The notes beneath the pieces are model-generated. The model was given only the letters and a program-made list of their open reading frames with translations. It did no database searches and was not told the DNA's origin. The translations under genes were made by a program, and so were the position numbers. From the NCBI GenBank assembly GCA_016873495.1, contig VGXC01000003.1, positions 1 to 64,000 of the forward strand: a DNA stretch of 64,000 bases, given 5' to 3'. Positions within the stretch are counted from its first letter, which is position 1. Each line of letters opens with the position of its first letter. This stretch comes from Nitrospira sp. (GTDB lineage Bacteria > Nitrospirota > Nitrospiria > Nitrospirales > Nitrospiraceae). This document shows positions 1-64,000 of the stretch, piece by piece.

Positions 1-86
1 TGGCGGGGACCTCCAAAGCAAAGAGCCGAATCAATGCCCGGAGTTGTCGGGTCGACAAATGAGTCCTGGGCAACAAGGAAGAGGCC

Positions 87-1184
87 ATGCTTCAGCATAA
101 AAAGACTTCCAAAACTAGACAAGCTCCTACCCAATTATTGGCGTTTGGCGTAGAACAGGGTGCCTCGGACTTCCACCTGAGCGCAGGCGAACCCCCCATG
201 CTCCGCATTCACGGGGAATTGAAAAAGCTGGACTCGCCGGCTCTCAGCAAGGAAGAAGTCCACGACCTCGTCTTTGACATGATGAACGATTCCCAGCGCA
301 AGGTCTTTCAGGAGAAGCATGAGTGCGACTTCTCCTTTGAAATGGGCGAAGTGGCCCGCTTCCGGGTCAACGTCTTCGTGCAAAGGCGCGGCGAGGGAGC
401 GGTCTTCCGGACCATCCCGACGAAAATCCTTGCGCTGGAGCAGTTGGGCATGCCGCCCATTCTCCGACAGTTGTGCGAAAAGGAAAAAGGGCTCGTCCTC
501 GTCACCGGTCCGACCGGCTCAGGCAAGTCCACCACGCTGGCCGCCATGATCGACTTTCTCAACGACACCTTTGAAGGCCATATTCTAACCATCGAGGACC
601 CGATCGAGTTCGTCCACAAGTCCAAAAAATGCCTGGTGAATCAGCGCGAGTTGGGCCCCCACACCCATTCCTTCGCCAATGCGCTCAAGTCCGCCCTGCG
701 CGAAGACCCGGACATCATTCTGGTCGGCGAAATGCGAGATTTGGAAACCATCCAACTCGCCCTGTCGGCTGCGGAAACGGGGCACTTGGTATTCGGCACC
801 CTGCACACCTCCAGCGCGCCAAAGACCGTGGACCGCATTATCGACGTCTTCCCGCCGAACCAGCAGGCGCAGATCCGCTCCCAGTTTGCGGAATCCATCG
901 AAGGCGTCGTCACCCAGACTCTGCTCAAGAAGAAAGGCGGCGGGCGCGTCGCCGCGCTGGAAATCATGACCGGCACCACCGCCGTCCGCAATCTCATTCG
1001 TGAGGCCAAGCTCCACCAGATTCCCGGTATCATGCAAGCCAGCAAGAAAGACGGGATGCAGACCATGGACAATGCGCTCATGGATCTGGTCACCAAGGGC
1101 CTGGTGACTAAGGCCGAGGCCCAGGCTCGCAGCATGAACCCGAACCTCTTCGGTTCGGCCGGTTCGGCCGCCGGCGCGGCCTAG
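87..1184 (+). CDS. pilT: Type IV pilus retraction ATPase PilT
   Basis: Hexameric cytoplasmic ATPase that disassembles type IV pili and so powers twitching motility. The 365-residue protein has the PilT/GspE layout: an N-terminal PAS-like domain, Walker A GPTGSGKST at about 141-149, the Asp box TIEDPIEF at about 168-175, Walker B with VGEMRD at about 209-218, and the His box AETGHLVFGTLHT at about 229-241. Length is normal for PilT, and an AAGGAAGAGG ribosome site precedes the ATG. The tail is Gly/Ala/Ser rich. It is followed by a PilU-type paralogue in the same direction, the usual pilT-pilU pair. The first 86 bases of the window hold no visible gene. Confidence 0.93.
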   Translation: MLQHKKTSKTRQAPTQLLAFGVEQGASDFHLSAGEPPMLRIHGELKKLDSPALSKEEVHDLVFDMMNDSQRKVFQEKHECDFSFEMGEVARFRVNVFVQRRGEGAVFRTIPTKILALEQLGMPPILRQLCEKEKGLVLVTGPTGSGKSTTLAAMIDFLNDTFEGHILTIEDPIEFVHKSKKCLVNQRELGPHTHSFANALKSALREDPDIILVGEMRDLETIQLALSAAETGHLVFGTLHTSSAPKTVDRIIDVFPPNQQAQIRSQFAESIEGVVTQTLLKKKGGGRVAALEIMTGTTAVRNLIREAKLHQIPGIMQASKKDGMQTMDNALMDLVTKGLVTKAEAQARSMNPNLFGSAGSAAGAA

Positions 1185-1290
1185 AGAGCCCTTTCGCCGG
1201 CACGTTGCGCGTTAACCAGCTGATGAAATCATGGTGGCGCCCCAGGCGTGGACGAATGCACTGAGGTGAAGACGACGAAACAAGTGCCCA

Positions 1291-1414
1291 CAGGGTGGTC
1301 AAAACGGCCGGCCAGCGAGGCCGCAGCGAGCGAAGGGGCGACGCATACGCCTTGCCGTATGTGGAGCCTCAGAGCAATGCGAGAACTAAGCGGGCGGGCG
1401 TTTTCAACATCCTG
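1291..1414 (+). repeat. Dispersed intergenic repeat with inverted ends, copy 1
   Basis: A 124-base non-coding element between pilT and pilU. Its left end reads CAGGGTGGTCAAAACGG and its right end GGCGTTTTCAACATCCTG, which are imperfect inverted repeats. The interior contains GGCCGCAGCGAGC and GAGAACTAAGC. A related element with the same layout lies at 32987-33155 and also sits just upstream of a plus-strand gene. An open frame runs through this copy into pilU, but it is the repeat and not coding sequence. Confidence 0.6.
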
Positions 1415-1429
1415 ATAGAGGAGACGACC

Positions 1430-2596
1430 ATGGCCCTCAGCATTCACGACATTCTCAAGGTGATGGTGGAGAAAGATGCAGCCGACGTCTACCTGACGGT
1501 GGACCTGCCTGCGATGTACCGCGTCCAGGGCGTCACCCAGCCGATCGGCGAAAAGCCGTTCACCAACGAGGAATTGGAGACCCTGGCTGGCGACGTGATG
1601 AAGGAGAAACAGCGGGCCGAGTTCGCCGAGAAAATGGAGATGAACCTGGCCCTGTTTTTCCCCGACCTGGGTCGCTTTCGCGTCAACATCTTCCGCCAGC
1701 GCGGCAACACAGGCTTCGTCATCCGGCAGATCAAGGTTGAGATCGTCCCCATCGACAAGCTGGGCCTCCCTTCCATCACGAAAGACATTGCGCTGACCAA
1801 GCGCGGGCTGGTCCTCTTTGTCGGCGCCACCGGCTCCGGAAAATCCACCAGCCTAGCCGCCATGATCGACCACCGCAACTCAACGTCACCTGGCCACATC
1901 ATTACGGTGGAGGACCCGATCGAGTTCGTGCACCGGCACAAAAAGTCGGTGATCACCCAACGGGAAGTGGGCTTCGACACCCTCTCCTTCCAGGCCGCCT
2001 TGAAGAACACCTTGCGCCAGGCGCCGGACGTCATCCTGATCGGCGAGATCCGCGATACGGAGACGATGAAAGCCGGCATTGAATTTGCCGAGACCGGCCA
2101 CTTATGCATGGGCACTCTCCATGCCAACAGCGCCAACCAGGCGCTCGAGCGCATCATGAACTTCTTTCCTCACGAGCAGCATGAGCAGATCTATTTGCAG
2201 CTCTCGATGAACCTGCGCTCCATCATCTCCCAGCGACTGATCCGCGGCGTGGACGGGAAGCGCGTGGCGGCCTTGGAGATCCTCATGGACACGCCGAGGG
2301 TCAAGGAACTGATCAAGAAGGGCGAAACCGACAATATCAAGGAAGCGATGGAGCAAGGCGTCCAGGAGGGCTGCCAGACCTTCGATTACGTCCTGTTTAA
2401 CCTGTACAAAGACGGCAAAATTTCCCTCGACCAGGCGCTGGCGAACGCCGACAGCGCCAACAACCTACGGCTGCGCATCAAGCTGGCCGGATTGAAAGCG
2501 GACGACGGCCCGACCGCCGCGGACGACAAGCCAGAGTCGGAGAAACCCAAAGGGTTCCAGATCCAGGGAGTCGGCGTACCCCTGAGGAAACCGTAA
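1430..2596 (+). CDS. pilU: PilT/PilU-family type IV pilus ATPase
   Basis: Second retraction-type pilus ATPase, 388 residues from the ATG at 1430. This start is preferred because GAGGAG precedes it and the upstream in-frame sequence is a repeat element. Walker A is GATGSGKST at about 132-140, followed by an Asp box VEDPIEF, Walker B LIGEIRDTET and a His box AETGHLCMGTLH. PilU proteins resemble PilT but usually have a longer C-terminus and assist PilT. Here the C-terminal ~40 residues are charged and rich in Asp, Glu, Lys and Pro, which fits PilU. Naming it PilU and not a second PilT rests on that tail and on the tandem position. Confidence 0.85.
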   Translation: MALSIHDILKVMVEKDAADVYLTVDLPAMYRVQGVTQPIGEKPFTNEELETLAGDVMKEKQRAEFAEKMEMNLALFFPDLGRFRVNIFRQRGNTGFVIRQIKVEIVPIDKLGLPSITKDIALTKRGLVLFVGATGSGKSTSLAAMIDHRNSTSPGHIITVEDPIEFVHRHKKSVITQREVGFDTLSFQAALKNTLRQAPDVILIGEIRDTETMKAGIEFAETGHLCMGTLHANSANQALERIMNFFPHEQHEQIYLQLSMNLRSIISQRLIRGVDGKRVAALEILMDTPRVKELIKKGETDNIKEAMEQGVQEGCQTFDYVLFNLYKDGKISLDQALANADSANNLRLRIKLAGLKADDGPTAADDKPESEKPKGFQIQGVGVPLRKP

Positions 2597-2609
2597 GGCT
2601 GCCAAGGGA

Positions 2610-3107
2610 TCAAGGACGTGGAGGAAGGGACGTGCCGCCGAGAGATTCGAGATAGAGTGCGATCTTGTCCAGCGCAGCCGCGCTGAGCTTCTGACCATAC
2701 CAGGGCGGCATGGTCCGGTCCGGGTAGCCCGGCACCACGTAGACACCGGGATTGAGAATGGATTCGATCACGTATTCGTGGACGGACTTGGCCCGGCCCC
2801 GGTAGCCTGGGTCAGCCAGGCGCGTCTGCCCGGTTTCTCCGAGTACCAGCTTCGGCCCCACTCGCCCTTCCGCCCCGGGAATGCCCGGGATCATATGGCA
2901 GACCGGACATCCGGCTCTCACAAAGAGTTGGGGAAGCGGCTCCTCCCCCGTTACAAGCGGAACCATGGTCGGGGAGATGTGCGGGACAGGTACGGCCGCT
3001 TGCTTGGCGGGGCCGCTCGGACCCATCCAATACACGACCAGGGTCAGCGGGAGCAGGCCAAGGCCGACTTGAAAAAATCTCCGGGCAAGGCGTTCGCGAT
3101 CAGGCAA
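2610..3107 (-). CDS. Membrane-anchored monohaem cytochrome c
   Basis: Small class-I-like c-type cytochrome of 165 residues. An N-terminal hydrophobic stretch after two Arg (about 10-29) would act as signal anchor and send the protein to the periplasm. One haem site, CPVCH, lies at 67-71, and the likely axial Met is in TMPPWYG at about 133. The C-terminus ends in a helix typical of cytochrome c. It is convergent with pilU and lies just downstream of a small basic protein, so it may be co-transcribed with the genes at 3125-3942. The redox partner cannot be told from the sequence. Confidence 0.82.
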   Translation of the reverse strand: MPDRERLARRFFQVGLGLLPLTLVVYWMGPSGPAKQAAVPVPHISPTMVPLVTGEEPLPQLFVRAGCPVCHMIPGIPGAEGRVGPKLVLGETGQTRLADPGYRGRAKSVHEYVIESILNPGVYVVPGYPDRTMPPWYGQKLSAAALDKIALYLESLGGTSLPPRP

Positions 3108-3124
3108 GGAGGCCCCTGGCGAGC

Positions 3125-3313
3125 CTAGTAGAGGGGCGCCTGGGGGCCAGGCCTCATGCCGGCCAAGTCCGGATCAGGCTCGTCCGGGCTCCGTTCCACG
3201 ACGTCCTTGGACTTCTTCCGTTCAACCCGCCGGAGTTCTTTTTCTTTCCGCTTTTCAGCCTTGTCGCGCTCGCGCTGACGTTTTGCGGCTGTAACTTTAG
3301 GATTGGTTGGCAC
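3125..3313 (-). CDS. Small highly charged hypothetical protein
   Basis: A 62-residue protein made largely of Lys, Arg and Glu, with an N-terminal ~35-residue region likely to form one charged helix (many RER, KRKEKE and RRVERKK runs), followed by an acidic, Pro-rich tail. It has no Cys, no signal peptide and no recognised domain. An AGGAGGAGCC ribosome site precedes the ATG, which supports translation. It lies 17 bases upstream of the cytochrome c gene on the same strand. No function can be assigned. Confidence 0.5.
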   Translation of the reverse strand: MPTNPKVTAAKRQRERDKAEKRKEKELRRVERKKSKDVVERSPDEPDPDLAGMRPGPQAPLY

Positions 3314-3408
3314 GGCTCCTCCTCACTGTTCCATCGTGCACAGGGCCCATGCTCCCGCACGATCTTCGCATCCGGCCCACGCATGCCCCTGAAGCATGCA
3401 CCAGCATA

Positions 3409-3942
3409 TCACGTGGCCCACTTAATCGTACAGCCAATCGCATGCGTAATCGGTTCGGCCGGCGCTCGTTGCGCGAGCAGCGCATCCAGGGCATCCCGGA
3501 GATAGCGCCGCGTCACCGCCTCGGGCCGCTGCCAGTTATCGTCGATCTTGCCCGTGTAGCGGAGCCGACGATCCTGGTCGAACACGAAAAGCTGCGGCGT
3601 ATGCGTTGCCCCGTAGGCCCGCGCCACTTGCTGGGACCCATCGCGCAGGTAGGGAAAATTGAAGCCCCTGTCTTTCGCGCGGGCGATCATGTGCTCTAGA
3701 TTGTCCTCCGGATAGTGTACGTCGTCGTTCGAATTGATCGCCACCAACTGAACGCCCCGATTGCCATAGTCGCGCTGAATCCTTATCAAACGGTCCTCAT
3801 AAGCCTGGACATAGGGACAATGGTTGCAGGAGAAGATCACCGCCAGCACGGGCTTCCCGGCAAACTCCTCCAGGCCGTAGGTCTTCCCGTCCACGCCGGA
3901 AAGAGAGAAGGGTCGCGCCGACTCGCCGAGTTGCATAGCCAT
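3409..3942 (-). CDS. Thioredoxin-fold (AhpC/TSA-like) protein
   Basis: Cytoplasmic-looking 177-residue thioredoxin-fold protein. The redox motif is SCNHCPY with Cys39 and Cys42, followed by the long alpha helix (YEDRLIRIQRDYG) and the VAINSNDD strand found in the AhpC/TSA-like 'thioredoxin family protein' group. A cis-Pro is in THTPQLFVF. There is no signal peptide. It is the gene before the SUMF1-like protein on the same strand (27 bases between them), which hints at a shared transcript. The substrate is unknown. Confidence 0.8.
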   Translation of the reverse strand: MAMQLGESARPFSLSGVDGKTYGLEEFAGKPVLAVIFSCNHCPYVQAYEDRLIRIQRDYGNRGVQLVAINSNDDVHYPEDNLEHMIARAKDRGFNFPYLRDGSQQVARAYGATHTPQLFVFDQDRRLRYTGKIDDNWQRPEAVTRRYLRDALDALLAQRAPAEPITHAIGCTIKWAT

Positions 3943-3969
3943 GGTCAGACTGCCGAGGCCGAGACAGGC

Positions 3970-4797
3970 CTACGTGGGAAGATCCATCGCGCAACGCACC
4001 CCGATCGTGCGATCCTGAAACTCCGGTTCGGCGGAAATCCGCACAGTCGCCCGGATCCCCGTCGGCACGTCCGCCCAGGACCCGCCGCGTATCACCCGTT
4101 TCTCACCGGCGGCCGGGCCCGTCGGATTCCGGGCCGGGCTTTTCTGGTAGTACTCGCGGTCATACCAGTCGGCCACCCATTCCGCCGCGTTCCCGGCCAT
4201 ATGAAAGAGACCATAGGGGCTCTTGCCCCCTTCCTTGGTCCCGTGACGCACGCTCATCCCCTCAAGGCCGCTGGTCACCGGAACCAACGTGATCGCATCG
4301 CTCACCCAGACCCCGCGATTGTAATTCGCGATATCCACGAAGGGCTGCATGTGGCCCCAGGGATACCGGCGACCGTCCGTTCCCCTCGCCGCTTTCTCCC
4401 ATTCGGCTTCGGTCGGCAACCGCTTGCCCACCCACTTGCAGTAGGCCTCCGCATCGGGCCAAGTCAGACCGACCGCCGGCCTATTGCCGGCGGAAGTTAC
4501 CGCTTCATCATCCCACGTTGGAGGGGGCCCGCGCTTCGCGGACTCGAGAAACTTCGCATACAGGTTGATTGTCACCTCGTATTGATCGATCGCATAGCGT
4601 TTCAACCAGACTTTGTGTTCAGGACGCTCGTTCCCCGCCCCGTCGTTGGAGCCCATGAGAAATTCGCCTTCGGGAATCACCACCATCGGCGCCCCGTCTT
4701 TCCCGAGCGGCCCGGGTGGAGCCTCTCCCGCTCCTAAGGTCATGAGTCCGGTCAACATGACTCCGCCGACCAGGCTCAAAGTGCGCGTCAGTCCCAT
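3970..4797 (-). CDS. Exported SUMF1/formylglycine-generating-enzyme-like protein
   Basis: A 275-residue protein with a cleavable-looking signal (SLVGGVMLTGLMTLGAGEA) followed by one complete SUMF1 domain: PEGEFLMGSND, EVTINLYAKF, LPTEAEWEKAARG, YPWG, GNAAEWVADWY and VIRGGSWAD. The family includes true formylglycine-generating enzymes, but the C-terminal catalytic Cys region of those enzymes is replaced here by a stretch without Cys between RGGSW and the end. Cysteine-to-formylglycine conversion is therefore unlikely. It more probably acts as a periplasmic binding or structural protein. No sulfatase gene is nearby. Confidence 0.82.
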   Translation of the reverse strand: MGLTRTLSLVGGVMLTGLMTLGAGEAPPGPLGKDGAPMVVIPEGEFLMGSNDGAGNERPEHKVWLKRYAIDQYEVTINLYAKFLESAKRGPPPTWDDEAVTSAGNRPAVGLTWPDAEAYCKWVGKRLPTEAEWEKAARGTDGRRYPWGHMQPFVDIANYNRGVWVSDAITLVPVTSGLEGMSVRHGTKEGGKSPYGLFHMAGNAAEWVADWYDREYYQKSPARNPTGPAAGEKRVIRGGSWADVPTGIRATVRISAEPEFQDRTIGVRCAMDLPT

Positions 4798-4967
4798 TCC
4801 CTGCTCCCCCTACCGGCCTCGGAGTGCCCCGGCAGGATTTCAGTGTGTCGCACACAACACCGTACGTCCGCCCGCAGCAGACCATCCGCCGCGCAGACCA
4901 CATATCAGGCACACTGCAGAGATACCTACACTCGAAGAATGAACCGGCTCGGCCCTGAAGAGATATT

Positions 4968-5045
4968 TGGCGTCCCCAACGGGATTTGAACCCGTGTTGC
5001 TGGCTTGAAAGGCCAGCGTCCTAGGCCAGGCTAGACGATGGGGAC
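4968..5045 (-). tRNA. tRNA-Glu (UUC)
   Basis: Read on the minus strand this folds as a full cloverleaf: acceptor stem GTCCCCA with TGGGGAC, anticodon stem CTGGC with GCCAG around the loop CTTTCAA (anticodon UUC), and T arm with the loop TTCAAAT. CCA is encoded at the 3' end (4968-4970). Confidence 0.95.
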
Positions 5046-5247
5046 GTTGCACACGAGATGATCAAAACAGGCTTCCCACCGGGGCTGGGTCCCCTAGAAG
5101 CCCATTTCTTGTAACAGATTTCCCCGGTCTAATCAACGCCTCTGGCAAGAACCGCCTGCGTGCCCCTCGCGCTTCTCGCCGGAGGAATTCAGTTGACTCC
5201 CGCATTGCCTTTCCGGCTTGAGTAGTGCTTACGGAGCCCCCTCTCGC

Positions 5248-5685
5248 ATGATGGACCCCAACGCGGACACCCCCGAGCCCTCTCACGGGCGGCCCCCGCT
5301 CGGCGCCATCGGCGTGCTCGTCGCCCTGGTGCTGCTCATTCCGACGATCCTGTACTATTCGATCGCGCCGGATGAGCCGCTCAAAGAGGGCGTCACGATT
5401 TTCTCCGATGGCCGCCAGCGGGCCTATCTGGCCGATCCAAGCCGGCACGAAGGGGCCGGTTATCAGGACTATTGCGTCCTCGAGCCACGGGACCAATTGA
5501 CCATCGTACAGCCACCGCAACGACCGGACGGCTCGCTGCTCGCCCGAGTCGAGCGGACCGGGCCCACCGATGTGCCCTTCTGCCCGCCGCAGGCAACCGT
5601 CTTCATCCGACCCCAGCAAGTCGTGCAGAAGGAAAACCCTTGGCAAGAGATCAAGGCCCGGCTGGTCCGATTGATTGCCCCCTAG
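5248..5685 (+). CDS. Hypothetical single-pass membrane protein
   Basis: A protein of 145 residues from the first of two adjacent ATG codons; an upstream TTG at 5218 is possible but less likely. After about 20 Pro-rich residues there is one transmembrane helix (AIGVLVALVLLIPTILYY), then a ~110-residue exterior domain with two Cys that could form a disulfide (QDYCVLEP and VPFCPPQ). No family was recognised. It is convergent with msrA and stands alone as a plus-strand gene. Confidence 0.6.
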   Translation: MMDPNADTPEPSHGRPPLGAIGVLVALVLLIPTILYYSIAPDEPLKEGVTIFSDGRQRAYLADPSRHEGAGYQDYCVLEPRDQLTIVQPPQRPDGSLLARVERTGPTDVPFCPPQATVFIRPQQVVQKENPWQEIKARLVRLIAP

Positions 5686-5694
5686 CAGCTACGC

Positions 5695-6237
5695 CTACGG
5701 CTTGAGTTTGGCAGAGAACTGTGTTCGGAACTTGGCGAGCTTCGGATTGACGACGTAGGCGCAGTAGGGCTGGGCGGGATTGCGGGCGGCATATTCCTGG
5801 TGATAGTCCTCGGCCTCATAAAAGGGTGCGGCCGGCGAGACTTCGGTGACGATGGGCTTATCGAACAGCTTCTCCCTGGTGAGCGTCGCAATCAGTTCAT
5901 TGGCGATCCGTTTTTGTTCGGGCGAGTGGTAAAAAATCGCCGACCGATATTGGGTCCCTTCATCGTTGCCCTGGCGGTTGAGCGTAGTCGGATCGTGGAT
6001 GGCGAAGAACACTTCGAGCAGCTCCCGATAGGTCACGACCGTGGGATTGAACGTGATCCGCACGGCCTCCGCATGGCCGGTCCTCCCCGTGCAGACCGAT
6101 TCATAAGACGGATTGGCCCCCGCCCCGCCGATATATCCGGACTCGACGGACTCGACCCCTTGCAGCTGGTCGTATACCGCTTCCAGGCACCAGAAGCACC
6201 CGCCGGCCAGCGTGGCGATCTCTTTTTCGTTGGACAT
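5695..6237 (-). CDS. msrA: Peptide-methionine (S)-S-oxide reductase MsrA
   Basis: Repairs oxidised methionine by reducing the S-sulfoxide with thioredoxin-derived electrons. The 180-residue protein carries the signature GGCFWCLE with catalytic Cys14, the conserved GTQYRSAIFYH segment, and the Tyr/Glu-containing EAEDYHQEY substrate pocket. The start at 6237 is preferred over two upstream ATG codons because an AAGGA site sits 8 bases before it. The gene is monocistronic. Its upstream region contains the structured repeat elements that follow tRNA-Lys. Confidence 0.93.
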   Translation of the reverse strand: MSNEKEIATLAGGCFWCLEAVYDQLQGVESVESGYIGGAGANPSYESVCTGRTGHAEAVRITFNPTVVTYRELLEVFFAIHDPTTLNRQGNDEGTQYRSAIFYHSPEQKRIANELIATLTREKLFDKPIVTEVSPAAPFYEAEDYHQEYAARNPAQPYCAYVVNPKLAKFRTQFSAKLKP

Positions 6238-6352
6238 GGTTTTTCCTTCCGTCATCACATCCCCCTGTTCGCTGAGTCGATGACGAGCGGCAGACCTTAC
6301 AAGCCGTCATAGCCGCGCGAGGGACTCGCTCAGAATACCTCGAGCAAAAAAG

Positions 6353-6408
6353 ACTTGAGGGGTTTCTCCGGCGGCTTCCATGACGATACAGCGATAATAA
6401 GCCGCCGG
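6353..6408 (-). repeat. tRNA-linked stem plus CCTCAAGT element, copy A
   Basis: Minus-strand reading: an 8-bp perfect stem (CCGGCGGC at 6368-6375 with GCCGCCGG at 6401-6408) enclosing a 25-base loop, then AGAAACC, then CCTCAAGT (6360-6353). It is one of three copies in the window. It lies in tandem with copy B, downstream of tRNA-Lys and upstream of msrA on the same strand. Confidence 0.6.
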
Positions 6409-6441
6409 CTCAACCGAAGGTTACATTCAAACAAGAAAAGC

Positions 6442-6498
6442 ACTTGAGGTTTTTCTCCGCGCGCATCACATTCGATAAAGACGATAAAGAGCGCGCGG
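6442..6498 (-). repeat. tRNA-linked stem plus CCTCAAGT element, copy B
   Basis: Minus-strand reading: an 8-bp perfect stem (6491-6498 with 6457-6464, CCGCGCGC type) enclosing a 26-base loop, then AGAAAAA, then CCTCAAGT (6449-6442). The stem begins 17 bases after the 3' end of tRNA-Lys, on the tRNA strand. Spacing between stem and CCTCAAGT is 7 bases, as in copies A and C. Confidence 0.6.
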
Positions 6499-6515
6499 CA
6501 CACGCAAGCGAGGGA

Positions 6516-6591
6516 TGGTGAGCCGGCTGGGACTCGAACCCAGGGCCCTCGCCTTAAAAGGGCGATGCTCTACCGACTGAGCTACCGGCTC
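6516..6591 (-). tRNA. tRNA-Lys (UUU)
   Basis: Cloverleaf on the minus strand: acceptor GAGCCGG with CCGGCTC, D arm with GCTCAGTCGGTAGAGC, anticodon stem TCGCC with GGCGA around CTTTTAA (anticodon UUU), T loop TTCGAGT, and an encoded CCA at 6516-6518. It is 76 bases long. Confidence 0.96.
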
Positions 6592-6658
6592 ACCGAGGGC
6601 AAATGCTGGCATCCGACTATAGGTCTTGTCAACGCCTTTTGGAGTGGTCGGGCCGGGC

Positions 6659-8040
<1,382 letters not shown>

Positions 8041-8295
8041 GTTGGCAGCCAATAGTAAGATGCCCCCCCTCCTTTGTCAAGCTAACAGCCGCGGGAGGGA
8101 CGCAGCGTTACACGTGAGGAGAGCGGCCCCGCCTGGTGCGAGTTTTCTTGCCGCCTCATGCGTCGCAATGCCCGCGTCACGGCCTGCTGCCGCCTTGACG
8201 GGCCGTAGGCTGCATGTTAGCATGGCACTTGTTTGGTGACGGTTGCTTTTCCGCAACGCATCACTCAGCGGTCATCGTTCAGCAATCATTCGGGT

Positions 8296-8371
8296 GGGGC
8301 TGTAGCGCAGTTGGGAGCGCGCGTGAATGGCATTCACGAGGTCGCCGGTTCAATCCCGGCCAGCTCCACCA
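8296..8371 (+). tRNA. tRNA-Ala (GGC)
   Basis: Cloverleaf on the plus strand: acceptor GGGGCTG with CAGCTCC (one G-U), anticodon stem CGTGA with TCACG around ATGGCAT (anticodon GGC), T loop TTCAATC, and CCA encoded at 8369-8371. Confidence 0.95.
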
Positions 8372-8387
8372 AACAGAGCTTGCTAAG

Positions 8388-8414
8388 CCGCCGCGTTCGA
8401 TCACATCGCGGCGG
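8388..8414 (+). terminator. Hairpin 17 bases downstream of tRNA-Ala
   Basis: CCGCCGCG (8388-8395) pairs perfectly with CGCGGCGG (8407-8414) around an 11-base loop. There is no strong T tract after it (ATTGTT), so it may be a weak terminator or a 3' processing structure for the tRNA transcript. Confidence 0.45.
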
Positions 8415-8459
8415 ATTGTTACCTTTCCACCGGTGGCTATAATTCTTCGCTTGCGCGTG

Positions 8460-8513
8460 CCGCCGCCGATTCAGGGTTATTAGTAATTGAGGCGGCGGAG
8501 AAACACCTCAAGT
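8460..8513 (+). repeat. tRNA-linked stem plus CCTCAAGT element, copy C
   Basis: CCGCCGCC (8460-8467) pairs with GGCGGCGG (8491-8498) around a 23-base loop, followed by AGAAACA and CCTCAAGT (8506-8513). The layout is identical to copies A and B near tRNA-Lys, with a different but fully paired stem. It lies downstream of tRNA-Ala on the same strand. The rest of the 8372-8662 gap shows no gene. Confidence 0.6.
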
Positions 8514-8662
8514 GTCTGGGCAATTTGATCTGTTACTTGACTAGGACGTACCTGTGACTCGCTATACTGCCTCCAATCAATTCGTTGTCCTCCTCCTCTG
8601 ACTGACGTCTCCTTTTATCTTGTTTCACGCGTTAAGTTCACACCCAACGGATTAGTATTGCC

Positions 8663-10504
8663 ATGCTGCAAATCGAAGGCGTCAGCAAACAATTTGCCAC
8701 CCGCATCCTCCTGACCGAGGCCAACGCGCACCTGCGCCAGGGCTCGCGGGTCGGCCTGGTCGGGCCAAACGGGGCCGGCAAGACCACCCTCATGCGGATG
8801 ATCCTCGGGGAGGATGCGCCGGACAAGGGGCGGATTCGCAAGCGCCCGCGTCTGCGCATCGGCTACCTGGCGCAGGAGCTGGAAACCCTGACCGGCAAGA
8901 CCGTGCTGGACGCGGCCCACCGCGGCCAGTATCCGGAGCATGAGGCCAAACGCATCCTGTCCGGCCTGGGGTTCGGCGAAGCGGACTTCGCGCGGCCGGT
9001 CGAGGCCCTCTCCGGCGGGTATCGCATGCGGGTCGCCCTCGCCCACTTGCTGTTGGCCAACCCGGACGTCCTCATGCTCGACGAGCCGACCAACCACCTG
9101 GACAAGCCCACGCAGCGCTGGTTCGAGCAGTTCCTGCTGAACTCCGGTATGACGCTCTTGGTGATCAGCCACGACACGGCCTTCCTGGACCGCATCGCCA
9201 CGCACGTCTGGGACCTGCGCGATCACGTCATCCAGGAATACCGGGGCAACTACAAGCGGTTCCTGGAACAACGAGCCGCGCGCGACGAACAACTGGAAGC
9301 GTCGGCCGAACGGCAGTCCAAGGAAATCGCCCGGGTGCAGAAGTTCGTGGACCGGTTCCGGTACCAGGCCAACAAAGCCAGCCAAGTCCAGTCCCGCATC
9401 AAGCAGTTGGACAAGATCAAGCGGATCGAGCTGGCCCGCGACGCCAAGCGGGTACGCTTTAAGTTTCCCCTGCCCCCGGCCAGCGGACGGCACGTCTTCG
9501 AACTGCGCGGGGTGTCCAAAAGCTACGGCACCACCGTCGTGTATCCGTCGCTGGACTTCAACGTCGAGCGGGGCCAAAAGGTGGCGCTGGTGGGCGAGAA
9601 CGGAGCGGGCAAAAGCACCCTGCTCAAGATGCTGGCCGGCGTCCTGCCGCCGGACAAGGGCGCCAGGACACTGGGTCATGGAGTCACGCTCCACTATTTC
9701 GCGCAGCACCAAGCCGAGACTTTGAACCCGGAACATACGATCCTGGACTCTCTGGGTGAGGTCTCGACCCAGGCGGAGACGAACTTCCTGCGCGGACTGG
9801 CCGGCGCCTTTTTATTTTCCGGTCCGGACCAGAAAAAGCCCATCAAGGCTCTGAGCGGCGGGGAACGGAACCGCGTGGCCCTCGCGCGGATGCTGGTGGA
9901 ACCGGCGAACACGCTCCTGCTCGACGAGCCGACCAATCACCTGGACCCGGCCTCCGTGGACGTGCTGACCGACGCCATGGCCGACTTCCCCGGCACGATC
10001 ATCTTCATCTCGCACGACCCCACCTTCCTCTCGCGCATCGCCACCCGCGTCGTGGAGATCGAGGACGGCAAGGCGCGGGACTATTATGGAGACTACGAAT
10101 ACTACCTGTGGAAACGGGCCCAGGAGCTGGAATCCATCAAAGAATCCACCGCCGACCTGGTTCCGACCCAGAAGCAGGCCAAATCCAGCAGTCAGTCCCG
10201 GCCGACCCCTCCTGCGGACGGGGGCAAGGGCAAGGGCGGGGAGCGGCGGGAACTCACCAAGAGCCAGACGCGACTGGAAAAGCAGGTGGCCAGAGCTGAA
10301 GCGGAGGTGGCCGAGTTGGAAGCCAACATCAAGAGCCGCGATCTGGAACTGGCCGACCCGGAGCTGTATAAAGATTTCGCCCGCTGGAACGACCTGCATC
10401 AGGAGCAAGATCGGTGGAAAAAGGACCTGGAACGGCTCACCGCCAAATGGTCGAATCTGTCGGACGAGTTGGAAAACGTGAAGAAGAAGCTGGCGACTGT
10501 CTAG
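8663..10504 (+). CDS. ABC-F family ATP-binding protein
   Basis: Soluble tandem ABC ATPase of the ABC-F group, 613 residues, without membrane segments. Members bind the ribosome and modulate translation. Domain 1 has Walker A GPNGAGKT at about 34-41, signature LSGGYRMRVALA and Walker B LMLDEPTNHLD. Domain 2 has Walker A GENGAGKST at about 311-319, signature LSGGERNRVALA and LLLDEPTNHLD. The linker is rich in Arg and Lys, as in ABC-F P-site-binding arms, and the C-terminus is a charged coiled coil after a Pro/Gly-rich hinge. It stands alone after tRNA-Ala. A second ABC-F is at 48537-50399. Confidence 0.9.
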   Translation: MLQIEGVSKQFATRILLTEANAHLRQGSRVGLVGPNGAGKTTLMRMILGEDAPDKGRIRKRPRLRIGYLAQELETLTGKTVLDAAHRGQYPEHEAKRILSGLGFGEADFARPVEALSGGYRMRVALAHLLLANPDVLMLDEPTNHLDKPTQRWFEQFLLNSGMTLLVISHDTAFLDRIATHVWDLRDHVIQEYRGNYKRFLEQRAARDEQLEASAERQSKEIARVQKFVDRFRYQANKASQVQSRIKQLDKIKRIELARDAKRVRFKFPLPPASGRHVFELRGVSKSYGTTVVYPSLDFNVERGQKVALVGENGAGKSTLLKMLAGVLPPDKGARTLGHGVTLHYFAQHQAETLNPEHTILDSLGEVSTQAETNFLRGLAGAFLFSGPDQKKPIKALSGGERNRVALARMLVEPANTLLLDEPTNHLDPASVDVLTDAMADFPGTIIFISHDPTFLSRIATRVVEIEDGKARDYYGDYEYYLWKRAQELESIKESTADLVPTQKQAKSSSQSRPTPPADGGKGKGGERRELTKSQTRLEKQVARAEAEVAELEANIKSRDLELADPELYKDFARWNDLHQEQDRWKKDLERLTAKWSNLSDELENVKKKLATV

Positions 10505-10585
10505 TATTCTCGCAGAAGTTGCTTCGGTTTGTCGCGGCGTCGGGTTTGGGACAACGCTCAACTCTTGGCGGCATGACCGAAAACC

Positions 10586-10650
10586 ACCTAACGCCTGGCG
10601 ATCACCTGCGGGCGCCGAAGGCGACCGTCAGGTGCATCGCCTCGTTAGGC
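10586..10650 (-). other. Integron attC recombination site
   Basis: A 65-base imperfect palindrome with full attC architecture. Outer boxes fit RYYYAAC and GTTRRRY (ACCTAAC at 10586-10592, GTTAGGC at 10644-10650). Inner boxes are GGCGAT and CACCTG, which pair with ATCGCC and CAGGTG with one extrahelical base on one arm. A ~20-base variable loop closes the structure. In minus-strand reading the extra base lies in the L'' arm, so the site belongs to the minus-strand gene that ends 14 bases before it. Confidence 0.85.
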
Positions 10651-10663
10651 AGCCCATTATCAG

Positions 10664-11182
10664 TCACGGTTTGAGGGATTCCATGTGCTTTAAGGCAGCG
10701 CGGTTAGCTGCCCTGATGCGGTCTGAGCGCACTTTGGGATCACCGACCGAGGAGCTGGCAGCCCACTCTTCTTCGAGCCCAATCAGGATCATTTCCAAGC
10801 GTTGCGTCGTCACAGTGGCCTGAAAGGCTTTATCATAAGGCTTCCAGAGAATCACGGTAAGCAACGAGCTAGCGCTGATGCCTCCAAAAACAATTGGATA
10901 GGCGGTGCTTCCCGAACCAAGGCCCGCAACGACGGCCGCGACAGCCATGGCGACGAACAACGCGAACAGAGTTACCGTCATCGCGATCGTGAGGGTCCAC
11001 GTAGAGCGCAGACGGGAGTTCGTGGTGTCAAAAAGACTGCGGATGCGCGGTATCGATTCGGGCTCAGTTTCAAGGATAAAGCCTGCCTCGGTCGACACCG
11101 CACGCTTGTCTTTGGAGCTGAGCAGCTCGATGAGAAGCTTGGGCACCGGAGCAGCAAGCGTTGTGATGGTCACCGGATCCAT
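10664..11182 (-). CDS. Cassette-borne two-TM membrane protein
   Basis: A 172-residue gene-cassette protein. It has a soluble N-terminal ~60 residues, two adjacent transmembrane helices (about 64-90 and 95-112), and a cytoplasmic helical tail. The layout recalls small 2TM modules such as the TRADD-N-associated or SLATT-type domains predicted to be pore-forming effectors in conflict systems; this match is by overall pattern only. The gene sits between an integron core site (GTTAGGC at 11202-11208) and an attC site, with a good AGGTGA ribosome site. Base composition is less GC-rich than its neighbours, consistent with transfer. Confidence 0.7.
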   Translation of the reverse strand: MDPVTITTLAAPVPKLLIELLSSKDKRAVSTEAGFILETEPESIPRIRSLFDTTNSRLRSTWTLTIAMTVTLFALFVAMAVAAVVAGLGSGSTAYPIVFGGISASSLLTVILWKPYDKAFQATVTTQRLEMILIGLEEEWAASSSVGDPKVRSDRIRAANRAALKHMESLKP

Positions 11183-11201
11183 TGGCTCACCTGTATCGTC
11201 T

Positions 11202-11208
11202 GCCTAAC
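11202..11208 (-). other. Integron core site at the cassette 5' boundary
   Basis: Minus-strand GTTAGGC marks the recombination point before the cassette gene, whose ATG is 20 bases downstream. No second attC-like partner was found upstream of it, so it is either the relic attI site or the surviving right end of a lost attC. The bases between it and the integrase fragment (11209-11388) hold no gene. They do contain short palindromes such as GATCCGCA with TGCGGATC. Confidence 0.6.
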
Positions 11209-11388
11209 AATGATTAGATTGATCCGCATAATCTGCGGATCACCGGCTTCCGACCCGTACAAGACGCCGTTGATACGGTGGATACTACACGAATTATTTC
11301 TTCAGTCTCAACCACTTGCGTCGATTGGGCATTGTTATCGTGGCGTCTTATGCGGATCAGCATAAAATCTACTGTTTCTTTCTCCTTT

Positions 11389-11512
11389 TCAAAGCTCAGC
11401 AACTGGGCTTTGAACCCCCGTCGGTCCACGGTTGAGCATGTGGGTATAGAGCATGGTCGTCTTCAGGTCGCTATGCCCCAGGCAGCTCCTGGACCGTCCG
11501 AATATCATAGCT
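11389..11512 (-). pseudogene. intI: Integron integrase C-terminal remnant (frameshifted)
   Basis: Minus-strand translation gives SYDIRTVQEL, then a one-base insertion (an extra C near 11481), then LGHSDLKTT and MLYTHMLNRGPTGVQSPVAEL followed by TGA. This is the C-terminal ~40 residues of an integron-type tyrosine recombinase, including the conserved LLGH box and the catalytic Tyr in LYTH. The rest of the gene is missing: the fragment begins four bases after the rarA stop codon. The fragment points toward the cassette, the order seen in integrons with a reversed integrase. It cannot be active. Confidence 0.88.
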
Positions 11513-11516
11513 GCCC

Positions 11517-12809
11517 TTACGGTTTCTTCGGCTTGTAGTAGCGCTTCCCCTTGAGCTCCTCCGGCAGGTGGCTTTGCTCCTTCTTCGCCGCTTGGTCCTC
11601 GTGCACATAGCGGTAGCCCTTCCCGTAGCCCAGGTCCTTCATCAACGACGTGACCGCGTTGCGCAGATGCAGCGGCACAGGCAGATTTCCGAACTCCCGC
11701 GCATCCTGTGTTGCTTCTAACAGACCCGCGTAGGAGGCATTGTCCTTGGGACGGGAGGCGAGATAGGTCGTCCCCTGGGCCAGGTTGATCTGGGCTTCGG
11801 GCAGGCCGACGAACTCCACCGCGTGAAAGACGGCCGTGGCCACCAGCAGGGCCGACGGGTCTGCATTACCCACATCTTCCGAAGCAAAGATCACCATGCG
11901 CCTGGCGATGAACCGAGGGTCCTCCCCTCCTTCCAACATCCGCGCCAGCCAGTAGAGAGCTCCATCCGGGTCCGAGTCCCTCATGCTTTTGATGTAGGCC
12001 GAGATCAGGTTGTAATGTTCTTCCCCCGCTCTGTCGTACCGCAGCGCCTTCTTAAGCAGGGCCGCATCCATCGCCGCCTCGTCCACCAGCAGGCGGCCAT
12101 CCGGACCAGGCTTCGTCTGGGTCACCACGAATTCGAGCGCGGTCAGGGCTGCCCGCGCATCCCCGTTGCCGAAGCCGACCAAGCGGCGCCTCGCTTCCGG
12201 CGACAGGATCGCCTTGAACCGGCCCAATCCCCGTTCCTGATCGGCCAGGGCCCGATCCAGGATCTGCCCCATGGCCTCATCAGACAGGGATTTGAGCACC
12301 ACGACCATGGAGCGGGACAACAGAGGGGAGATCACTTCGAAGGACGGGTTCTCAGTCGTGGCTCCCAGCAGAATCACCGTCCCCTTCTCCACGTGGGGCA
12401 GAAAGGCATCCTGCTGGGCCTTGTTGAATCGGTGGATTTCGTCCACGAACAGGATCGTCCGTTGCTTGCGCCGCGTCCGCCGCTCTTCCGCCTCTTTGAT
12501 GAGACGCCTCAGCTCGGGGATACCGTTGGTGACGGCGGAGAAAAACACGAAGGCGGCTTTGGTACGTCTCGCAATCAGTTTCGCCAGAGTCGTCTTGCCT
12601 GAGCCGGGGGGTCCCCAGAGAATGACCGAGGTGAGGGCATCGGATTCGATGGCCCGGCGGAGCGGCCGGTCCGGGGCGATAATCTCTTCCTGTCCGACGA
12701 ACTCGGAGAACTCCCTCGGCCTCATCCGTTCAGCCAGGGGAGCCGAGGCATCGACCGATTCGTCGTCCGGTGGAAAAAGGGCCGACTGATCGTCAGGCAG
12801 TTGCGTCAT
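11517..12809 (-). CDS. rarA: Replication-associated recombination protein RarA (MgsA)
   Basis: AAA+ ATPase of the RarA/MgsA/WRNIP1 family that acts at stalled replication forks. The protein of 430 residues from the ATG at 12809 has Walker A GPPGSGKT at about 66-73, Walker B ILFVDEIHRF, sensor 1 GATTENPSFEV, and the C-terminal tetramerisation region with DPDGALYWLARML and GLPEAQINLAQ. An in-frame extension up to 12878 is less likely. Its 3' end directly abuts an integron integrase fragment, showing that a rearrangement ended exactly behind this gene without damaging it. Confidence 0.93.
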   Translation of the reverse strand: MTQLPDDQSALFPPDDESVDASAPLAERMRPREFSEFVGQEEIIAPDRPLRRAIESDALTSVILWGPPGSGKTTLAKLIARRTKAAFVFFSAVTNGIPELRRLIKEAEERRTRRKQRTILFVDEIHRFNKAQQDAFLPHVEKGTVILLGATTENPSFEVISPLLSRSMVVVLKSLSDEAMGQILDRALADQERGLGRFKAILSPEARRRLVGFGNGDARAALTALEFVVTQTKPGPDGRLLVDEAAMDAALLKKALRYDRAGEEHYNLISAYIKSMRDSDPDGALYWLARMLEGGEDPRFIARRMVIFASEDVGNADPSALLVATAVFHAVEFVGLPEAQINLAQGTTYLASRPKDNASYAGLLEATQDAREFGNLPVPLHLRNAVTSLMKDLGYGKGYRYVHEDQAAKKEQSHLPEELKGKRYYKPKKP

Positions 12810-12940
12810 GGAGCGGTGCGTCCTCTTCGGCGATACGTCGGACGGTCCATTGTAGCCGTAGAGCCGAGGGGGCCGCAAATGGCCGGACCATGCTACAATC
12901 GCCGGCCAAGCAGCCGGGAGAAGAAGCGGGAGGGAGCACG

Positions 12941-13738
12941 ATGAAAGCTCAGATCAACGGCATCACGCTCGCCTACAGCGACCAGGGCCAAGGCCTGCCG
13001 GTCGTCTTTCTGCACGCCTTTCCCTTCAACCGGACGATGTGGGCACCGCAACTGACCAGTCTTTCGGATCGCTATCGCGTCATCACGGTGGACCTGCGGG
13101 GCCATGGAGAATCGGACGCCCCATTCTGGCGTTACAGCATGGATCTTTTTGCGGACGACGTGAAGGGGCTGCTCGACCATCTCGACATCCAACAGGCGGT
13201 CCTGGTCGGACTCTCGATGGGCGGGTACCTGATGTTCGCCTTCCACCGGAAGTATCGGGAGCGGATCAAGGGGCTGGTCTTCTGCGACACGAGGGCCGAG
13301 GCGGACACGCAGGAACTGGCGGCCTGGCGGTTTGCTCTGGCCCAGAAAATTTATAAGGAAGGCACGAAAGCCGTGGTGGCTGAAATGGGACCCAAGCTGC
13401 TCTCGGCTGCCGCCTACCAGACCAGACCGGAGCTCGTGCGCCTGGTCGAGACGATCGGCCTCAGCACCCAGATGAGCGGCGCCATCGGCGACCTGATGGC
13501 CATCGCGGAACGGCCCGATTCGAGCCCCGACCTGGCCGGGATCGCCTGCCCCACGCTGGTGCTCGTCGGCGACGGGGACCGGCTCACGACTCCGGAGGAG
13601 AACCGGCGGATCGCGGAGCGGATCAAGGGCGCCAAAATCACGATCATCCCCTCAGCCGGCCATATCAGCAACCTGGAACAGCCGGAGGCGTTCAATCGAG
13701 CGATTCGTTCGTTCTTGCAGACGATCGAATCGCCGTGA
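12941..13738 (+). CDS. Alpha/beta-fold hydrolase
   Basis: A 265-residue alpha/beta hydrolase. The nucleophile elbow is GLSMGG with Ser92, the acid is likely Asp213 in GDGDRLTTPE, and His241 in SAGHISNLEQPE completes the triad. The oxyanion region is LHAFPFNRTMW. The start at 12941 follows GGGAGGGAGC and lies well inside a longer open frame. The substrate is unknown; related proteins include BioH-like and 3-oxoadipate enol-lactonase-like esterases. It is divergent from rarA. Confidence 0.87.
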   Translation: MKAQINGITLAYSDQGQGLPVVFLHAFPFNRTMWAPQLTSLSDRYRVITVDLRGHGESDAPFWRYSMDLFADDVKGLLDHLDIQQAVLVGLSMGGYLMFAFHRKYRERIKGLVFCDTRAEADTQELAAWRFALAQKIYKEGTKAVVAEMGPKLLSAAAYQTRPELVRLVETIGLSTQMSGAIGDLMAIAERPDSSPDLAGIACPTLVLVGDGDRLTTPEENRRIAERIKGAKITIIPSAGHISNLEQPEAFNRAIRSFLQTIESP

Positions 13739-13817
13739 GGCGTGAAACGGAAGGCGTCCGGCGAAAACAGCTCTCTGTAGACCCCTCACGCCTCACCCTT
13801 CACGTTTCACGGCTTGC

Positions 13818-14444
13818 TCAGTCCGGGTCGCCGGCGCCGCCGCGACGGATGAGCTTGAGGAATTCGACGCGGGTCTGTTGCTGGGTACGGAAGGCGCCGA
13901 GCATGGAACTGGTCACGGCCACGGTGTTTTGTTTCTCCACGCCCCGCATCATCATGCAGAGGTGTCGCGCCTCCATCACGACGCCCACCCCCTCCGGCTT
14001 CAGCTTGTTCTGAATCGCCTCCGCGATCTGCACGGTCAGCCGCTCCTGCACTTGCAACCGCCGGCTGAACATGTCCACGATCCGGGGAACCTTGCTGAGG
14101 CCGACGACTTTCTTCCTCGGCAGGTACCCGACGTGGCACCGGCCGAAGAAGGGCAGCAGGTGGTGCTCGCACATGCTGAAAAAATCGATGTCCTTGACGA
14201 TAACCATCTCGTCGTATTCCAGCGGGAAGAGGGCGCCGTTCAACAGCCGGTCGATGTCCTGATGGTAGCCCTGCGTCATGAATCGGAGGGCTTTCTCCAC
14301 CCGTTCCGGCGTCTTCTCCAACCCGTGCCGCGACGGATTCTCTCCGAGCAGGCGAAGCATGCGCTCGACGAGCCGGCGCAACTCGGGCTCCTGCGTCCCC
14401 TCCCGCTCCGCCTGTCCCCGCTTCGCCGACTTCCTGATGGCCAT
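13818..14444 (-). CDS. folE: GTP cyclohydrolase I FolE
   Basis: Converts GTP to 7,8-dihydroneopterin triphosphate, feeding folate and, through QueD, 7-deazaguanine synthesis. The protein of 208 residues has the zinc ligands Cys92, His94 ([10 protein letters not shown]) and Cys163 (RHLCMMMRG), together with [17 protein letters not shown] and [11 protein letters not shown]. The N-terminal ~18 residues are a charged extension. It lies 8 bases downstream of queD on the same strand, which pairs the enzyme that makes dihydroneopterin triphosphate with the one that uses it. Confidence 0.95.
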
Positions 14445-14452
14445 AGGCTCCT

Positions 14453-14899
14453 TTACCAGACCGGCGACCCGCCGGCGACGGTCACCGGGGATGAGCCGGA
14501 ATATTCAAAGTAGTTGTCCCGGGTTTCGATCAGCCCGACCTTTTCCAGCCGGCCCGCCGGCAGTTTCGCCGCCAGCAGATCCCAGACGAACAGCACGAGG
14601 TTTTCCCCCGTCGTCGTCCGTTCCGCGAACGCCGGGTCCCCGTTCAAATCCCGGTGATCGAACCGGGCCACCACAGTCTCCTGCACCAGCCGGTCCAGCG
14701 CATCGAGGTCGGCGGCCCGGCCGGTCTGCTCGTCCACGGGGCCCCGCACGGTGACGAAGAGCGTGTAGTTGTGGCCGTGGCCGTTCGGATTGTTGCACTT
14801 GCCGAACACGCGACGGTTCTCTTCTTCGGAAAACCGTTCCGAGTGCAGCCGGTGCTGGGCCGCAAACTGGTAGCGGCGGGTGACGCTGGCCTGATCCAT
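14453..14899 (-). CDS. queD: 6-carboxytetrahydropterin synthase QueD / PTPS family
   Basis: Uses dihydroneopterin triphosphate made by FolE. The protein of 148 residues from the ATG at 14899 (GGAGAA upstream) has zinc-binding His16 and the HGH pair at about 41-43, catalytic Cys35 in [14 protein letters not shown], and a C-terminal Glu in [12 protein letters not shown]. QueD makes 6-carboxytetrahydropterin for queuosine; some homologues are 6-pyruvoyltetrahydropterin synthases. No queC or queE is in the window, so the exact product is inferred from length and motif. Confidence 0.88.
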
Positions 14900-14944
14900 C
14901 GAGAGGTTCTCCGCCTTCAGCAATCAGCTCTCAGCCGCACAATA

Positions 14945-14995
14945 AGAGAAAGGGCTGGATCGCACATACAACAGCGCAACTCCAGCCCCTTCTCT
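14945..14995 (-). terminator. Strong hairpin between the IscA-like gene and queD
   Basis: The arms 14945-14959 and 14981-14995 form a 15-bp stem. Its single mismatch in plus-strand reading becomes a G-U pair on the minus strand, so the structure is optimised for minus-strand RNA. A pyrimidine-rich tail follows. It probably ends transcription from the IscA/ferredoxin/nuoF side before queD. Confidence 0.65.
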
Positions 14996-15040
14996 GACTT
15001 TGCTTCAGCCGACCGCTGAATGCTGACGGCTGACGGCGTC

Positions 15041-15361
15041 CTACGCGCTGAACGAGCTGCCGCAGCCGCAGGTGGTCTTGGCTTGCGGGTTCTTGATCGC
15101 AAACCCCGAACCCTGCACGCTGTCCACGTAATCCACTTCCGTCCCCTGGAGCAACGGCGCGCTCTGCGAATCCATGATGACCTTCACGTCGCCCTTCTCG
15201 ATCACCGTGTCGTCATCGGCCATCTTCGACTCGAAGGCCATCCCATACTGGTAGCCGTGGCAGCCGCCGCCCTTCACGTAAATGCGCAGGCCGACCACGT
15301 CCTTTTCCTCGGTCATCAACTCGCGAATTTTGGCTTCCGCCGTCGGTGTAATGGTAATCAT
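15041..15361 (-). CDS. A-type iron-sulfur carrier (IscA/ErpA/HesB family)
   Basis: A 106-residue A-type carrier that delivers Fe-S clusters to apoproteins. All three cluster-binding cysteines are present: Cys34 in KGGGCHGYQYG, and Cys98 and Cys100 in TTCGCGSS at the C-terminus. An AGGAGGAG ribosome site precedes the ATG. Its position next to a 2Fe-2S ferredoxin and nuoF, both cluster proteins, fits a maturation role. A cysteine-free relative is at 58295-58606. Confidence 0.92.
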   Translation of the reverse strand: MITITPTAEAKIRELMTEEKDVVGLRIYVKGGGCHGYQYGMAFESKMADDDTVIEKGDVKVIMDSQSAPLLQGTEVDYVDSVQGSGFAIKNPQAKTTCGCGSSFSA

Positions 15362-15435
15362 CGTCTCCTCCTATCGGTCTACTCGGGCCCTCGCGACCCG
15401 GTTCACTGCGTTGTGTATCGCTCTCACTTCCCCCG

Positions 15436-15789
15436 TCAGGACGCCTGGTTGGCCTGATTCGCCACCGCCTGTCCGGCGGCCGAGGGCTCTTCCCACTTCT
15501 TCTCCGGCACCCGCACGATCACGTTCCCCGTCACCCGCGCCTGGCAGCCCAGCCTGTGCCAGGGTTCGCTGAGCGCCTCGCGGTCCAGCAAGTCCTGCTC
15601 CTCGAAGTCGATCTCCGAGAGGTGCTCGCCCCCCACCTGCACTTCCACGCGGCAGGTCGTGCAGGAAGCGTTGCCGCCGCAGTCATGGTTCAGCGGAAAC
15701 CCGAGGGCCTCCGCCGCTTCCAGCAGCGTGAGGTTGGCCGGCACCTCGCCGCTCTTCCCGTCCGGATGGAGAAAGGTCACGTGCGGCAT
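15436..15789 (-). CDS. 2Fe-2S ferredoxin
   Basis: Plant/adrenodoxin-type 2Fe-2S ferredoxin, 117 residues from the ATG at 15789; the open frame extends further upstream but overlaps nuoF. Cluster ligands are Cys37, Cys43, Cys46 (DCGGNASCTTCR) and Cys82 (LGCQA). The C-terminus has an Ala/Gln-rich tail. It lies 22 bases downstream of nuoF on the same strand, so the pair probably forms an electron-transfer unit with NuoF handling NAD(H). Confidence 0.9.
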   Translation of the reverse strand: MPHVTFLHPDGKSGEVPANLTLLEAAEALGFPLNHDCGGNASCTTCRVEVQVGGEHLSEIDFEEQDLLDREALSEPWHRLGCQARVTGNVIVRVPEKKWEEPSAAGQAVANQANQAS

Positions 15790-15811
15790 CGCGTCATACC
15801 CGACGGCGCCC

Positions 15812-17113
15812 TTACGACACGGCGCCCACCGCCGTCCGCACGGGCTGGAACGGACAGCGCTTCTGCGCAATATGGGCCTCGAACTCCGGCCGGAACAGGC
15901 GCACCGCGCTTTGGACGAGCACGGCGGCTCCTGTCACCAACGTACAGTATCCGGTCCCCTTGACGAAACCGCAGAGCTGCAAGAGGGTATCCATGTCCTT
16001 CTGCGTGCCCTCGCCCTCCTCGATCTTAGTCATGAGCGCCGCCAGGTTGAGCGTGCCCATCCGGCAGGGGGGACATTGCCCGCAGCTCTCGTTCTTGAAA
16101 AAGTTGGAGAACTTGAGAGTCTGCGCGACCATGCAGGTGGCGTCGTCCACCACGATCACGCCCGCCGACCCCAGTCCCGTCCCGGCTTTCTTGAGCGCAT
16201 CGAAGTCCATCGGCAAGTCGAGCTGATCGGCGGTCACCATCGAGAAGGCCGGCCCGCCGGGAAACACGGCCTTGACCTTCCGACCGCCCGGCACGCCGCC
16301 GCCGAATTCCTCGATCAGCTTGCGCAACGGGGTGCCCAGCGGCATTTCGTAGACCCCCGGCTTGTTCACGGCCCCGCTGAGCGAAAAAAGCATGGTGCCG
16401 GGGCTCTTCTCGGTCCCGACTTGCGTGAACCAGTCCGCGCCCTTCCGGAGAATCCGCGGAATGTTGCAGAGCGTCTCCACGTTGTTGACCAGCGTGGGCT
16501 TGCCGTAGAGCCCGAAATCCGTCGGATAGAAGGGCGGCTTCTGCCGCGGCATGGCCGGGCGGCCTTGCATGGATTCCAGCATAGCCGTCTCTTCGCCGGC
16601 CACGTAGGAGCCATGTCCCTCGAAGATTTCGATCTCTAGATCGCGGCCGGTGCCCAAGACGTTCTTGCCCAGTAGCCCCTTGGCCCTGGCCTGCTCGATC
16701 GCCTGCTTCAGATTCTTCCGCTCTTCCTCATACTCGTGATTGGCATAGATGAACGCCGCCTTGGCCCGGACCGTATAGGCCGCGATCAGGCAGCCTTCCA
16801 GCAACTGATGCGGGTAATGCTTGAGCAGGTACCGGTCCTTGAAGGTGCCCGGCTCATGCTCGCCCGCATTGCAGACGAAATAGCGTTCCTTCACCCGATG
16901 ATTCAGCACCTTGTCCCACTTGATCCCCGTGGGAAACCCGGCGCCGCCCCGGCCGCGAAGGCCGGATTTCTTGAGTTCTCCGACGATGTCGTCCGGTTGC
17001 ATGGACGTGACACAATTTCGCCAGGCCTCATAGCCCCCGACCTTGATGTAGGCCTCAATATCGGTGGGAGAACCGTCCAGCTTTTCCAACAGTCTCGGTT
17101 CGGATGCCGTCAC
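15812..17113 (-). CDS. nuoF: NuoF-type NADH-binding flavoprotein
   Basis: FMN- and 4Fe-4S-containing NADH dehydrogenase module, 433 residues, GTG start. It shows the GRGGAGFPTGIKW nucleotide/FMN region at about 53-65, the CNAGEHEPGTFKDR flavin segment, and the C-terminal cluster ligands ESCGQCPPC (Cys344, 347, 350) with Cys381. The usual neighbours NuoE and NuoG are absent; the only partner is the ferredoxin just downstream. It could be a soluble NAD(H):ferredoxin oxidoreductase subunit or the diaphorase part of an enzyme encoded elsewhere, such as a hydrogenase or formate dehydrogenase. Confidence 0.88.
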   Translation of the reverse strand: MTASEPRLLEKLDGSPTDIEAYIKVGGYEAWRNCVTSMQPDDIVGELKKSGLRGRGGAGFPTGIKWDKVLNHRVKERYFVCNAGEHEPGTFKDRYLLKHYPHQLLEGCLIAAYTVRAKAAFIYANHEYEEERKNLKQAIEQARAKGLLGKNVLGTGRDLEIEIFEGHGSYVAGEETAMLESMQGRPAMPRQKPPFYPTDFGLYGKPTLVNNVETLCNIPRILRKGADWFTQVGTEKSPGTMLFSLSGAVNKPGVYEMPLGTPLRKLIEEFGGGVPGGRKVKAVFPGGPAFSMVTADQLDLPMDFDALKKAGTGLGSAGVIVVDDATCMVAQTLKFSNFFKNESCGQCPPCRMGTLNLAALMTKIEEGEGTQKDMDTLLQLCGFVKGTGYCTLVTGAAVLVQSAVRLFRPEFEAHIAQKRCPFQPVRTAVGAVS

Positions 17114-17372
17114 CTAACTACCCTCGCTTCATGCCATGAGTCCGACCTCAATGGTCGGAAGGTTGTACTATAAGGCCCGCCACCTCCGCCGTCAAGCCGA
17201 AAGCGGCAGAAAAGCAGAAGAATAGGCCTGATTCTCAAGCATTTAGGACAGGGGGCCTAAAAAACCGACAGGGGGTGGGGCTTTTGACCAGTATTCGTGA
17301 ACGAGGTGGGAGAGGACCAGGAGAAGCACCCGGCGGGGGCGCGCTCCACAAGCGCGCCCCCGCCGGCAAACC

Positions 17373-17960
17373 CTATTTCAAGTGGCTGCCGGCCCCCATG
17401 AAGAAGAGCATGGGGATCGAGAGCAGGAAGTTGACCCGCGAGGCGAGCAGCGCGGTGCGGCCCCAGGCGGCCATTTCCGGCGGAGCCGGCGTCCCGTCCT
17501 TGGCCGTCTTTTCCACCGCCGCGATGATCTTCTTCTGGTTGGGCCAGATGATCCCGTGGACGTTGCCCATCATGATGATGCCGAGCAGGCCCCCGATGCC
17601 CAACGCGATCGCGCCCGTGCCTCCCTTCGAGTATAGGTAGAAGTAAAGGATTAGCCCGGCCAACACCGTGACGGTGGCGCCGTGGCGGAACCAGGTCAAG
17701 GCGGCCGGCATGAGCTTGGGGATCACGATGTTCTTGGTGGGCCCGTCGAGGCTCTTCAGGAACGCCGCGTTGATCAGGTTGAAGAAATAGAGCAGTCCGA
17801 TCCAGGTGATGCCGGCCAGGAAATGCACCCAGCGCACCGCCAGCCCGAACCAATCTGTATCCGCCGCCGTGCCGGTCATCGCCGAGAAGGCGATCGCCAG
17901 CACCAAGGCCAATCCGAATCCGGCTCCCATGGTTTGGAAGGGATTTTCAAGAAACTTCAT
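17373..17960 (-). CDS. Urate-oxidase-N-terminal-like (PuuD-type) membrane protein
   Basis: A 195-residue integral membrane protein with about five transmembrane helices. It matches the N-terminal membrane domain family of PuuD: WVHFLAGITWIGLLYFFN, a helix with ALTWFRHGATVTVLAG, and the conserved NVHGIIWPNQKKII loop, which holds invariant His and Trp. The cytochrome c domain of full PuuD is absent. Conserved His residues may bind haem, but this is inference. A GAGGGGGTG ribosome site precedes the ATG. Confidence 0.8.
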   Translation of the reverse strand: MKFLENPFQTMGAGFGLALVLAIAFSAMTGTAADTDWFGLAVRWVHFLAGITWIGLLYFFNLINAAFLKSLDGPTKNIVIPKLMPAALTWFRHGATVTVLAGLILYFYLYSKGGTGAIALGIGGLLGIIMMGNVHGIIWPNQKKIIAAVEKTAKDGTPAPPEMAAWGRTALLASRVNFLLSIPMLFFMGAGSHLK

Positions 17961-18055
17961 TGCGCACCCCCTCAGGTTGATTGCCGACCCAGTCTCTACA
18001 GCAGCGCAGGGCGGAATGTCAAGGCGTCTCGCAGGAGACTACGTAGCACGGAAGG

Positions 18056-18997
18056 TCAGAGGACGAGGAGGCGCTCCACCGCGCCGCACAGCTCGATGAC
18101 GGCCTCGGCGGACCGGGCCAGCGCCGCCCGCTCATCCTGCGCTAGATCGTACTCGACGATCGCCTCCGCGCCGCCCCGTCCCAGCTTGACCGGCACGCCG
18201 ATCACCACATCGTTCAACCCGTACTCGCCTTCGCAGCGCACCGCGCAGGGCAAGATGCGCTTCTGGTCTTTCAGGATCGCCTCGACCATCTCCACCGACG
18301 CAGCCGACGGGGCATAGAACGCGCTGCCGGTTTTGAGCAGGTTGACGATCTCCGCGCCGCCGTCGCGCGTGCGTTTGATCATCGCCTCCAGCCGATCCTT
18401 GGGCAGCCATTCGCTCAGCGGGCGGCCCGCCACCGTGGTATAGCGCATGACCGGCACCATCGAGTCCCCATGTCCGCCCAGCACCGTGGCCTGTACGTCG
18501 TGGACGGACACGTTGAGTTCCGCCGCGATGAAGGACCGGAACCGCGCCGAATCCAGCACTCCCGCCATGCCCAGCACTCGCTGCTTGGGAAGCTTGCTGA
18601 CCCGCTGTGCCACATGGACCATGGCGTCGAGGGGATTGGTCACCATGATCAGGATCACCTCGGGGGACCGGCTCACCAGTTCGCGCACCACGGTCTGGAC
18701 GATCTTCGCGTTGGTGGCCAGCAGATCGTCCCGGCTCATGCCCGGCTTGCGCGGCACGCCGGAGGTGATCACCGCCACCGACGACCCCTCGGTCTCCGCA
18801 TAGCCGTTGCTTCCGACCACCTTCGCGTCGTAGCCGCAGACCGGCCCCGCCTGCGAGAGGTCCAGCGCTTTGCCTTGGGGCACTCCCTCGACGATATCAA
18901 CCAGAACCACGTCGTAGCAGTTTTTCTCGACCAGCCGCTGGGCCGTCGTGCCCCCGACGTTGCCCGCCCCCACCACCGTCACCTTGGGTCGCCCCAT
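18056..18997 (-). CDS. mdh: Malate dehydrogenase (LDH-like type)
   Basis: NAD-dependent malate/oxaloacetate interconversion in the TCA cycle (oxidative or reductive). The protein of 313 residues starts at 18997 after GAGAGGAG. It has the Rossmann loop GAGNVGGT at about 10-17, the substrate Arg segment [18 protein letters not shown], the NPLDAM motif, and catalytic His in [10 protein letters not shown]. The short loop with RKPGMSR identifies malate over lactate specificity. Longer in-frame N-termini are probably not translated. Confidence 0.93.
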
Positions 18998-19086
18998 GCT
19001 CCTCTCTCCTAAAGCTGAAGAATGAACGCCGACTGCCGAACGGAGGCACCGAGCCCGCTCATTCTGCATTCATCGTGTCGCGTTCA

Positions 19087-19494
19087 TCAATGATTTTCGT
19101 GTTCCGTCCAGCCCGCCACTTTGAAATTGATCGTGCAGACGAAATTCTCGCCGTCGTAAAAGTTCACCTTGATCTTCTTTTTCCCGTAGGTCTTGGCCAG
19201 AAACTCCTCCGGCTGGTCGATCAATTCCCGATACTGGCCCGCCCCATACTGCCCCAGTTCGTGGAACGTCACGATCATGCCCTCTTTCACTTCCTGCAGA
19301 ATCTTCGCCCAGCAGCGAGGATAGACCTCCCAGAACTTGGCGTCGATCTCTTCTTTGGTCGGCTCGCTGCGATCCTCACCCGGCGTCACCGGCTTGGCGA
19401 ACTTGGCCAGCCGTCGCACATAGGGGTACTGGTGGCCGGTGAAAAGCTTGTAGAGCCAGGGCGGCACCGTACGTTGAACAGGTTGCGGGTTCAT
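19087..19494 (-). CDS. Conserved-looking hypothetical protein
   Basis: A 135-residue soluble protein without signal peptide or Cys-rich motif except single Cys residues (PRCWAKI and FVCTINF). It has an N-terminal basic segment (VPPWLYKLFTGHQYPYVRRLAKF) and a C-terminal beta-rich half. No known domain was recognised. It lies between mdh and the VWA protein on the same strand, with repeat-rich spacers on both sides, so operon membership is unclear. Confidence 0.6.
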   Translation of the reverse strand: MNPQPVQRTVPPWLYKLFTGHQYPYVRRLAKFAKPVTPGEDRSEPTKEEIDAKFWEVYPRCWAKILQEVKEGMIVTFHELGQYGAGQYRELIDQPEEFLAKTYGKKKIKVNFYDGENFVCTINFKVAGWTEHENH

Positions 19495-19504
19495 GCTTCC
19501 CTAA

Positions 19505-19597
19505 ATTTTCAATGTTCAATGCTTAATGTATGAGGAGCCATGAATCGCCCCAGCGCCATTCTGTCATTCACCATTGAGCATTGACAATTGACCATTC
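19505..19597. repeat. AT-rich intergenic repeat of the CAATG/ATTGAGC type
   Basis: A spacer in which TTCAATGTTCAATGCTTAATG (left) and ATTGAGCATTGACAATT (19573-19589) form an imperfect inverted repeat. The latter 17-mer recurs exactly at 34768-34784. It is far less GC-rich than its surroundings and non-coding. Confidence 0.55.
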
Positions 19598-19610
19598 GCG
19601 CGCAGCGCGC

Positions 19611-22600
19611 TCACGCCGTCAGCCGGCGGTACGTGCGCGGCAACTGCTCCGGCAGGGCCCCCGCATGGTCCATGATCAAATACCGGACCTCGCCGTACAT
19701 CCGCTTGAGATACTCGTCGGCCCCGCGATCCACGGTGATGCAGAAGGGGTCGAGGCCCTTCATACGCGCCTCGCGCAAAGCCGCTTTCGTGTCCTCCAAG
19801 GAGTACTCGTCCGTGTAGCCCTCGTCAAGGGGCTTGCCGTCGCTCAGCAGCACCAGCAGCCGGACTTTCGCCGGCTGGGCCAACAGTTTGTGGGTCGCAT
19901 GCCGGATGGCCGCCCCATCCCGGTTCTGCTGCAACGGCGCGACCGAGCCGATCCGGGACGCCGTGCGCATGCCGGCCGGTTCATCGAACTCCTTGAGAAC
20001 GACGAAGTCCACCTGACGCCGCCCCTGGCCTGAGTAGCCGTACACGGCGTACCGGTCGCCGATCGCCTCAAGGGCTTCGCTCAGCAGCACCAGCCCCTCC
20101 TTCTCGATGTCGATGACGCGGCGAGTCTGCCCGCCGGAAGACTCGATCTGCCTGCTGGTGGACCCGCTCAGGTCCACCAGAAAGGCGGCGGCCACATCCC
20201 GCTCGCATTTCTCGCGACGGACAAACATCCGCTCGGAGGGGTCGGCGCCGGCGGCCAGATCGGCCTTGCGGCGGACGACCGCGTCCAGGTCCAATTCCTC
20301 TCCGTCCGTCTGCCCGGACACCCGTCGCAGACCGGGGGGACGGAGCGCTTCAAAATACCGGCGGAGGAGCCGGACCGACGCCCCATGGGCCGTCAGCGTG
20401 GCCTCGGCAAAATCCGAGGTTCCTTCCGGCCCCACCCGCTCGCTCACCCGACACCAACCCTGGCGGTAATCCTGGATAAGCCCGTCCCACTCGTCGTACA
20501 GAAACGCCTGGTGCCTGGCCGCCTCGGCCGGCTCAGCGCCGGTGCGGCCTTCGTCCACCGCCAACAACTCCTCCATCACCGAACCAGGGTCGCGTCCCCG
20601 GCCCATCCCATCGGATGTCAGCTCGCGTTGCTGCGCCTCCTGCGACTGTCCGTCCGCCTTGCCCGTTGCACCGCTGCGCGTCTGCGCCTCGGCTGAGGCA
20701 AAGGTCAGACCCTGCGGATGTTCTTTCTGTCGGTCCCCTCCTGTGTCCCGGTTCGTGACCCACTCGGGGTTCATCTCGCCCCGATAGGTCCAATTCGTCA
20801 CCGGCCGGTAGTCCCCGGCCGTCTCTTCGGAGGCCGTCGGACCAGGCCCAAGATCCGCCGACGAGTCGGAAGCACCGCCGTCCCCTGTCGGCCGATGCCT
20901 GGCTGCCAGTTCCTCCTCCAACAGGACATAGACCCGGTCCGCAAGCCGCACCGCCTCTTCGGCCGTGGCGCAGGGATCGAGGATGGATTGGCACTGAGCC
21001 CAGGCCCGCGCCACCACGTCGGCAATCGCGTCCGGAATCCGAAAGGAGTCCCGCTCCTGGGTGGAGAGGAGCAACAAGGCGTCCACGACCATCTCCCGCA
21101 CCGTCATCCCGTGCACCAGCGACCGGGTCGTGGCCGCGTCCCGCGCCAGCGCCGCCAGATCCAGCTTGAGCCCCGGATACTCGAGCTGGAGCAGATACTC
21201 GACCCGCGCATCTTCCAGCAAGGTCCACAAGTCGCGGATCAACCCCGGCTGGGGATAGAGGGCAAAGACCTCGGCGAGGCTGGCCGGAACGCCGGTTCGC
21301 CCATAGCGCAGGCGCAGGGCCTCGATCGAGTCGGCCAGCCACTCCAGCGAGAGCGCATAGGTGCCGAACTCCAGATGCCCCGCCTCGTGCGCCGTCATTA
21401 CCGTGTAGAGCCGGACATTGTCCTCACGCTTGTCGTACCGGCGCAGGATCGCCGGCAGGGCAATTGTCCGCCCATCGGCGCTGACCTGCGCCCTGCCCTG
21501 CCCCTTGGCCAGCTCCTCGGCCGTTTCGGGGAGCGAGCGGATCGTGACATCCGTCCCGCAAAGCCCCTGGGCGAACAACTTCAACGACCGGGCAACCTGC
21601 CGCAACGGCACGCCGCTCATCGCCTGCGTCACCGATGCAAGCGCCTTCTTCGTTTCCAGCGCAAAGTAGGCCCGCGCACCTTCGACGCTGTAGCCCAGCA
21701 CCTCCATCCCGCCCCGATACCATTGCTCGAACTTATCACGCGCGTCTTCCGTCTCGCCGATCAGGGCCAGGAGGTCCGGACAGCGCCGCCAGTAGGCCAG
21801 AGCTGCTTCCGCGTCGCGCTCCCCGACGAGCAGCCCGTACCGGAGGCATCGGAGCCGCCGGGCCTCATCGGGCATCCGCCGCAAGAGCGCCGGGGATTCG
21901 GCCAGAAAGGCAATCGCCGCCTCCGGAGCGCGATCGGCCAGGACCGATCCCAGCTGGACGACCAACCCCCGCACGGCAACCTCCGGCACGTCGCCCAGGA
22001 TCATCGGGCTGGTGCGGAAAAACTCCAACGTGCCTACATAGTCGGTCTTGCCCAGGCTGTTCTGCGCGATCAGCTTCATCCCGAACCCCACCCAGGGGCG
22101 CACTTGATCCAGCGGGAGCACCGCCGCGAGCGCCGGGCTCTGGCGGAGATATTCGATGCCCAGGACGAAGTCCACGCGGGCCAGCTCCACGCCGACCTCG
22201 GCCCAGGCGGACAGTCGCTCGGACGGAAGCACCGTCAGCAGCTCCGGCGCCTTGCGGAGGAACTCCAGCGCAACGTTGACGTCGCTGTCCGCCAGATCCA
22301 AGGCCAGGTCGAGCGCTTGCCGTCGGGCCGGCTCCGTCTCGATCAGACCGAGCAGCAGGGGACTCTCCTTGAAATATTTCATAGCCACGGCGCCGGACGA
22401 TCCGGCCAGAGCCACGCCCAGGTCCAGCCAGGGGACCGCCTGGTTCAGCGCACCCCGCCGGTCCAATTCGGGCAGGGCCTCGATCGCTCCTTGCGTCACC
22501 TTCTCGGAGGTGTCGGCCAACTCGTCGACGAGGCTCAGGACGGCCGGCACGGCACCGGCCAAGGCCAGTTTGGCGGCCAGCCCCGTGGCGGCAGACCGGT

Positions 22601-22667
22601 CCAGGACCCAGGCAAGGCGCGCCAGCAGCCGTTCGGTCATTTCATTTGGGAACGAAGCTTCCGTCAT
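19611..22667 (-). CDS. VWA-domain protein of the CbbO/NorD family
   Basis: Large 1018-residue cytoplasmic protein. The first ~300 residues are an Ala/Leu-rich helical repeat region with recurring FL-x-xSPxLL units. A middle part contains the AHEAGHLEFGTYALS segment, and the C-terminal ~230 residues form a von Willebrand A domain with MIDAS DLSGSTSRQ at about 829. CbbO and NorD proteins work with CbbQ/NorQ AAA+ ATPases as activators (of Rubisco or NO reductase). The matching ATPase is at 26038-26901. The target enzyme is not in the window. It is longer than typical NorD because of the N-terminal repeats. Confidence 0.85.
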   Translation of the reverse strand: MTEASFPNEMTERLLARLAWVLDRSAATGLAAKLALAGAVPAVLSLVDELADTSEKVTQGAIEALPELDRRGALNQAVPWLDLGVALAGSSGAVAMKYFKESPLLLGLIETEPARRQALDLALDLADSDVNVALEFLRKAPELLTVLPSERLSAWAEVGVELARVDFVLGIEYLRQSPALAAVLPLDQVRPWVGFGMKLIAQNSLGKTDYVGTLEFFRTSPMILGDVPEVAVRGLVVQLGSVLADRAPEAAIAFLAESPALLRRMPDEARRLRCLRYGLLVGERDAEAALAYWRRCPDLLALIGETEDARDKFEQWYRGGMEVLGYSVEGARAYFALETKKALASVTQAMSGVPLRQVARSLKLFAQGLCGTDVTIRSLPETAEELAKGQGRAQVSADGRTIALPAILRRYDKREDNVRLYTVMTAHEAGHLEFGTYALSLEWLADSIEALRLRYGRTGVPASLAEVFALYPQPGLIRDLWTLLEDARVEYLLQLEYPGLKLDLAALARDAATTRSLVHGMTVREMVVDALLLLSTQERDSFRIPDAIADVVARAWAQCQSILDPCATAEEAVRLADRVYVLLEEELAARHRPTGDGGASDSSADLGPGPTASEETAGDYRPVTNWTYRGEMNPEWVTNRDTGGDRQKEHPQGLTFASAEAQTRSGATGKADGQSQEAQQRELTSDGMGRGRDPGSVMEELLAVDEGRTGAEPAEAARHQAFLYDEWDGLIQDYRQGWCRVSERVGPEGTSDFAEATLTAHGASVRLLRRYFEALRPPGLRRVSGQTDGEELDLDAVVRRKADLAAGADPSERMFVRREKCERDVAAAFLVDLSGSTSRQIESSGGQTRRVIDIEKEGLVLLSEALEAIGDRYAVYGYSGQGRRQVDFVVLKEFDEPAGMRTASRIGSVAPLQQNRDGAAIRHATHKLLAQPAKVRLLVLLSDGKPLDEGYTDEYSLEDTKAALREARMKGLDPFCITVDRGADEYLKRMYGEVRYLIMDHAGALPEQLPRTYRRLTA

Positions 22668-22777
22668 CCGTCTACATCCGTGAATCAGCGGATTGTAAAG
22701 GAGGCGGGAATGCTTGTAAACTGCTCAGCGCCGGTGCCGCGCATCAGTCCTCGCCCCGGCGCTGAAAGGAACAAACG

Positions 22778-23211
<434 letters not shown>

Positions 23212-23215
<4 letters not shown>

Positions 23216-24495
23216 CCCCTCGCGCGACGCTTCTCCGAGGAGCCGCAGGCCTGTGCATCGGCTTCCTCTTGCTCACAACCCTCGGGGCCATGCCAGCCGT
23301 CGAGCCTTCCAGCCTGCCGATCACCAGCGACCAAGCCAAAGCCTTACAGACATACGTCCGGTATCTGGCCGGCCCCTCACTCCGGGGGCGCAAACCGGGC
23401 TCGCAGGGCAACCGGGCCGCGGCAGACTACATCAAGGCCCGCTTTCAGGAAACAGGGTTGAGCCCCTTGTCGTCGCTGGGCGGCTATGGACAGGGCTTGC
23501 CCGCCCAGTTGGGCGACAACCTGCTCGGCCTCAAGCCGGCGGCCGAGACCACAGCCCAGGCCCCATACATCATCGTGGGCGCCCACTATGATCATTTGGG
23601 CGGGGCCTATCTCGGCGCGGATGACAATGCCTCGGGCGTGGCGATCCTGATCGAGCTGGCCCGATCCCTGCCGGCGCTCCGGCACCACCATGTCCTATTC
23701 GCCGCCTTCAATGCCGAGGAACCGCCCTATATCCGCACCCCCCAGATGGGCTCTCAGTATTTTGCCGATCACCTGCCGCAAGAGATCGGCTCCCTCGACG
23801 CGATCCAGGCCGTCGTCATCATGGACATCATGGGCGGCGTCCATTGGGACCCCATGCGCGAGCTGGTCTTTGCGGCGGGCGTGGAGAAGAGTCCTGGGCT
23901 GTATGCTCGCCTGAAGCAGGCGAGCAGGCTAGAGGCAAGTGGCAAGGGGATAGAAACGGCTCCATCTGCGCTCATTGCCTCTCGCCCCTCGCCCCTCGCC
24001 GTTCTTCCTTTGGGCCTGCATCTGATCGAAGAACTCCCCCTGGTCGGCCACGTGCCGGTCAGCGACTACGATGCGTTCCGCAACGCCTCGGTGCCGTTCC
24101 TGTTCCTATCCAGCGGGCGGACCCCGCGCTACCACCAGCCCACCGACTTGCCCGAGACTTTGCACTACGAACGGATGGCGGCCACGGTCCGCTGGCTCGA
24201 GCGGCTGCTCTCCGCCATCGATCAGGATCGGGACCGCTACCGGTTCGACGCAAACCGGCTGGAGCTGGCCGACGAAGTGGCGACCTTGCAGCCCCTCGTC
24301 GCCCAGGCAGCCGAGCGGGGCCGCGACATTCCCGGCACGTCCTGGCTCTCGCGCCGGGCCATGCAACGGGACGCCGACTGGCTGAAGACCTTCGATTCCC
24401 GCTCGCCCCAGCCGGAGGACATCGCCAGACTGGAACGACTCTCGATCCGTATACAGTGTCTACTGGCCGACCTGCCTATTTGCTTCTTGCTCTAA
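23212..24495 (+). CDS. Exported M28-family metallopeptidase
   Basis: Zinc aminopeptidase-like protein of 427 residues with a TTG start overlapping the FTR stop. A signal peptide covers about 1-27. Zinc ligands are His125 (GAHYDHLGG), Asp138 (LGADDNASG) and Glu in FNAEEPPY, followed by a C-terminal YHQPTD His. Between about residues 236 and 266 an insert is encoded by repeat-like DNA (CTCGCCCCTCGCC type, near 23975-24000) that resembles intergenic repeats. This suggests an in-frame insertion between domains. The substrate is unknown. Confidence 0.8.
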
Positions 24496-24550
24496 TAAAA
24501 GAAGCGGGGCGGGCGTCTTTTTAATATGGCAGCCCGCTCAAAGCGGGCTG

Positions 24551-24964
24551 CTAGTTCCAGCCCATCGGTTCATAGCCCCGTTCAGCCAAACACCGGTTGA
24601 CGAAATGTTTGTAGGCCTCGCCCGGATCCGGGGCCCTGAACAAGGAGCCAAGCAGCCCCCAGACCACGCCGCTGGCCGCCCCGACGGCGGACCCGCTTCC
24701 GGCCGCTCCGACGATCGCGCCGCCCACCGCGCCGGCGGCGGCGCCGATGCCGCCGCTGATCGCCGTGTTCTTGGCGACATCGGCAGCCCGCCCTTCGCCC
24801 AGCTCCGCGCCGGCTTTCTCCGCCATCTCCCGGCATGCGGCGACATCCTGCTCTGCCGATTCTGCCCCGACCTGTTTATAGTGCGCATTGGGATAAAGGA
24901 CCGGCTTCGGCCCGGCGCAGCCGGCGAGGCTCATGACGAGCATCAGCAGGAAGGCCTTACGCAT
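24551..24964 (-). CDS. Glycine-zipper lipoprotein
   Basis: A 137-residue lipoprotein. The signal peptide ends in a lipobox (MSLAGCAG), so Cys is probably acylated. A glycine-zipper segment (ISGGIGAAAGAVGGAIVGAA, about 72-92) would insert in or span a membrane. The C-terminus RCLAERGYEPMGW is typical of outer-membrane glycine-zipper proteins, where Cys can pair with an earlier Cys. The gene overlaps the 3' end of the DUF167 gene upstream, so they are translationally linked. Confidence 0.8.
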   Translation of the reverse strand: MRKAFLLMLVMSLAGCAGPKPVLYPNAHYKQVGAESAEQDVAACREMAEKAGAELGEGRAADVAKNTAISGGIGAAAGAVGGAIVGAAGSGSAVGAASGVVWGLLGSLFRAPDPGEAYKHFVNRCLAERGYEPMGWN

Positions 24965-25259
24965 CGTCACCCCGCTCGAACGTGTTGCGGATCAGGCCGA
25001 GCGCGACGCCCTTCAACAGCACCAGCTTGCGCCGGCCGGTCTGCCCGGCCTGGATCGTGATCGCCTTTTGGGGAACATTGCATAAGGAAGCGAGCCAGGC
25101 ACAGAGGGCCTCGTTTGCGGCTCCCTCCACCGGCGGCGCGGCCACACGCACCTTCAGCGCATCCCCATGGAGCCCCATAAATTCCGTCTTCTTCGCGCCC
25201 GGTTGGATGTGCAGGGTGAGCAGGGTCCCTTCGCGAGTCTGGCGGTAGGGAGGGGTCAT
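24957..25259 (-). CDS. DUF167 (YggU) family protein
   Basis: A 100-residue protein with the DUF167 fold signature: LTLHIQPGAKKTEFMGLHGDALKVRVAAPPVEG split over the N-terminal half, then GAANEALCAWLA and a C-terminal QTGRRKLVLLKG. Family members are small soluble proteins of uncertain function. It overlaps both neighbours by a few bases (stop of 25256-25525 upstream and start of the lipoprotein downstream), so all three share a transcript. Confidence 0.88.
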   Translation of the reverse strand: MTPPYRQTREGTLLTLHIQPGAKKTEFMGLHGDALKVRVAAPPVEGAANEALCAWLASLCNVPQKAITIQAGQTGRRKLVLLKGVALGLIRNTFERGDDA

Positions 25260-25525
25260 GGGCGAGGGGGGTCCGGCGGGACCGGCTCACCGGACGACCG
25301 CCTGAACCAGGTGCGGGGGTTGAGCTGCTTCCGGTAGCGGACCATCAGCTCCCGGCCGGCCAGCAGACAGCCGACCCAGAAGGCCGCTTCCCCCACGAGG
25401 ACTAAACCGGCCGAGACCAGGGCTTGCCCTCCGAATCCGAACGGCAGGAAGGGCACCAGGAGCAACCCGGCATACAACAGGCACGAGACGACGAGACAGG
25501 CAACCCCGGCAACGGTGTTCGTCAT
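25256..25525 (-). CDS. Small two-TM protein (transporter-suffix-like)
   Basis: An 89-residue membrane protein starting at the ATG at 25525; the longer frame upstream is out of register with the neighbouring gene and not coding. Two hydrophobic helices (about 5-28 and 35-58) are followed by a basic tail RYRKQLNPRTWFRR and Pro-rich end. This pattern matches the short 'transporter suffix domain' proteins. It overlaps the DUF167 start by four bases. Function unknown. Confidence 0.65.
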   Translation of the reverse strand: MTNTVAGVACLVVSCLLYAGLLLVPFLPFGFGGQALVSAGLVLVGEAAFWVGCLLAGRELMVRYRKQLNPRTWFRRSSGEPVPPDPPRP

Positions 25526-25548
25526 GTCCCTCGGCGCCGGAGCAGCGG

Positions 25549-25971
25549 TCAGCCCTTGACGGCCAGCAGCGTCTCGCGCAGTTCGCCCACCCGCTTGGCC
25601 AGCAGTTCCAGGTGCATGTCGCGCAAGGCCTGGTCGTCGCGCTTCTTCCAGAGGCGGTGGAAGATCGTCCCGATTTCCCGCCGCAGCGTGTACGCCTTGG
25701 CATAGGCGACGGTCTTGCCTTGCTCGTCCGTGACCTGACAGGACGATTTCTTCAAGGCATAGAGCTGGTTGTGCAGCGTATCCAGCCCCTTCTCGTAGTC
25801 CGCTTGGCCCTGGAGCGCCTTGGCACCGGCCTCGACCATGTTGGTCAGGTTGATCTCCGTTTCGATCCCGCTGGCCCCCTTCGCCTGGTCCAGAAACTCC
25901 CCGGCGCGCGGATGCATGAGGCTGCCGCAGCCTGCGCTCGTTACGAGCGCAATGAAAAATGCAACGTGCAC
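25549..25971 (-). CDS. Putative lipoprotein, hypothetical
   Basis: A 140-residue protein whose N-terminus (VAFFIALVTSAGCGS) looks like a short lipoprotein signal with the acylated Cys at about 15. The rest is helical and charged, with one more Cys at KKSSCQV. No family recognised. It is the first gene of a tight minus-strand set with 25256, 24957 and 24551, which together read as small envelope proteins. AT-rich repeat-like spacer (25960-26037) separates it from the CbbQ-type gene. Confidence 0.6.
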   Translation of the reverse strand: MHVAFFIALVTSAGCGSLMHPRAGEFLDQAKGASGIETEINLTNMVEAGAKALQGQADYEKGLDTLHNQLYALKKSSCQVTDEQGKTVAYAKAYTLRREIGTIFHRLWKKRDDQALRDMHLELLAKRVGELRETLLAVKG

Positions 25972-26037
25972 AATGCAAAATTTCCTCGTCGAAGCCTCCC
26001 CAAAATCTTCATTTTGCCTTTTTAATTTTGCATTCCG

Positions 26038-26901
26038 TTAGAAAATTGCTTTCACCAGTTCGGCGATGCTCCGCTGCATGTCCGGATCGTCGGTGATCGG
26101 CTTGGTCACGGCCGCCTCGCAGGCGCGGGCCGGCGCCACGCCTTGCCGGATCAGTTGGCCCGCGTAAATCAGCAGCCTGGTGCTGACCCCCTCCTCCAGG
26201 CCGTGGGTGCGCAGATTGCGCACTTTTTCGCCCAGCGTGACCAGCCGCTGGGCCTGCTCCGCCGTCACGACCGCTTCCTTTTCGATCACCCGCGCCTCGA
26301 TCTCGCGCGGCGGGTAACCGAATTCGATCGCCATGAACCGCTGCTTGGTGCTTTGCTTCAAATCCTTGAGCACGCTCTGATAGCCGGGATTGTAGGAGAT
26401 CACCAGCAGGAAGTCGTCCACGGCCTGGACCATCTGCCCCTTCTTTTCGAGCGGGAGGATGCGGCGATCGTCGCTCAGCGGGTGAATGATGACGGTGGTG
26501 TCCTTGCGGGCCTCCACGATCTCGTCCAGATAGACGATGGCCCCGTGCTTCACGCCCAGCGTGAGCGGCCCGTCCACCCAGACGGTCTCGTCGCCTTTCA
26601 GCAGGTATCGCCCGACCAAGTCGGACGCGGTCAGGTCTTCATGGCAGGCCACCGTGATCAGCGGCCGCTTCAACCGATAGGCCATATGCTGAACGAAGCG
26701 CGTCTTGCCGCAACCGGTGGGCCCCTTGAGCATCACCGGCATGCGGGTCTGAGCGGCGATCGTGAAGAGGCCGACCTCGCCCCCGACTTCCGCGTAGAAC
26801 GGCTCCTGCTCGACCCGATAGCGGTCGATCTCCAGCTCCTGACCCTTCACCTGGGGCTCCTGTCGGCTCACGAATTCCTCATGCCCTCTGCCGTTCACCA
26901 A
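26038..26901 (-). CDS. CbbQ/NirQ/NorQ-family AAA+ ATPase
   Basis: A MoxR-related ATPase of 287 residues. It has Walker A GPTGCGKT at about 60-67, the family segment [17 protein letters not shown], Walker [12 protein letters not shown] and sensor SYNPGYQS. CbbQ and NorQ form hexamers that remodel Rubisco or NO reductase together with the VWA protein CbbO/NorD, here at 19611-22667. The listed TTG start is uncertain: a GTG at 26850 with AGGAG upstream is an alternative and would trim the unmatched N-terminus. The pair is separated by about 3.4 kb of unrelated genes. Confidence 0.88.
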
Positions 26902-26982
26902 TAACCGAAAACCGGCCCAAGATCAAGTCGCGCGCAGCCATCCAAAGCCGATCGCAACCGGCGGGACGCATCCCGCAGCACG

Positions 26983-29900
26983 CTACCGAAGGACATCCAG
27001 CAGGTCGCGCACCTTGCGCAGCAACTTGTCGGGCGTGAACGGCTTTTGGATAAAGACCGTGTCCGACTCCTCCACGCCATGACGGACGATCGCGTCGTCG
27101 GTGTAGCCGGACATGTAGAGGACCCGCATGTCCGGCCGCAGGGCCGACAGTCGTTCAGCCAGCTCGCGGCCGCCGATCCGCGGCATCACGACGTCGGTCA
27201 GCAACAGATGGATGGGCCCCTCGTGCCGCCGGCACAGGTCCAGGGCCTCCTGGCCCCCCTCCGCTTCCAGCACCTGGTAGCCCTTGGTCCGAAGTTCCGC
27301 CACGAGCAGTTTACGAATCGACGCTTCATCCTCAACCAGCAAGACCGTTTCGGATCCATTCACGGGACGGTCGGCGTGGAGCATCGCCGCCCCCGCATCC
27401 ATGCCATGGCTGACCTTGGGCAGGTACACCTTCACGGTCGTCCCGAACCCGATCTCGCTGGAAACGAGGATGTATCCGGCGCTTTGCTCGACGATTCCAT
27501 ACACGGTGGCCAACCCCAGCCCGGTGCCCTTGCCCCGTTCCTTGGTGGTAAAGAACGGTTCGAACATATTGGCTTGGGTATTGGGGTCCATCCCGCACCC
27601 GGTGTCGCTCACCGCCAGCACCACATAGGGGCCCGGCTGCACGTGGCCAGATCGGCTGAGGAGTGCGGAATCGATATCCGCATTGGCCGTTTCAATAGTC
27701 AATCGGCCGCCTTTGGGCATCGCGTCCCGCGCATTGACGACGAGATTGACGATCACCTGCTCGATCTGTCCCGGGTCGGCCTTGATCGCACCCAGCGACG
27801 AACCCGACACCGTGACCAGATCGATGTCCTCGCCGATCACGCGCCGCAGCATGCTGTTCATTCCGGCCACCAGTGTGTTCAGGTCCAGCACTTTGGCGGC
27901 CAGCACCTGCTTGCGGCTGAACGCCAGCAATTGCCTGGTCAGGGCCGCCGCCCGATCCCCGGCTTTCTTGATCTCCTCCGCCTTTCCCCGCCGCTCATCG
28001 GTCGCGTCCAGTTGGCTCAACAGAATCTGGCTATATCCGTTGATCACCGTCAGCAGATTGTTGAAGTCGTGGGCGATTCCGCCGGCCAGCCGCCCGATGG
28101 AGTCCATTTTCTGCGACTGGCGCAGTTGCTCCTCTAGGAGGCCCCGCTCGATGAATTGGGCGACCTTGATGCCGATCTCCGCCATCATTCGGAACAAATC
28201 GTCATCCGGCGGCCGAATCCGGCGGCTGAAAAATTCCAGCACGCCCAGTACCTCTGCGTTTAGGATGATCGGAAACCCGATGGCGCCGTGCAGGCCGACT
28301 CGCGCCGCCCCGGCTGCCCGGGGGAAATTTGCATCCTTCAGAACATCTTCGATCCAGACCGGTTTCCCTTCGGCCCAGATGCGCCCGGGCAACCCCTGGC
28401 CCTTGGAAAAAGTCGTGCCATGACTGAGGGCGGCGAACGCTTTCACATCCGCCGAGGGGACATGCCACACCAGGTGGCAGCGCAGCACAGCTGCGGCCCG
28501 ATCCACACGCCACAGCGCCCCCAGCTCCCACCCGACCGTTTCGCACACAGCCTGCAAAAGCTTGGGCGCGACTTCGTCGAGCGTCTGCCCTTTGCTTAGG
28601 GCCACGGTCACGGCCAACTGCGCCGCCTGGCGTTTCTCGCTTTCCTTGCGCTGGCTGATATCCCGCACGAACGCGCTGAACGTATAGACGTCGCCCTGCC
28701 GTGCCGGCGTAATGGCCAACTCCACCGGAAATTCGAGGCCGTCCCGATTGCAGGCAGTGATTTCGACCCGCCGGTTCAGCAGGGGCCCCTGACCGGAGGC
28801 GAGAAAGTGCCGCAAGCCCCGTTCGTGGGCCTCTCGATAGGCCGGCGGGATGATCGTGTCGGCCAGCAGCAGCCCGATCGCATCCGTTCGGGACCAGCCG
28901 AAGATCTTCTCGGCTTGGGCGTTCCATGCCGTGATCCGTCCGTCACTGTCCATAACCACCACCGCATCCAACGCGGTCTCGACGATCACGCGGATCTTGG
29001 CCTCGCTCTCGCGCAGAGCCACCTCCGCCGCCTTGGCACGGACGCTCTCCAGCTCCGCTTGCGCCCATTCGCGCCGTATGCGGCCGGTGCTCCAGAGCAG
29101 CAGCCCCAGCAACGGCACCATCACGAACGCTCCGGCCACACCCACCTGTGCCAACACTGTCCGGATCGGCGCCACGATGTCGCGGCGATCCACGCGGAGC
29201 AATACCGTCCAAGGCAAAATCCCCCCCCGCTCAACGGGAGGAGTCCGGGCATAGCCGGTCACGACCGACACATGCCGCCGCAAGTGCCGCTCTTCGACAT
29301 ACCCGATCAGCTTTCGTTCGCTCTGCAGCGCGGAAGGCAACCCGAGCTGCTTCAGATTGATGAACCCCTTGTGCGCAAGGTCCGAATCGATGAACACCGT
29401 TCCGTTGCTCGCCAGAAACTGATATTCGATCGTCCCGATGAATCCTTCCTGTCGTTCGAACCCCCGCACCGTCTTGGTCACCGCATCTTCCATCGCCGGC
29501 ACGCCGATTCTGGTCGACACGGCTCCGAGGAACGCTCCCCCTCCATCGAGGATGGGCGCCGTAAAGGCCACCGATTCCACGCCCCCGGCGGCCTCGTAGG
29601 ATTCCACGTCCCCCACGTGAATGGCGCGAGTGCGGCGCACCGTCTGAAACCAGTCGCTGTTGCCATAGTCCCACCCGACCGTGCTGGCATCGGACGAGGC
29701 GATTACTTGGCCTTCCGCATCGATGACCCCCAGCCACAGATAGACCGGATACTGGACGCGCATCCAGACGAGGTACTCCGTGAGGAACCCGAGATTGCCG
29801 AGTTGCTTGGGGAAGGCCCGCGCCATCATATTGGCATCCCCCCGCCGTTCGAGCAGCAGGCGATCCAAGTTCTGCGCCGTTTGGAGCGCGGCCAACGATA

Positions 29901-30042
29901 GATTCTCCCCCGCGGTCGCCACGAGGCGCTGCTCGACATAGTAGAGTCCTACCAGACCGATGCCGACGGTCATGGCTGTCAGCGACAGGATCAAGGCCGA
30001 CAGATAGCCATAGGGCTGGCGACTATGCTGGGGAGATTTCAC
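26983..30042 (-). CDS. Hybrid sensor histidine kinase (Cache-PAS-GAF-HisKA-HATPase-REC)
   Basis: A 1019-residue membrane sensor with a GTG start after AGGAG. A first transmembrane helix (about 15-36) and second (about 306-328) bracket a ~270-residue periplasmic Cache-like domain. A PAS domain (about 350-470), a GAF domain (about 490-640), the HisKA box GGIAHDFNNLL with phospho-His at about 658, HATPase motifs NLVVNARDAMP, DTGCGMD and GKGTGLGL, and a C-terminal receiver with Asp at about 950 (LLTDVVMP) follow. The fused receiver suggests self-contained phosphorelay or autoregulation. The ligand is unknown. The next gene upstream (30058) is co-directional, 15 bases away. Confidence 0.92.
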   Translation of the reverse strand: MKSPQHSRQPYGYLSALILSLTAMTVGIGLVGLYYVEQRLVATAGENLSLAALQTAQNLDRLLLERRGDANMMARAFPKQLGNLGFLTEYLVWMRVQYPVYLWLGVIDAEGQVIASSDASTVGWDYGNSDWFQTVRRTRAIHVGDVESYEAAGGVESVAFTAPILDGGGAFLGAVSTRIGVPAMEDAVTKTVRGFERQEGFIGTIEYQFLASNGTVFIDSDLAHKGFINLKQLGLPSALQSERKLIGYVEERHLRRHVSVVTGYARTPPVERGGILPWTVLLRVDRRDIVAPIRTVLAQVGVAGAFVMVPLLGLLLWSTGRIRREWAQAELESVRAKAAEVALRESEAKIRVIVETALDAVVVMDSDGRITAWNAQAEKIFGWSRTDAIGLLLADTIIPPAYREAHERGLRHFLASGQGPLLNRRVEITACNRDGLEFPVELAITPARQGDVYTFSAFVRDISQRKESEKRQAAQLAVTVALSKGQTLDEVAPKLLQAVCETVGWELGALWRVDRAAAVLRCHLVWHVPSADVKAFAALSHGTTFSKGQGLPGRIWAEGKPVWIEDVLKDANFPRAAGAARVGLHGAIGFPIILNAEVLGVLEFFSRRIRPPDDDLFRMMAEIGIKVAQFIERGLLEEQLRQSQKMDSIGRLAGGIAHDFNNLLTVINGYSQILLSQLDATDERRGKAEEIKKAGDRAAALTRQLLAFSRKQVLAAKVLDLNTLVAGMNSMLRRVIGEDIDLVTVSGSSLGAIKADPGQIEQVIVNLVVNARDAMPKGGRLTIETANADIDSALLSRSGHVQPGPYVVLAVSDTGCGMDPNTQANMFEPFFTTKERGKGTGLGLATVYGIVEQSAGYILVSSEIGFGTTVKVYLPKVSHGMDAGAAMLHADRPVNGSETVLLVEDEASIRKLLVAELRTKGYQVLEAEGGQEALDLCRRHEGPIHLLLTDVVMPRIGGRELAERLSALRPDMRVLYMSGYTDDAIVRHGVEESDTVFIQKPFTPDKLLRKVRDLLDVLR

Positions 30043-30057
30043 ACCAAGCTCCTGCCT

Positions 30058-31611
30058 CTATTCGCTCGCCACATAACTGGGGACCAAGTCGACCGGATGG
30101 TAGGCCTGCTTGGACCGGGCCAGCCCCGGCAAGCCCGAATCGTCCAGGCTGTTGATGGAGACGTACCCTTGCGCCGCCGCCTCCCGGCACAATGAGCGGA
30201 AGATGAACTGGGCCAGGCCGGGGATGGACCGGTCGGCGACCTCCAGCAAGACACAAAAGACCGCTGCGCTCCTGGCGTAGCCGAAGGTATAGGCCCGGAT
30301 CGCCCCACCCACCCGCGCGACTCGCCCGACCAGGCCGAGTGCGCGATGGTGCAGCAGCGTTTCGCGATGGGCCGATTCCGAATCCGCGAGCATGTACCGC
30401 CCCGCTTCCTCAAGACCGGCCGTCTGCTTCTGCGCCGCCCACTCGCGGAACAGCGCCAGGCAGACGGTCCGCTCCTCATCCCGATAGGGCTCGAACCGAT
30501 ACTGTTGCTCCCGCTCGAACCGGTTACAGGCGGCCCGCTGGGACTTGTACCGATCCCCGGCCAAGGCGGCCAAGTCTTCCGCTCGATAGAGGTAGTCCGG
30601 GTCTTTGGGCTTCAGCACATAGCCCATGGATTCAAGCGGCGGTCGAAGCTCTTCGGGAACATTTTCGATGCGCGTGACGGCCGACCCGCGATTCCGCTCC
30701 CGCATGAGGGCAAAACAGGCGGCAAACACGTCGCGCATGACGTGTGCCGCGTGACGCGCTAGCGGCGGGAGCGGCATAAAGACCCCGTCGGCATATTCGG
30801 CGAAGAGACAGACATGGCCTTCCATCTCGGCCCAGGAATAGGCGAACAAGTGTCGCCAGATATAGTGGGGCGCAAAGGCGTAGTGGGCCAAGGGCGTATC
30901 GACCAAGGCGACCGCCGCCTCGAATCGCGGTCGGTCGGCAAGGGTCAATGGCCGAAGGGCAAGAGGCGAGCGGGTAGCGGCGAGAGGTGAATCCGTCGCG
31001 GGCTGGAAACCATCAGGACGAAGGTCTTGGTTTGTCTCTTGCCCCTTGCCGAGTCGCTCCGTGAGCTTCGGCAGGGAGCGAAGCACCAGCACATCGTCCT
31101 GGAACCGGCCGATCAGGCGGGGATTCCGGACGAAGGTCTCCAGCATATCTTCCTGTTCGATCAGGGCCGCGACCTGGTCCGCATGGGCGTCGAGGCCCTG
31201 GAACGAGTCGCGCAGAAACGGACATTTCGTATCCCATCCTAAGACCACCGCACGCCGATCCGCGGACCACATCAGCGCCAGCGGGTAGATTTGGCAGTCC
31301 AGGGGCCGGGCCTCGTAGATCCGGCAATGCGACGTGGCCTGATCGAACGCCGGGCAGAGATAACCCTCGCCCGATTCGTTCGGCACCAGCGCAATTTGCG
31401 AGCCGTCCGGATCGGGGAACCGGGCTGGGGCCAGGCCATGCGCCACGGCCGCCTGAATCTCGGCCGCGGTGAAGTAGGGGCGGAGAAAACTATCCGGCTC
31501 GGGAAATCGGCAGCAGACGTCGCAACTGAAACAGACCCGGCTGGGCACACACTGAGGGAGTTGGATGATCGGAATCGACGGGAGCCGCTCGGCCAGACGC
31601 TCCGTATCCAT
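30058..31611 (-). CDS. YkgJ-type Cys cluster protein fused to DUF2156 (aminoacyl-lipid transferase-like) domain
   Basis: A protein of 517 residues from the ATG at 31611; a GTG at 31659 is an alternative. The N-terminal ~180 residues are a YkgJ-type zinc/iron-binding module with CxxCxxCC (Cys27, 30, 33, 34: CFSCDVCC) and downstream CPAFD, HCRIYEARPLDC and KCPF cysteines. The C-terminal ~300 residues resemble DUF2156, the GNAT-like domain of phosphatidylglycerol lysyltransferases. The linker (about 190-220) is encoded by repeat-like DNA. No membrane segment is seen. The fusion is unusual and the substrate unknown. Confidence 0.75.
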   Translation of the reverse strand: MDTERLAERLPSIPIIQLPQCVPSRVCFSCDVCCRFPEPDSFLRPYFTAAEIQAAVAHGLAPARFPDPDGSQIALVPNESGEGYLCPAFDQATSHCRIYEARPLDCQIYPLALMWSADRRAVVLGWDTKCPFLRDSFQGLDAHADQVAALIEQEDMLETFVRNPRLIGRFQDDVLVLRSLPKLTERLGKGQETNQDLRPDGFQPATDSPLAATRSPLALRPLTLADRPRFEAAVALVDTPLAHYAFAPHYIWRHLFAYSWAEMEGHVCLFAEYADGVFMPLPPLARHAAHVMRDVFAACFALMRERNRGSAVTRIENVPEELRPPLESMGYVLKPKDPDYLYRAEDLAALAGDRYKSQRAACNRFEREQQYRFEPYRDEERTVCLALFREWAAQKQTAGLEEAGRYMLADSESAHRETLLHHRALGLVGRVARVGGAIRAYTFGYARSAAVFCVLLEVADRSIPGLAQFIFRSLCREAAAQGYVSINSLDDSGLPGLARSKQAYHPVDLVPSYVASE

Positions 31612-31781
31612 AGGCACTTCATCATACGCCCACAAGGACGGAGGGGCAAGCACCGGCACATTGTGAAACTTCCGCTGCAGGAAGCATGGTCCGGCTCCGG
31701 TTCGTTTTCGCCAGTTACTTGACTCGCCACGGGGTTCCTAGGGATACTCTGGACTCGTGGGTTCCTCGGCGAGGAGGTGCC

Positions 31782-32786
31782 ATGCCCGATCCACCGAGCC
31801 CGATCCCCCCGCAATACGATCCGCAGACCCTGTTGAACTCCCAGCCGGTGACCATCACGATCATCGACCCAGCCTCCTACAAGGTCCAATTCCAAAACCA
31901 GACGTCTTTGGCGAAGTTCGGAGACATGTCCGCCCAAACCTGCCATGAAAAAATCGCCGGCTGCGCCGCGCCCTGCACCTTCTGCAAAATGCCCGAAGCC
32001 ATGCAAACGGGCCGGATCACCGCCAGCGAAGTGCCGCTCCCCAATGATGCATACCTGCTCGTCCAATGGTCCAAGGCGGAGACCTATGACGGCCGCGTCC
32101 ATATCGTCGAAACCATCCTCGATATCTCCGAGACCAAACGGCAGCTCGCCCGCATCGAACTGCTCAACCGTCAACTCGAGGAGAGCGTCCTCCAACTCCG
32201 GGAACTGTCCATCCGAGACGGTCTCACCGGCCTCTACAATCACTCCTACTTTCGGGACTCGCTGACGCGTATGGCAGCGCAAGCCCTGCGCACCCACCAT
32301 CCCCTGTCGCTCCTGTTCCTGGACCTGGACAATTTCAAGACGATCAACGATTCGCACGGACATGGCATCGGCGACCAGGTCCTGCAAGGCATCGGCCGCC
32401 TCCTCGGCAATCAGCTCCCTTCTGCAGGCGACCGCGCTATCGGCCGCACAAGCGACCTGCCCGCCCGCTGCGGAGGCGAGGAGTTCGCCGTGATTCTGCC
32501 CGACACTTCGTTGGAGGGGGCCCTGGTCCTCGCCGAACAGCTCCGCCAGCGAGTCGCCGCCCTGACCTCGGAACCGGAGGAACACAACCTCGCGTCCTTA
32601 CACCTGGCTGTGTCCTGCAGCATCGGCATCGCCTGCCTTCCGGATCACGGTACTACTGCGGAAAACCTGATCGATGCGGCGGATCGAGCCCTCTATGCCG
32701 CCAAGGCCGCCGGCAAGAACTGCGTGAGGGTGTTTAGCTCCGGCCTGGCGACCGCGCCGGCGGTCCCTCCCCTCCAGGTGTCGTAA
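31782..32786 (+). CDS. PAS-GGDEF diguanylate cyclase
   Basis: A soluble protein of 334 residues from the ATG at 31782 (GAGGAGG ribosome site). An N-terminal PAS-like domain carries several Cys (TCHEKIAGCAAPCTFC), so it may sense redox state or metal. A coiled-coil linker with LRELSIRDGLTGLYNH leads into the GGDEF domain, whose active site is GGEEF at about 230-234, catalytically competent for c-di-GMP synthesis. An inhibitory I-site RxxD was not identified. The middle loop (SAGDRAIGRTSDLPAR) is longer than usual. It is divergent from the YkgJ-DUF2156 gene. Confidence 0.9.
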   Translation: MPDPPSPIPPQYDPQTLLNSQPVTITIIDPASYKVQFQNQTSLAKFGDMSAQTCHEKIAGCAAPCTFCKMPEAMQTGRITASEVPLPNDAYLLVQWSKAETYDGRVHIVETILDISETKRQLARIELLNRQLEESVLQLRELSIRDGLTGLYNHSYFRDSLTRMAAQALRTHHPLSLLFLDLDNFKTINDSHGHGIGDQVLQGIGRLLGNQLPSAGDRAIGRTSDLPARCGGEEFAVILPDTSLEGALVLAEQLRQRVAALTSEPEEHNLASLHLAVSCSIGIACLPDHGTTAENLIDAADRALYAAKAAGKNCVRVFSSGLATAPAVPPLQVS

Positions 32787-32986
32787 TCACGCTTCCGTGC
32801 GGACGCCTTGCACTCGCTTCCAGAGACAGCCGGATACGTAAGGCGGGGCTTGCGACCGGCTCTTGTACAGGCCCAAGGGGCCATGTTACGATCACGCCAC
32901 TTTTCCATAGGTCTGGCCGGTTGTTGAAAAGCCTTTTGACGCCGCATTCAAAGATAACACGACCGCCATGATCTCAGAGAACCCTT

Positions 32987-33155
32987 CAGGATGTTCAAAA
33001 AGGCCCTGTCGCACCCGCCCACCCCGCGTGCGCGAAGGCGCACGCCGTTCCCGTGGCGCGGCCGCAGGGAGCAAGGCCACTGAGGCGTACTGAAGAAGTA
33101 CGTCGAGGGGGACGAGCGACTGAGAACAAAGCTGGAGGCCGTTTTCAACGTCCTG
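32987..33155 (+). repeat. Dispersed intergenic repeat with inverted ends, copy 2
   Basis: A 169-base element whose left end CAGGATGTTCAAAAAGGCC and right end GGCCGTTTTCAACGTCCTG are inverted repeats. The interior shares GGCCGCAG, GAGAACAAAGC and the CGTACT-gaag-AGTACG palindrome type with copy 1 at 1291-1414. It ends 16 bases before the TTG start of the next gene. The rest of the 32787-33170 gap shows no gene. Confidence 0.6.
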
Positions 33156-33170
33156 TCGAGCGGAGGATCG

Positions 33171-34709
33171 TTGGCACTCGCACCTCATCTGTCGCACCCG
33201 ATCAACCAGGACCAGCTCTCTCGCTGCTCGTTCGTCCGTGACACACTGGTCCGGGATGGCCTCTACGACGGGTCCGATGACCTCAAGACCGGTCCGATCG
33301 GGCCCAACGCCCATCCCACCGATCAGGCCGTCACTACCAGATGGCGGATTGCGCCAAGCCCCTTGCAGCTGCCTCCCCAGGAGGCGGCGTTTCTCGAATC
33401 TCTTGGCCGCCACTTGCTGGCCTTTTACCGGGCCTTGAACCGCTTGTACCAGGAGAGCCTGCGCGGCGCCCAGCCCGCTTGGGTGGCCGGCTATCTGGAT
33501 CAAGGCAAGCCTGAGTCCCTCCTCACCTACAGCCGGATGAAACGGTTCCGCGACCTGACGCCCACCGTCATCCGACCGGACATCATGCCCACGAATGGGG
33601 GCATGGTCATCACGGAGCTGGACTCGGTGCCGGGCGGCATCGGCCTGACCGCGGCCATGGCACACGCCTATGCCCGATTAGACCTGCCCTCCGGCGCTTC
33701 CACGTTTCACCCCTCACGCTTCACGCCTCATGCCGACATCCTGGGCGGTGCCGACGGGATGGTGCAGGGCTTCACCCGGATGGTGCGGGCACAGATCGGC
33801 GACCGGACCGGTTGCGTGGCCATCGTCGTGTCCGAGGAAGCCAAGGACTACCGGCCCGAAATGACCTGGATGGCGGCCCGCCTCCGGGAGCAGGGGCTGG
33901 ACGCCTATTGTGTGGACCCGCGCGACCTGCGCTTCACCGAAGAGACGCTCTTCGCGACTTTGGAGGGGCGGGATCGTCCGGTGGCACTGGTGTATCGGTT
34001 CTTCGAGCTCTTCGACCTTAAGAACGTCCCCAAGGCCGAGCTGGTGATGTACAGCGCCAAGAAGGATCGGGTGTCGGTCACGCCGCCCTTCAAACCGGCG
34101 CTGGAAGAGAAGTTGGCCTTCGCGCTGTTCCATCATCCGATCCTGGCCCCGTTTTGGAAACGGGAACTCGGCGACGAGTCCTATCCGATCCTGGCGGGGG
34201 TCCTGCCGCGCACCTGGGTCCTAGACCCGAGCCCCCTGCCCCCTTCGGCGGTCATCCCCGACCTCCGGGTCGGCGGCCGGGCCGTCGCCGATTGGCGCGA
34301 TTTGGCGGGGGCCACGCAGAAGGACCGTCACTATGTGGTCAAGCCTTCCGGGTTTTCCGAACTGGCCTGGGGCAGCCGGGGCGTGTCCGTGGGCCACGAT
34401 TTGCCCCAGTCGGAATGGGCTGCGGTGCTGGACAAGGCGCTGGCCTCTTTTTCCGTCACACCCTACATCTTGCAGGAATTTCATAAGGGCCGGCAGTTCG
34501 AGTCGGCCTATTACGATGCGCGGAAGGACGACGTGGTGCCCATGGCCGGCCGTGTCCGGCTCTCGCCCTACTACTTCGTGGCAGGTGACCGGGTTGAGCT
34601 GGCCGGTACCCTGGCCACCCTCTGCACGCCGGAAAAGAAATTGATCCACGGCATGAAGGACGCCATCATGGTGCCCTGCGCGGCCGCGCCCAGCAATGTT
34701 CAATTGTGA
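33171..34709 (+). CDS. Putative ATP-grasp-like protein of unknown function
   Basis: A 512-residue soluble protein with a TTG start. The middle part (VIRPDIMPTNGGMVITELD) and the C-terminal third (HYVVKPSGFSELAWGSRG, ILQEFHKG and RVRLSPYYF) recall a circularly permuted ATP-grasp layout, with a nucleotide-binding Lys, an acidic hinge and a catalytic Arg. This is a pattern-based guess, not a firm family match. A short insert near residues 178-190 (FHPSRFTPH) is encoded by DNA identical in style to intergenic TTTCACCCCTCACGC repeats. It heads a plus-strand run with a glutaredoxin-like gene and KamA. Confidence 0.6.
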   Translation: MALAPHLSHPINQDQLSRCSFVRDTLVRDGLYDGSDDLKTGPIGPNAHPTDQAVTTRWRIAPSPLQLPPQEAAFLESLGRHLLAFYRALNRLYQESLRGAQPAWVAGYLDQGKPESLLTYSRMKRFRDLTPTVIRPDIMPTNGGMVITELDSVPGGIGLTAAMAHAYARLDLPSGASTFHPSRFTPHADILGGADGMVQGFTRMVRAQIGDRTGCVAIVVSEEAKDYRPEMTWMAARLREQGLDAYCVDPRDLRFTEETLFATLEGRDRPVALVYRFFELFDLKNVPKAELVMYSAKKDRVSVTPPFKPALEEKLAFALFHHPILAPFWKRELGDESYPILAGVLPRTWVLDPSPLPPSAVIPDLRVGGRAVADWRDLAGATQKDRHYVVKPSGFSELAWGSRGVSVGHDLPQSEWAAVLDKALASFSVTPYILQEFHKGRQFESAYYDARKDDVVPMAGRVRLSPYYFVAGDRVELAGTLATLCTPEKKLIHGMKDAIMVPCAAAPSNVQL

Positions 34710-34786
34710 ATGTTCGATGATTCATTTCGGAAATCATGATGTCTGTTCGGGCGGTCCGCAATTCAACATTGAGCATTGACAATTAA
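34695..34786. repeat. AT-rich intergenic repeat before the glutaredoxin-like gene
   Basis: AATGTTCAATTGTGAATG near the left end and ATTGAGCATTGACAATT (34768-34784) form an imperfect inverted repeat. The 17-mer is identical to one at 19573-19589. The left end overlaps the last codons of the preceding gene, whose C-terminus SNVQL is repeat-encoded. Confidence 0.55.
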
Positions 34787-34791
34787 ACCTT

Positions 34792-35046
34792 ATGGCCCTC
34801 GTTTTGTATCACGTCGATTGGTGCCCCGAATGCGAACTCGTCCGCGATAAGCTGGCGGACCTGGGATTGGAGTACGAAGACGTCATGGTCCCAGACGCGC
34901 GCCCCATGCGGACGCAGGTGTTCGAGGTCTCGGGCCAATATTACGTGCCGGTGCTCAAGGACGGGGACAAGGTCCTGACGGAAACCAAGGACATCCTGAT
35001 GCATCTCGACGCGCTGTACGGCCGGCGGCCCGCCGCCGGCCGCTGA
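34792..35046 (+). CDS. Glutaredoxin / GST N-terminal-like thiol protein
   Basis: An 84-residue thioredoxin-fold protein with the redox motif CPEC (Cys11, Cys14) directly after the first strand, VPVLKDG with the cis-Pro, and a C-terminal helix (TKDILMHLDALY). It looks like a free-standing glutaredoxin or GST N-domain. No strong ribosome site is seen; the gene begins right behind a repeat. It is co-directional with the radical SAM gene 29 bases downstream. Confidence 0.8.
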   Translation: MALVLYHVDWCPECELVRDKLADLGLEYEDVMVPDARPMRTQVFEVSGQYYVPVLKDGDKVLTETKDILMHLDALYGRRPAAGR

Positions 35047-35075
35047 CGCACCACCGCTATTTCAAGGGGTCACGC

Positions 35076-36248
35076 ATGGAGGAATGGAGACAGATCCTCG
35101 CCGACAGCATCGTCAAGCCGAAGGACCTGGCCGATCATTTGGGCGCCGATCCCAAGGAGATCGAGGCCATTGTCGGCGACTACCCGATGCGCATTACTCC
35201 CACGGTCCTGGCGACGATCAAGGCCAAAGGGGACGCCATCTGGAAACAGGTGGTCCCGGACCGAGCCGAGATGGCCGACTTCGAGGCCCCGGACGATCCG
35301 CTCGAAGAAGACCTGATGAGCCCCGTGCCGCACCTCGTGCACCGGTACCCGGACCGGGTCCTGCTCATGGTGACCAACCAGTGCCCCATCTACTGCCGCT
35401 TCTGCACCCGCAAGCGCCTGGTCGGCAAGCCCGGCTTCCTCAAGAAGGGCGAACTGGACCGCGCGATCGAGTACCTGCGTGTCCATACCGAAGTGCGCGA
35501 CGTGATCCTGTCCGGCGGCGATCCGCTCCTGCTACCCGACCATTTGCTGGAGCGCATTTTGAAAGCCTTGCGCAGCATTCCTCACCTGGAGTTGATCCGG
35601 CTCGGCTCCCGCGTGCCCGGCACTCTGCCCCAACGCATCACGGCGCGGTTCTGCGAGATCGTCAAGAAGTACCATCCGATCTATATGAACCTGCACTTCA
35701 ACCATCCGGACGAACTCACCCCTGAGGTCATGGCCGCCTGTGGAAAACTTGCGGACGCCGGCGTGCCGCTGGGCGCGCAGACCGTCCTGCTCAAGGGCGT
35801 GAACGACGATCCGGACGTCATGAAGCGCCTGGTGCATCAACTGCTGCTGGCCCGCGTGAAGCCCTATTACCTCTATCAGGCGGACCTGACCAAGGGTACA
35901 AATCACTTCCGGACGACGGTGGAAACCGGCATGCAGATCATCCGTTCGCTGCAAGGCCACACCAGCGGCATGGCCGTCCCGCACTTCGTCATCGACGCGC
36001 CGGGGGGCGGCGGTAAGATTCCGATCCTCCCGCCGGATTATCTGGTGCACTTAGATGAAGAGGGGGTCGTGCTGAAAAATTACGAGAACAAGACGTTCCA
36101 CTATCCTCAACCGGCCAACGGCCACGCGTCCTTCGACGGGGCTCAGGACAGGCCCTTCGACGGGGCTCAGGGCAGGCGGGAACTGCCCATGCTGGGCGCC
36201 CATCCGGCCATGAGCGGCTGCAGCGACGGGGCCTTCGAGGACGCGTGA
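35076..36248 (+). CDS. KamA-family radical SAM protein (lysine 2,3-aminomutase/EpmB-like)
   Basis: A 390-residue radical SAM enzyme. The 4Fe-4S motif is CPIYCRFC (Cys103, 107, 110), followed by TRKR, the GGDPLLL SAM-binding strand and LRLGSR-type sequences of the KamA group. PLP-binding PGGGGKIP is present near 308-315. Members interconvert alpha- and beta-lysine or modify elongation factor P; no epmA or efp is near, so the substrate is unknown. The C-terminal ~40 residues include two copies of an 8-residue unit FDGAQ-type, encoded by a 24-base tandem repeat of intergenic style. Confidence 0.85.
   Translation: MEEWRQILADSIVKPKDLADHLGADPKEIEAIVGDYPMRITPTVLATIKAKGDAIWKQVVPDRAEMADFEAPDDPLEEDLMSPVPHLVHRYPDRVLLMVTNQCPIYCRFCTRKRLVGKPGFLKKGELDRAIEYLRVHTEVRDVILSGGDPLLLPDHLLERILKALRSIPHLELIRLGSRVPGTLPQRITARFCEIVKKYHPIYMNLHFNHPDELTPEVMAACGKLADAGVPLGAQTVLLKGVNDDPDVMKRLVHQLLLARVKPYYLYQADLTKGTNHFRTTVETGMQIIRSLQGHTSGMAVPHFVIDAPGGGGKIPILPPDYLVHLDEEGVVLKNYENKTFHYPQPANGHASFDGAQDRPFDGAQGRRELPMLGAHPAMSGCSDGAFEDA
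36131..36178 (+). repeat. 24-base tandem repeat inside the KamA gene
   Basis: Two near-identical 24-base units beginning CTTCGACGGGGCTCAGG (at 36131 and 36155). The period is a multiple of three, so the frame is kept. The unit resembles the CCTGAGCCCCGTCGAAG-type repeats common between genes in environmental bacterial genomes. Confidence 0.75.
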
Positions 36249-37495
36249 CCAAGCCACCCAGACACAGAGGCCGGGCGGCCACCCGGCCGACCCGTTCGGC
36301 GCCGCGACGACACGGCATCCTGCCCTACCAGCGGCTCAAACAGCTCATCGCCCAACAGGCCATCCGCGCGGAGGTGCCGATCCAAGAGCGGCAGATCCAG
36401 CCGGCCAGCCTGGATTTGCGCCTGGGCCGGAAAGCCTACCGGCTGCTTAGCAGCTTCCTTCCGGAGCGCACGGACATCCAAAGCCGCCTGAGCCTGCGGC
36501 AAGGATCGGTGCAGTCCTGGGGGCAGGAGGTCCTGGACTTCTACCAGTCCGATCTCGTGATGTACGAGATGGACTTGCGCGACGGGGCCATCCTCGAGAA
36601 GGGCCACGTCTATTTGGTGCCGCTGCTGGAAAGTCTCAACCTCCCCAAGCAACTCCGCGCCAGGGCCAACCCCAAGAGCACGACCGGACGCCTGGATGTC
36701 TTCACGCGCGTCATCACGGACCTGAACACCGGCTTCGACGAAATCCGACCCGGCTACCAGGGCCCGATGTATCTGGAGATCGTCCCCCGGTCCTTCGCGA
36801 TCAAGGTCCGCACCGGCCTGTCCTTGAACCAGCTGCGGCTCATCCAGGGTCCCGCCACCCTGTCGGACCAGGGCATCCTCTCGCTGCACCGGAGCGAGCC
36901 CCTGCTCTACCGCAATGTGCCGGACCCGAAGCCCCTGGGGGCGCGCGAGATTCGCACCGACCGGGGCCTCTTCCTGCGGGTGGACCTGCGGGGCCAGGAC
37001 CCGGACCTCAAGACCCTGGGCACCGAGCCGATCATCGGCTACCGGGCCAAGAAGAACAGCCATGTGATCGACCTCTCCAAGATCGGCCACTATGCGGCCT
37101 TGGACTTCTGGGAGCCGCTCCGGCGCCATCGCAACGACAGCCTCTTGCTGGAACCGGAGGAGTTTTACATTCTCGCGTCGAAGGAGCGCATCCGCGTGCC
37201 GCCCGGCTATGCGGCCGAGATGGTGGCCTACGAAGCGGCCTGCGGCGAACTGCGCACGCACTACGCCGGCTTTTTCGATCCCGGATTCGGCTACGGGCGC
37301 GGGGAACTGCAGGGCACCCAGGTGGTGTTGGAAGTGCGGCCTCATGACGTCCCCTTCCAGATCTACGATGGACAAACCTTCTTCAAGGTTGTATATGAAT
37401 CCATGCAAGAACTCCCCACACAGGTGTACGGAGCGGCCTTGGGTTCCTCCTACCAACGGCAGGGCCTCACGTTGAGCAAACATTTTAAAGCGTGA
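36245..37495 (+). CDS. dcd: 2'-Deoxycytidine 5'-triphosphate deaminase
   Basis: Deaminates dCTP to dUTP for thymidylate synthesis. This is the long, two-part form (416 residues) with motifs of the dUTPase/DCD fold: QPASLDLRLG, ARANPKSTTGRLDVFTRV, DLNTGFDEIRPGYQGPMYLEI and AGFFDPGFGYG. The GTG start overlaps the KamA stop by four bases, and the N-terminal ~20 residues are a basic extension. Bacterial short DCD is about 190 residues; the double-length form occurs in several bacterial groups. Confidence 0.88.
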   Translation: MTKPPRHRGRAATRPTRSAPRRHGILPYQRLKQLIAQQAIRAEVPIQERQIQPASLDLRLGRKAYRLLSSFLPERTDIQSRLSLRQGSVQSWGQEVLDFYQSDLVMYEMDLRDGAILEKGHVYLVPLLESLNLPKQLRARANPKSTTGRLDVFTRVITDLNTGFDEIRPGYQGPMYLEIVPRSFAIKVRTGLSLNQLRLIQGPATLSDQGILSLHRSEPLLYRNVPDPKPLGAREIRTDRGLFLRVDLRGQDPDLKTLGTEPIIGYRAKKNSHVIDLSKIGHYAALDFWEPLRRHRNDSLLLEPEEFYILASKERIRVPPGYAAEMVAYEAACGELRTHYAGFFDPGFGYGRGELQGTQVVLEVRPHDVPFQIYDGQTFFKVVYESMQELPTQVYGAALGSSYQRQGLTLSKHFKA

Positions 37496-37497
37496 CC

Positions 37498-37929
37498 ATG
37501 TCGCCGACCGAACCAGACCAGCCAGGGACCGAGCCCTCCGATCCCTCCGTCGCGTCCCATCCGACCGGGGGGCGAAGCCGTGACCAGGACTCGCAGGAAG
37601 ACCGCCAATTCAACATCGCGCAGATGATGGTCGGCACGGCGATGATCTTCGTCGGCTTCCTGAACGTCCTGCTGTCGATCAGCGGCGGGTTCGAAATCGC
37701 CGGCGTGGTCCCGGTCCTCCTGTACTTTGCCGGCCTGGCGATCTGGGCCCATGCCACGGTCGCCAATCCCACGGTGCGGTACACCGTCATTACCCTCTCC
37801 GTCACCATGGCGCTGGCGTTCCTCAGCTACGGCGAAGTGCTCTTCTGGCACAAGCAACTGATCTTCTGGGGCACCATCCTGATGGTCGGCTACTTCATGT
37901 TCAAGACCGCGACGCCCGACAAGACGTAA
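37498..37929 (+). CDS. Hypothetical four-TM membrane protein
   Basis: A protein of 143 residues from the ATG at 37498 (a GTG at 37492 overlapping the dcd stop is possible). The first ~40 residues are polar and rich in Pro, Ser and Asp, followed by about four transmembrane helices (roughly 42-62, 67-85, 91-111 and 116-136). No family recognised. It is tightly packed between dcd and a glycosyltransferase, with its TAATG stop/start overlap shared with the next gene, so it belongs to that transcript. Confidence 0.65.
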   Translation: MSPTEPDQPGTEPSDPSVASHPTGGRSRDQDSQEDRQFNIAQMMVGTAMIFVGFLNVLLSISGGFEIAGVVPVLLYFAGLAIWAHATVANPTVRYTVITLSVTMALAFLSYGEVLFWHKQLIFWGTILMVGYFMFKTATPDKT

Positions 37930-38627
37930 TGACGGTCAGCGTCGTCATCCCGACCCTGAACGAAGAACAGGTCCTGCCGCAGACTCTCGCTCAAACCCTC
38001 ACGCTCGGTTTTGAGGAATTGCTGGTGGTGGACGGGGGCAGCCGAGATCGAACCTACGAGATCGTGGCCTCCATCCGCACCGCGGCGCCCGATGCCCCCA
38101 TCACCCTGATCACCAGCCGGCCGGGCCGCGCCCTGCAAATGAACGTCGGCGCTGCGGCCGGTCGGGGCGACGCCCTGTTGTTTCTCCACGCCGACACCCG
38201 GCTGCCGAACAACGCCAAGCAGGCCATCGTCAAAGCGCTGCAGGCGCCTGAGTGCGTCGGCGGGCGCTTCGATCTGCGCTTCGATCGGGACCGCCCCCTC
38301 AGCCGGCTGATTGCATTCATGATCAACTGGCGCTCCCGCCTCAGCGGCATCGCCACCGGCGACCAGGCCATCTTCGTGCGGCGCTCGGTCTTCGAGCGGA
38401 TGGGAGGGTTCGCCACCATCCCACTGATGGAGGATGTGGACCTGACCCGCCGCCTGAACCGGATGGGGCCCGTCGCCTGTTTGCGCGACCGGGTGGTCAC
38501 GTCGTTCCGACGCTGGGAAACCAACGGCCCGATCCGCACGATCCTGCTCATGTGGCTGCTCCGATTCCTTTATTGGATCGGCGTCAGCCCGATTCGGCTC
38601 AAACGCATGTACAGTGATACGCGATGA
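37929..38627 (+). CDS. TIGR04283-type family 2 glycosyltransferase
   Basis: GT-A glycosyltransferase of 232 residues: VVIPTLNEE, VVDGGSRDRT, the DXD-like LHADTRLP, and GGFATIPLMEDVDLTRRL. It matches the TIGR04283 group often found beside TIGR04282 proteins, and both have been linked by genome context to arsenosugar synthesis in some bacteria. The partner is present at 39103-39801, but a four-helix-bundle gene now separates the two. No arsS or arsM is in the window, so the sugar and acceptor are unknown. Confidence 0.88.
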   Translation: MTVSVVIPTLNEEQVLPQTLAQTLTLGFEELLVVDGGSRDRTYEIVASIRTAAPDAPITLITSRPGRALQMNVGAAAGRGDALLFLHADTRLPNNAKQAIVKALQAPECVGGRFDLRFDRDRPLSRLIAFMINWRSRLSGIATGDQAIFVRRSVFERMGGFATIPLMEDVDLTRRLNRMGPVACLRDRVVTSFRRWETNGPIRTILLMWLLRFLYWIGVSPIRLKRMYSDTR

Positions 38628-39046
38628 CACCTGTCAGAATGCAGAAAGCAGAAGGCAGAATGCAGGCCGGGCAGGCGCTTCAAGGGCCCAGAGACCTCAA
38701 GGTCTATCAGTTGGCTTACCAGGTAGCCATGGAGATATTTAAGGAATCCAAAGCCTTTCCCAAGGACGAACGTTTCTCACTGACGGATCAAATTCGTCGT
38801 TCATCGCGCAGCATGGTTACAAATCTTGCAGAGGCTTTTCGTAAGCGAAGGTATCCCAACATGTTCTTGAATAAGTTGACGGACGCTGATGCCGAGGCTG
38901 CCGAAACGCAAGTATGGCTCGATTTTGCTCGAGATTGCGGATACTTGCCCATGACGTCCTATGACCGTTTACGATCAGACTATGAAGAAATAGGCAGAAT
39001 GTTGGGCCATATGATGGCTCACCCTAGCAAATTCGTGCAGCGCTAG
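38624..39046 (+). CDS. Four-helix-bundle (S23/IVP-like, TIGR02436) protein
   Basis: Helical protein of the 23S rRNA intervening-sequence (S23) family: LKVYQLAYQVAMEI, LTDQIRRSSRSMVTNLAEAF and a C-terminal helix with YEEIGRMLGHMM. The ATG at 38624 overlaps the glycosyltransferase stop. The first dozen codons come from a repeat, so translation may begin at the ATG at 38660. Its composition is visibly more AT-rich than both neighbours, and it is bounded by inverted repeats, so it looks like an insertion in the glycosyltransferase operon. S23 proteins are related in fold to the Avd accessory protein of diversity-generating retroelements, but no reverse transcriptase is near. Confidence 0.85.
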   Translation: MTPVRMQKAEGRMQAGQALQGPRDLKVYQLAYQVAMEIFKESKAFPKDERFSLTDQIRRSSRSMVTNLAEAFRKRRYPNMFLNKLTDADAEAAETQVWLDFARDCGYLPMTSYDRLRSDYEEIGRMLGHMMAHPSKFVQR

Positions 39047-39078
39047 TGCTGCCGACTGCATTCTGCTTTCTGCCTTCT
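38635..39078. mobile_element. Inverted-repeat-bounded unit carrying the four-helix-bundle gene
   Basis: The left repeat GCAGAAGGCAGAATGCAG (38648-38665) lies in a longer CAGAATGCAGAAAGC tract. The right repeat (39056-39078) reads CTGCATTCTGCTTTCTGCC and is its inverse, 21 of 23 bases matching. The unit sits exactly between two glycosyltransferase genes that normally adjoin. The arrangement parallels rRNA intervening sequences, which carry the same gene family between inverted repeats. Confidence 0.55.
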
Positions 39079-39102
39079 ATGTACGACCCTAGGTGAATGC
39101 CC

Positions 39103-39801
39103 ATGGCGAACCCGCATGCGCTCGTCGTCTTCGGCAAGGCGCCGATTCCCGGCCAGGTCAAGACCCGCCTCTGCCCCCCGCTCACGCCGGATGAAGCAGC
39201 CACGCTCCAAGGCAGCCTGGTGCTGGACGTGGTCGAGCGGGCCCGCGCTGCGGCCAAGTCGGGCCGGTACGATTGCGTCTTCGCGTGCGCCCCCTCCCGC
39301 GACCACGTGTTCTTCAAAGTGTTGGAGGACCGGCAGGGGCTGCGCCTGCTGGATCAAATCGGCGACGATCTGGGCGCCCGCATGCACCGGACATTTCAGG
39401 AGCTGTTCGAGCGGGGCTACCAGCAGGTGGTCATGGTGGGAACGGACGTGCCGACCCTCCCCGGTTCGACCTTCGGGGCGGCCTTTCGCGCGCTGCAAGA
39501 CCATGACTTGGTCTTGGGACCGGCGCTGGACGGAGGCTATTATTTGATCGGCCTGAACCGGCCGGCGCCGGACTTGTTCGCGGGGATTCCCTGGTCCACC
39601 GATCAGGTTGCAGCCCTGACAAGGAAAAAGGCCGAAGGCTTGGGACTTAAGACGGCCCTGCTCTCCCCCTATCGGGACCTGGACCGGCTGGAGGATTTGC
39701 AGGCACTGATCGGCGAAGCCAAGTCGGCCTCAAAGACTTTTTCTCCCCGCACCGCCGGCGTCTTGCACACGTTGGCGGAGCGGCTGCGATCGAGAACATG
39801 A
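39103..39801 (+). CDS. TIGR04282-type glycosyltransferase
   Basis: A 232-residue GT-A-like protein of the TIGR04282 group: VFGKAPIPGQVKTRL, VGTDVPTLPG, and GPALDGGYYLIGL with the DGGYY metal/nucleotide site. The ATG at 39103 follows AGGTGA; an ATG at 39097 is also in frame. It is the usual partner of TIGR04283 glycosyltransferases. The two were probably one translational unit before the four-helix-bundle unit was inserted between them. Confidence 0.86.
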   Translation: MANPHALVVFGKAPIPGQVKTRLCPPLTPDEAATLQGSLVLDVVERARAAAKSGRYDCVFACAPSRDHVFFKVLEDRQGLRLLDQIGDDLGARMHRTFQELFERGYQQVVMVGTDVPTLPGSTFGAAFRALQDHDLVLGPALDGGYYLIGLNRPAPDLFAGIPWSTDQVAALTRKKAEGLGLKTALLSPYRDLDRLEDLQALIGEAKSASKTFSPRTAGVLHTLAERLRSRT

Positions 39802-39829
39802 AAGACTGGGGAAACGGCAGGAGGAACAG

Positions 39830-40564
39830 ATGAGTCAACGAGTGGCCGTGATCACCGGCGGAGCGATGGGCATCGGACGCGCCATCGCGATCGACCTGGC
39901 CGCGCAACAGTGGCGGGTGGCGATCTGTTACCGGGCCAGCGAACGGGAGGCGAATGAAACGGCGGCGGCCATCACGGAGCGAGGCGGCACCCCGCTCGCC
40001 ATCCGTTGCGATGTCTCCGATCCCAAGGCATGCCAGGCGTTAGTCCAACAGGTGGAACAGACCTGGGGGCAAATAGACGCGCTGATCCACTGCGCCGGCC
40101 CCTACCATCGCGTCAACCTGATGGAAGAAACGCCCGCGGGATGGGCGGAAATGTTCGAACACAACTTGCACCCGATTTTTTATCTGAGCCAGGCGGCCGC
40201 GCCGGGCATGAAAGCCCGCAAGTCAGGCCGGATCGTCACCTTCAGCATGGCCAACGCAGACCAGATGATCGCCCAGCCGGAGGTCACCGCCCATTACATC
40301 GCCAAAGCCGGCGTGCTGATCCTGACCAAAACCCTGGCCAAACTGCTCGCCCCGTACGGCATCACCGTCAATGCCGTCTCGCCGGGGTTCATCGATTCGG
40401 GCAGCGCCCCGCCGGGCGAACTGGCCGGCGTGGTCAAACGCATCCCGGCCGGCTACGTCGGCGAAGTGAAGGACACGGTGGCGGCGGTGAAGTTCCTGCT
40501 CTCCGACGAGGCCCGCTACATCACCGGAACCAACATCCATGTTTCGGGAGGATGGGGGATATAG
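39830..40564 (+). CDS. SDR-family oxidoreductase
   Basis: Short-chain dehydrogenase/reductase of 244 residues. The NAD(P) loop is TGGAMGIG at about 9-16, NNAG is replaced by HCAGPYHR, and the catalytic Tyr155-x3-Lys159 lies in HYIAKAG, with the VSPGFIDSG loop after it. AGGAGGAA precedes the ATG. The protein resembles 3-oxoacyl-ACP- and pteridine-reductase-like SDRs; the substrate cannot be told. It ends the plus-strand run before the convergent cassette region. Confidence 0.88.
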   Translation: MSQRVAVITGGAMGIGRAIAIDLAAQQWRVAICYRASEREANETAAAITERGGTPLAIRCDVSDPKACQALVQQVEQTWGQIDALIHCAGPYHRVNLMEETPAGWAEMFEHNLHPIFYLSQAAAPGMKARKSGRIVTFSMANADQMIAQPEVTAHYIAKAGVLILTKTLAKLLAPYGITVNAVSPGFIDSGSAPPGELAGVVKRIPAGYVGEVKDTVAAVKFLLSDEARYITGTNIHVSGGWGI

Positions 40565-40699
40565 GAAACGAGCTGGCAGCCCGGTCTCGCTTCGTGCTCG
40601 CGCAACGCGCGGCCTCGGAAGGCCCTCGTTGGACGCGCGCAGTTGAAGAAAGACCGGGCCGCCGCTCAAAGGAAGGGGCCTTCACCATTAAATAAGACG

Positions 40700-40734
40700 A
40701 AAGGCGACAGGCCGCTTGAGGACCTGTCGCCTTT
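40700..40734. terminator. Bidirectional terminator hairpin, copy 1
   Basis: AAAGGCGACAGG (40700-40711) pairs perfectly with CCTGTCGCCTTT (40723-40734) around an 11-base loop. It lies between convergent units (SDR on plus, cassette genes on minus). The stem and part of the loop (CCGCTT) recur at 59896-59930, also between convergent genes. Confidence 0.75.
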
Positions 40735-40867
40735 CACGCTTCGCCACGTTTATGGGGCTACGACAATGGTGATCGCCCTACAAATTGCAGATGTCCTCGT
40801 TTTCTTCATCCGAACATCCACGTCAGCGGCAGGTGAGGGATCGACATAACCGTTCCTTTCCCACCCA

Positions 40868-40933
40868 TCACGCGCCACTGTTTTCGAAAAGGGCTTGTAA
40901 GAGCGGTTCGACTTCACCCTTTCCGCCCCCCAT
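40868..40933 (-). pseudogene. Possible 3' fragment of a Grx4-type glutaredoxin gene
   Basis: Minus-strand reading gives MGGGKGEVEPLLQALFENSGA and a stop. This aligns with the end of the intact grxD at 42382 (MEAKGEVEPLLKTAFGK), with eight identical residues in a row and similar bases around them. It starts only 20 bases from the attC site, where similarity ends. It looks like a relic of a second glutaredoxin gene cut by the cassette region. Chance similarity is possible given its length. The rest of the 40565-40952 gap shows no other gene. Confidence 0.4.
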
Positions 40934-40952
40934 CGCAGCGGTCTCGAATGCG

Positions 40953-40985
40953 GCCTAACGACCAAGCTCAGCGCTCTGGTTAGGC
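40953..40985 (-). other. Very short attC-like site
   Basis: GCCTAAC (40953-40959) and GTTAGGC (40979-40985) bound only 33 bases. On the minus strand CCA-g-AGC pairs with GCT-TGG inside, leaving one extrahelical G, an unpaired TCG spacer and a 5-base loop. This is a minimal or truncated attC. The stop codon of the minus-strand gene at 40980 lies in its R'' box, typical of gene cassettes. Confidence 0.65.
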
Positions 40986-41495
40986 CTTGTTTTCTGCACC
41001 GGCCTTCTTATCGGCTTCAAACTTTTTCTTAAGCTTTAAGGCTGTCTCTCTCGAAGGCGGTGTGTCTTCGTTCTCTTTGCACACCTCTTCGTATTCCTTC
41101 ATCACCAACTCAAATCGCTTTGCGAACTCTGCCACATCAAGCGTTTTATCCACATATGCTGCCTTCAGACATGCGAGTGCCCTGCTGATTCGATTGAACT
41201 TGTTTCCAAGCTGTCGGTGTCCACGTTCGGCTTTCTCGAAGCCATAGAAGGTCTGAATCCCAACAAGGAAGCTACTTGCTAAGGCCAACAGAGCACCAAT
41301 CCACTTCATTGCGTCAGGGACAATCTTGCCAAGGTCTGCGACCAATACCGAACCGACCACAATGTTAATGACGAGCGATGGCACGCCATACCGTATCCGT
41401 TGATTCTTGTCGCCTTCGGCTTCGACGTAGTGACAGGTTGCGACGAAGTCGCAATCACTCACTGTCGTATCAAGAAGTTCTAATGTCTTTTCCAT
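40980..41495 (-). CDS. Cassette-borne SLATT-like two-TM protein
   Basis: A 171-residue protein with two adjacent transmembrane helices (about 38-58 and 64-84), a GFEKAERGHRQLGNKFNRISRAL helix after them and a long charged C-terminal helix. The layout and the post-TM motif fit SLATT domains, which are predicted to form membrane pores in prokaryotic conflict systems triggered by nucleotide signals. No CD-NTase or SLOG partner is adjacent. It is carried by a gene cassette: the start codon is 11 bases after the core site at 41507-41513, and its stop lies in the next attC. Composition is AT-richer than the chromosome around it. Confidence 0.75.
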   Translation of the reverse strand: MEKTLELLDTTVSDCDFVATCHYVEAEGDKNQRIRYGVPSLVINIVVGSVLVADLGKIVPDAMKWIGALLALASSFLVGIQTFYGFEKAERGHRQLGNKFNRISRALACLKAAYVDKTLDVAEFAKRFELVMKEYEEVCKENEDTPPSRETALKLKKKFEADKKAGAENKA

Positions 41496-41506
41496 AAACT
41501 CACATG

Positions 41507-41593
41507 GCCTAACGTAGAGCTAACCGGCGCTGCGCGGCTTTATCGCGCAGCGTCCAGCGACCGAAGGGAGCGAGGTTGAGCGCCATGTTAGAG
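41507..41593 (-). other. Integron attC recombination site
   Basis: An 87-base attC between two minus-strand cassette genes. Minus-strand reading: R'' CTCTAAC (first base off consensus), L'' GCTcAACC with an extrahelical C, a ~50-base variable palindromic part (including GCTGCGCG with CGCGCAGC), L' GGTTAGC, and R' GTTAGGC at 41513-41507. The upstream gene's stop lies in R''. Confidence 0.88.
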
Positions 41594-41971
41594 CTTGCGC
41601 TCAATGTAACTAATGGACTCATCAAGTTCTGCATGAAGTCTATTTCGCTTGCCTTCTGGGCCGTAATCGACCCACGATTCCTTCAGTCCACGAAGGATGC
41701 GCAAAGTAACTGGGAAATACTCTTTGAAATTTCGCAGTTCAAAAATGACTGCGATCTGTCGATCCAAGCGCATCGGCTGGTTGGGGTCTTCGCGCTCGAC
41801 AAGCTGCTTAATCAACCTGTGATATGCGAGAAAGCGCCGTTCCTTTTGGTCGGCCTTCTTTATCGAAAAGTATGTGTAGGCTGACCATGCTAACGGAATG
41901 ATAACGAGGACGATGCTGAGCGCCCCGGCATTATCGTTTAGCCATTTCCAGATCTGCATCAAAGTTTCCAT
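41588..41971 (-). CDS. Cassette-borne single-TM hypothetical protein
   Basis: A 127-residue protein with one N-terminal transmembrane helix (about 17-37) and a cytoplasmic helical domain (YHRLIKQLV, IAVIFELRNFKEYFPVTLRIL). No family was recognised. Coding on the minus strand, not the overlapping plus-strand frame, is shown by the cassette logic: its ATG is 8 bases from the core site at 41979-41985 and its stop is inside the attC at 41588. No ribosome site is visible in the short leader. Confidence 0.7.
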   Translation of the reverse strand: METLMQIWKWLNDNAGALSIVLVIIPLAWSAYTYFSIKKADQKERRFLAYHRLIKQLVEREDPNQPMRLDRQIAVIFELRNFKEYFPVTLRILRGLKESWVDYGPEGKRNRLHAELDESISYIERKL

Positions 41972-41978
41972 AGATAGC

Positions 41979-41985
41979 TCTAACT
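41979..41985 (-). other. Cassette core site at the outer end of the second array
   Basis: Minus-strand GTTAGAG precedes the 127-residue gene and repeats the variant core of the attC at 41587-41593. No intact attC or attI could be drawn upstream, only a 9-bp inverted repeat (42005-42013 with 42091-42099). No integrase gene is near. Confidence 0.5.
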
Positions 41986-42192
41986 ATTGAGTATACTGAC
42001 CGGCATAGCACGCGTGGACAGGCGGCACACTGGCACGTGATTCTTGTGTAGATTCCATCACTTGTCAACCATCTCCACAGCGCGGGATCGGCGTGCTATA
42101 CAGATCGGCATAGTTCCATTATAGCTGCGAAGGGCTGAGTATCTGATGCAGCATATCCTCTGAACTTCCAGCTCCTCTTCCGCCACGGCCAT

Positions 42193-42228
42193 CCGGCGAG
42201 GTGAGCCACAGCGCGCTCACCTCGCCGG
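42193..42228. terminator. 14-bp perfect hairpin downstream of grxD
   Basis: CCGGCGAGGTGAGC (42193-42206) pairs with GCTCACCTCGCCGG (42215-42228) around CACAGCGC. No T tract follows on either strand, so it may stall or stabilise the grxD transcript end and not terminate by itself. The 41986-42381 gap contains no gene. Confidence 0.5.
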
Positions 42229-42271
42229 CCCACTCTCTCACCCCAGAGCCGCTGCGGGTCTCTAAATGACA

Positions 42272-42360
42272 AGGGCGGCGGTCGTGCTCTCACTGCGCGC
42301 GTGGGACGAGCACTTTCTGAAGTGCGGGTTCCGCGAGCACAAGAGCATGACCGCCGCCCT
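42272..42360. other. Branched palindromic element next to grxD
   Basis: An 89-base structure closed by a perfect 12-bp stem (AGGGCGGCGGTC at 42272-42283 with GACCGCCGCCCT at 42349-42360). Inside, GTGCTC (42284-42289) can pair with either of two GAGCAC copies (42308-42313 or 42335-42340), and GCGG-gtt-CCGC forms a small hairpin (42324-42334). It lies 21 bases after the grxD stop codon and could be a 3' RNA element or a relic repeat. Confidence 0.5.
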
Positions 42361-42381
42361 CGCTCCTCTAGAAAAACTGAT

Positions 42382-42705
42382 CTATTTGCCGAACGCAGTC
42401 TTCAGCAGCGGCTCGACCTCACCCTTGGCTTCCATCGGGTCCAGGATGTCCGTATCTCCATAGAACTGCCCGTTGATGAAGACCTTGGGCAGGGTCGGCC
42501 AGTTGGTCATCTTCGAGAGCGCCTCGCGCTTGGCCGGATTCTGAAGCACGTCCACCACTTCAAAGGGGAATCCGTACTTCTCGAAAAACTGCACGGTCTC
42601 CCTGGTGAAGCCGCACATGGGCATCTGCTTGGTGCCCTTGCCGTAGATCAGAATCTTGTGCTGTTTGATCTCCGCCTGAATCTCGTCGTCGATCGGATTA
42701 CCCAT
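42382..42705 (-). CDS. grxD: Grx4-family monothiol glutaredoxin
   Basis: Monothiol glutaredoxin of 107 residues involved in Fe-S cluster transfer and iron sensing. The motif is MPMCGFT, with the active Cys at about 31 and Thr where most members have Ser (CGFS). The glutathione-binding WPTLPKVFINGQFYGDTDIL stretch, given here as WPTLP and GDTDI, is intact. The start at 42705 follows GGAGGTGA. BolA lies 59 bases upstream on the same strand; Grx4 and BolA form a [2Fe-2S] heterodimer, so the two are likely partners. Confidence 0.92.
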   Translation of the reverse strand: MGNPIDDEIQAEIKQHKILIYGKGTKQMPMCGFTRETVQFFEKYGFPFEVVDVLQNPAKREALSKMTNWPTLPKVFINGQFYGDTDILDPMEAKGEVEPLLKTAFGK

Positions 42706-42764
42706 CGTCTCACCTCCGGCCTGGTTGTTTCGTCCTTCGCTGTTCACCATTCACTGTTCACGTT

Positions 42765-43004
42765 TCACGATCCTTCGGGGGTTTCCGCTTTCAGTTCGAG
42801 CGCGTGGATGCGCCCGTCCTTCATCGGCTCGTCCAGCGATTGGTAGATCATCCGATGCCGATCCAGGAGGTTCTTCCCCTTGAACGCATCCGACACCACC
42901 CGGACCATCAGATGGTCCATGGTGCCGGTGCGGTCCGTCACCGTCACCGAGGCGTCCGGCATCGCCTTGCGAATATAGCTCGTCAGAACATCCGTGCTGA
43001 TCAT
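42765..43004 (-). CDS. BolA/IbaG-family protein
   Basis: A 79-residue BolA-like protein, starting at the ATG at 43004 and not at the longer frame. It has the class-II KH-like fold signature: an N-terminal helix, VTVTDRTGTMDHLMVRVVSDAFKG split over two strands, and the invariant LDRHRMIY with its His. BolA proteins bind monothiol glutaredoxins through this His and the cluster. The grxD gene follows directly, which supports a BolA-Grx4 pair for iron-sulfur handling. Confidence 0.88.
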   Translation of the reverse strand: MISTDVLTSYIRKAMPDASVTVTDRTGTMDHLMVRVVSDAFKGKNLLDRHRMIYQSLDEPMKDGRIHALELKAETPEGS

Positions 43005-43176
43005 CGTTGTCCGGCCCCCTGGTTTGAAAGCAGGCAAAGCATAACGCACCCCCGGCGCGAAACGCAAACGCCAGCCGGGCCTCACGCCCGCTCATTTGCC
43101 TGCCTATTCCGTATGGAATTCCCCGAGAATGGCGAGAAACAACTCGTGGCCGCAGGCCCTTGCCCATGCCGGCACT

Positions 43177-43632
43177 CTAGCCGGTTCGCGGCCATGCCTT
43201 GAGCAGCTCGATACCCTCCGCGCGCAGCACATCGGCCGTCAATTCTACCGGCCATCGGCTCATCTGTTTCATACGGGCCGAGTCGATCGGAATCTGCCGG
43301 ATGCCTAGTCGCTCGGCATCCTCGATCCTGGCTCCATACACGATCCTGGGAAGCTTGGCCCAGATAGAGGCGCTGAAGCACATGGGACAGGGTTCGCAGG
43401 TGGCATAGAGGACCGTACCCGACAAGTCGAGCGTTTTCAGCATCCGGCAGGCTTCCCGAATCGCCTGGACTTCCGCATGGGCCGTAATGTCCCAACTCCG
43501 GCGGGCGACGTTATGCACCCGTACGACCACTTGCCCCTCCTTCACCAAACAGGCGCCAAACGGCGCTTCTCCCAGCTTGATACCTTTCCAGGCGGTTTCC
43601 AGAGCGATCCGCATAAATTCTTCATCGCGCAT
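43177..43632 (-). CDS. Nucleoside/guanine-type deaminase (CDA superfamily)
   Basis: A zinc-dependent deaminase of 151 residues from the ATG at 43632 (GAGGGTGG upstream); the longer frame is not coding. Zinc motifs are HAE (TAHAEVQAI) with the catalytic Glu and PCPMC (CEPCPMCFSA). The pattern is closest to guanine deaminase GuaD/TadA-like nucleoside deaminases. Length and lack of an N-terminal extension make a tRNA adenosine deaminase less likely but not excluded. Confidence 0.85.
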   Translation of the reverse strand: MRDEEFMRIALETAWKGIKLGEAPFGACLVKEGQVVVRVHNVARRSWDITAHAEVQAIREACRMLKTLDLSGTVLYATCEPCPMCFSASIWAKLPRIVYGARIEDAERLGIRQIPIDSARMKQMSRWPVELTADVLRAEGIELLKAWPRTG

Positions 43633-43837
43633 ACCACCCTCACGACGTGCGCCAGGCTGGTCCGAATCGACCGGACCTCGCGGCATGGTACACGAGACGG
43701 AGCCCCAGTCAAGCGCGTCACGCGCACCACCCGGAGCCTCGGCACCGCCCCCGCGCAAGAATCTTCGTGACAGGTGGAAAGGGGTTCTGGTAGAGTCGCC
43801 GCCGTTTGCCCGGATCGCAGCCTGAGAGAGGAATGGC

Positions 43838-44128
43838 ATGGGACCGTGGAACATGGACAAGTGGTGGCGATGGGGAATGGGCCTGGCGTTGCCGGTCGCC
43901 ATCGGATCCGCCTGTCTGGACCGGCCCCTGATCGATACCGTCATGGCCTTGTGGGACGACCCGACTCCCGCGCGCCTGACGTTCTTCCTGTCCTCGACCT
44001 TCTTGCTGGTCGGATTTGCCAGAAACTCAGCCCGGCTTCGGACGCTCGTCGAGAGCATGCCCGCGGCGGATCAGGCGTCCCCGCAGCAACCGGCCCGTTC
44101 GACCGTCCTTGAACCCTGCAACGACTAG
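43838..44128 (+). CDS. Small hypothetical membrane protein
   Basis: A 96-residue protein, possibly starting at the ATG at 43853. It has two hydrophobic segments (about 13-27 and 48-60) and a polar C-terminal tail. AGAGAGGAATGGC precedes the first ATG. No family recognised. It runs 10 bases ahead of a lipoprotein gene on the same strand and is probably co-transcribed with it. Confidence 0.55.
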   Translation: MGPWNMDKWWRWGMGLALPVAIGSACLDRPLIDTVMALWDDPTPARLTFFLSSTFLLVGFARNSARLRTLVESMPAADQASPQQPARSTVLEPCND

Positions 44129-44138
44129 GAGGGCATCC

Positions 44139-44504
44139 ATGGCCCGACTCCTCGCATTGTCGCTATGGCTGTTTTTCGTCACGGTCCTCCCGAGCGGCTG
44201 CGCCAGCACGATGCAGCCGGGCGTCACCGGCTTCTACCAGACCTGGGACGACGTCATCAACCGCTGGATCGGCAAAAACAAGAAAGACCTCTACTACGAG
44301 TTGGGCCCGCCCAACCTCCATCCCCACACGTCCGCCGACGGAATGCAAGAAATGGGCTGGGATTTCACCATCGACCGCATGCCCGGGCAGGCCGACGAAT
44401 ACAACCTGCTCCCCCTCTACGGCGCCGGCGTAAGTTGCCGACTCATATTCATTGCGGACGCGAACGACCTCATCCGGTCCGGCCAGCGCATCGGCTGCGA
44501 CTAA
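44139..44504 (+). CDS. Hypothetical lipoprotein
   Basis: A 121-residue lipoprotein from the ATG at 44139 with AGGAGGG upstream. The signal peptide ends in LPSGCAS, giving an acylated Cys at about 21. The mature part carries WIGKNKKDLYYELGPPN and a C-terminal pair of Cys (SCRLIFI and RIGCD) that could form a disulfide. It resembles small outer-membrane lipoproteins of the SmpA/OmlA size class, but no family is claimed. Confidence 0.7.
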   Translation: MARLLALSLWLFFVTVLPSGCASTMQPGVTGFYQTWDDVINRWIGKNKKDLYYELGPPNLHPHTSADGMQEMGWDFTIDRMPGQADEYNLLPLYGAGVSCRLIFIADANDLIRSGQRIGCD

Positions 44505-44668
44505 CGCCATCAAGAGTTGTCACGCGTTGGGATCAACCTGACGCGGCCTTCCGTGACTGCGGCTGCCCTGCGGACAGGGCCTGCCGAAGTGCGTCGAACG
44601 AGGGCGCTGTAGGGAGTGGGATGGCGCGGCGACGAGCGTCGAGATCAGTAGGCGGCCTCCGCCTAAGC

Positions 44669-45073
44669 CTAAGCGGCCGCACTCAACGCGCCATTGACGG
44701 CATCGAGCAAGGTATGCAGGGCGAAGGGCTTTTCAATGGTCCGATAGGCCCCCAGGTAATTGGCGATGTCCAAGAACCGAATATGTATCTGCGGGCTGCC
44801 GCCGGAGATGGCGATGACTTTCGTCTTGGGCGACAGGCGGCGGATCTCCCGGATCACTTCCAGCCCGTCTTTTTCAGGCATGAGAATATCGGTGATGATC
44901 AGATCGAAGGGTTGGTCCTGGTGCTCCCGCCACTGCTTCATGGCCTCGGCCCCGTCCGATGCTTCGACGATCTGGTAGCCTTCGCTTTCCAGCATGTCCC
45001 GGAGCATGCCACGGATCATTACCTCGTCGTCGATCACCAAAATTCTGGCCACGCCTAACTCCTGCGTCATCAT
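44669..45073 (-). CDS. Single-domain response regulator (CheY-like)
   Basis: A receiver-only protein of 134 residues, from the ATG pair at 45073/45070. The acidic pocket is DDE at about 15-17, the phospho-Asp is Asp62 in IITDILMP, Ser lies in AISGG, and Lys in IEKPF completes the set. There is no output domain, so it probably works in a phosphorelay or by protein contact. No kinase gene is adjacent; the hybrid kinase at 26983 is far away. A GGCGG-cct-CCGCC hairpin lies across the stop. Confidence 0.88.
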   Translation of the reverse strand: MMTQELGVARILVIDDEVMIRGMLRDMLESEGYQIVEASDGAEAMKQWREHQDQPFDLIITDILMPEKDGLEVIREIRRLSPKTKVIAISGGSPQIHIRFLDIANYLGAYRTIEKPFALHTLLDAVNGALSAAA

Positions 45074-45206
45074 AGACTCATATCCATTCACCAGGCTTGT
45101 CGGCCGGTGGCGGGAAAAACTTGAGGTCCGCAGCCAGTTTGGCCGGGCGATGGTTATGGTATGCTTCCCCACTCTACTACATGGCAGACCGACCCGGAGG
45201 TGTCCC

Positions 45207-46508
45207 ATGGCCAATGACGATCAAGCCCGAGCGGATCACCCCCCCAATGATGAAGCCGCCGCCGAACCGCCCGCCGCCCCACCGTCGGCGCTAAGTCGTC
45301 GGACGCTCCTGACGGGAGCCGCATCGCTGGCCGGCCTCACCGCGGCCCAGTCGGTGCTGTCCTCACTGAACGCCGCGCCAATCTCCGGACCAGGGCCGAC
45401 TCGCATCACCGAGGACCCGACGAAAGTGCCGGGACGGCCGCCGAGCCCCTACGGCAAACGAGCGACGTTCGAGCGGACTACGCGCCTGGCCGGCGCAACC
45501 AGCTCCCTCACTCCCCTACAGGCGCTGCACGGCATCGTCACGCCATCGGCGCTGCACTTCGAGCGACATCACAATGGGGTGCCGGTCATCGAGCCGGCCC
45601 GCCATCGCCTGCTCGTCCACGGTCTGGTCGAGCGGCCCATGACCTTCACGCTCGAGGAGATCACACGGTTTCCTTCCCGCTCCCGGTTGGCCTTCATCGA
45701 ATGTTCCGGCAATTCCAGAGGCGAATGGCACACGCCAGCCGGACGGACCGTGCAGGAGACCCACGGGCTGTTCAGCACCAGCGAATGGACCGGCGTGCCG
45801 CTGGCCCTCCTTCTCCGCGAGGTCGGCGCCAAGCCCGAGGCAACCTGGATGTTGGCGGAAGGCAGCGATGCGGCCGTCATGTCCCGCTCGATTCCCCTGG
45901 CCCTGGCCCTGGAAGAAGCCCTCATATGCTACGCCCAGAACGGCGAGGCCCTGCGCCCGGAGCAGGGCTATCCCCTCCGGCTCCTCCTACCGGGCTGGGA
46001 AGGCAACGCTAACATTAAATGGTTGCGCCGGCTCAAGCTGGGCACGGCCCCCTTCATGACCCGGGACGAAACCGCCCATTACACGGACTTGATGCCGGAC
46101 GGAACCGCCAGGCAATTCACCCTCGACATGGACGCCAAGTCTGTCATCACCAGTCCGTCCGGCGGGCAGCAGGTCCGGGCCGGATTCGTGGAAATCCGCG
46201 GACTCGCCTGGAGCGGCCGCGGCCGCATCACGGGGGTGGACGTCAGCACCGACGGAGGACAAGCATGGCACCAAGCGCAGCTCGATGATCCGGTCCTCCC
46301 CAAATGCGCCACGGCGTTCCGGTTTCCCTGGCGATGGGACGGCCAGGAGGCAACGCTCCAGTCCCGCTGCACGGACGAGACCGGCTACGTACAGCCGACC
46401 CGCCAGGCCCTCGTGGCGGTCCGGGGCATCAACTCCTCCTACCATTACAACGCCATCCAAAGCTGGCTCGTGACCCTGGATGGGGCGGTTCGGAACGTCC
46501 ATGTGTAA
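45207..46508 (+). CDS. soxC: SoxC/SorA-type sulfite dehydrogenase molybdenum subunit
   Basis: Periplasmic molybdopterin enzyme of the sulfite oxidase family, 433 residues from the ATG at 45207 after GGAGGTG. The N-terminus has a Tat signal (SRRTLLTGAASLAG). The Mo-ligating Cys is in AFIECSGNSRGEW, with SxEWTGVPL and GWEGNANIKWLRRL further on, and a C-terminal Mo-co dimerisation domain. It oxidises sulfite or sulfane sulfur and passes electrons to the cytochrome c encoded next, whose gene overlaps its last eight bases. No soxXYZAB genes are in the window, so free sulfite is the more likely substrate. Confidence 0.9.
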   Translation: MANDDQARADHPPNDEAAAEPPAAPPSALSRRTLLTGAASLAGLTAAQSVLSSLNAAPISGPGPTRITEDPTKVPGRPPSPYGKRATFERTTRLAGATSSLTPLQALHGIVTPSALHFERHHNGVPVIEPARHRLLVHGLVERPMTFTLEEITRFPSRSRLAFIECSGNSRGEWHTPAGRTVQETHGLFSTSEWTGVPLALLLREVGAKPEATWMLAEGSDAAVMSRSIPLALALEEALICYAQNGEALRPEQGYPLRLLLPGWEGNANIKWLRRLKLGTAPFMTRDETAHYTDLMPDGTARQFTLDMDAKSVITSPSGGQQVRAGFVEIRGLAWSGRGRITGVDVSTDGGQAWHQAQLDDPVLPKCATAFRFPWRWDGQEATLQSRCTDETGYVQPTRQALVAVRGINSSYHYNAIQSWLVTLDGAVRNVHV

Positions 46509-47061
46509 GAAAACGGCGGCAGGCATCCGGACCGGCTTGGTGTTCGCGGTCGCGCTCGTGGGGGCGGCGGACGTGCATGGAGAAGAAAGACCGTCCCTCG
46601 GCTTGGGACGCCAGGCGACCGAGGCGGAAATGCGCGCCTGGGACCGCGACGTCTCCCCGACCGGAGAGGGATTGCCGGCGGGAAAGGGCACAGCGCAGGA
46701 GGGCGCCCGCGTGTTTTCCACCAAGTGCTCCTCCTGCCACGGCACAACCGGGACCGAAGGGCCGGCGCCCCGGCTCGTGGGAGGACAGGGGACGCTCGCC
46801 ACAAAGAACCCGGTGAAAACCGTCGGGAGCTACTGGCCCTACGCCACCACGCTCTACGACTACATCCGCCGCGCCATGCCGTTCACCGCGCCGCAGTCGC
46901 TCACGTCGGACGAAGTCTATGCGGTCACCGCCTGGATTCTGGCCCAGAACGGCATCATCAAGATCGACGCCGTGATGGATGCGCAGACCCTGCCGAACGT
47001 CCGCATGCCCAACCGCGGAGGCTTCGTGCCGGATCCCAGGCCGGACGTGCCGAACCGGTAA
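46501..47061 (+). CDS. SoxD/SorB-like cytochrome c subunit
   Basis: Periplasmic monohaem cytochrome c of 186 residues, overlapping soxC by eight bases. After a signal peptide (about 1-28) comes one haem site CSSCH (76-80) and a likely axial Met in RRAMPFTAP. Length and position directly after the molybdenum subunit identify it as the electron acceptor of the sulfite dehydrogenase. The tail is Pro/Arg rich. It would hand electrons to the respiratory chain through soluble cytochromes. Confidence 0.88.
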   Translation: MCKKTAAGIRTGLVFAVALVGAADVHGEERPSLGLGRQATEAEMRAWDRDVSPTGEGLPAGKGTAQEGARVFSTKCSSCHGTTGTEGPAPRLVGGQGTLATKNPVKTVGSYWPYATTLYDYIRRAMPFTAPQSLTSDEVYAVTAWILAQNGIIKIDAVMDAQTLPNVRMPNRGGFVPDPRPDVPNR

Positions 47062-47080
47062 CGGCGCTCACCCATCACGT

Positions 47081-48424
47081 ATGAGCTCACTCCGTCACAC
47101 GGCCCCGGGTGATCCTGCGGCTGCCCGCCGCGTCAGCGGCTTCACCGCCGCCTGCGTGCTCGTCAGCAACGTCATCGGCAGCGGCATCTTCACGACCACC
47201 GGATTCATGGCCCGCGACCTGGGCGATCCGGTCTTGATCCTGCTGCTCTGGATCTTCGGCGCTTGTCTGACTCTGGCCGGCTCCCTCTCCTACAGCGAGC
47301 TCGGCGCCGCCCTGCCCCGCTCCGGGGGCGAATACGTCTACCTGCGCGAAGCCTACGGGCCGTTCCCCGCCTTCCTCAGCGGCTGGGCCTCATTCACGGT
47401 CGGGTTCAGCGCGGCGATTGCGGCGGGCGCCATGAGTTTTGCCGCCTATGCCTGGCAACTCGTATCGCATGGCGGGGAAGCCGGAGGCGCCGGCACCGTC
47501 CTGGCCCTCGCGCTGCTCTGGCTCCTGACGGGCGTGCATCTGGCCGGTGTCGGAGCGGGAGGGGTGGTGCAGCGGCTGCTCACGATCTCGAAGGTCGGGG
47601 CGATCGGGCTGCTGGTGGCCGGAGCCTTCTCGGTCGGGCAGGGCAGTTGGGCCCACGTGACCGAACCGGGCGCGACGCCCGGGCCGAGCCCCGGCACGAT
47701 CGTCGCCTCGTTGATGTTCGTGCTCTTCGCCTTTTCGGGTTGGAACGCGGCCGGCTACATCGCCGGGGAAATCGCCGATCCCGGCCGGGCCCTCCCCCGG
47801 GCCATGCTCCGGGGAACCCTGTTCATCGGATGCGTCTACTTCCTGTTGAACCTCGCCTACCTCTACGCTCTGCCGGTGAGCCTCCTGGCCCAGCCCCCGC
47901 TCCTCCCCGTGGCGGAGAAGGCCGCCGAGGCCCTGTTCGGCCCGCCGGCCGCCCGATTCGTAACCGTCACCCTGTGCATCTCCATCGCCGCCGCGGTCAG
48001 CGCGATGGTCTGGGCCGGACCCCGCGTCTACTATGCCATGGCGAAGGACGGCGCCCTGCCCTCGTGGTTTGCCGAACGATGGGGCCAGGGGCAGGCGCCG
48101 GGGCAAGCCATCCTCCTGCAAAGCCTCTGGGCCACGCTCCTGATCCTGACGGGCACGTTCGAGCAGCTGGTGATCTACAGCGGATTCGTGCTGATCGGCT
48201 TCAGCGCCCTCGCCGTCAGTTGCGTGTTCGTCCTGCGCCAGCGGCAGCCGGACCTGCCCCGCCTCTATCGCGTCCCTTTCTATCCGTTCCTCCCCGGCGT
48301 CTTCGTCCTGGCCTCCCTGATCATCTTGGGCTACGGTTTGCTGCAACGACCGACGGAAGCGGCCTGGGCCGTTGTCACCCTGCTCGCCGGCGTCCCCTTC
48401 TACTGGCTGCAACGCCGCCGGTAA
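47081..48424 (+). CDS. APC-superfamily amino acid permease
   Basis: A polytopic transporter of 447 residues from the ATG at 47081, with about 12 transmembrane helices. It has the APC helix-1 motif SNVIGSGIFTTTGF, GGEYVYLREAYG in helix 3, and the conserved FAFSGWNAAGYIAGEI in helix 6. It resembles LAT/AAT-like amino acid/polyamine antiporters. The substrate is unknown. It follows the SoxCD genes closely but has no clear ribosome site. Confidence 0.88.
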   Translation: MSSLRHTAPGDPAAARRVSGFTAACVLVSNVIGSGIFTTTGFMARDLGDPVLILLLWIFGACLTLAGSLSYSELGAALPRSGGEYVYLREAYGPFPAFLSGWASFTVGFSAAIAAGAMSFAAYAWQLVSHGGEAGGAGTVLALALLWLLTGVHLAGVGAGGVVQRLLTISKVGAIGLLVAGAFSVGQGSWAHVTEPGATPGPSPGTIVASLMFVLFAFSGWNAAGYIAGEIADPGRALPRAMLRGTLFIGCVYFLLNLAYLYALPVSLLAQPPLLPVAEKAAEALFGPPAARFVTVTLCISIAAAVSAMVWAGPRVYYAMAKDGALPSWFAERWGQGQAPGQAILLQSLWATLLILTGTFEQLVIYSGFVLIGFSALAVSCVFVLRQRQPDLPRLYRVPFYPFLPGVFVLASLIILGYGLLQRPTEAAWAVVTLLAGVPFYWLQRRR

Positions 48425-48536
48425 CCGGCGGTGATCAGATCCGCGCGCCCCCCGATCGGCCGCCATCGCCGGCCAGGCTGGACCTGGTTCGCCGATTTGT
48501 GCGATCTTGCAACAAGCGGTTGAAGAAAGAGGACCC

Positions 48537-50399
48537 ATGACGCCCACGATTCTGTTGAGTTGCGAGTCCATCAGCAAGACCTACGGGGTGAAGCCCCTGT
48601 TCGAAGACCTGTCCCTGGCCCTGTTCGATGGCGATCATGTAGGCCTGGTCGGGCCCAACGGCTCCGGCAAATCCACCCTGCTCAAGATTCTCGCGGGGCT
48701 CGAAGATCCGGACCACGGCACGCGATCCATGCGCCGGCAACTGCGCGTGGGCTACGTGCCGCAGGACCCGACGTTCGCCGAAAGCCAGACGGTCGAAGCG
48801 GTAGTCGCGCAGGCGCTGGAGGCGGAGGGGCTCGATCCCCACGAGCAGGCCGGCCGGGTCGCCAAGGCCCTGAGCATCGGCTCGTTCCCCGCCGCCGACC
48901 AGTCCGTCGCCACGCTCTCCGGAGGATGGAAGAAACGCCTCGCCATCGTGCGGGCGCTGATGTCGGAGCCGGACGTCCTGCTGATGGACGAACCGACCAA
49001 TCATTTGGACGTCGAAGGCATCCTCTGGCTGGAAGATCTGCTGCAGGCCCAGGCGCGCGCCTTTCTCGTCGTGAGCCACGACCGCCGCTTTCTGGAATCC
49101 GTGGTCTCGCGCATGCTGGAACTGAACCGCTGCTATTCCGAGGGCGTCTTCGAAGCCAAGGGGCGGTACAGCGACTTCCTCGAGCAACGAGACGCGCAAC
49201 TCCTGGCGCAGGCCGATGCGCAGGCGTCGCTGGCCAACCGCGTCCGGCGCGAAGTGGAGTGGCTGCGCCGCGGACCGAAAGCCCGCACGACCAAGGCGAA
49301 GGCCCGGGTCGAGTCGGCCGGACAGTTGATCGACGAGCTGGACCGGGCCCAAGCCCGGTCGGCGCAGGCTCAGGCCGGGATCGACTTCGTCTCGTCCGGA
49401 CGCAAGTCCAAACAGTTGGTGGTCGCGCACCGGCTCGGCAAATCGTTGGGCGGCCGGCCGATCGTGAAGGACCTGGATCTGCTGTTGGGCCCGGGCCAGC
49501 GTCTCGGCCTGCTAGGCCCCAACGGCAGCGGCAAGACCACCCTCCTGCGACTCCTGGCCGGCACGCTGGAACCGGACGAAGGCGCCATCGTCCGGGCGGA
49601 AGGCCTCCGGGTCGTCTCCTTCGAACAGCACCGCGACTCGCTGGACCAGACCGCTACGCTCCGGCGGACGCTGGCGCCGTCGGGCGACGCCGTAGTCTAT
49701 CGGGACCGGTCGGTGCACTTGGTCTCCTGGGCCAAGCGGTTTCTGTTTCGGCCGGAGCAATTGGACCTGCCGGTCTCCCGGCTGTCCGGCGGCGAACAGG
49801 CGCGGCTGCTGATCGCGCGGCTCATGCTCCGGCCGGCGGACCTGCTCATCCTCGACGAGCCCACGAACGATCTGGACATTCCCACGCTCGACGTGCTGGA
49901 AGAAAGTCTGCTGGAGTTTCCCGGCGCGCTGGTCCTCGTGACGCACGACCGCTGGCTTCTGGACCGCGTGTCCACCCATCTCCTGGCGCTGGACGGAACG
50001 GGCCGCGCCGAATGGTTCGCCGACTATGCGCAATGGGAAGCGGCCCAGGCGCGGAAGGCCGGCGCCGGCCCGGGATCGGAGCCGCCGCGCAATCCGCGCA
50101 ATACGAGAGAGAGCCAGGCCGGAACCGAAACAGCACCCCCCGCGCCGAAACGAAAAGGGCTCTCCTATCGCGAGCAACAGGAATGGAGCAAGATGGAACA
50201 GGCCATTCTCCGGGCGGAGGAAGCCCTCGACGCCTGCCGGTCGGCGGTGGAGGATCCGGCGGTCGCCTCCGACGCGGCCGCGCTCCACGCCCGCTGCGCC
50301 GCGCTGGACGAAGCCCGCGCGACCGTGGAACGGCTCTATGCCCGATGGGCGGAGTTGGAAGACAAGCGGGGCCAGTCCGTCGGGAGCACCCGGGCATGA
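48537..50399 (+). CDS. ABC-F family ATPase (Uup-like)
   Basis: A second ABC-F protein of 620 residues from the ATG at 48537. Domain 1 has GPNGSGKST and the signature LSGGWKKRLAI; domain 2 has GPNGSGKTT, LSGGEQARLLI and LDEPTNDLD. The first-domain signature LSGGWKKR and a C-terminal coiled coil are as in Uup, a protein linked to ribosome function and DNA-structure tolerance. The C-terminal ~80 residues are helical and charged. It overlaps the next start by four bases (ATGA). Confidence 0.9.
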   Translation: MTPTILLSCESISKTYGVKPLFEDLSLALFDGDHVGLVGPNGSGKSTLLKILAGLEDPDHGTRSMRRQLRVGYVPQDPTFAESQTVEAVVAQALEAEGLDPHEQAGRVAKALSIGSFPAADQSVATLSGGWKKRLAIVRALMSEPDVLLMDEPTNHLDVEGILWLEDLLQAQARAFLVVSHDRRFLESVVSRMLELNRCYSEGVFEAKGRYSDFLEQRDAQLLAQADAQASLANRVRREVEWLRRGPKARTTKAKARVESAGQLIDELDRAQARSAQAQAGIDFVSSGRKSKQLVVAHRLGKSLGGRPIVKDLDLLLGPGQRLGLLGPNGSGKTTLLRLLAGTLEPDEGAIVRAEGLRVVSFEQHRDSLDQTATLRRTLAPSGDAVVYRDRSVHLVSWAKRFLFRPEQLDLPVSRLSGGEQARLLIARLMLRPADLLILDEPTNDLDIPTLDVLEESLLEFPGALVLVTHDRWLLDRVSTHLLALDGTGRAEWFADYAQWEAAQARKAGAGPGSEPPRNPRNTRESQAGTETAPPAPKRKGLSYREQQEWSKMEQAILRAEEALDACRSAVEDPAVASDAAALHARCAALDEARATVERLYARWAELEDKRGQSVGSTRA

Positions 50400-51343
50400 C
50401 CGCCAAGGCGCAATTTCCGGACGAGCAGAGCCCCGAAGGGGCGTTCACGCGGCAGGCGGACGCCCTCCGCGGCTGGGTTACGGAGGACGGAGCGTCCGGC
50501 TTTTCAGCCGAGACAGGCCGGTACCATCTCTATGTGTCCTGGGCCTGTCCCTGGGCCCACCGCACGATCATCGTGCGGAAGCTCAAGCGGCTGGAGAGCG
50601 TGATCGGGATGACCGCGGTGGACCCGATCCGCGACGACCGGGGCTGGGCCTTCCGTGAAGGGTCCGGCCATTCGCTCGATCCCATCAACGGCTTTCAATT
50701 CCTGAGCGAAGCCTACCGGACGACCGATCCGCAGTATCAAGGCCGTGTGACCGTCCCCGTGCTCTGGGACAGGGAAACCAGGCGCATCGTGAGCAACTCC
50801 GACGACGACCTCATGCGCATGTTCAACAAAGCCTTCGACCGGTTCACCGACAGGAGACTGGACTTGTACCCGGAGGCGCGGCGGCGGGACATCGACGAGC
50901 TGAACGCTTTCATCTATGAGAACGTGAACGACGGGGTCTATCGCGCCGGCTTTGCCACGTCACAAGCGGTCTACGAGCAGGCGGCGCGGCGCCTCTTCGA
51001 CGCGCTGGATCGGTTGGAGGCGCGCCTCCGAGACCGGCGGTATCTGTTCGGCCCGCAATTCGTCGAAACGGATTGGCGCCTCTTCGTCACCCTCGTCCGG
51101 TTCGACGCCGTCTACCACGGGCACTTCAAATGCAACGTGCGGCGCATCCTGGACTATCCCAACCTCTTCGGCTACCTTAGGGACCTGTATCAAACGGACG
51201 GGATCGCGGAGACGGTCAACTTCGACCACATCAAGCGGCACTACTACGTCACCCACGACGACATCAACCCCACCCGCATCGTTCCCATCGGGCCGGACCA
51301 GGACCTGCGCGCCCCGCACGACCGCGCTCGCCTGGCGTCATAA
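50396..51343 (+). CDS. Glutathionyl-hydroquinone reductase-like GST (YqjG/Xi class)
   Basis: A 315-residue Xi-class glutathione transferase, starting with ATGA overlap on the ABC-F stop. The catalytic Cys51 lies in SWACPWAHR, followed by the VPVLWD cis-Pro region, SNSDDDLMRM, and the all-helical C-domain with FVETDWRLFVTLVRFDAVY and FKCN. Members reduce glutathionyl-hydroquinones. A long plus-strand open frame overlapping the ABC-F gene in another register is not coding. Confidence 0.9.
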   Translation: MTAKAQFPDEQSPEGAFTRQADALRGWVTEDGASGFSAETGRYHLYVSWACPWAHRTIIVRKLKRLESVIGMTAVDPIRDDRGWAFREGSGHSLDPINGFQFLSEAYRTTDPQYQGRVTVPVLWDRETRRIVSNSDDDLMRMFNKAFDRFTDRRLDLYPEARRRDIDELNAFIYENVNDGVYRAGFATSQAVYEQAARRLFDALDRLEARLRDRRYLFGPQFVETDWRLFVTLVRFDAVYHGHFKCNVRRILDYPNLFGYLRDLYQTDGIAETVNFDHIKRHYYVTHDDINPTRIVPIGPDQDLRAPHDRARLAS

Positions 51344-51423
51344 GATGCATTCCTTGTCGGCCGGCAATTATGATAAATGATTCCCGACAGCTTCACCCAT
51401 ATCACGCTCACGAAAGGATCACC

Positions 51424-52101
51424 ATGCGCACGATGACCATGTGGCTCTTGACCCTGCTCTGCCTCGGCACGTCGGTGGCCTCAGCCGACGCGACCGATCC
51501 GGCCACCGACGAGCAGAAAACTTTGTACGCCCTCGGCTTGGCGATGAGCCAGTCGCTCGGCCCCTTCACCTTGAGCGAGCCAGAACTGGAGTTCGTGAAG
51601 GCCGGCCTTACGGACGGCGTCTTGAAGCGGCCGCGCAAAGTGGATCTCCAAACCTTCGGACCGAAGATTCAGCAGCTCCAGCAGGCGCGGGCGGCGGCGG
51701 GCGCGGAGGGGGAGAAGAAACTCGGAGCGGCCTATCTCGCGAAAGCGGCGGCCGAACCGGGGGCGACCAAGACGGCCTCGGGCATCGTCATCACGACGCT
51801 GAAGCCCGGCAAAGGCGCTTCGCCGAAGGCCACCGACACGGTGCGAGTCCATTACGAAGGGACGTTGATCAACGGCACGATCTTCGACAGTTCCATCAAG
51901 CGGGGCGAGCCGGCAACCTTTCCGCTGGGCAATGTCATCCCCTGCTGGACCGAGGGGGTCCAACAGATCAAGGTCGGCGGCAAGAGCCGCCTTATCTGCC
52001 CGTCGAATCTGGCCTACGGCGACCGAGGCAGTCCCCCGCAAATCAAGCCGGGCGCCACACTGGTCTTCGAGGTCGAGTTGCTGGAGATCGTGAAGCCGTA
52101 A
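51424..52101 (+). CDS. FKBP-type peptidyl-prolyl isomerase (Mip-like)
   Basis: Periplasmic foldase of 225 residues from the ATG at 51424 (AAAGGA upstream). After a signal peptide (about 1-20) is a helical N-terminal dimerisation region, then a C-terminal FKBP domain with VRVHYEGTLINGTIFDSS, GNVIPCWTEGVQQIKVGGK and LAYGDRGSPPQIKPGATLVF, each motif in family order. Residues of the isomerase pocket (Tyr, Asp, Trp, Tyr) are conserved. Its N-terminal region resembles Mip/FkpA. Confidence 0.88.
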   Translation: MRTMTMWLLTLLCLGTSVASADATDPATDEQKTLYALGLAMSQSLGPFTLSEPELEFVKAGLTDGVLKRPRKVDLQTFGPKIQQLQQARAAAGAEGEKKLGAAYLAKAAAEPGATKTASGIVITTLKPGKGASPKATDTVRVHYEGTLINGTIFDSSIKRGEPATFPLGNVIPCWTEGVQQIKVGGKSRLICPSNLAYGDRGSPPQIKPGATLVFEVELLEIVKP

Positions 52102-52123
52102 CGCTACGGGAGATGCCGGGACG

Positions 52124-52993
52124 ATGGCCTTCACCCGACGGCAATTGCTCACAGCCGGCCTGCTCGCCTCTGCGTCCGCCTGCCTAGGCGCACGATTGCC
52201 GGCGGAGCCGATCCCGAGGTCTGTCTTGCGCATCGCCTTTCTCCACCTCGCCCCGCTGCCCGGCGACCTGGCGCATAATCGCCGGCTCGTCGAGGCGGCG
52301 GTCGCCCGGGCGGCGGACCAAGGCGCGACCTGGATCGTCACGCCCGAACTCTGCCTGACCGGCTACACCTTCGCCGACCGGATCGGCACGGACTGGATTC
52401 TGCCGCAGCCGGACCCCTGGATGACGGACATGTGCCGGCTGGTCGCCCGCCGGCGCGTGACGCTGTTTCTCTCTCACCCGGAACGGGACCGCGAATCCGG
52501 AAAACTCTATAACAGCCTCTTCGTCATTGACGCGGAGGGGACCATCGTCGGCCGCCATCGAAAAATTCACACCCTGCGCGTGGGATCGGAAGCCTGGTCG
52601 ACCCCGGGCGAACAGGTCGCCGCCGTCCCGGTCCGGCCGTTCAACCATATCGGCATGCTGATCTGTGCCGACGCCTATGGGCCGGAGATTTGCCAGGGCC
52701 TTCAGGCGCAAGGGGCCGAGCTGCTCGTGTCGGCCGCCGCCTGGGCGCCGGGGCACCATGGGCCGAACGGCGAATGGGAACGCTGCACCAGCGACACGGG
52801 CCTCCCGTTGCTCGTCTGCAATCGGACCGGGCCGGACCGGACACTCGACTTCACCAAGGCCGAAACGGTGGTGGTCCAAGACGGCCGGCGACTCTTGTCG
52901 CTGTCCTCGGATCGGTCGGCGATTTTTATCATCGACTGGGACCTGCAGACCCAGACGCTGGCCCGGCAAGAATATCAAACGGTCTCCTTGTAG
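52124..52993 (+). CDS. Exported nitrilase-superfamily amidohydrolase
   Basis: Carbon-nitrogen hydrolase of 289 residues with a Tat-like leader (TRRQLLTAGLLASASA). The catalytic Glu75 (VTPELCLTG), Lys146 (GRHRKIHT) and Cys181 (MLICADAYG) are in place. A periplasmic nitrilase is uncommon, since most are cytosolic. The substrate is unknown. It lies 22 bases after the FKBP gene and shares its direction. Confidence 0.85.
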   Translation: MAFTRRQLLTAGLLASASACLGARLPAEPIPRSVLRIAFLHLAPLPGDLAHNRRLVEAAVARAADQGATWIVTPELCLTGYTFADRIGTDWILPQPDPWMTDMCRLVARRRVTLFLSHPERDRESGKLYNSLFVIDAEGTIVGRHRKIHTLRVGSEAWSTPGEQVAAVPVRPFNHIGMLICADAYGPEICQGLQAQGAELLVSAAAWAPGHHGPNGEWERCTSDTGLPLLVCNRTGPDRTLDFTKAETVVVQDGRRLLSLSSDRSAIFIIDWDLQTQTLARQEYQTVSL

Positions 52994-53030
52994 CGCACGT
53001 CACACCACTTCCGTTCGCGAGGAGGCAGCC

Positions 53031-53420
53031 ATGTTCGGTCCCATCACCATTCCCTTCGGAGCCAAAATGCTGTTCAACACGGTCACGCTCAAACCCGGCG
53101 TCACCTTCGAGCAGGTGGAGATGGCCGTCGGGGAAATGTGCATGGTCGTCAAGGAAACTTACGGAGGAAACAACGGGGGCTTCCTCGCCGGACAGGTGTT
53201 CAAGTTCTCCGGCTTTATCTCCGACGAAGGCTCCCTGAAGGCAGCCAAGACCGCCGACGACCATTATGCGATCGTGACCTACTGGCGGTCGTTCGAAGCG
53301 CACGAAACGTCCCACGCCGACGAAATCTTCACCAGCAAGTTCGCCGCCCTGGCCTCCATGTGCTCCGAAACCAAGGAACTGGGATACGACATGCTGTGGC
53401 AGGGCGCGGCAAAGGGCTAG
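53031..53420 (+). CDS. Hypothetical protein, dimeric alpha-beta-barrel-like
   Basis: A 129-residue soluble protein from the ATG at 53031, directly after GCGAGGAGGC. The sequence order (NTVTLKPGVTFEQVEM, then GGFLAGQVFKFSGF, then YAIVTYWRSFEAHETSH and a C-terminal helix) suggests a ferredoxin-like, antibiotic-monooxygenase-type fold. That is inference from pattern only. No catalytic residues can be named. Confidence 0.6.
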   Translation: MFGPITIPFGAKMLFNTVTLKPGVTFEQVEMAVGEMCMVVKETYGGNNGGFLAGQVFKFSGFISDEGSLKAAKTADDHYAIVTYWRSFEAHETSHADEIFTSKFAALASMCSETKELGYDMLWQGAAKG

Positions 53421-53473
53421 CGGCCGACAGGCGCCTCCCGCCGGCGCACAAGCCGACGGGGAGGGTGAGCGAG

Positions 53474-53689
53474 CTAGCCCGCATTACTCATGAGGGTTCG
53501 CAATGAAACCGCTGAGACGCCTGGCGAGACGGGCGCGTGGAGCCGCAAGGGAGGGAGGCATCCTTCAACAGGATGTTGACCGACCGAGCGGCGAGCCCGC
53601 CCGCCTGGCCGCTGACTTGACGCGGCCAGGCTTGTCGCAGCGGCGTATCGGCGGTTGGAATAGAAGCTTTCATGAATAATGCGGGCTAG
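53474..53689. mobile_element. MITE-like element
   Basis: A 216-base non-coding element with near-perfect 18-bp terminal inverted repeats (AGCCCGCATTACTCATGA at 53476-53493; inverse at 53670-53687, one mismatch). CTAG is present at both ends and may include a target duplication. A strong inner hairpin (GCCTGGCCGC with GCGGCCAGGC) lies in the middle. It has no transposase and probably moves in trans. Its right end provides the stop codon of the neighbouring AI-2E family gene. Confidence 0.75.
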
Positions 53690-54768
53690 GTTCCTGCGCC
53701 TGGGGACGCCTCGCCGCCGTACTCCTCGCGGTAGATGTGGATGGCCGTGTGCAAGAGCCCCACGATGATCGGCCCGAGGAACAGCCCGACGATGCCATAG
53801 ACGGCCAGTCCGCCCACGATGCTGAAGAACATGAAGAGGACCGGAATCTGGGCGCCTTGCCCGATCAGCCAGGGCTTCAGCACCGTGTCCACCGTCGTTA
53901 CAATGCCCAGGCCCCACGCCAGCATCACCAGGGCCTTCCACAGCGGCCCCGCCCACCAGAGGTAGAGGACGACCGGCCCCCAGATCAGCGCCGTGCCGCC
54001 GATCGGCAGGGGCGCGAGCACCATCGTCAGCGCGGTCAGGAACATCGGAAAGGGGACCCCCAGCACCGCGTAAGCCAGCCCCGCGGCGAAGCCCTGGGCG
54101 ACCGCCGCAACCAGGATGCCCTTGACGACCGCCCGCAGGGTCTGGTCCAGCCGGGCAAAAATCCTCGTCTTGTGCGATTCATCGAGCGGCACCATCCGGT
54201 AGAACCCGTCGAACAGACGCGTTCCGTCTTTGAATAAAAAAAACAGCACCAGGATCATGACGAGAAAATTGATGCCGAGCAGGAACACGTTCGCGACAAC
54301 CCCGGTGACCTCATCCACGAGAAACTGCTTGAGGGCCTTGGCGCTGCCCAGGAAAAACTCGTCCAGATTCCCCTGCGTCACGACAAACCATCCGAGCCAT
54401 TCCTGCCCCCGCGCCCCCATCAGCGGCAGCGCGGCCAACTGCTCCGGCAGCCGCTGAACACCGCCCGACTGAACCCAGGCGGCGATCGTCGTCTGTGCGG
54501 CCTGGACCTCATGGACCAGCAATATCCCCATCGCGACGAGCGGCGCCACCACCAGGAGCATGATGCCGAGGGTCAGCAGGGACGCCGACAGGGTGGCGCC
54601 CCCCCGGCAGAGGGCCGTCAACCGGCCGTGCAGCGGAAACATCAGATGCGCCAGGATGATCGCCCAGACGGTCGGCAGCAGGAACGGCCGAAACATCAGC
54701 GCGATCTGCCACAGCAGCACGAGCAGGACGGCAAAAAAGCCGAGGACAAAGAGGTTCCGCTTGTTCAT
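53686..54768 (-). CDS. AI-2E family transporter
   Basis: Inner-membrane protein of 360 residues from the ATG at 54768 (another ATG at 54792), with about eight transmembrane helices. It has the family order of an N-terminal helix pair, the amphipathic middle region and the C-terminal ALIWGPVVLYLWW, VDTVLKPWLIG and GGLAVYGIVGLFLGPIIVG motifs. Members export quorum-sensing signals or act as Na+/H+-type carriers; the substrate is not inferable. Its TAG stop at 53688-53686 lies in the terminal CTAG of the adjacent MITE, so the last residues may be insertion-altered. Confidence 0.86.
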   Translation of the reverse strand: MNKRNLFVLGFFAVLLVLLWQIALMFRPFLLPTVWAIILAHLMFPLHGRLTALCRGGATLSASLLTLGIMLLVVAPLVAMGILLVHEVQAAQTTIAAWVQSGGVQRLPEQLAALPLMGARGQEWLGWFVVTQGNLDEFFLGSAKALKQFLVDEVTGVVANVFLLGINFLVMILVLFFLFKDGTRLFDGFYRMVPLDESHKTRIFARLDQTLRAVVKGILVAAVAQGFAAGLAYAVLGVPFPMFLTALTMVLAPLPIGGTALIWGPVVLYLWWAGPLWKALVMLAWGLGIVTTVDTVLKPWLIGQGAQIPVLFMFFSIVGGLAVYGIVGLFLGPIIVGLLHTAIHIYREEYGGEASPGAGT

Positions 54769-54812
54769 TGAACCATCATGGGCATGATTCATCGAAAAAA
54801 TCCAGGGCCTTG

Positions 54813-56048
54813 TTACCTATGGGGGGACGAGCTGATCCAGGTCGCCGCCCCGACGCCGGCCACCCTTCCGCAGGCAAAACAGGCGGTGAGCAGATAGCCG
54901 CCGGTCGGCGCCTCCCAATCCAGCATTTCTCCCGCACAGAAAACGCCCGGCAGGGAACGGACCATCAATCGCTCATCCAGCGCGTCAAAGGCCACCCCGC
55001 CGGCCGTGCTGATGGCTTCCTCCAGCGGACGTGCGGCGATCAGCCGCAATGGCAGCGCCTTGATGGCGGCGGCCAGCCGGGCCTGGTCGGCAAAGGCCTC
55101 TTTCGGCAGAACCTCGCGCAGCAGCCCCGCCTTCACGCCGGCAATTCCGGCCCGGTTCTGGAGATGCTTGGCCAACGAGCGTTTGCCGCGCGGCTGCGAC
55201 AGGTCTTCGATGAGGCGCGGCAAGTCCCGGTCCGGCGTGAGATCGAGGCGGATCGTCGCCGTGCCCTCGGCCTGAATTGCGTCGCGTACGCGTGCGGACA
55301 GTGCATAGATCGCGCCGCCTTCAATGCCTGTCTCTGTGACCACGAACTCGCCCTGCTGCCGTCGCTCGCTTCCCTCCGCGTCCGACACAATCACGGCCAC
55401 CGACTTCACCGGATGGCCGGCGAACTTCGCGCGAAAGTGGTCGGTCCATCCAACGTCGAAGCCGCAGTTTGCGGGACGCAGCGGCGCGATGGGCACTCCG
55501 CGCCCGGCGAGCAGGGGCGCCCAGGCACCGTCGGAGCCGAGCGTGGGCCAACTGCCGCCGCCCAGGGCCAGAATCACCGCATCGGCCTTGACCGGACGAG
55601 GTCCCTGTGGCGTATCAAAGCGGAGCGCCCCCGGATCTTGCTCATCCCAGCCGCGCCAACGATGCCGTACGTGGAAAGTCACCCCGGCCTGCCGCAACCG
55701 GCGCAGCCAGGCGCGCAACAGAGGCGCCGCCTTGAGGTCGGAGGGGAAGACCCGGCCGGAGGTGCCCACGAACGTCTCGACGCCCAGCCCCTTCGCCCAC
55801 GCGCGCAGTTCCTTCGGGCCGAACGATGCCAGCAGCGGGGCGATCTGCGCGCGGCGCGCACCGTAGCGAGCCAGAAACGACTCGATCGGTTCGGAATGGG
55901 TGAGGTTCAAGCCCCCCTTCCCGGCCAGCAGAAACTTGCGGCCGACCGAGGCCATGGCGTCATACAGATCAACTTGAGCGCCGGCCCCCCTAGCCGCCTC
56001 CGCGGCCATGAGCCCGGCCGGTCCCCCGCCGATGATGGCAATCTTCAT
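54813..56048 (-). CDS. HI0933/YhiN-family flavoprotein (TIGR03862-like)
   Basis: An FAD-dependent oxidoreductase of 411 residues from the ATG at 56048. The dinucleotide fold GGGPAGLMAAEAA is at about 7-19; KFLLAGKGGLNLTHSE is a family signature, and GRVFPSD and a C-terminal ATGGYLLTACFACGRVAG-type FAD segment (written here as PTGGYLLTACFACG) complete it. The reaction is unknown. The open frame before 56048 is not likely translated. Confidence 0.87.
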   Translation of the reverse strand: MKIAIIGGGPAGLMAAEAARGAGAQVDLYDAMASVGRKFLLAGKGGLNLTHSEPIESFLARYGARRAQIAPLLASFGPKELRAWAKGLGVETFVGTSGRVFPSDLKAAPLLRAWLRRLRQAGVTFHVRHRWRGWDEQDPGALRFDTPQGPRPVKADAVILALGGGSWPTLGSDGAWAPLLAGRGVPIAPLRPANCGFDVGWTDHFRAKFAGHPVKSVAVIVSDAEGSERRQQGEFVVTETGIEGGAIYALSARVRDAIQAEGTATIRLDLTPDRDLPRLIEDLSQPRGKRSLAKHLQNRAGIAGVKAGLLREVLPKEAFADQARLAAAIKALPLRLIAARPLEEAISTAGGVAFDALDERLMVRSLPGVFCAGEMLDWEAPTGGYLLTACFACGRVAGVGAATWISSSPHR

Positions 56049-56155
56049 GGTTAGTCTATAGGGAGCATGTGAAGCGTATCCGTTGCTCGATTTCGCACGA
56101 CGCAAAAGAAAAACGAACGCCGCTTCCCGAATGACAAGATACGAGGCGCAGCTTG

Positions 56156-56995
56156 TTATATCCCGATCGTCTCAATCAACCGGACTTCTTCGGGCGTGAG
56201 GGCCAGCTGTTCGGCCTGGAGGTCTTCGAGCATGTGTTGGGGATTCGTGGTGCCGGTCAACGGGAGCATCCCGATCTGCATGGCAAACCGAAAGATGACT
56301 TGCGCCACACCGGTCGCCAGCCGCTGGGCGATGGCCCGCACCTCCGGCTCGATCAGGACTGCCCGGTTGGCGGTCAGCAGGGAAAAGCCTTGGTAGACGA
56401 TGCCCTGGGTCCGGCAGATCTCCCGCACTTCCTTGTCCCATCCGAGCGACGCATAGCAGCGGTTTTGCACCACCATGGGCTTGTGGGCCGCCCTGACGCA
56501 GAGCTGGTCCAGCTGCTCGGCCGTGACGTTGCTGATACCGATCATCTTGGTTTTTCCCGAGGCATAGAGTCCTTCGATGGCCGCCCAGACCTCCCAATCC
56601 GCCGCCCCCAGCCCATAGCGTTGATAGGGACCGTGCAGGACGTAGGAGTCCAGATAGGTGGTGTGGAGGTGGGCCAGGGAACTGGCGAAGGACTGTTTGA
56701 CCTGGGTCGTCAGGTCGGCCTTGGCATCGTAGGGCGTCCGGTGGTCCTGCCCGTTGACCGGCGTGAATTTCGTTTGAAGAAAGAGCCGCTCCCGCGGAAT
56801 CCCTTGCTGCGCGAGCGCCAGCAGGGCCTCCCCCACCAACGCTTCCTGGTAATGGATCAGTTGATTGGCCGTATCGATGGCCCGGAAACCGGCCGCCACG
56901 GCCTGCTCGACGAGCTGCGCCGTCGCGTCCTTCTTCCACGCCGTGCCGTACATGAACGACGGCATCGGCACTTGGTTATAAGCAGTCACGGACAT
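56156..56995 (-). CDS. Aldo/keto reductase
   Basis: NADPH-dependent TIM-barrel reductase of 279 residues with GGGAGGAA before the ATG. It shows GFRAIDTANQ with the catalytic Asp, YQEALVGEAL with Tyr, LQTKFTPV with Lys and LHGPYQ with His, the AKR tetrad. NVTAEQLDQL and the NRCYASLGWD region bind the cofactor. It resembles plant and bacterial aldo/keto reductases of the AKR4/5 type; the substrate is unknown. Confidence 0.88.
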   Translation of the reverse strand: MSVTAYNQVPMPSFMYGTAWKKDATAQLVEQAVAAGFRAIDTANQLIHYQEALVGEALLALAQQGIPRERLFLQTKFTPVNGQDHRTPYDAKADLTTQVKQSFASSLAHLHTTYLDSYVLHGPYQRYGLGAADWEVWAAIEGLYASGKTKMIGISNVTAEQLDQLCVRAAHKPMVVQNRCYASLGWDKEVREICRTQGIVYQGFSLLTANRAVLIEPEVRAIAQRLATGVAQVIFRFAMQIGMLPLTGTTNPQHMLEDLQAEQLALTPEEVRLIETIGI

Positions 56996-57411
56996 AATTG
57001 GTTCCTCCCAGGCCTATGACTTACCCAGTTTCCGTCTCCCTGTCCAGTCGCCTGGACGAAACCCATTTCGATTCCGCGTCATTGCGTCACAGACCTATTC
57101 GTGGCACTGTGCATCTCGATCGCGTAAGACCTCTTGTGCTCGGGGGCGGCAGTCTCCCGGAAACCAAGACGTCTGACGCGATTTTTTATTCCCAGCTGTC
57201 GTAGTACGCACCGCCGAGCAGGCCGCCACAAGCGCCACCGTTTTTCACTCGCATTGCAACTCAACACAGCCGTAGGAATCGTTCTGTACAACTCTCAAGA
57301 GGCGCATCGTTGTTTCAAGAATCCTGGTCATCGGTTCGAACCCACCTCCGCGACGCCGCGGGAAGTCTCTAGCACATCGCCATCGTCGCCCTGAGAGCAG
57401 GCATTGCGCTC
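56996..57411. other. Intergenic gap with no clear gene
   Basis: A 416-base stretch between divergent genes. A 22-codon minus-strand frame (MRVKNGGACGGLLGG start, near 57250-57185) exists but has no ribosome site. The last ~40 bases are open in the frame of the downstream gene up to a TAG at 57370, so the start of that gene is not settled. Confidence 0.5.
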
Positions 57412-58257
57412 TTGCTCCCGGCGGGGGCCATACAGTTCCTGTCCCTGTGGGCCCGCGTGGAGCATGACAAGTTCTCGCTCATCGCCGTGGAGATGACGGC
57501 GGCGGTCGTGCTGATCGTCGGCCTCAACTACGTCCGTCGCAGCATCCGGGACCGGGCCCTCGCTTCGGCGGCGGCCGGAGCCGGCCTCGTCTCGTTTTTC
57601 CCCAAACGCATGCGCGCGGCGCACCGGCGCATCAAGCAATTGAAGGAAGAACAGGGCACGGGCCGGATCATCATGGTCATGGGGTCCAGCGGCTACAGCA
57701 CCTTCGTGGACCAGGTGGACGGCCTGTCGTCAGTCCTGGACAAGTGCCTCGGGGCGAAGATTCTGCTGGTGAACCCCTACAGCCGGGAAGCCAGCCGGCG
57801 CATGCAGGCCATCGCCCATCCCGACTGCACGCTGGCCGCCTTTCGGGAAGAAGTCCGGCAAAGCATCGCGCTGCTCAAGCGGCTGAACGCCATGGGGAAG
57901 GCCGTCGAGCTCAAGCTCTATTCGGACCCCCCGTTGATCAAAATGGTGATTCTCGGAGATTACCTCCGGCTCCAGCATAACCATGCCGACCTGGACGTAC
58001 AGACCATGCCGGAGTATGTCCTGCGGCACAACCGCAAGGACCACGGATTCTACTCCCTCTATTCCCACTATTTCGCGCAGCGGTGGAAGAGCGTCGAGAT
58101 TTCGGAATACGACCTCGACACGGACGAACTGGTCTATCGCAACGGAAGCGGCCACGAAATCCGGAGGGAGCGGTTTGCGATCGAAGCGGCGCCCGACGAA
58201 GCAGGGGCGCTGATGGAGCACCTCGACCACGCCCGCATACAGGTCCACATCGGCTGA
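57412..58257 (+). CDS. Hypothetical membrane-anchored protein
   Basis: A protein of 281 residues from a TTG; the true start is unclear because no ATG or ribosome site is near and the frame stays open back to 57373. It has one or two N-terminal hydrophobic segments (about 1-14 and 23-40) then a cytosolic alpha/beta domain: IIMVMGSSGYSTFVDQVDGL, ILLVNPYSREASRRM, and a HxK-like IKMVILGDYLRLQHNH region. The late motifs faintly recall PLD-like or DUF-type signalling domains, but no family is claimed. Confidence 0.6.
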   Translation: MLPAGAIQFLSLWARVEHDKFSLIAVEMTAAVVLIVGLNYVRRSIRDRALASAAAGAGLVSFFPKRMRAAHRRIKQLKEEQGTGRIIMVMGSSGYSTFVDQVDGLSSVLDKCLGAKILLVNPYSREASRRMQAIAHPDCTLAAFREEVRQSIALLKRLNAMGKAVELKLYSDPPLIKMVILGDYLRLQHNHADLDVQTMPEYVLRHNRKDHGFYSLYSHYFAQRWKSVEISEYDLDTDELVYRNGSGHEIRRERFAIEAAPDEAGALMEHLDHARIQVHIG

Positions 58258-58294
58258 ACCGGCACGAACAGCGGCAGGACTCGCGCGCGCCCGG

Positions 58295-58606
58295 TCAATT
58301 CATGCTGGAGGTCCGCCAGGTCAAATCTTCCGGAGTGGACGGATGGAGGAACTTGAATCCCGCCGCGTCCCCGTAGTCCACGGTCATCCCGTCCATACGC
58401 TGGGCACTCTGTGGCTGGGTCACCACCGTGAGTCCCTCGATCACCTGGATGACATCGTCCGCCTGAGCCGCCTCTTCCAGCGTGAGGCCGAAGGTCAGCC
58501 GGTGGTCGTCCAGGTCCTTCACGGTGATGCGCACGACCTGCTCCTCCGGATGCTCCATCAGCAGGGCCTTCAATTTATCGATGGCTGCATGCGTCACAAT
58601 AATCAT
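58295..58606 (-). CDS. Degenerate A-type carrier (HesB-like) without cysteines
   Basis: A 103-residue protein with the fold order of IscA/HesB proteins (helix, ITVKDLDDHRLTFGL strand pair, GLTVVTQPQSAQRMDGMTVDYG) but none of the three cluster cysteines; the C-terminal Cys-Gly-Cys is replaced by FKFLHPSTPE. Fe-S binding by the usual ligands is therefore excluded. It may be a fold-only relative with another role. GGAGGC precedes the ATG. The true carrier in this window is at 15041. Confidence 0.75.
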   Translation of the reverse strand: MIIVTHAAIDKLKALLMEHPEEQVVRITVKDLDDHRLTFGLTLEEAAQADDVIQVIEGLTVVTQPQSAQRMDGMTVDYGDAAGFKFLHPSTPEDLTWRTSSMN

Positions 58607-58745
58607 GGCGCCTCCTCGGCTGACGTTCCAACAAGCCTATCCTCTACCATAAACGGCCAGGCAACCGACAGGTCGGGCGGCTGATCCAATCTGGCACTTC
58701 CCCCCTCTCCTCGGCTACACTCACCGGACTGGCACGGAGAGACCC

Positions 58746-59630
58746 ATGAAGGAAGAACGGCAGGTCAACTATTACTCGGTGCTCGAGATCGCGCCGACCG
58801 CCACGGACGCGGACATCAAGAAAGCCTGGCATGAACAGATTCAGGTCTGGCATCCGGACCGCTTCAGCCATTCCCCGGCCCTGCACAAGAAGGCGGAAAC
58901 CCGCACCCAACTAATCAACCAGGCCTATCAGACCCTCAGCGACCCGGCGTCACGCGCCCGCTACGATGCCACAACGCCGCCGGCCCCCGCGCCCCAGCCG
59001 CCCCAACGCCCGGCCCAACACACATCCGCGCAGACGACCCCGCCGCCTCGTCCCCAGCCGGCCCAACGATCCCGCCAGGGCCCTCGAGGGCCCCAGGCGG
59101 CCGTGACCCTTTCCCGAGAAGGGCACCCCGTCGTCATGGTACCGGCCTGCAACCTGCTCGTGGACTGCAAGGAGAACCTTCCCTACACGTTCGAAGGGTT
59201 CAGCCGGATCGCCGGCACCAGCAGGAGAACGTTGCCGGCGGGCGACTATGTCATCGAGGAAGCGCCGGACATCTTTTGCGTCTTGCGCAAACGGGTCGAA
59301 GAGGTCATGACGGCCTTCTCCAACCCCTCCGGCAATCGCCAGCGGTTTCTGGCGGAGCTCAACCCGCTCCGCTCCTACCCGCACCGGTTTCTGGTGATCG
59401 AAGGGACGCTCCAGCACAATAAATCCGGGGGGCTGTTGGGCCAATATCAAAAAAACGGCTTGATGGATTTCCTGGACGCCATCACGGCGCGTTACGGCAT
59501 CCAGATCATCTATACGGACAGTCGGGAGGAGGCGGAAGAACGGGTGGCGAACCTCGCGGCCATGCACTATGCCTACTACTTCGCCGAACAACAGAAACTG
59601 GGACGCTGCCTCAAGGAAGACGACCTATAG
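58746..59630 (+). CDS. J-domain protein with C-terminal unknown domain
   Basis: DnaJ-like co-chaperone of 294 residues. The N-terminal J domain has NYYSVLEIAPTATDADIKKAW and the HPD motif at 36-38 (VWHPDRF), then a Pro/Gln-rich linker (about 72-120) and a ~170-residue C-terminal domain (FEGFSRIAGTSRRTLPAGDY and onward) with no zinc-finger. It therefore resembles CbpA-like or specialised J proteins that recruit DnaK to one client. The J-domain tripeptide shows it can stimulate Hsp70. Confidence 0.87.
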   Translation: MKEERQVNYYSVLEIAPTATDADIKKAWHEQIQVWHPDRFSHSPALHKKAETRTQLINQAYQTLSDPASRARYDATTPPAPAPQPPQRPAQHTSAQTTPPPRPQPAQRSRQGPRGPQAAVTLSREGHPVVMVPACNLLVDCKENLPYTFEGFSRIAGTSRRTLPAGDYVIEEAPDIFCVLRKRVEEVMTAFSNPSGNRQRFLAELNPLRSYPHRFLVIEGTLQHNKSGGLLGQYQKNGLMDFLDAITARYGIQIIYTDSREEAEERVANLAAMHYAYYFAEQQKLGRCLKEDDL

Positions 59631-59895
59631 GCGTCGGACAAAGAAAGGGACGGAGGCTTGAGGCCTCTCGCTTCCGCGCCTTCCGGAATGGCGGCTGACG
59701 AAGGGTAAACAGCCTCGGCGCCGGCATGATGCGCTGTTCTTTTCCTGCCATCCCTACCATACTGATATCCGGTCGCCTCATCGGAATAGAAGAGTCCGGC
59801 GCCCGTCGCTGGCTCTGCTCTCGATGTCCACGTCTCGCCATGCCGATCGCCTCCCTGTTCATTCCCTCCAGCCGCCACCGAAAAGAAAAAACAGG

Positions 59896-59930
59896 AAAGG
59901 CGACAGGCCGCTTACAAGCCTGTCGCCTTT
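59896..59930. terminator. Bidirectional terminator hairpin, copy 2
   Basis: AAAGGCGACAGGC (59896-59908) pairs with GCCTGTCGCCTTT (59918-59930). The sequence repeats copy 1 at 40700-40734 nearly base for base in the stem and CGCTT of the loop. Like copy 1 it lies between convergent genes. A-rich and T-rich flanks allow termination in both directions. Confidence 0.75.
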
Positions 59931-60207
59931 ACTCTCTATAAAGAAGAGTGGCGAGGTCAAGCGGACATTGCCGGAGAAGCGGGGTACCCACCGAGGCTTT
60001 AGCGGGAAGGAAAGCTGGAACTGACCAAGGCACCGCGGTCAACGACCGCGGCCATTAAAATTCCAGAAGGGCGCACGGCGCGACGAATAAGGATCGCCAA
60101 GTTTGTGCGGGCCGCCGAGTTGGTGAGGCGGCCGGAGCTATTCCGCACGCTAAATCCCGGAGGGGTCATTTCGAGAGGTGGGGACGCGAGGCCTTGCCAT
60201 CCTGCTT

Positions 60208-60245
60208 CACGCCGCCGCCGAGCGCACGCATCGTTCGTCATCCGC
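60208..60245 (+). repeat. GC-rich intergenic repeat, copy 1
   Basis: A 38-base unit beginning CACGCCGCCGCCGAGCGCAC and ending GTTCGTCATCCGC. It matches 61130-61167 with a single base change. Non-coding. Confidence 0.65.
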
Positions 60246-60366
60246 GAGTTCCGAGGCGTTCGGCGACAGGACCGCTTGGAGCCCGCCGTTCGTCAGCCGC
60301 GATCCCCTATCTCTGTGAGCACCGCTTTCAATGCTCCTTCCAAGCTTGCTCGTTGCTCTCTCCCCC

Positions 60367-60726
60367 CTAGGTTTCCATCATCTCCAACCTGGCGTCGAAT
60401 TCGTGCCCGCAGGCCGTGCAGCGGATGACATCCGACTCCACCGCCATCTCATCCGACCTGATCCCCATGCCGCCGCAATCAGGGCACCGTGCGAGGTGGA
60501 CCTTGCGGTCGTCCACGGTCTCGTATTGCACGCCACGGAGACAATAGACCGGCTTTCCGTCGAGCAGCCATGGCCGGCCTTGTTTGTCCACCACCGGCAG
60601 CGCGAGGTAATGGTGGTTCGCGTAGTCCTCGATGGCCTGCCGGCCCGCGAACCCGGCCTTGATCAGCTTGCCCCCCACCGCCTCGTAGAGCGCGTTCTCT
60701 TTCACGATCGCCTTTGTCGGGCCCAT
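60367..60726 (-). CDS. Hypothetical zinc-ribbon protein
   Basis: A 119-residue soluble protein. The C-terminal part has two Cys pairs spaced as a zinc ribbon: RCPDCGG and RCTACGHEF. The N-terminal ~60 residues are alpha-helical with KLIKAGFAGRQAIEDYAN. GGGAGGAGGTG precedes the ATG. It resembles small conserved regulators with a C-terminal zinc ribbon; no function is assigned. Confidence 0.7.
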   Translation of the reverse strand: MGPTKAIVKENALYEAVGGKLIKAGFAGRQAIEDYANHHYLALPVVDKQGRPWLLDGKPVYCLRGVQYETVDDRKVHLARCPDCGGMGIRSDEMAVESDVIRCTACGHEFDARLEMMET

Positions 60727-60933
60727 GTCCCACCTCCTGCTGTTCGTGGATCGAGACTGATGCGGTCGATTTGCGGTCGCATCAAATCAAGGAAAGGTCT
60801 TACACGCACACAACCTGATTCGACGATACCCACAGGCTACGCTTTGCAATAAATTGCGTCAACCAGCCGAGGCCCCTGGCTGGTCTCTCCGAGCTGGGCA
60901 AGCCTTTGGCCGCGGCGATTTGATATAGTCCGA

Positions 60934-60983
60934 GCGGGAACTGGTCCAGGAGCGACGCGTTCCCGCCACCCCCTCTTTTTTTT
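60934..60983 (+). terminator. Orphan intrinsic terminator
   Basis: GCGGGAAC (60934-60941) pairs with GTTCCCGC (60959-60966); CACCCCCTC and eight T follow. No plus-strand gene lies upstream of it in this 550-base gap (60727-61276), so it may end a small RNA or be a relic. Apart from this and the repeat at 61130-61167, nothing clear was seen in the gap. Confidence 0.6.
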
Positions 60984-61129
60984 ACGCGGATGGAACGGAG
61001 GCGGGCCGAGGTGTGCGGCGTGGCGAAACCTGTCTGTCAGGAGCCGTGAGGGGCCGCGAGCCGTTCTGCTCGTCCGGTCAGGCGAGCGGCCAAAAGAAGG
61101 ATTAAAAGTAGTTCCCGACGCCAACGCAT

Positions 61130-61167
61130 CACGCCGCCGCCGAGCGCACGCACCGTTCGTCATCCGC
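61130..61167 (+). repeat. GC-rich intergenic repeat, copy 2
   Basis: Second copy of the 38-base CACGCCGCCGCCGAGCGCAC unit, one base different from 60208-60245. Confidence 0.65.
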
Positions 61168-61276
61168 AGCTCCCTCTGGTTCTGCACGCACAGGGGATTA
61201 CCCGGGCCGCCCCGCCCAGAGCTCACACTTGACGGGCCGGCGACAGACGCTCGTGGATTGGGCACGCCCTCGTTAT

Positions 61277-61903
61277 TTATGAAGGCTTGGACTTGGCGGC
61301 GGGCGGGGTGCCGCACGACGCGCATCCTGCGTCGCGCTGGGTATAGTCCAGGGGGCTCCGGCGGCGGTCGAGCTGAATCTCACAGCAGTCCTCCAGCATG
61401 CGCTTCAAGTGCTGCCTGCCTCGTTGCACGCGGGATTTCATCCCGGACAGAGTGAGCCCCAACCGTATGGCCGCCGCCTGCTGCGTCAGCCCCTCCAGTT
61501 CCACGAGCGTCACCGCCTGCCGATAGGAAGGAGGCAGGCGCCCGATCATCGGCCGCAGGCAGCCGGCCAACTCCTCGCGGAGTCGGCCGGCATCCCTGGA
61601 GGTGCCAGGCGGCAGCCATGCCGCGGTCGGCTGGGCCGCATCGAGGTCGCCCGCCAGGCCCACGGGCACTTCGCGCCGCCGGGCCGCCTGGCGATAGTGA
61701 TCCACGACGGCATGTCTCGTGATCTGGTAGACCCAGGCCACGAGCCGATCCGGGTCCTTGAGGCTATCCAGCCGCCGGTGCATCCGCAAGAACACTTCCT
61801 GCAGGATATCCTCGACCTCGGCCTCGTTCGACACGCGCTTGGCGATAAAGCCGCGCAGGCCGTCGTGCACCTGTTGCCAGATCCCGCTCACGTCCTGGGT
61901 CAT
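61277..61903 (-). CDS. sigZ: SigZ-like ECF RNA polymerase sigma factor
   Basis: A protein of 208 residues from the ATG at 61903 (GAGGAG five bases upstream). Region 2 has EDILQEVFLRMHRRL and WVYQITRHAVVDHYRQ; region 4 has PPSYRQAVTLVELEGLTQQAAA and LTLSGMKSRVQRGRQ. The C-terminus carries several Cys (EDCCEIQL, GCASCG), as in SigZ. It follows the arsI gene by 40 bases on the same strand, so the two share a transcript and the sigma factor may respond to metalloid or thiol stress. No anti-sigma gene is adjacent. Confidence 0.88.
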   Translation of the reverse strand: MTQDVSGIWQQVHDGLRGFIAKRVSNEAEVEDILQEVFLRMHRRLDSLKDPDRLVAWVYQITRHAVVDHYRQAARRREVPVGLAGDLDAAQPTAAWLPPGTSRDAGRLREELAGCLRPMIGRLPPSYRQAVTLVELEGLTQQAAAIRLGLTLSGMKSRVQRGRQHLKRMLEDCCEIQLDRRRSPLDYTQRDAGCASCGTPPAAKSKPS

Positions 61904-61943
61904 GGACTCCTCGTTGATCAAAGAAGCCATACGCTACACCCCG

Positions 61944-62390
61944 TCACGAGGCCGCGCAAGTCGCCGCCTGGACCGAGTCCTGACGCTTCGGCACGCAGCA
62001 ACCGGTCCCCTTGAGCGGGTCGGAAACGGGCAACTGCTCCAACACGGTAAAGACCTCCCAGGCATTGCCGTCCGGGTCGGTGAACCAGAGCTTGTCCTGC
62101 CGCGCAAAACAGCAGGCGATGTCGTCTTCGACTGTCTCCAGCAGGCCGTTGTCCTGCAGCCGTTGCTTCCACGCGGCGATTTGATCGGCCGACTCGACTT
62201 CGATGCCCAGATGATTGACCCGGCTGATCGCGGCGGCGGTGGACACCAGCGACAAGTTCAACGACGGCTCCGTCAGGTCGAACTTGGCATAGTCCTCCGT
62301 CTGTTTCTGGGGCGCCAGGCCGAATACTTTTTCGTAAAAGGCCACCGAGACAGACACATTCCGGACGTCGAGTGAAAGGTGGGGTCTCAT
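61944..62390 (-). CDS. arsI: ArsI/CadI-family VOC metalloenzyme
   Basis: VOC-fold protein of 148 residues from the ATG at 62390 after AAGGAG. In ArsI the Fe(II) site and the vicinal Cys pair cleave the carbon-arsenic bond of trivalent organoarsenicals. Here the candidate metal ligands are His4, His60 and Glu112, and the vicinal Cys93-Cys94 (IACCFARQ) are present, as is the C-terminal GTGCCVPKR pair. The CadI name reflects cadmium-induced members. It is upstream of sigZ in the same operon. Methylarsenical or other substrate is unproven. Confidence 0.86.
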   Translation of the reverse strand: MRPHLSLDVRNVSVSVAFYEKVFGLAPQKQTEDYAKFDLTEPSLNLSLVSTAAAISRVNHLGIEVESADQIAAWKQRLQDNGLLETVEDDIACCFARQDKLWFTDPDGNAWEVFTVLEQLPVSDPLKGTGCCVPKRQDSVQAATCAAS

Positions 62391-62557
62391 GGAAGTGCTC
62401 CTTCCCATATGGAGTCGGGGCCAATTCCCCGCTCACTCCTATAGACGGAGGCCCTCCGAAAAGGACGCATCCGCCGGTCACGATACTGGGCCTGGAGCCA
62501 CCATTGCGCCCGAGCCAGCCCCAAGGGAGTGCGAAGGACTTGAACAAATCTGTTCTT

Positions 62558-62569
62558 GACTGATCATTC
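62558..62569. promoter_or_regulatory. Candidate TetR operator upstream of the MOSC gene
   Basis: Palindrome GACTGATCATTC of the type GA-n-YGATCR-n-TC, overlapping a TTGACT hexamer (62556-62561) that could be a -35 element. A similar palindrome occurs at 63958-63969, on the other side of the tetR gene, which suggests both are bound by that repressor. Confidence 0.45.
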
Positions 62570-62628
62570 CAGAACATGGTAGCCTGCCGGTCTCGATACA
62601 GTTGATTAGCCCCATGAAAGGGAACGGT

Positions 62629-63342
62629 ATGCCGACCATGAAGGTGACAGAGATTTGGCGGTACCCGGTGAAGTCGATGGCCGGGGAGCGGCTGAATTGC
62701 GCCCTCATCGGGCCTCTCGGCATCGAGGGGGATCGCGTCGTCCACGTTGAGGACGCTCGCGGGCGCCTGATCACGGCCAGAACGCACCCTCGGCTGCTCG
62801 GCCACCGTGCCCGGCTCAATGCCTCCGGCGACCCTGTTATCGACGGGATACTCTGGACCAAGCCCGCAGTGCGCGAGGCCATCGTGGACATCGTCGGGCC
62901 AGGGGGCCGCCTTGTGCGCGACGACTCGGGCGATCGCTTTGACGTGCTCCCCTTGCTGGTTGCAACGGATGGCGCCATCGCGGCCTTCGGGCACGACGGC
63001 CGGCGGCTCAGGCCCAATCTGGTGATCGGCGGCGTCGAGGGCCTGGCCGAACGCTCCTGGCCCGGACAATGTCTGCGCATCGGGGACGTCCTCATCGGAA
63101 TCCAGGACCTGCGCGGGCGCTGCGTCATGACGACGTTCGACCCCGACACCCAGGAACAAGACCGCCTGGTACTCACGGGCATCGTGCGGAAATTCGGCGG
63201 CACGCTCGCGCTCAATTGCGACGTGATCCAGGGCGGCGAGATTCGCGTCGGCGACGCCGTCGAGCTGGTCCGGGACCATGACTGCGCGGCCATCGCGCTT
63301 AACGGGACCGGCCCCGGGCCGGATATCAGGGAACTGCAATAG
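62629..63342 (+). CDS. MOSC-domain protein
   Basis: A protein of 237 residues from the ATG at 62629 (AAGGGA upstream; other in-frame ATGs at 62614 and 62638). The N-terminal MOSC-N region is IWRYPVKSMAGERL, the MOSC core includes GIEGDRVVHVED and the C-terminal GKFGG-type strand set (RKFGGTLALNCDVI). The Cys in LNCDV is the conserved sulfur-carrying residue of this family. MOSC proteins act in molybdenum-enzyme sulfuration or electron transfer. It is 7 bases ahead of the tetR gene, so the two are co-transcribed. Confidence 0.86.
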   Translation: MPTMKVTEIWRYPVKSMAGERLNCALIGPLGIEGDRVVHVEDARGRLITARTHPRLLGHRARLNASGDPVIDGILWTKPAVREAIVDIVGPGGRLVRDDSGDRFDVLPLLVATDGAIAAFGHDGRRLRPNLVIGGVEGLAERSWPGQCLRIGDVLIGIQDLRGRCVMTTFDPDTQEQDRLVLTGIVRKFGGTLALNCDVIQGGEIRVGDAVELVRDHDCAAIALNGTGPGPDIRELQ

Positions 63343-63349
63343 GCGTAGG

Positions 63350-63931
63350 ATGGCCCGCCCCAAAGAATTCGATCCCGACGAGGCGCTCGACAAGGCGATG
63401 CATGTCTTCTGGCACAAGGGCTACGAAGCCACGTCCATGGAAGACCTGCTCTCCGCGATGGACATCAATCGCGGCTCCCTCTACGACACCTTCGGCGACA
63501 AGCGCGCACTGTTTCTCAAAGCGATGGACCGGTACTGCAACGGCATGGTCGCTCAAAAACTCACCCTGTTGAACCAACCGGGCCCGGCGCTCGACACCAT
63601 TCGCCGCTTCATTCGCGGCATGTTGGAGATGGCCCTGTCCGACCAGACACGCAAAGGCTGCTTGATCGCCAACACCGCGATGGAGCTTTCGCCCCACGAG
63701 AAAGAGATTGGCAACCGCGTGGCCCGTGCCCTCGGCCGCGTTGAAGAGGCCTATCATAAGGTGCTGGTCCGGGCGAAGCAGAATGGGGAACTACGAAAGG
63801 AACAAGACCCACGAGCCTTGGCCCGCTATTTGACCGGCATGATGCAAGGGGTGATCGTCATGTACAAGGCCGGGACTCCCGCAGAGGCCATGCGCGATAT
63901 CGTCGAAACCGGGCTTTCGATCTTTGACTGA
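63350..63931 (+). CDS. TetR-family transcriptional regulator
   Basis: A one-component repressor of 193 residues from the ATG at 63350. The N-terminal HTH is ALDKAMHVFWHKGYEATSME-type (written here in part) and DINRGSLYDTFGDKRALFLKAMD. The C-terminal ligand domain carries one Cys in RKGCLIANTA, which may sense an electrophile. It overlaps functionally with the MOSC gene (7 bases upstream) and has operator-like palindromes on both sides. It probably represses its own operon and the gene beginning at 63996. Confidence 0.88.
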   Translation: MARPKEFDPDEALDKAMHVFWHKGYEATSMEDLLSAMDINRGSLYDTFGDKRALFLKAMDRYCNGMVAQKLTLLNQPGPALDTIRRFIRGMLEMALSDQTRKGCLIANTAMELSPHEKEIGNRVARALGRVEEAYHKVLVRAKQNGELRKEQDPRALARYLTGMMQGVIVMYKAGTPAEAMRDIVETGLSIFD

Positions 63932-63957
63932 GGACATCTCTATTTTGACCAGTTTTG

Positions 63958-63969
63958 GAACGATCGGTC
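63958..63969. promoter_or_regulatory. Candidate TetR operator before the last gene
   Basis: GAACGATCGGTC, a palindrome of the same pattern as the one at 62558-62569 (GA-n-YGATCR-n-TC). It lies 26 bases before the ATG at 63996, where repressor binding would block the promoter. TTGACC at 63955-63960 region upstream may be part of the site. Confidence 0.45.
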
Positions 63970-63995
63970 TACATGCGAACCGGAGGAGGGCACCC

Positions 63996-64000
63996 ATGAC
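63996..64000 (+). CDS. Start of a truncated gene at the window edge
   Basis: An ATG preceded by GGAGGAGGG at a good distance marks the start of a gene that continues beyond the window. Only the first codon and part of the second are visible, so no product can be named. The upstream operator-like palindrome suggests control by the TetR protein. Confidence 0.6.

Follow-up and report, generated by a model that had tools for sequence, protein, structure and literature searches.

A stretch of 64,000 nt at the start of contig VGXC01000003.1 of a Nitrospira sp. genome (GCA_016873495.1), hereafter called the window, carries two minus-strand genes between a glutaredoxin gene (Grx) and a convergent short-chain dehydrogenase gene (SDR), and each of these two genes ends at a site resembling the attC recombination sites of integron cassettes. 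A preliminary description of the locus considered it to be a cluster of attC sites lacking an integrase gene (CALIN), whose cassettes an integrase working in trans had moved there, perhaps the one fossilised 30 kb away at 11389. The locus thus raises the question of how gene cassettes came to lie at a place that has no integrase gene: were they brought there from elsewhere, or are they what is left of an integron that once resided at this position?

The attC sites were evaluated with a covariance model built on an alignment of 11 attCs, drawn from this genome and its relatives at loci other than the one under test. Covariation of the R and L helices was confirmed in the training alignment, where 92.5% of cells are paired and the covariation score exceeded that of all 500 shuffles. 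The site at 41507-41594 was found with 37.0 bits (E = 1.6e-7 in 64 kb, model R1), in agreement with the attC initially proposed there, and the attC at 10586-10650 with 41.1 bits. Class 1 integron attCs (aadA2, dfrA12 and blaOXA-2) used as controls scored 28-62 bits in the same kind of test. The 33-nt site at 40953-40985, originally called attC-like, was also recovered by the model, but weakly: it scored 20.9 bits, corresponding to E values of 0.0033 in the window and 0.16 genome-wide. Both of its R boxes are whole, while the L boxes and the loop are mostly deleted; it is a truncated attC. In the rest of the window E values were near 1 or above, except for a match to this same site on the opposite strand. 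The inner part of the strong attC shares 89-94% identity over 47-56 nt with the attC of the plasmid-borne blaOXA-2 cassette, and 97% over 58 nt with an Azoarcus plasmid. Unlike this class 1 cassette, the locus described here has a different gene, a chromosomal site, no IntI1 and a different attI. No attC or attI match was found in Rfam at gathering scores. A plain R''-R' pattern scan of the genome was uninformative (33 places, against 60 in the reversed control); a scan of the window combining pattern and fold gave more matches in shuffled than in real sequence, which is why the covariance model was used instead.

The two sites delimit two cassettes (Table 1). A gene cassette consists of an ORF followed by an attC and is bounded by G/TTRRRY cores; the first cassette corresponds fully to this definition and the second does so with a truncated attC. 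In each, the cassette's own R' pairs with its own R'', over 9 bp in cassette 1 (GTTAGAGCT/AGCTCTAAC) and 8 bp in cassette 2 (GTTAGGCC/GGCCTAAC). As reported in the preliminary description, both genes start near a GTTRRR core, 14-18 nt after it, and their stop codons fall within R'' boxes. They are also AT-richer than their surroundings: their GC content is 0.48, that of the window as a whole 0.63, and no 500-nt segment of the window has a lower GC content than the one found here. ORF1 matched no known family, and searches of 171 other family genomes (at E<=1e-6) and of plasmids returned no relative. ORF2 scored 74.1 bits against the SLATT_4 profile NF033632, above the curated cut-off of 55, was below the cut-off for Pfam SLATT_4, and matched the PADLOC 2TM effector with E = 1.5e-6; no relative was detected at E<=1e-6 in the 171 other family genomes. 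SLATT proteins form a class predicted to act as membrane effectors of defence systems. In the same genome, a longer array preceded by a diverged attI at a contig end (locus L013, G000:C35, 1-4300) carries cassettes for an Mrr-type restriction enzyme, a DUF4062 protein and a toxin-antitoxin-like pair; on account of the first two, the cassette cargo leans towards defence.

Table 1. Features of the Grx-SDR interval and its flanks, in window coordinates
Feature	Position	Strand	Basis
Grx, flanking glutaredoxin gene	42382..42750	-	Pfam Glutaredoxin; synteny with relatives
intI remnant, last 22 codons and stop	42119..42187	-	Translation; DNA profile
attI, including last intI codons, promoter and crossover G/TTAGAGC	41980..42137	-	attI profile, 167.8 bits; position in relatives
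Candidate Pc: TTGACA (42063-42068), 17-nt spacer, AAGAAT (42040-42045)	42040..42068	-	Sequence
Cassette 1, 471 nt	41513..41983	-	G/TT boundaries of attI and attC of cassette 1; R'/R'' complementarity
ORF1, 127 aa, one predicted membrane helix	41588..41971	-	Family profile searches
attC of cassette 1	41507..41594	-	Covariance model R1; blaOXA-2 attC similarity
Cassette 2, 554 nt	40959..41512	-	G/TT boundaries of attC of cassette 1 and truncated distal attC; R'/R'' complementarity
ORF2, 171 aa, SLATT domain, two predicted membrane helices	40980..41495	-	NF033632 SLATT_4
Truncated attC of cassette 2, 33 nt	40953..40985	-	Covariance model; R boxes intact
Diverged copy of Grx 3' end, distal border of insert	40888..40935	-	20-nt core, 18/20 identical
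SDR, flanking short-chain dehydrogenase gene, convergent to Grx	39830..40564	+	Pfam

The locus is larger than first described, extending upstream over an attI and an intI remnant (41980-42187). Directly upstream of cassette 1 lies a conserved element of about 155 nt that ends at the first core. Because integrase-bearing relatives (G132, G105, G051 and G047) have a homologous element in the interval separating the IntI stop codon from the first cassette, we identified it as the attI; it is a GTTRRR-ending site before the first cassette, at the homologous position and spacing, with its crossover between 41984 and 41983. The preceding sequence translates as RGGRGAGSSEDMLHQILSPSQL followed by a stop codon, and the intact IntI of relative G132 ends with RGGKGVRSPADALVQGLSPSQL and a stop codon. 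A DNA profile of the intI end and attI aligned without a break into the window upstream of the attI (model positions 252-459). The intI stop and the crossover are separated by 135 nt, a distance shared to within a base by three relatives (G105, G047 and G038), and by 145 nt in G140. This stub was overlooked by a whole-domain IntI profile search and recovered by translation and the DNA profile. The intI remnant, attI and cassettes all point in one direction, which is the unusual, reverse type of orientation. Of 46 full-length attI copies, 36 retain the TTGACA hexamer of the candidate promoter and 33 show a -10-like hexamer 16-18 nt away, and the cassettes are probably transcribed from this attI-borne promoter. 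The attI also contains an imperfect palindrome twice (41992-42013 and 42091-42112, about 80 nt apart), with 22-nt arms that are 77% complementary and well conserved in the family; these paired palindromes are possibly binding sites of the integrase or of a regulator.

The presence of the locus's own attI with a promoter and of the last 22 intI codons upstream indicates a degraded integron rather than cassettes at a bare site. We thus consider, with a probability of roughly 0.88, that the locus is a small chromosomal integron remnant in reverse orientation, in which intI was deleted and the attI, promoter and two cassettes were kept. The ancestral state would have been an integron of the family found in Nitrospira and its relatives, with intI reading towards attI and the cassettes following on the same strand. 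Deletion would have reduced intI to its last 22 codons, leaving the attI, the promoter and two cassettes in place. As no intact intI is present, the locus is not filed as a complete integron. No complete integron integrase was found in the 89 contigs of this draft assembly (completeness 99.97%), where the best partial IntI, on contig C31, runs off the contig, whose end could hide one. The array would now be static because this assembly has no integrase, and cassette 2 would no longer be normally excisable because the distal attC lacks L boxes. A tyrosine-recombinase match on contig C25 was set aside by eye, as it has no integron-type C-terminus.

Dispersed orphan attI sites are a less expected part of the picture than a degraded integron with a retained attI. 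Of 175 family genomes, 66 have the attI element, a single genome carrying at most five copies. An exact 20-nt core of it was found in 11 stretches among 84,980 named genomes. Each of these stretches bears the label Nitrospira, Nitrospiraceae or Nitrospirae, and this attI family is known so far only from Nitrospira and close relatives. Among 77 distinct copies with upstream DNA, one is accompanied by a full integrase and about four by large broken fragments; the others have little or nothing, some contigs ending too close to tell. The sole attI beside a complete integrase (L112 in G132, 2944-4488) is interrupted by about 1.4 kb of inserted DNA with an apparent transposase gene. Integrases scoring over the family cut-off were detected in 18 of the 175 genomes, only six of which are among the 66 that bear the attI.

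We then compared the Grx-SDR interval among relatives. In other genera the gap between the two genes is 20, 28, 82 or 92 nt with nothing between them, which corresponds to an empty site, and in the window it is 1817 nt. In congener G170 the gap is 810 nt and contains a partial attI and a small zinc-ribbon-like ORF; in congener G171 it is 1018 nt and contains a putative DUF4160-DUF2442 pair, read by eye. G168, of another genus, has an attI at this position too, together with a gene for a membrane protein unlike that of the window locus. The block is therefore not conserved unchanged in all relatives; had it been, this would have spoken against the initial reading as mobile cassettes. With moderate support, the attI copies of G170 and G168 at this site belong to a different lineage from that of the window, and for that reason the history of the Grx site may include attI replacement and not only decay. 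At two unrelated loci (L028, 2180-2795; L132, 2200-2760) a putative DUF4160-DUF2442 pair lies beside extra copies of a host-gene 3' end (about 40-50 nt), and such a pair may be an independent mobile unit that uses gene ends as insertion sites.

The Grx 3' end is found a second time at the insert's distal border, which raises a different explanation, in which an integrase-free module made of the intI end, the attI and cassettes was moved as a unit by another mechanism targeting gene 3' ends, the copy being a target duplication. This copy occurs in the present genome (G000) and at the same place in G170 and G171, copies of another host-gene 3' end lie beside the array on contig C7, and the many dispersed attI copies, up to five per genome, would also be accounted for. 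However, the Grx copy in the window is diverged and scores hardly better than shuffled sequence, even though it is clear in G170, and no framing repeat above shuffles was found between the sequence upstream of attI and that beyond the array at C4 and C7. The upstream breakpoints in intI vary widely among attI copies, a pattern more in keeping with decay than with a unit whose ends are fixed. Recent multiplication of attI inside a genome was also tested and found no support: the nearest copy was a same-genome sister in only one of the 38 copies having such a sister, which argues against recent internal spreading. We regard transfer as a module as unlikely, although it deserves to be kept in mind.

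Apart from decay of a local integron, the cassettes might have been inserted at a secondary site by an integrase acting in trans, such as the one fossilised at 11.4 kb, without any local integron ever having been present. The lack of an intI gene here, the attC sites borne by the cassettes and the second intI relic 30 kb away agree with this proposal, whose notion of a bare site is contradicted by a complete attI and an intI end directly upstream at normal spacing. The 11.4-kb relic also fails as the source designated in the preliminary description. It is frame-shifted and adjoins its own cassette with the attC at 10586-10650; it is part of a separate, second decayed integron and is not needed as a source of cassettes. 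This first array of the window (10586-11510) comprises one cassette, with an ORF without known family (10664-11182), its attC, and the intI relic, and a diverged attI-like region with two paired palindromes lies between cassette and relic. Insertion at a secondary site is accordingly very improbable. It is hardly credible that the two genes belong to the ordinary chromosomal complement and simply lie next to chance palindromes: the 33-nt site alone would be weak (E = 0.16 across the genome), but the E value of the strong attC, its blaOXA-2 match, the attI, the intI remnant, the cassette boundaries and the absence from relatives all stand against it.

The degraded integron in the window is one of several such loci. 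Nine attC matches were found in this genome, at five loci: near 41 kb and 10.6 kb on C3, and on C4, C7 and C35. An attI of the window type is present at the 41-kb locus, C4 (84% identical) and C7 (71%), the latter two each before an attC-bearing cassette; C35 has a diverged attI, and the 10.6-kb locus the intI relic. At three loci, relatives share the flanks and an integrase-less attI, yet the genes behind it differ. The C7 locus and the C8 locus of G170 occupy the same place, with flanks about 88% identical on both sides. They have a common left junction, a hairpin ending in GGTCCCCGTTGC followed by at most 14 intI codons, from which it is most likely that their common ancestor had already lost the integrase. 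The cassette behind the attI differs between the two, and both arrays finish at the same host GTTACGC core. G014, of another genus, has the same upstream flank and attI, again with other genes behind, and the same pattern is seen in G169 and G171 at one further locus. Since the deletion of intI appears to predate the divergence of the species while the cassettes differ, we infer that cassettes at C7 were exchanged after loss of the local integrase, which implies action in trans. The idea of an integrase in trans in the preliminary description thus receives indirect support from C7, although not for the relic that it named. A longer ancestral array at C7 may instead have lost different cassettes in the two lineages, but precise loss of a cassette would need an integrase too. 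We tentatively propose, with more doubt than confidence, that in Nitrospiraceae orphan attI sites with their promoters may persist at many positions of the chromosome once their integrase is lost, as landing pads at which integrases in trans exchange cassettes, capture and expression being spread over several single-cassette sites instead of one long array.

CALINs were considered probably degraded integrons in the work on IntegronFinder 2.0, which found two of them in Ca. Nitrospira inopinata (PMC9024848). The term used in the preliminary description fits broadly, as attC-bearing cassettes are present with no adjacent integrase gene. The locus differs in keeping an attI, a candidate promoter and the intI end, which make it a degraded integron, and in having a single full-strength attC (37.0 bits) next to a truncated one (20.9 bits), where version 2 by default takes at least two attC sites. 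Counts of CALINs often treat them as attC clusters without asking about their origin, which here can be read from the attI and the intI stub. Treponema has a chromosomal integron in reverse orientation, with intI towards attI, and T. phagedenis is reported to have lost intI, leaving remnants (PMC3607928). Both transcription of intI towards attI, in the direction of the cassettes, and intI loss with remnants are common to the two cases; Treponema belongs to another phylum and has another attI sequence, while here there are many loci per genome and family, each keeping attI. No paper on the Nitrospira attI family was found in the literature searched, where only few CALINs are reported for this group of nitrifiers. 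The conserved attI family could serve as a sequence handle for integron loci overlooked by attC and integrase searches, and the shared loci with differing cassettes suggest that integrase-less sites can still exchange genes.

An attI located away from a working intI-attI platform is also found in the attI-ORF-delta-attI cassettes of class 1 and class 2 integrons (PMC12901181). The attI of the window differs from these in its full length and its position upstream of the cassettes. A closer likeness is seen in G137, where a TIR-like ORF has a full attI on one side and, on the other, an 18-nt attI stub (TATACTCAATAGTTGGGC) that takes the place of an attC (L090, G137:C59, 4878-5780). This contig carries four attI copies and a partial fifth within 6 kb, three of which are preceded by intI 3' ends.
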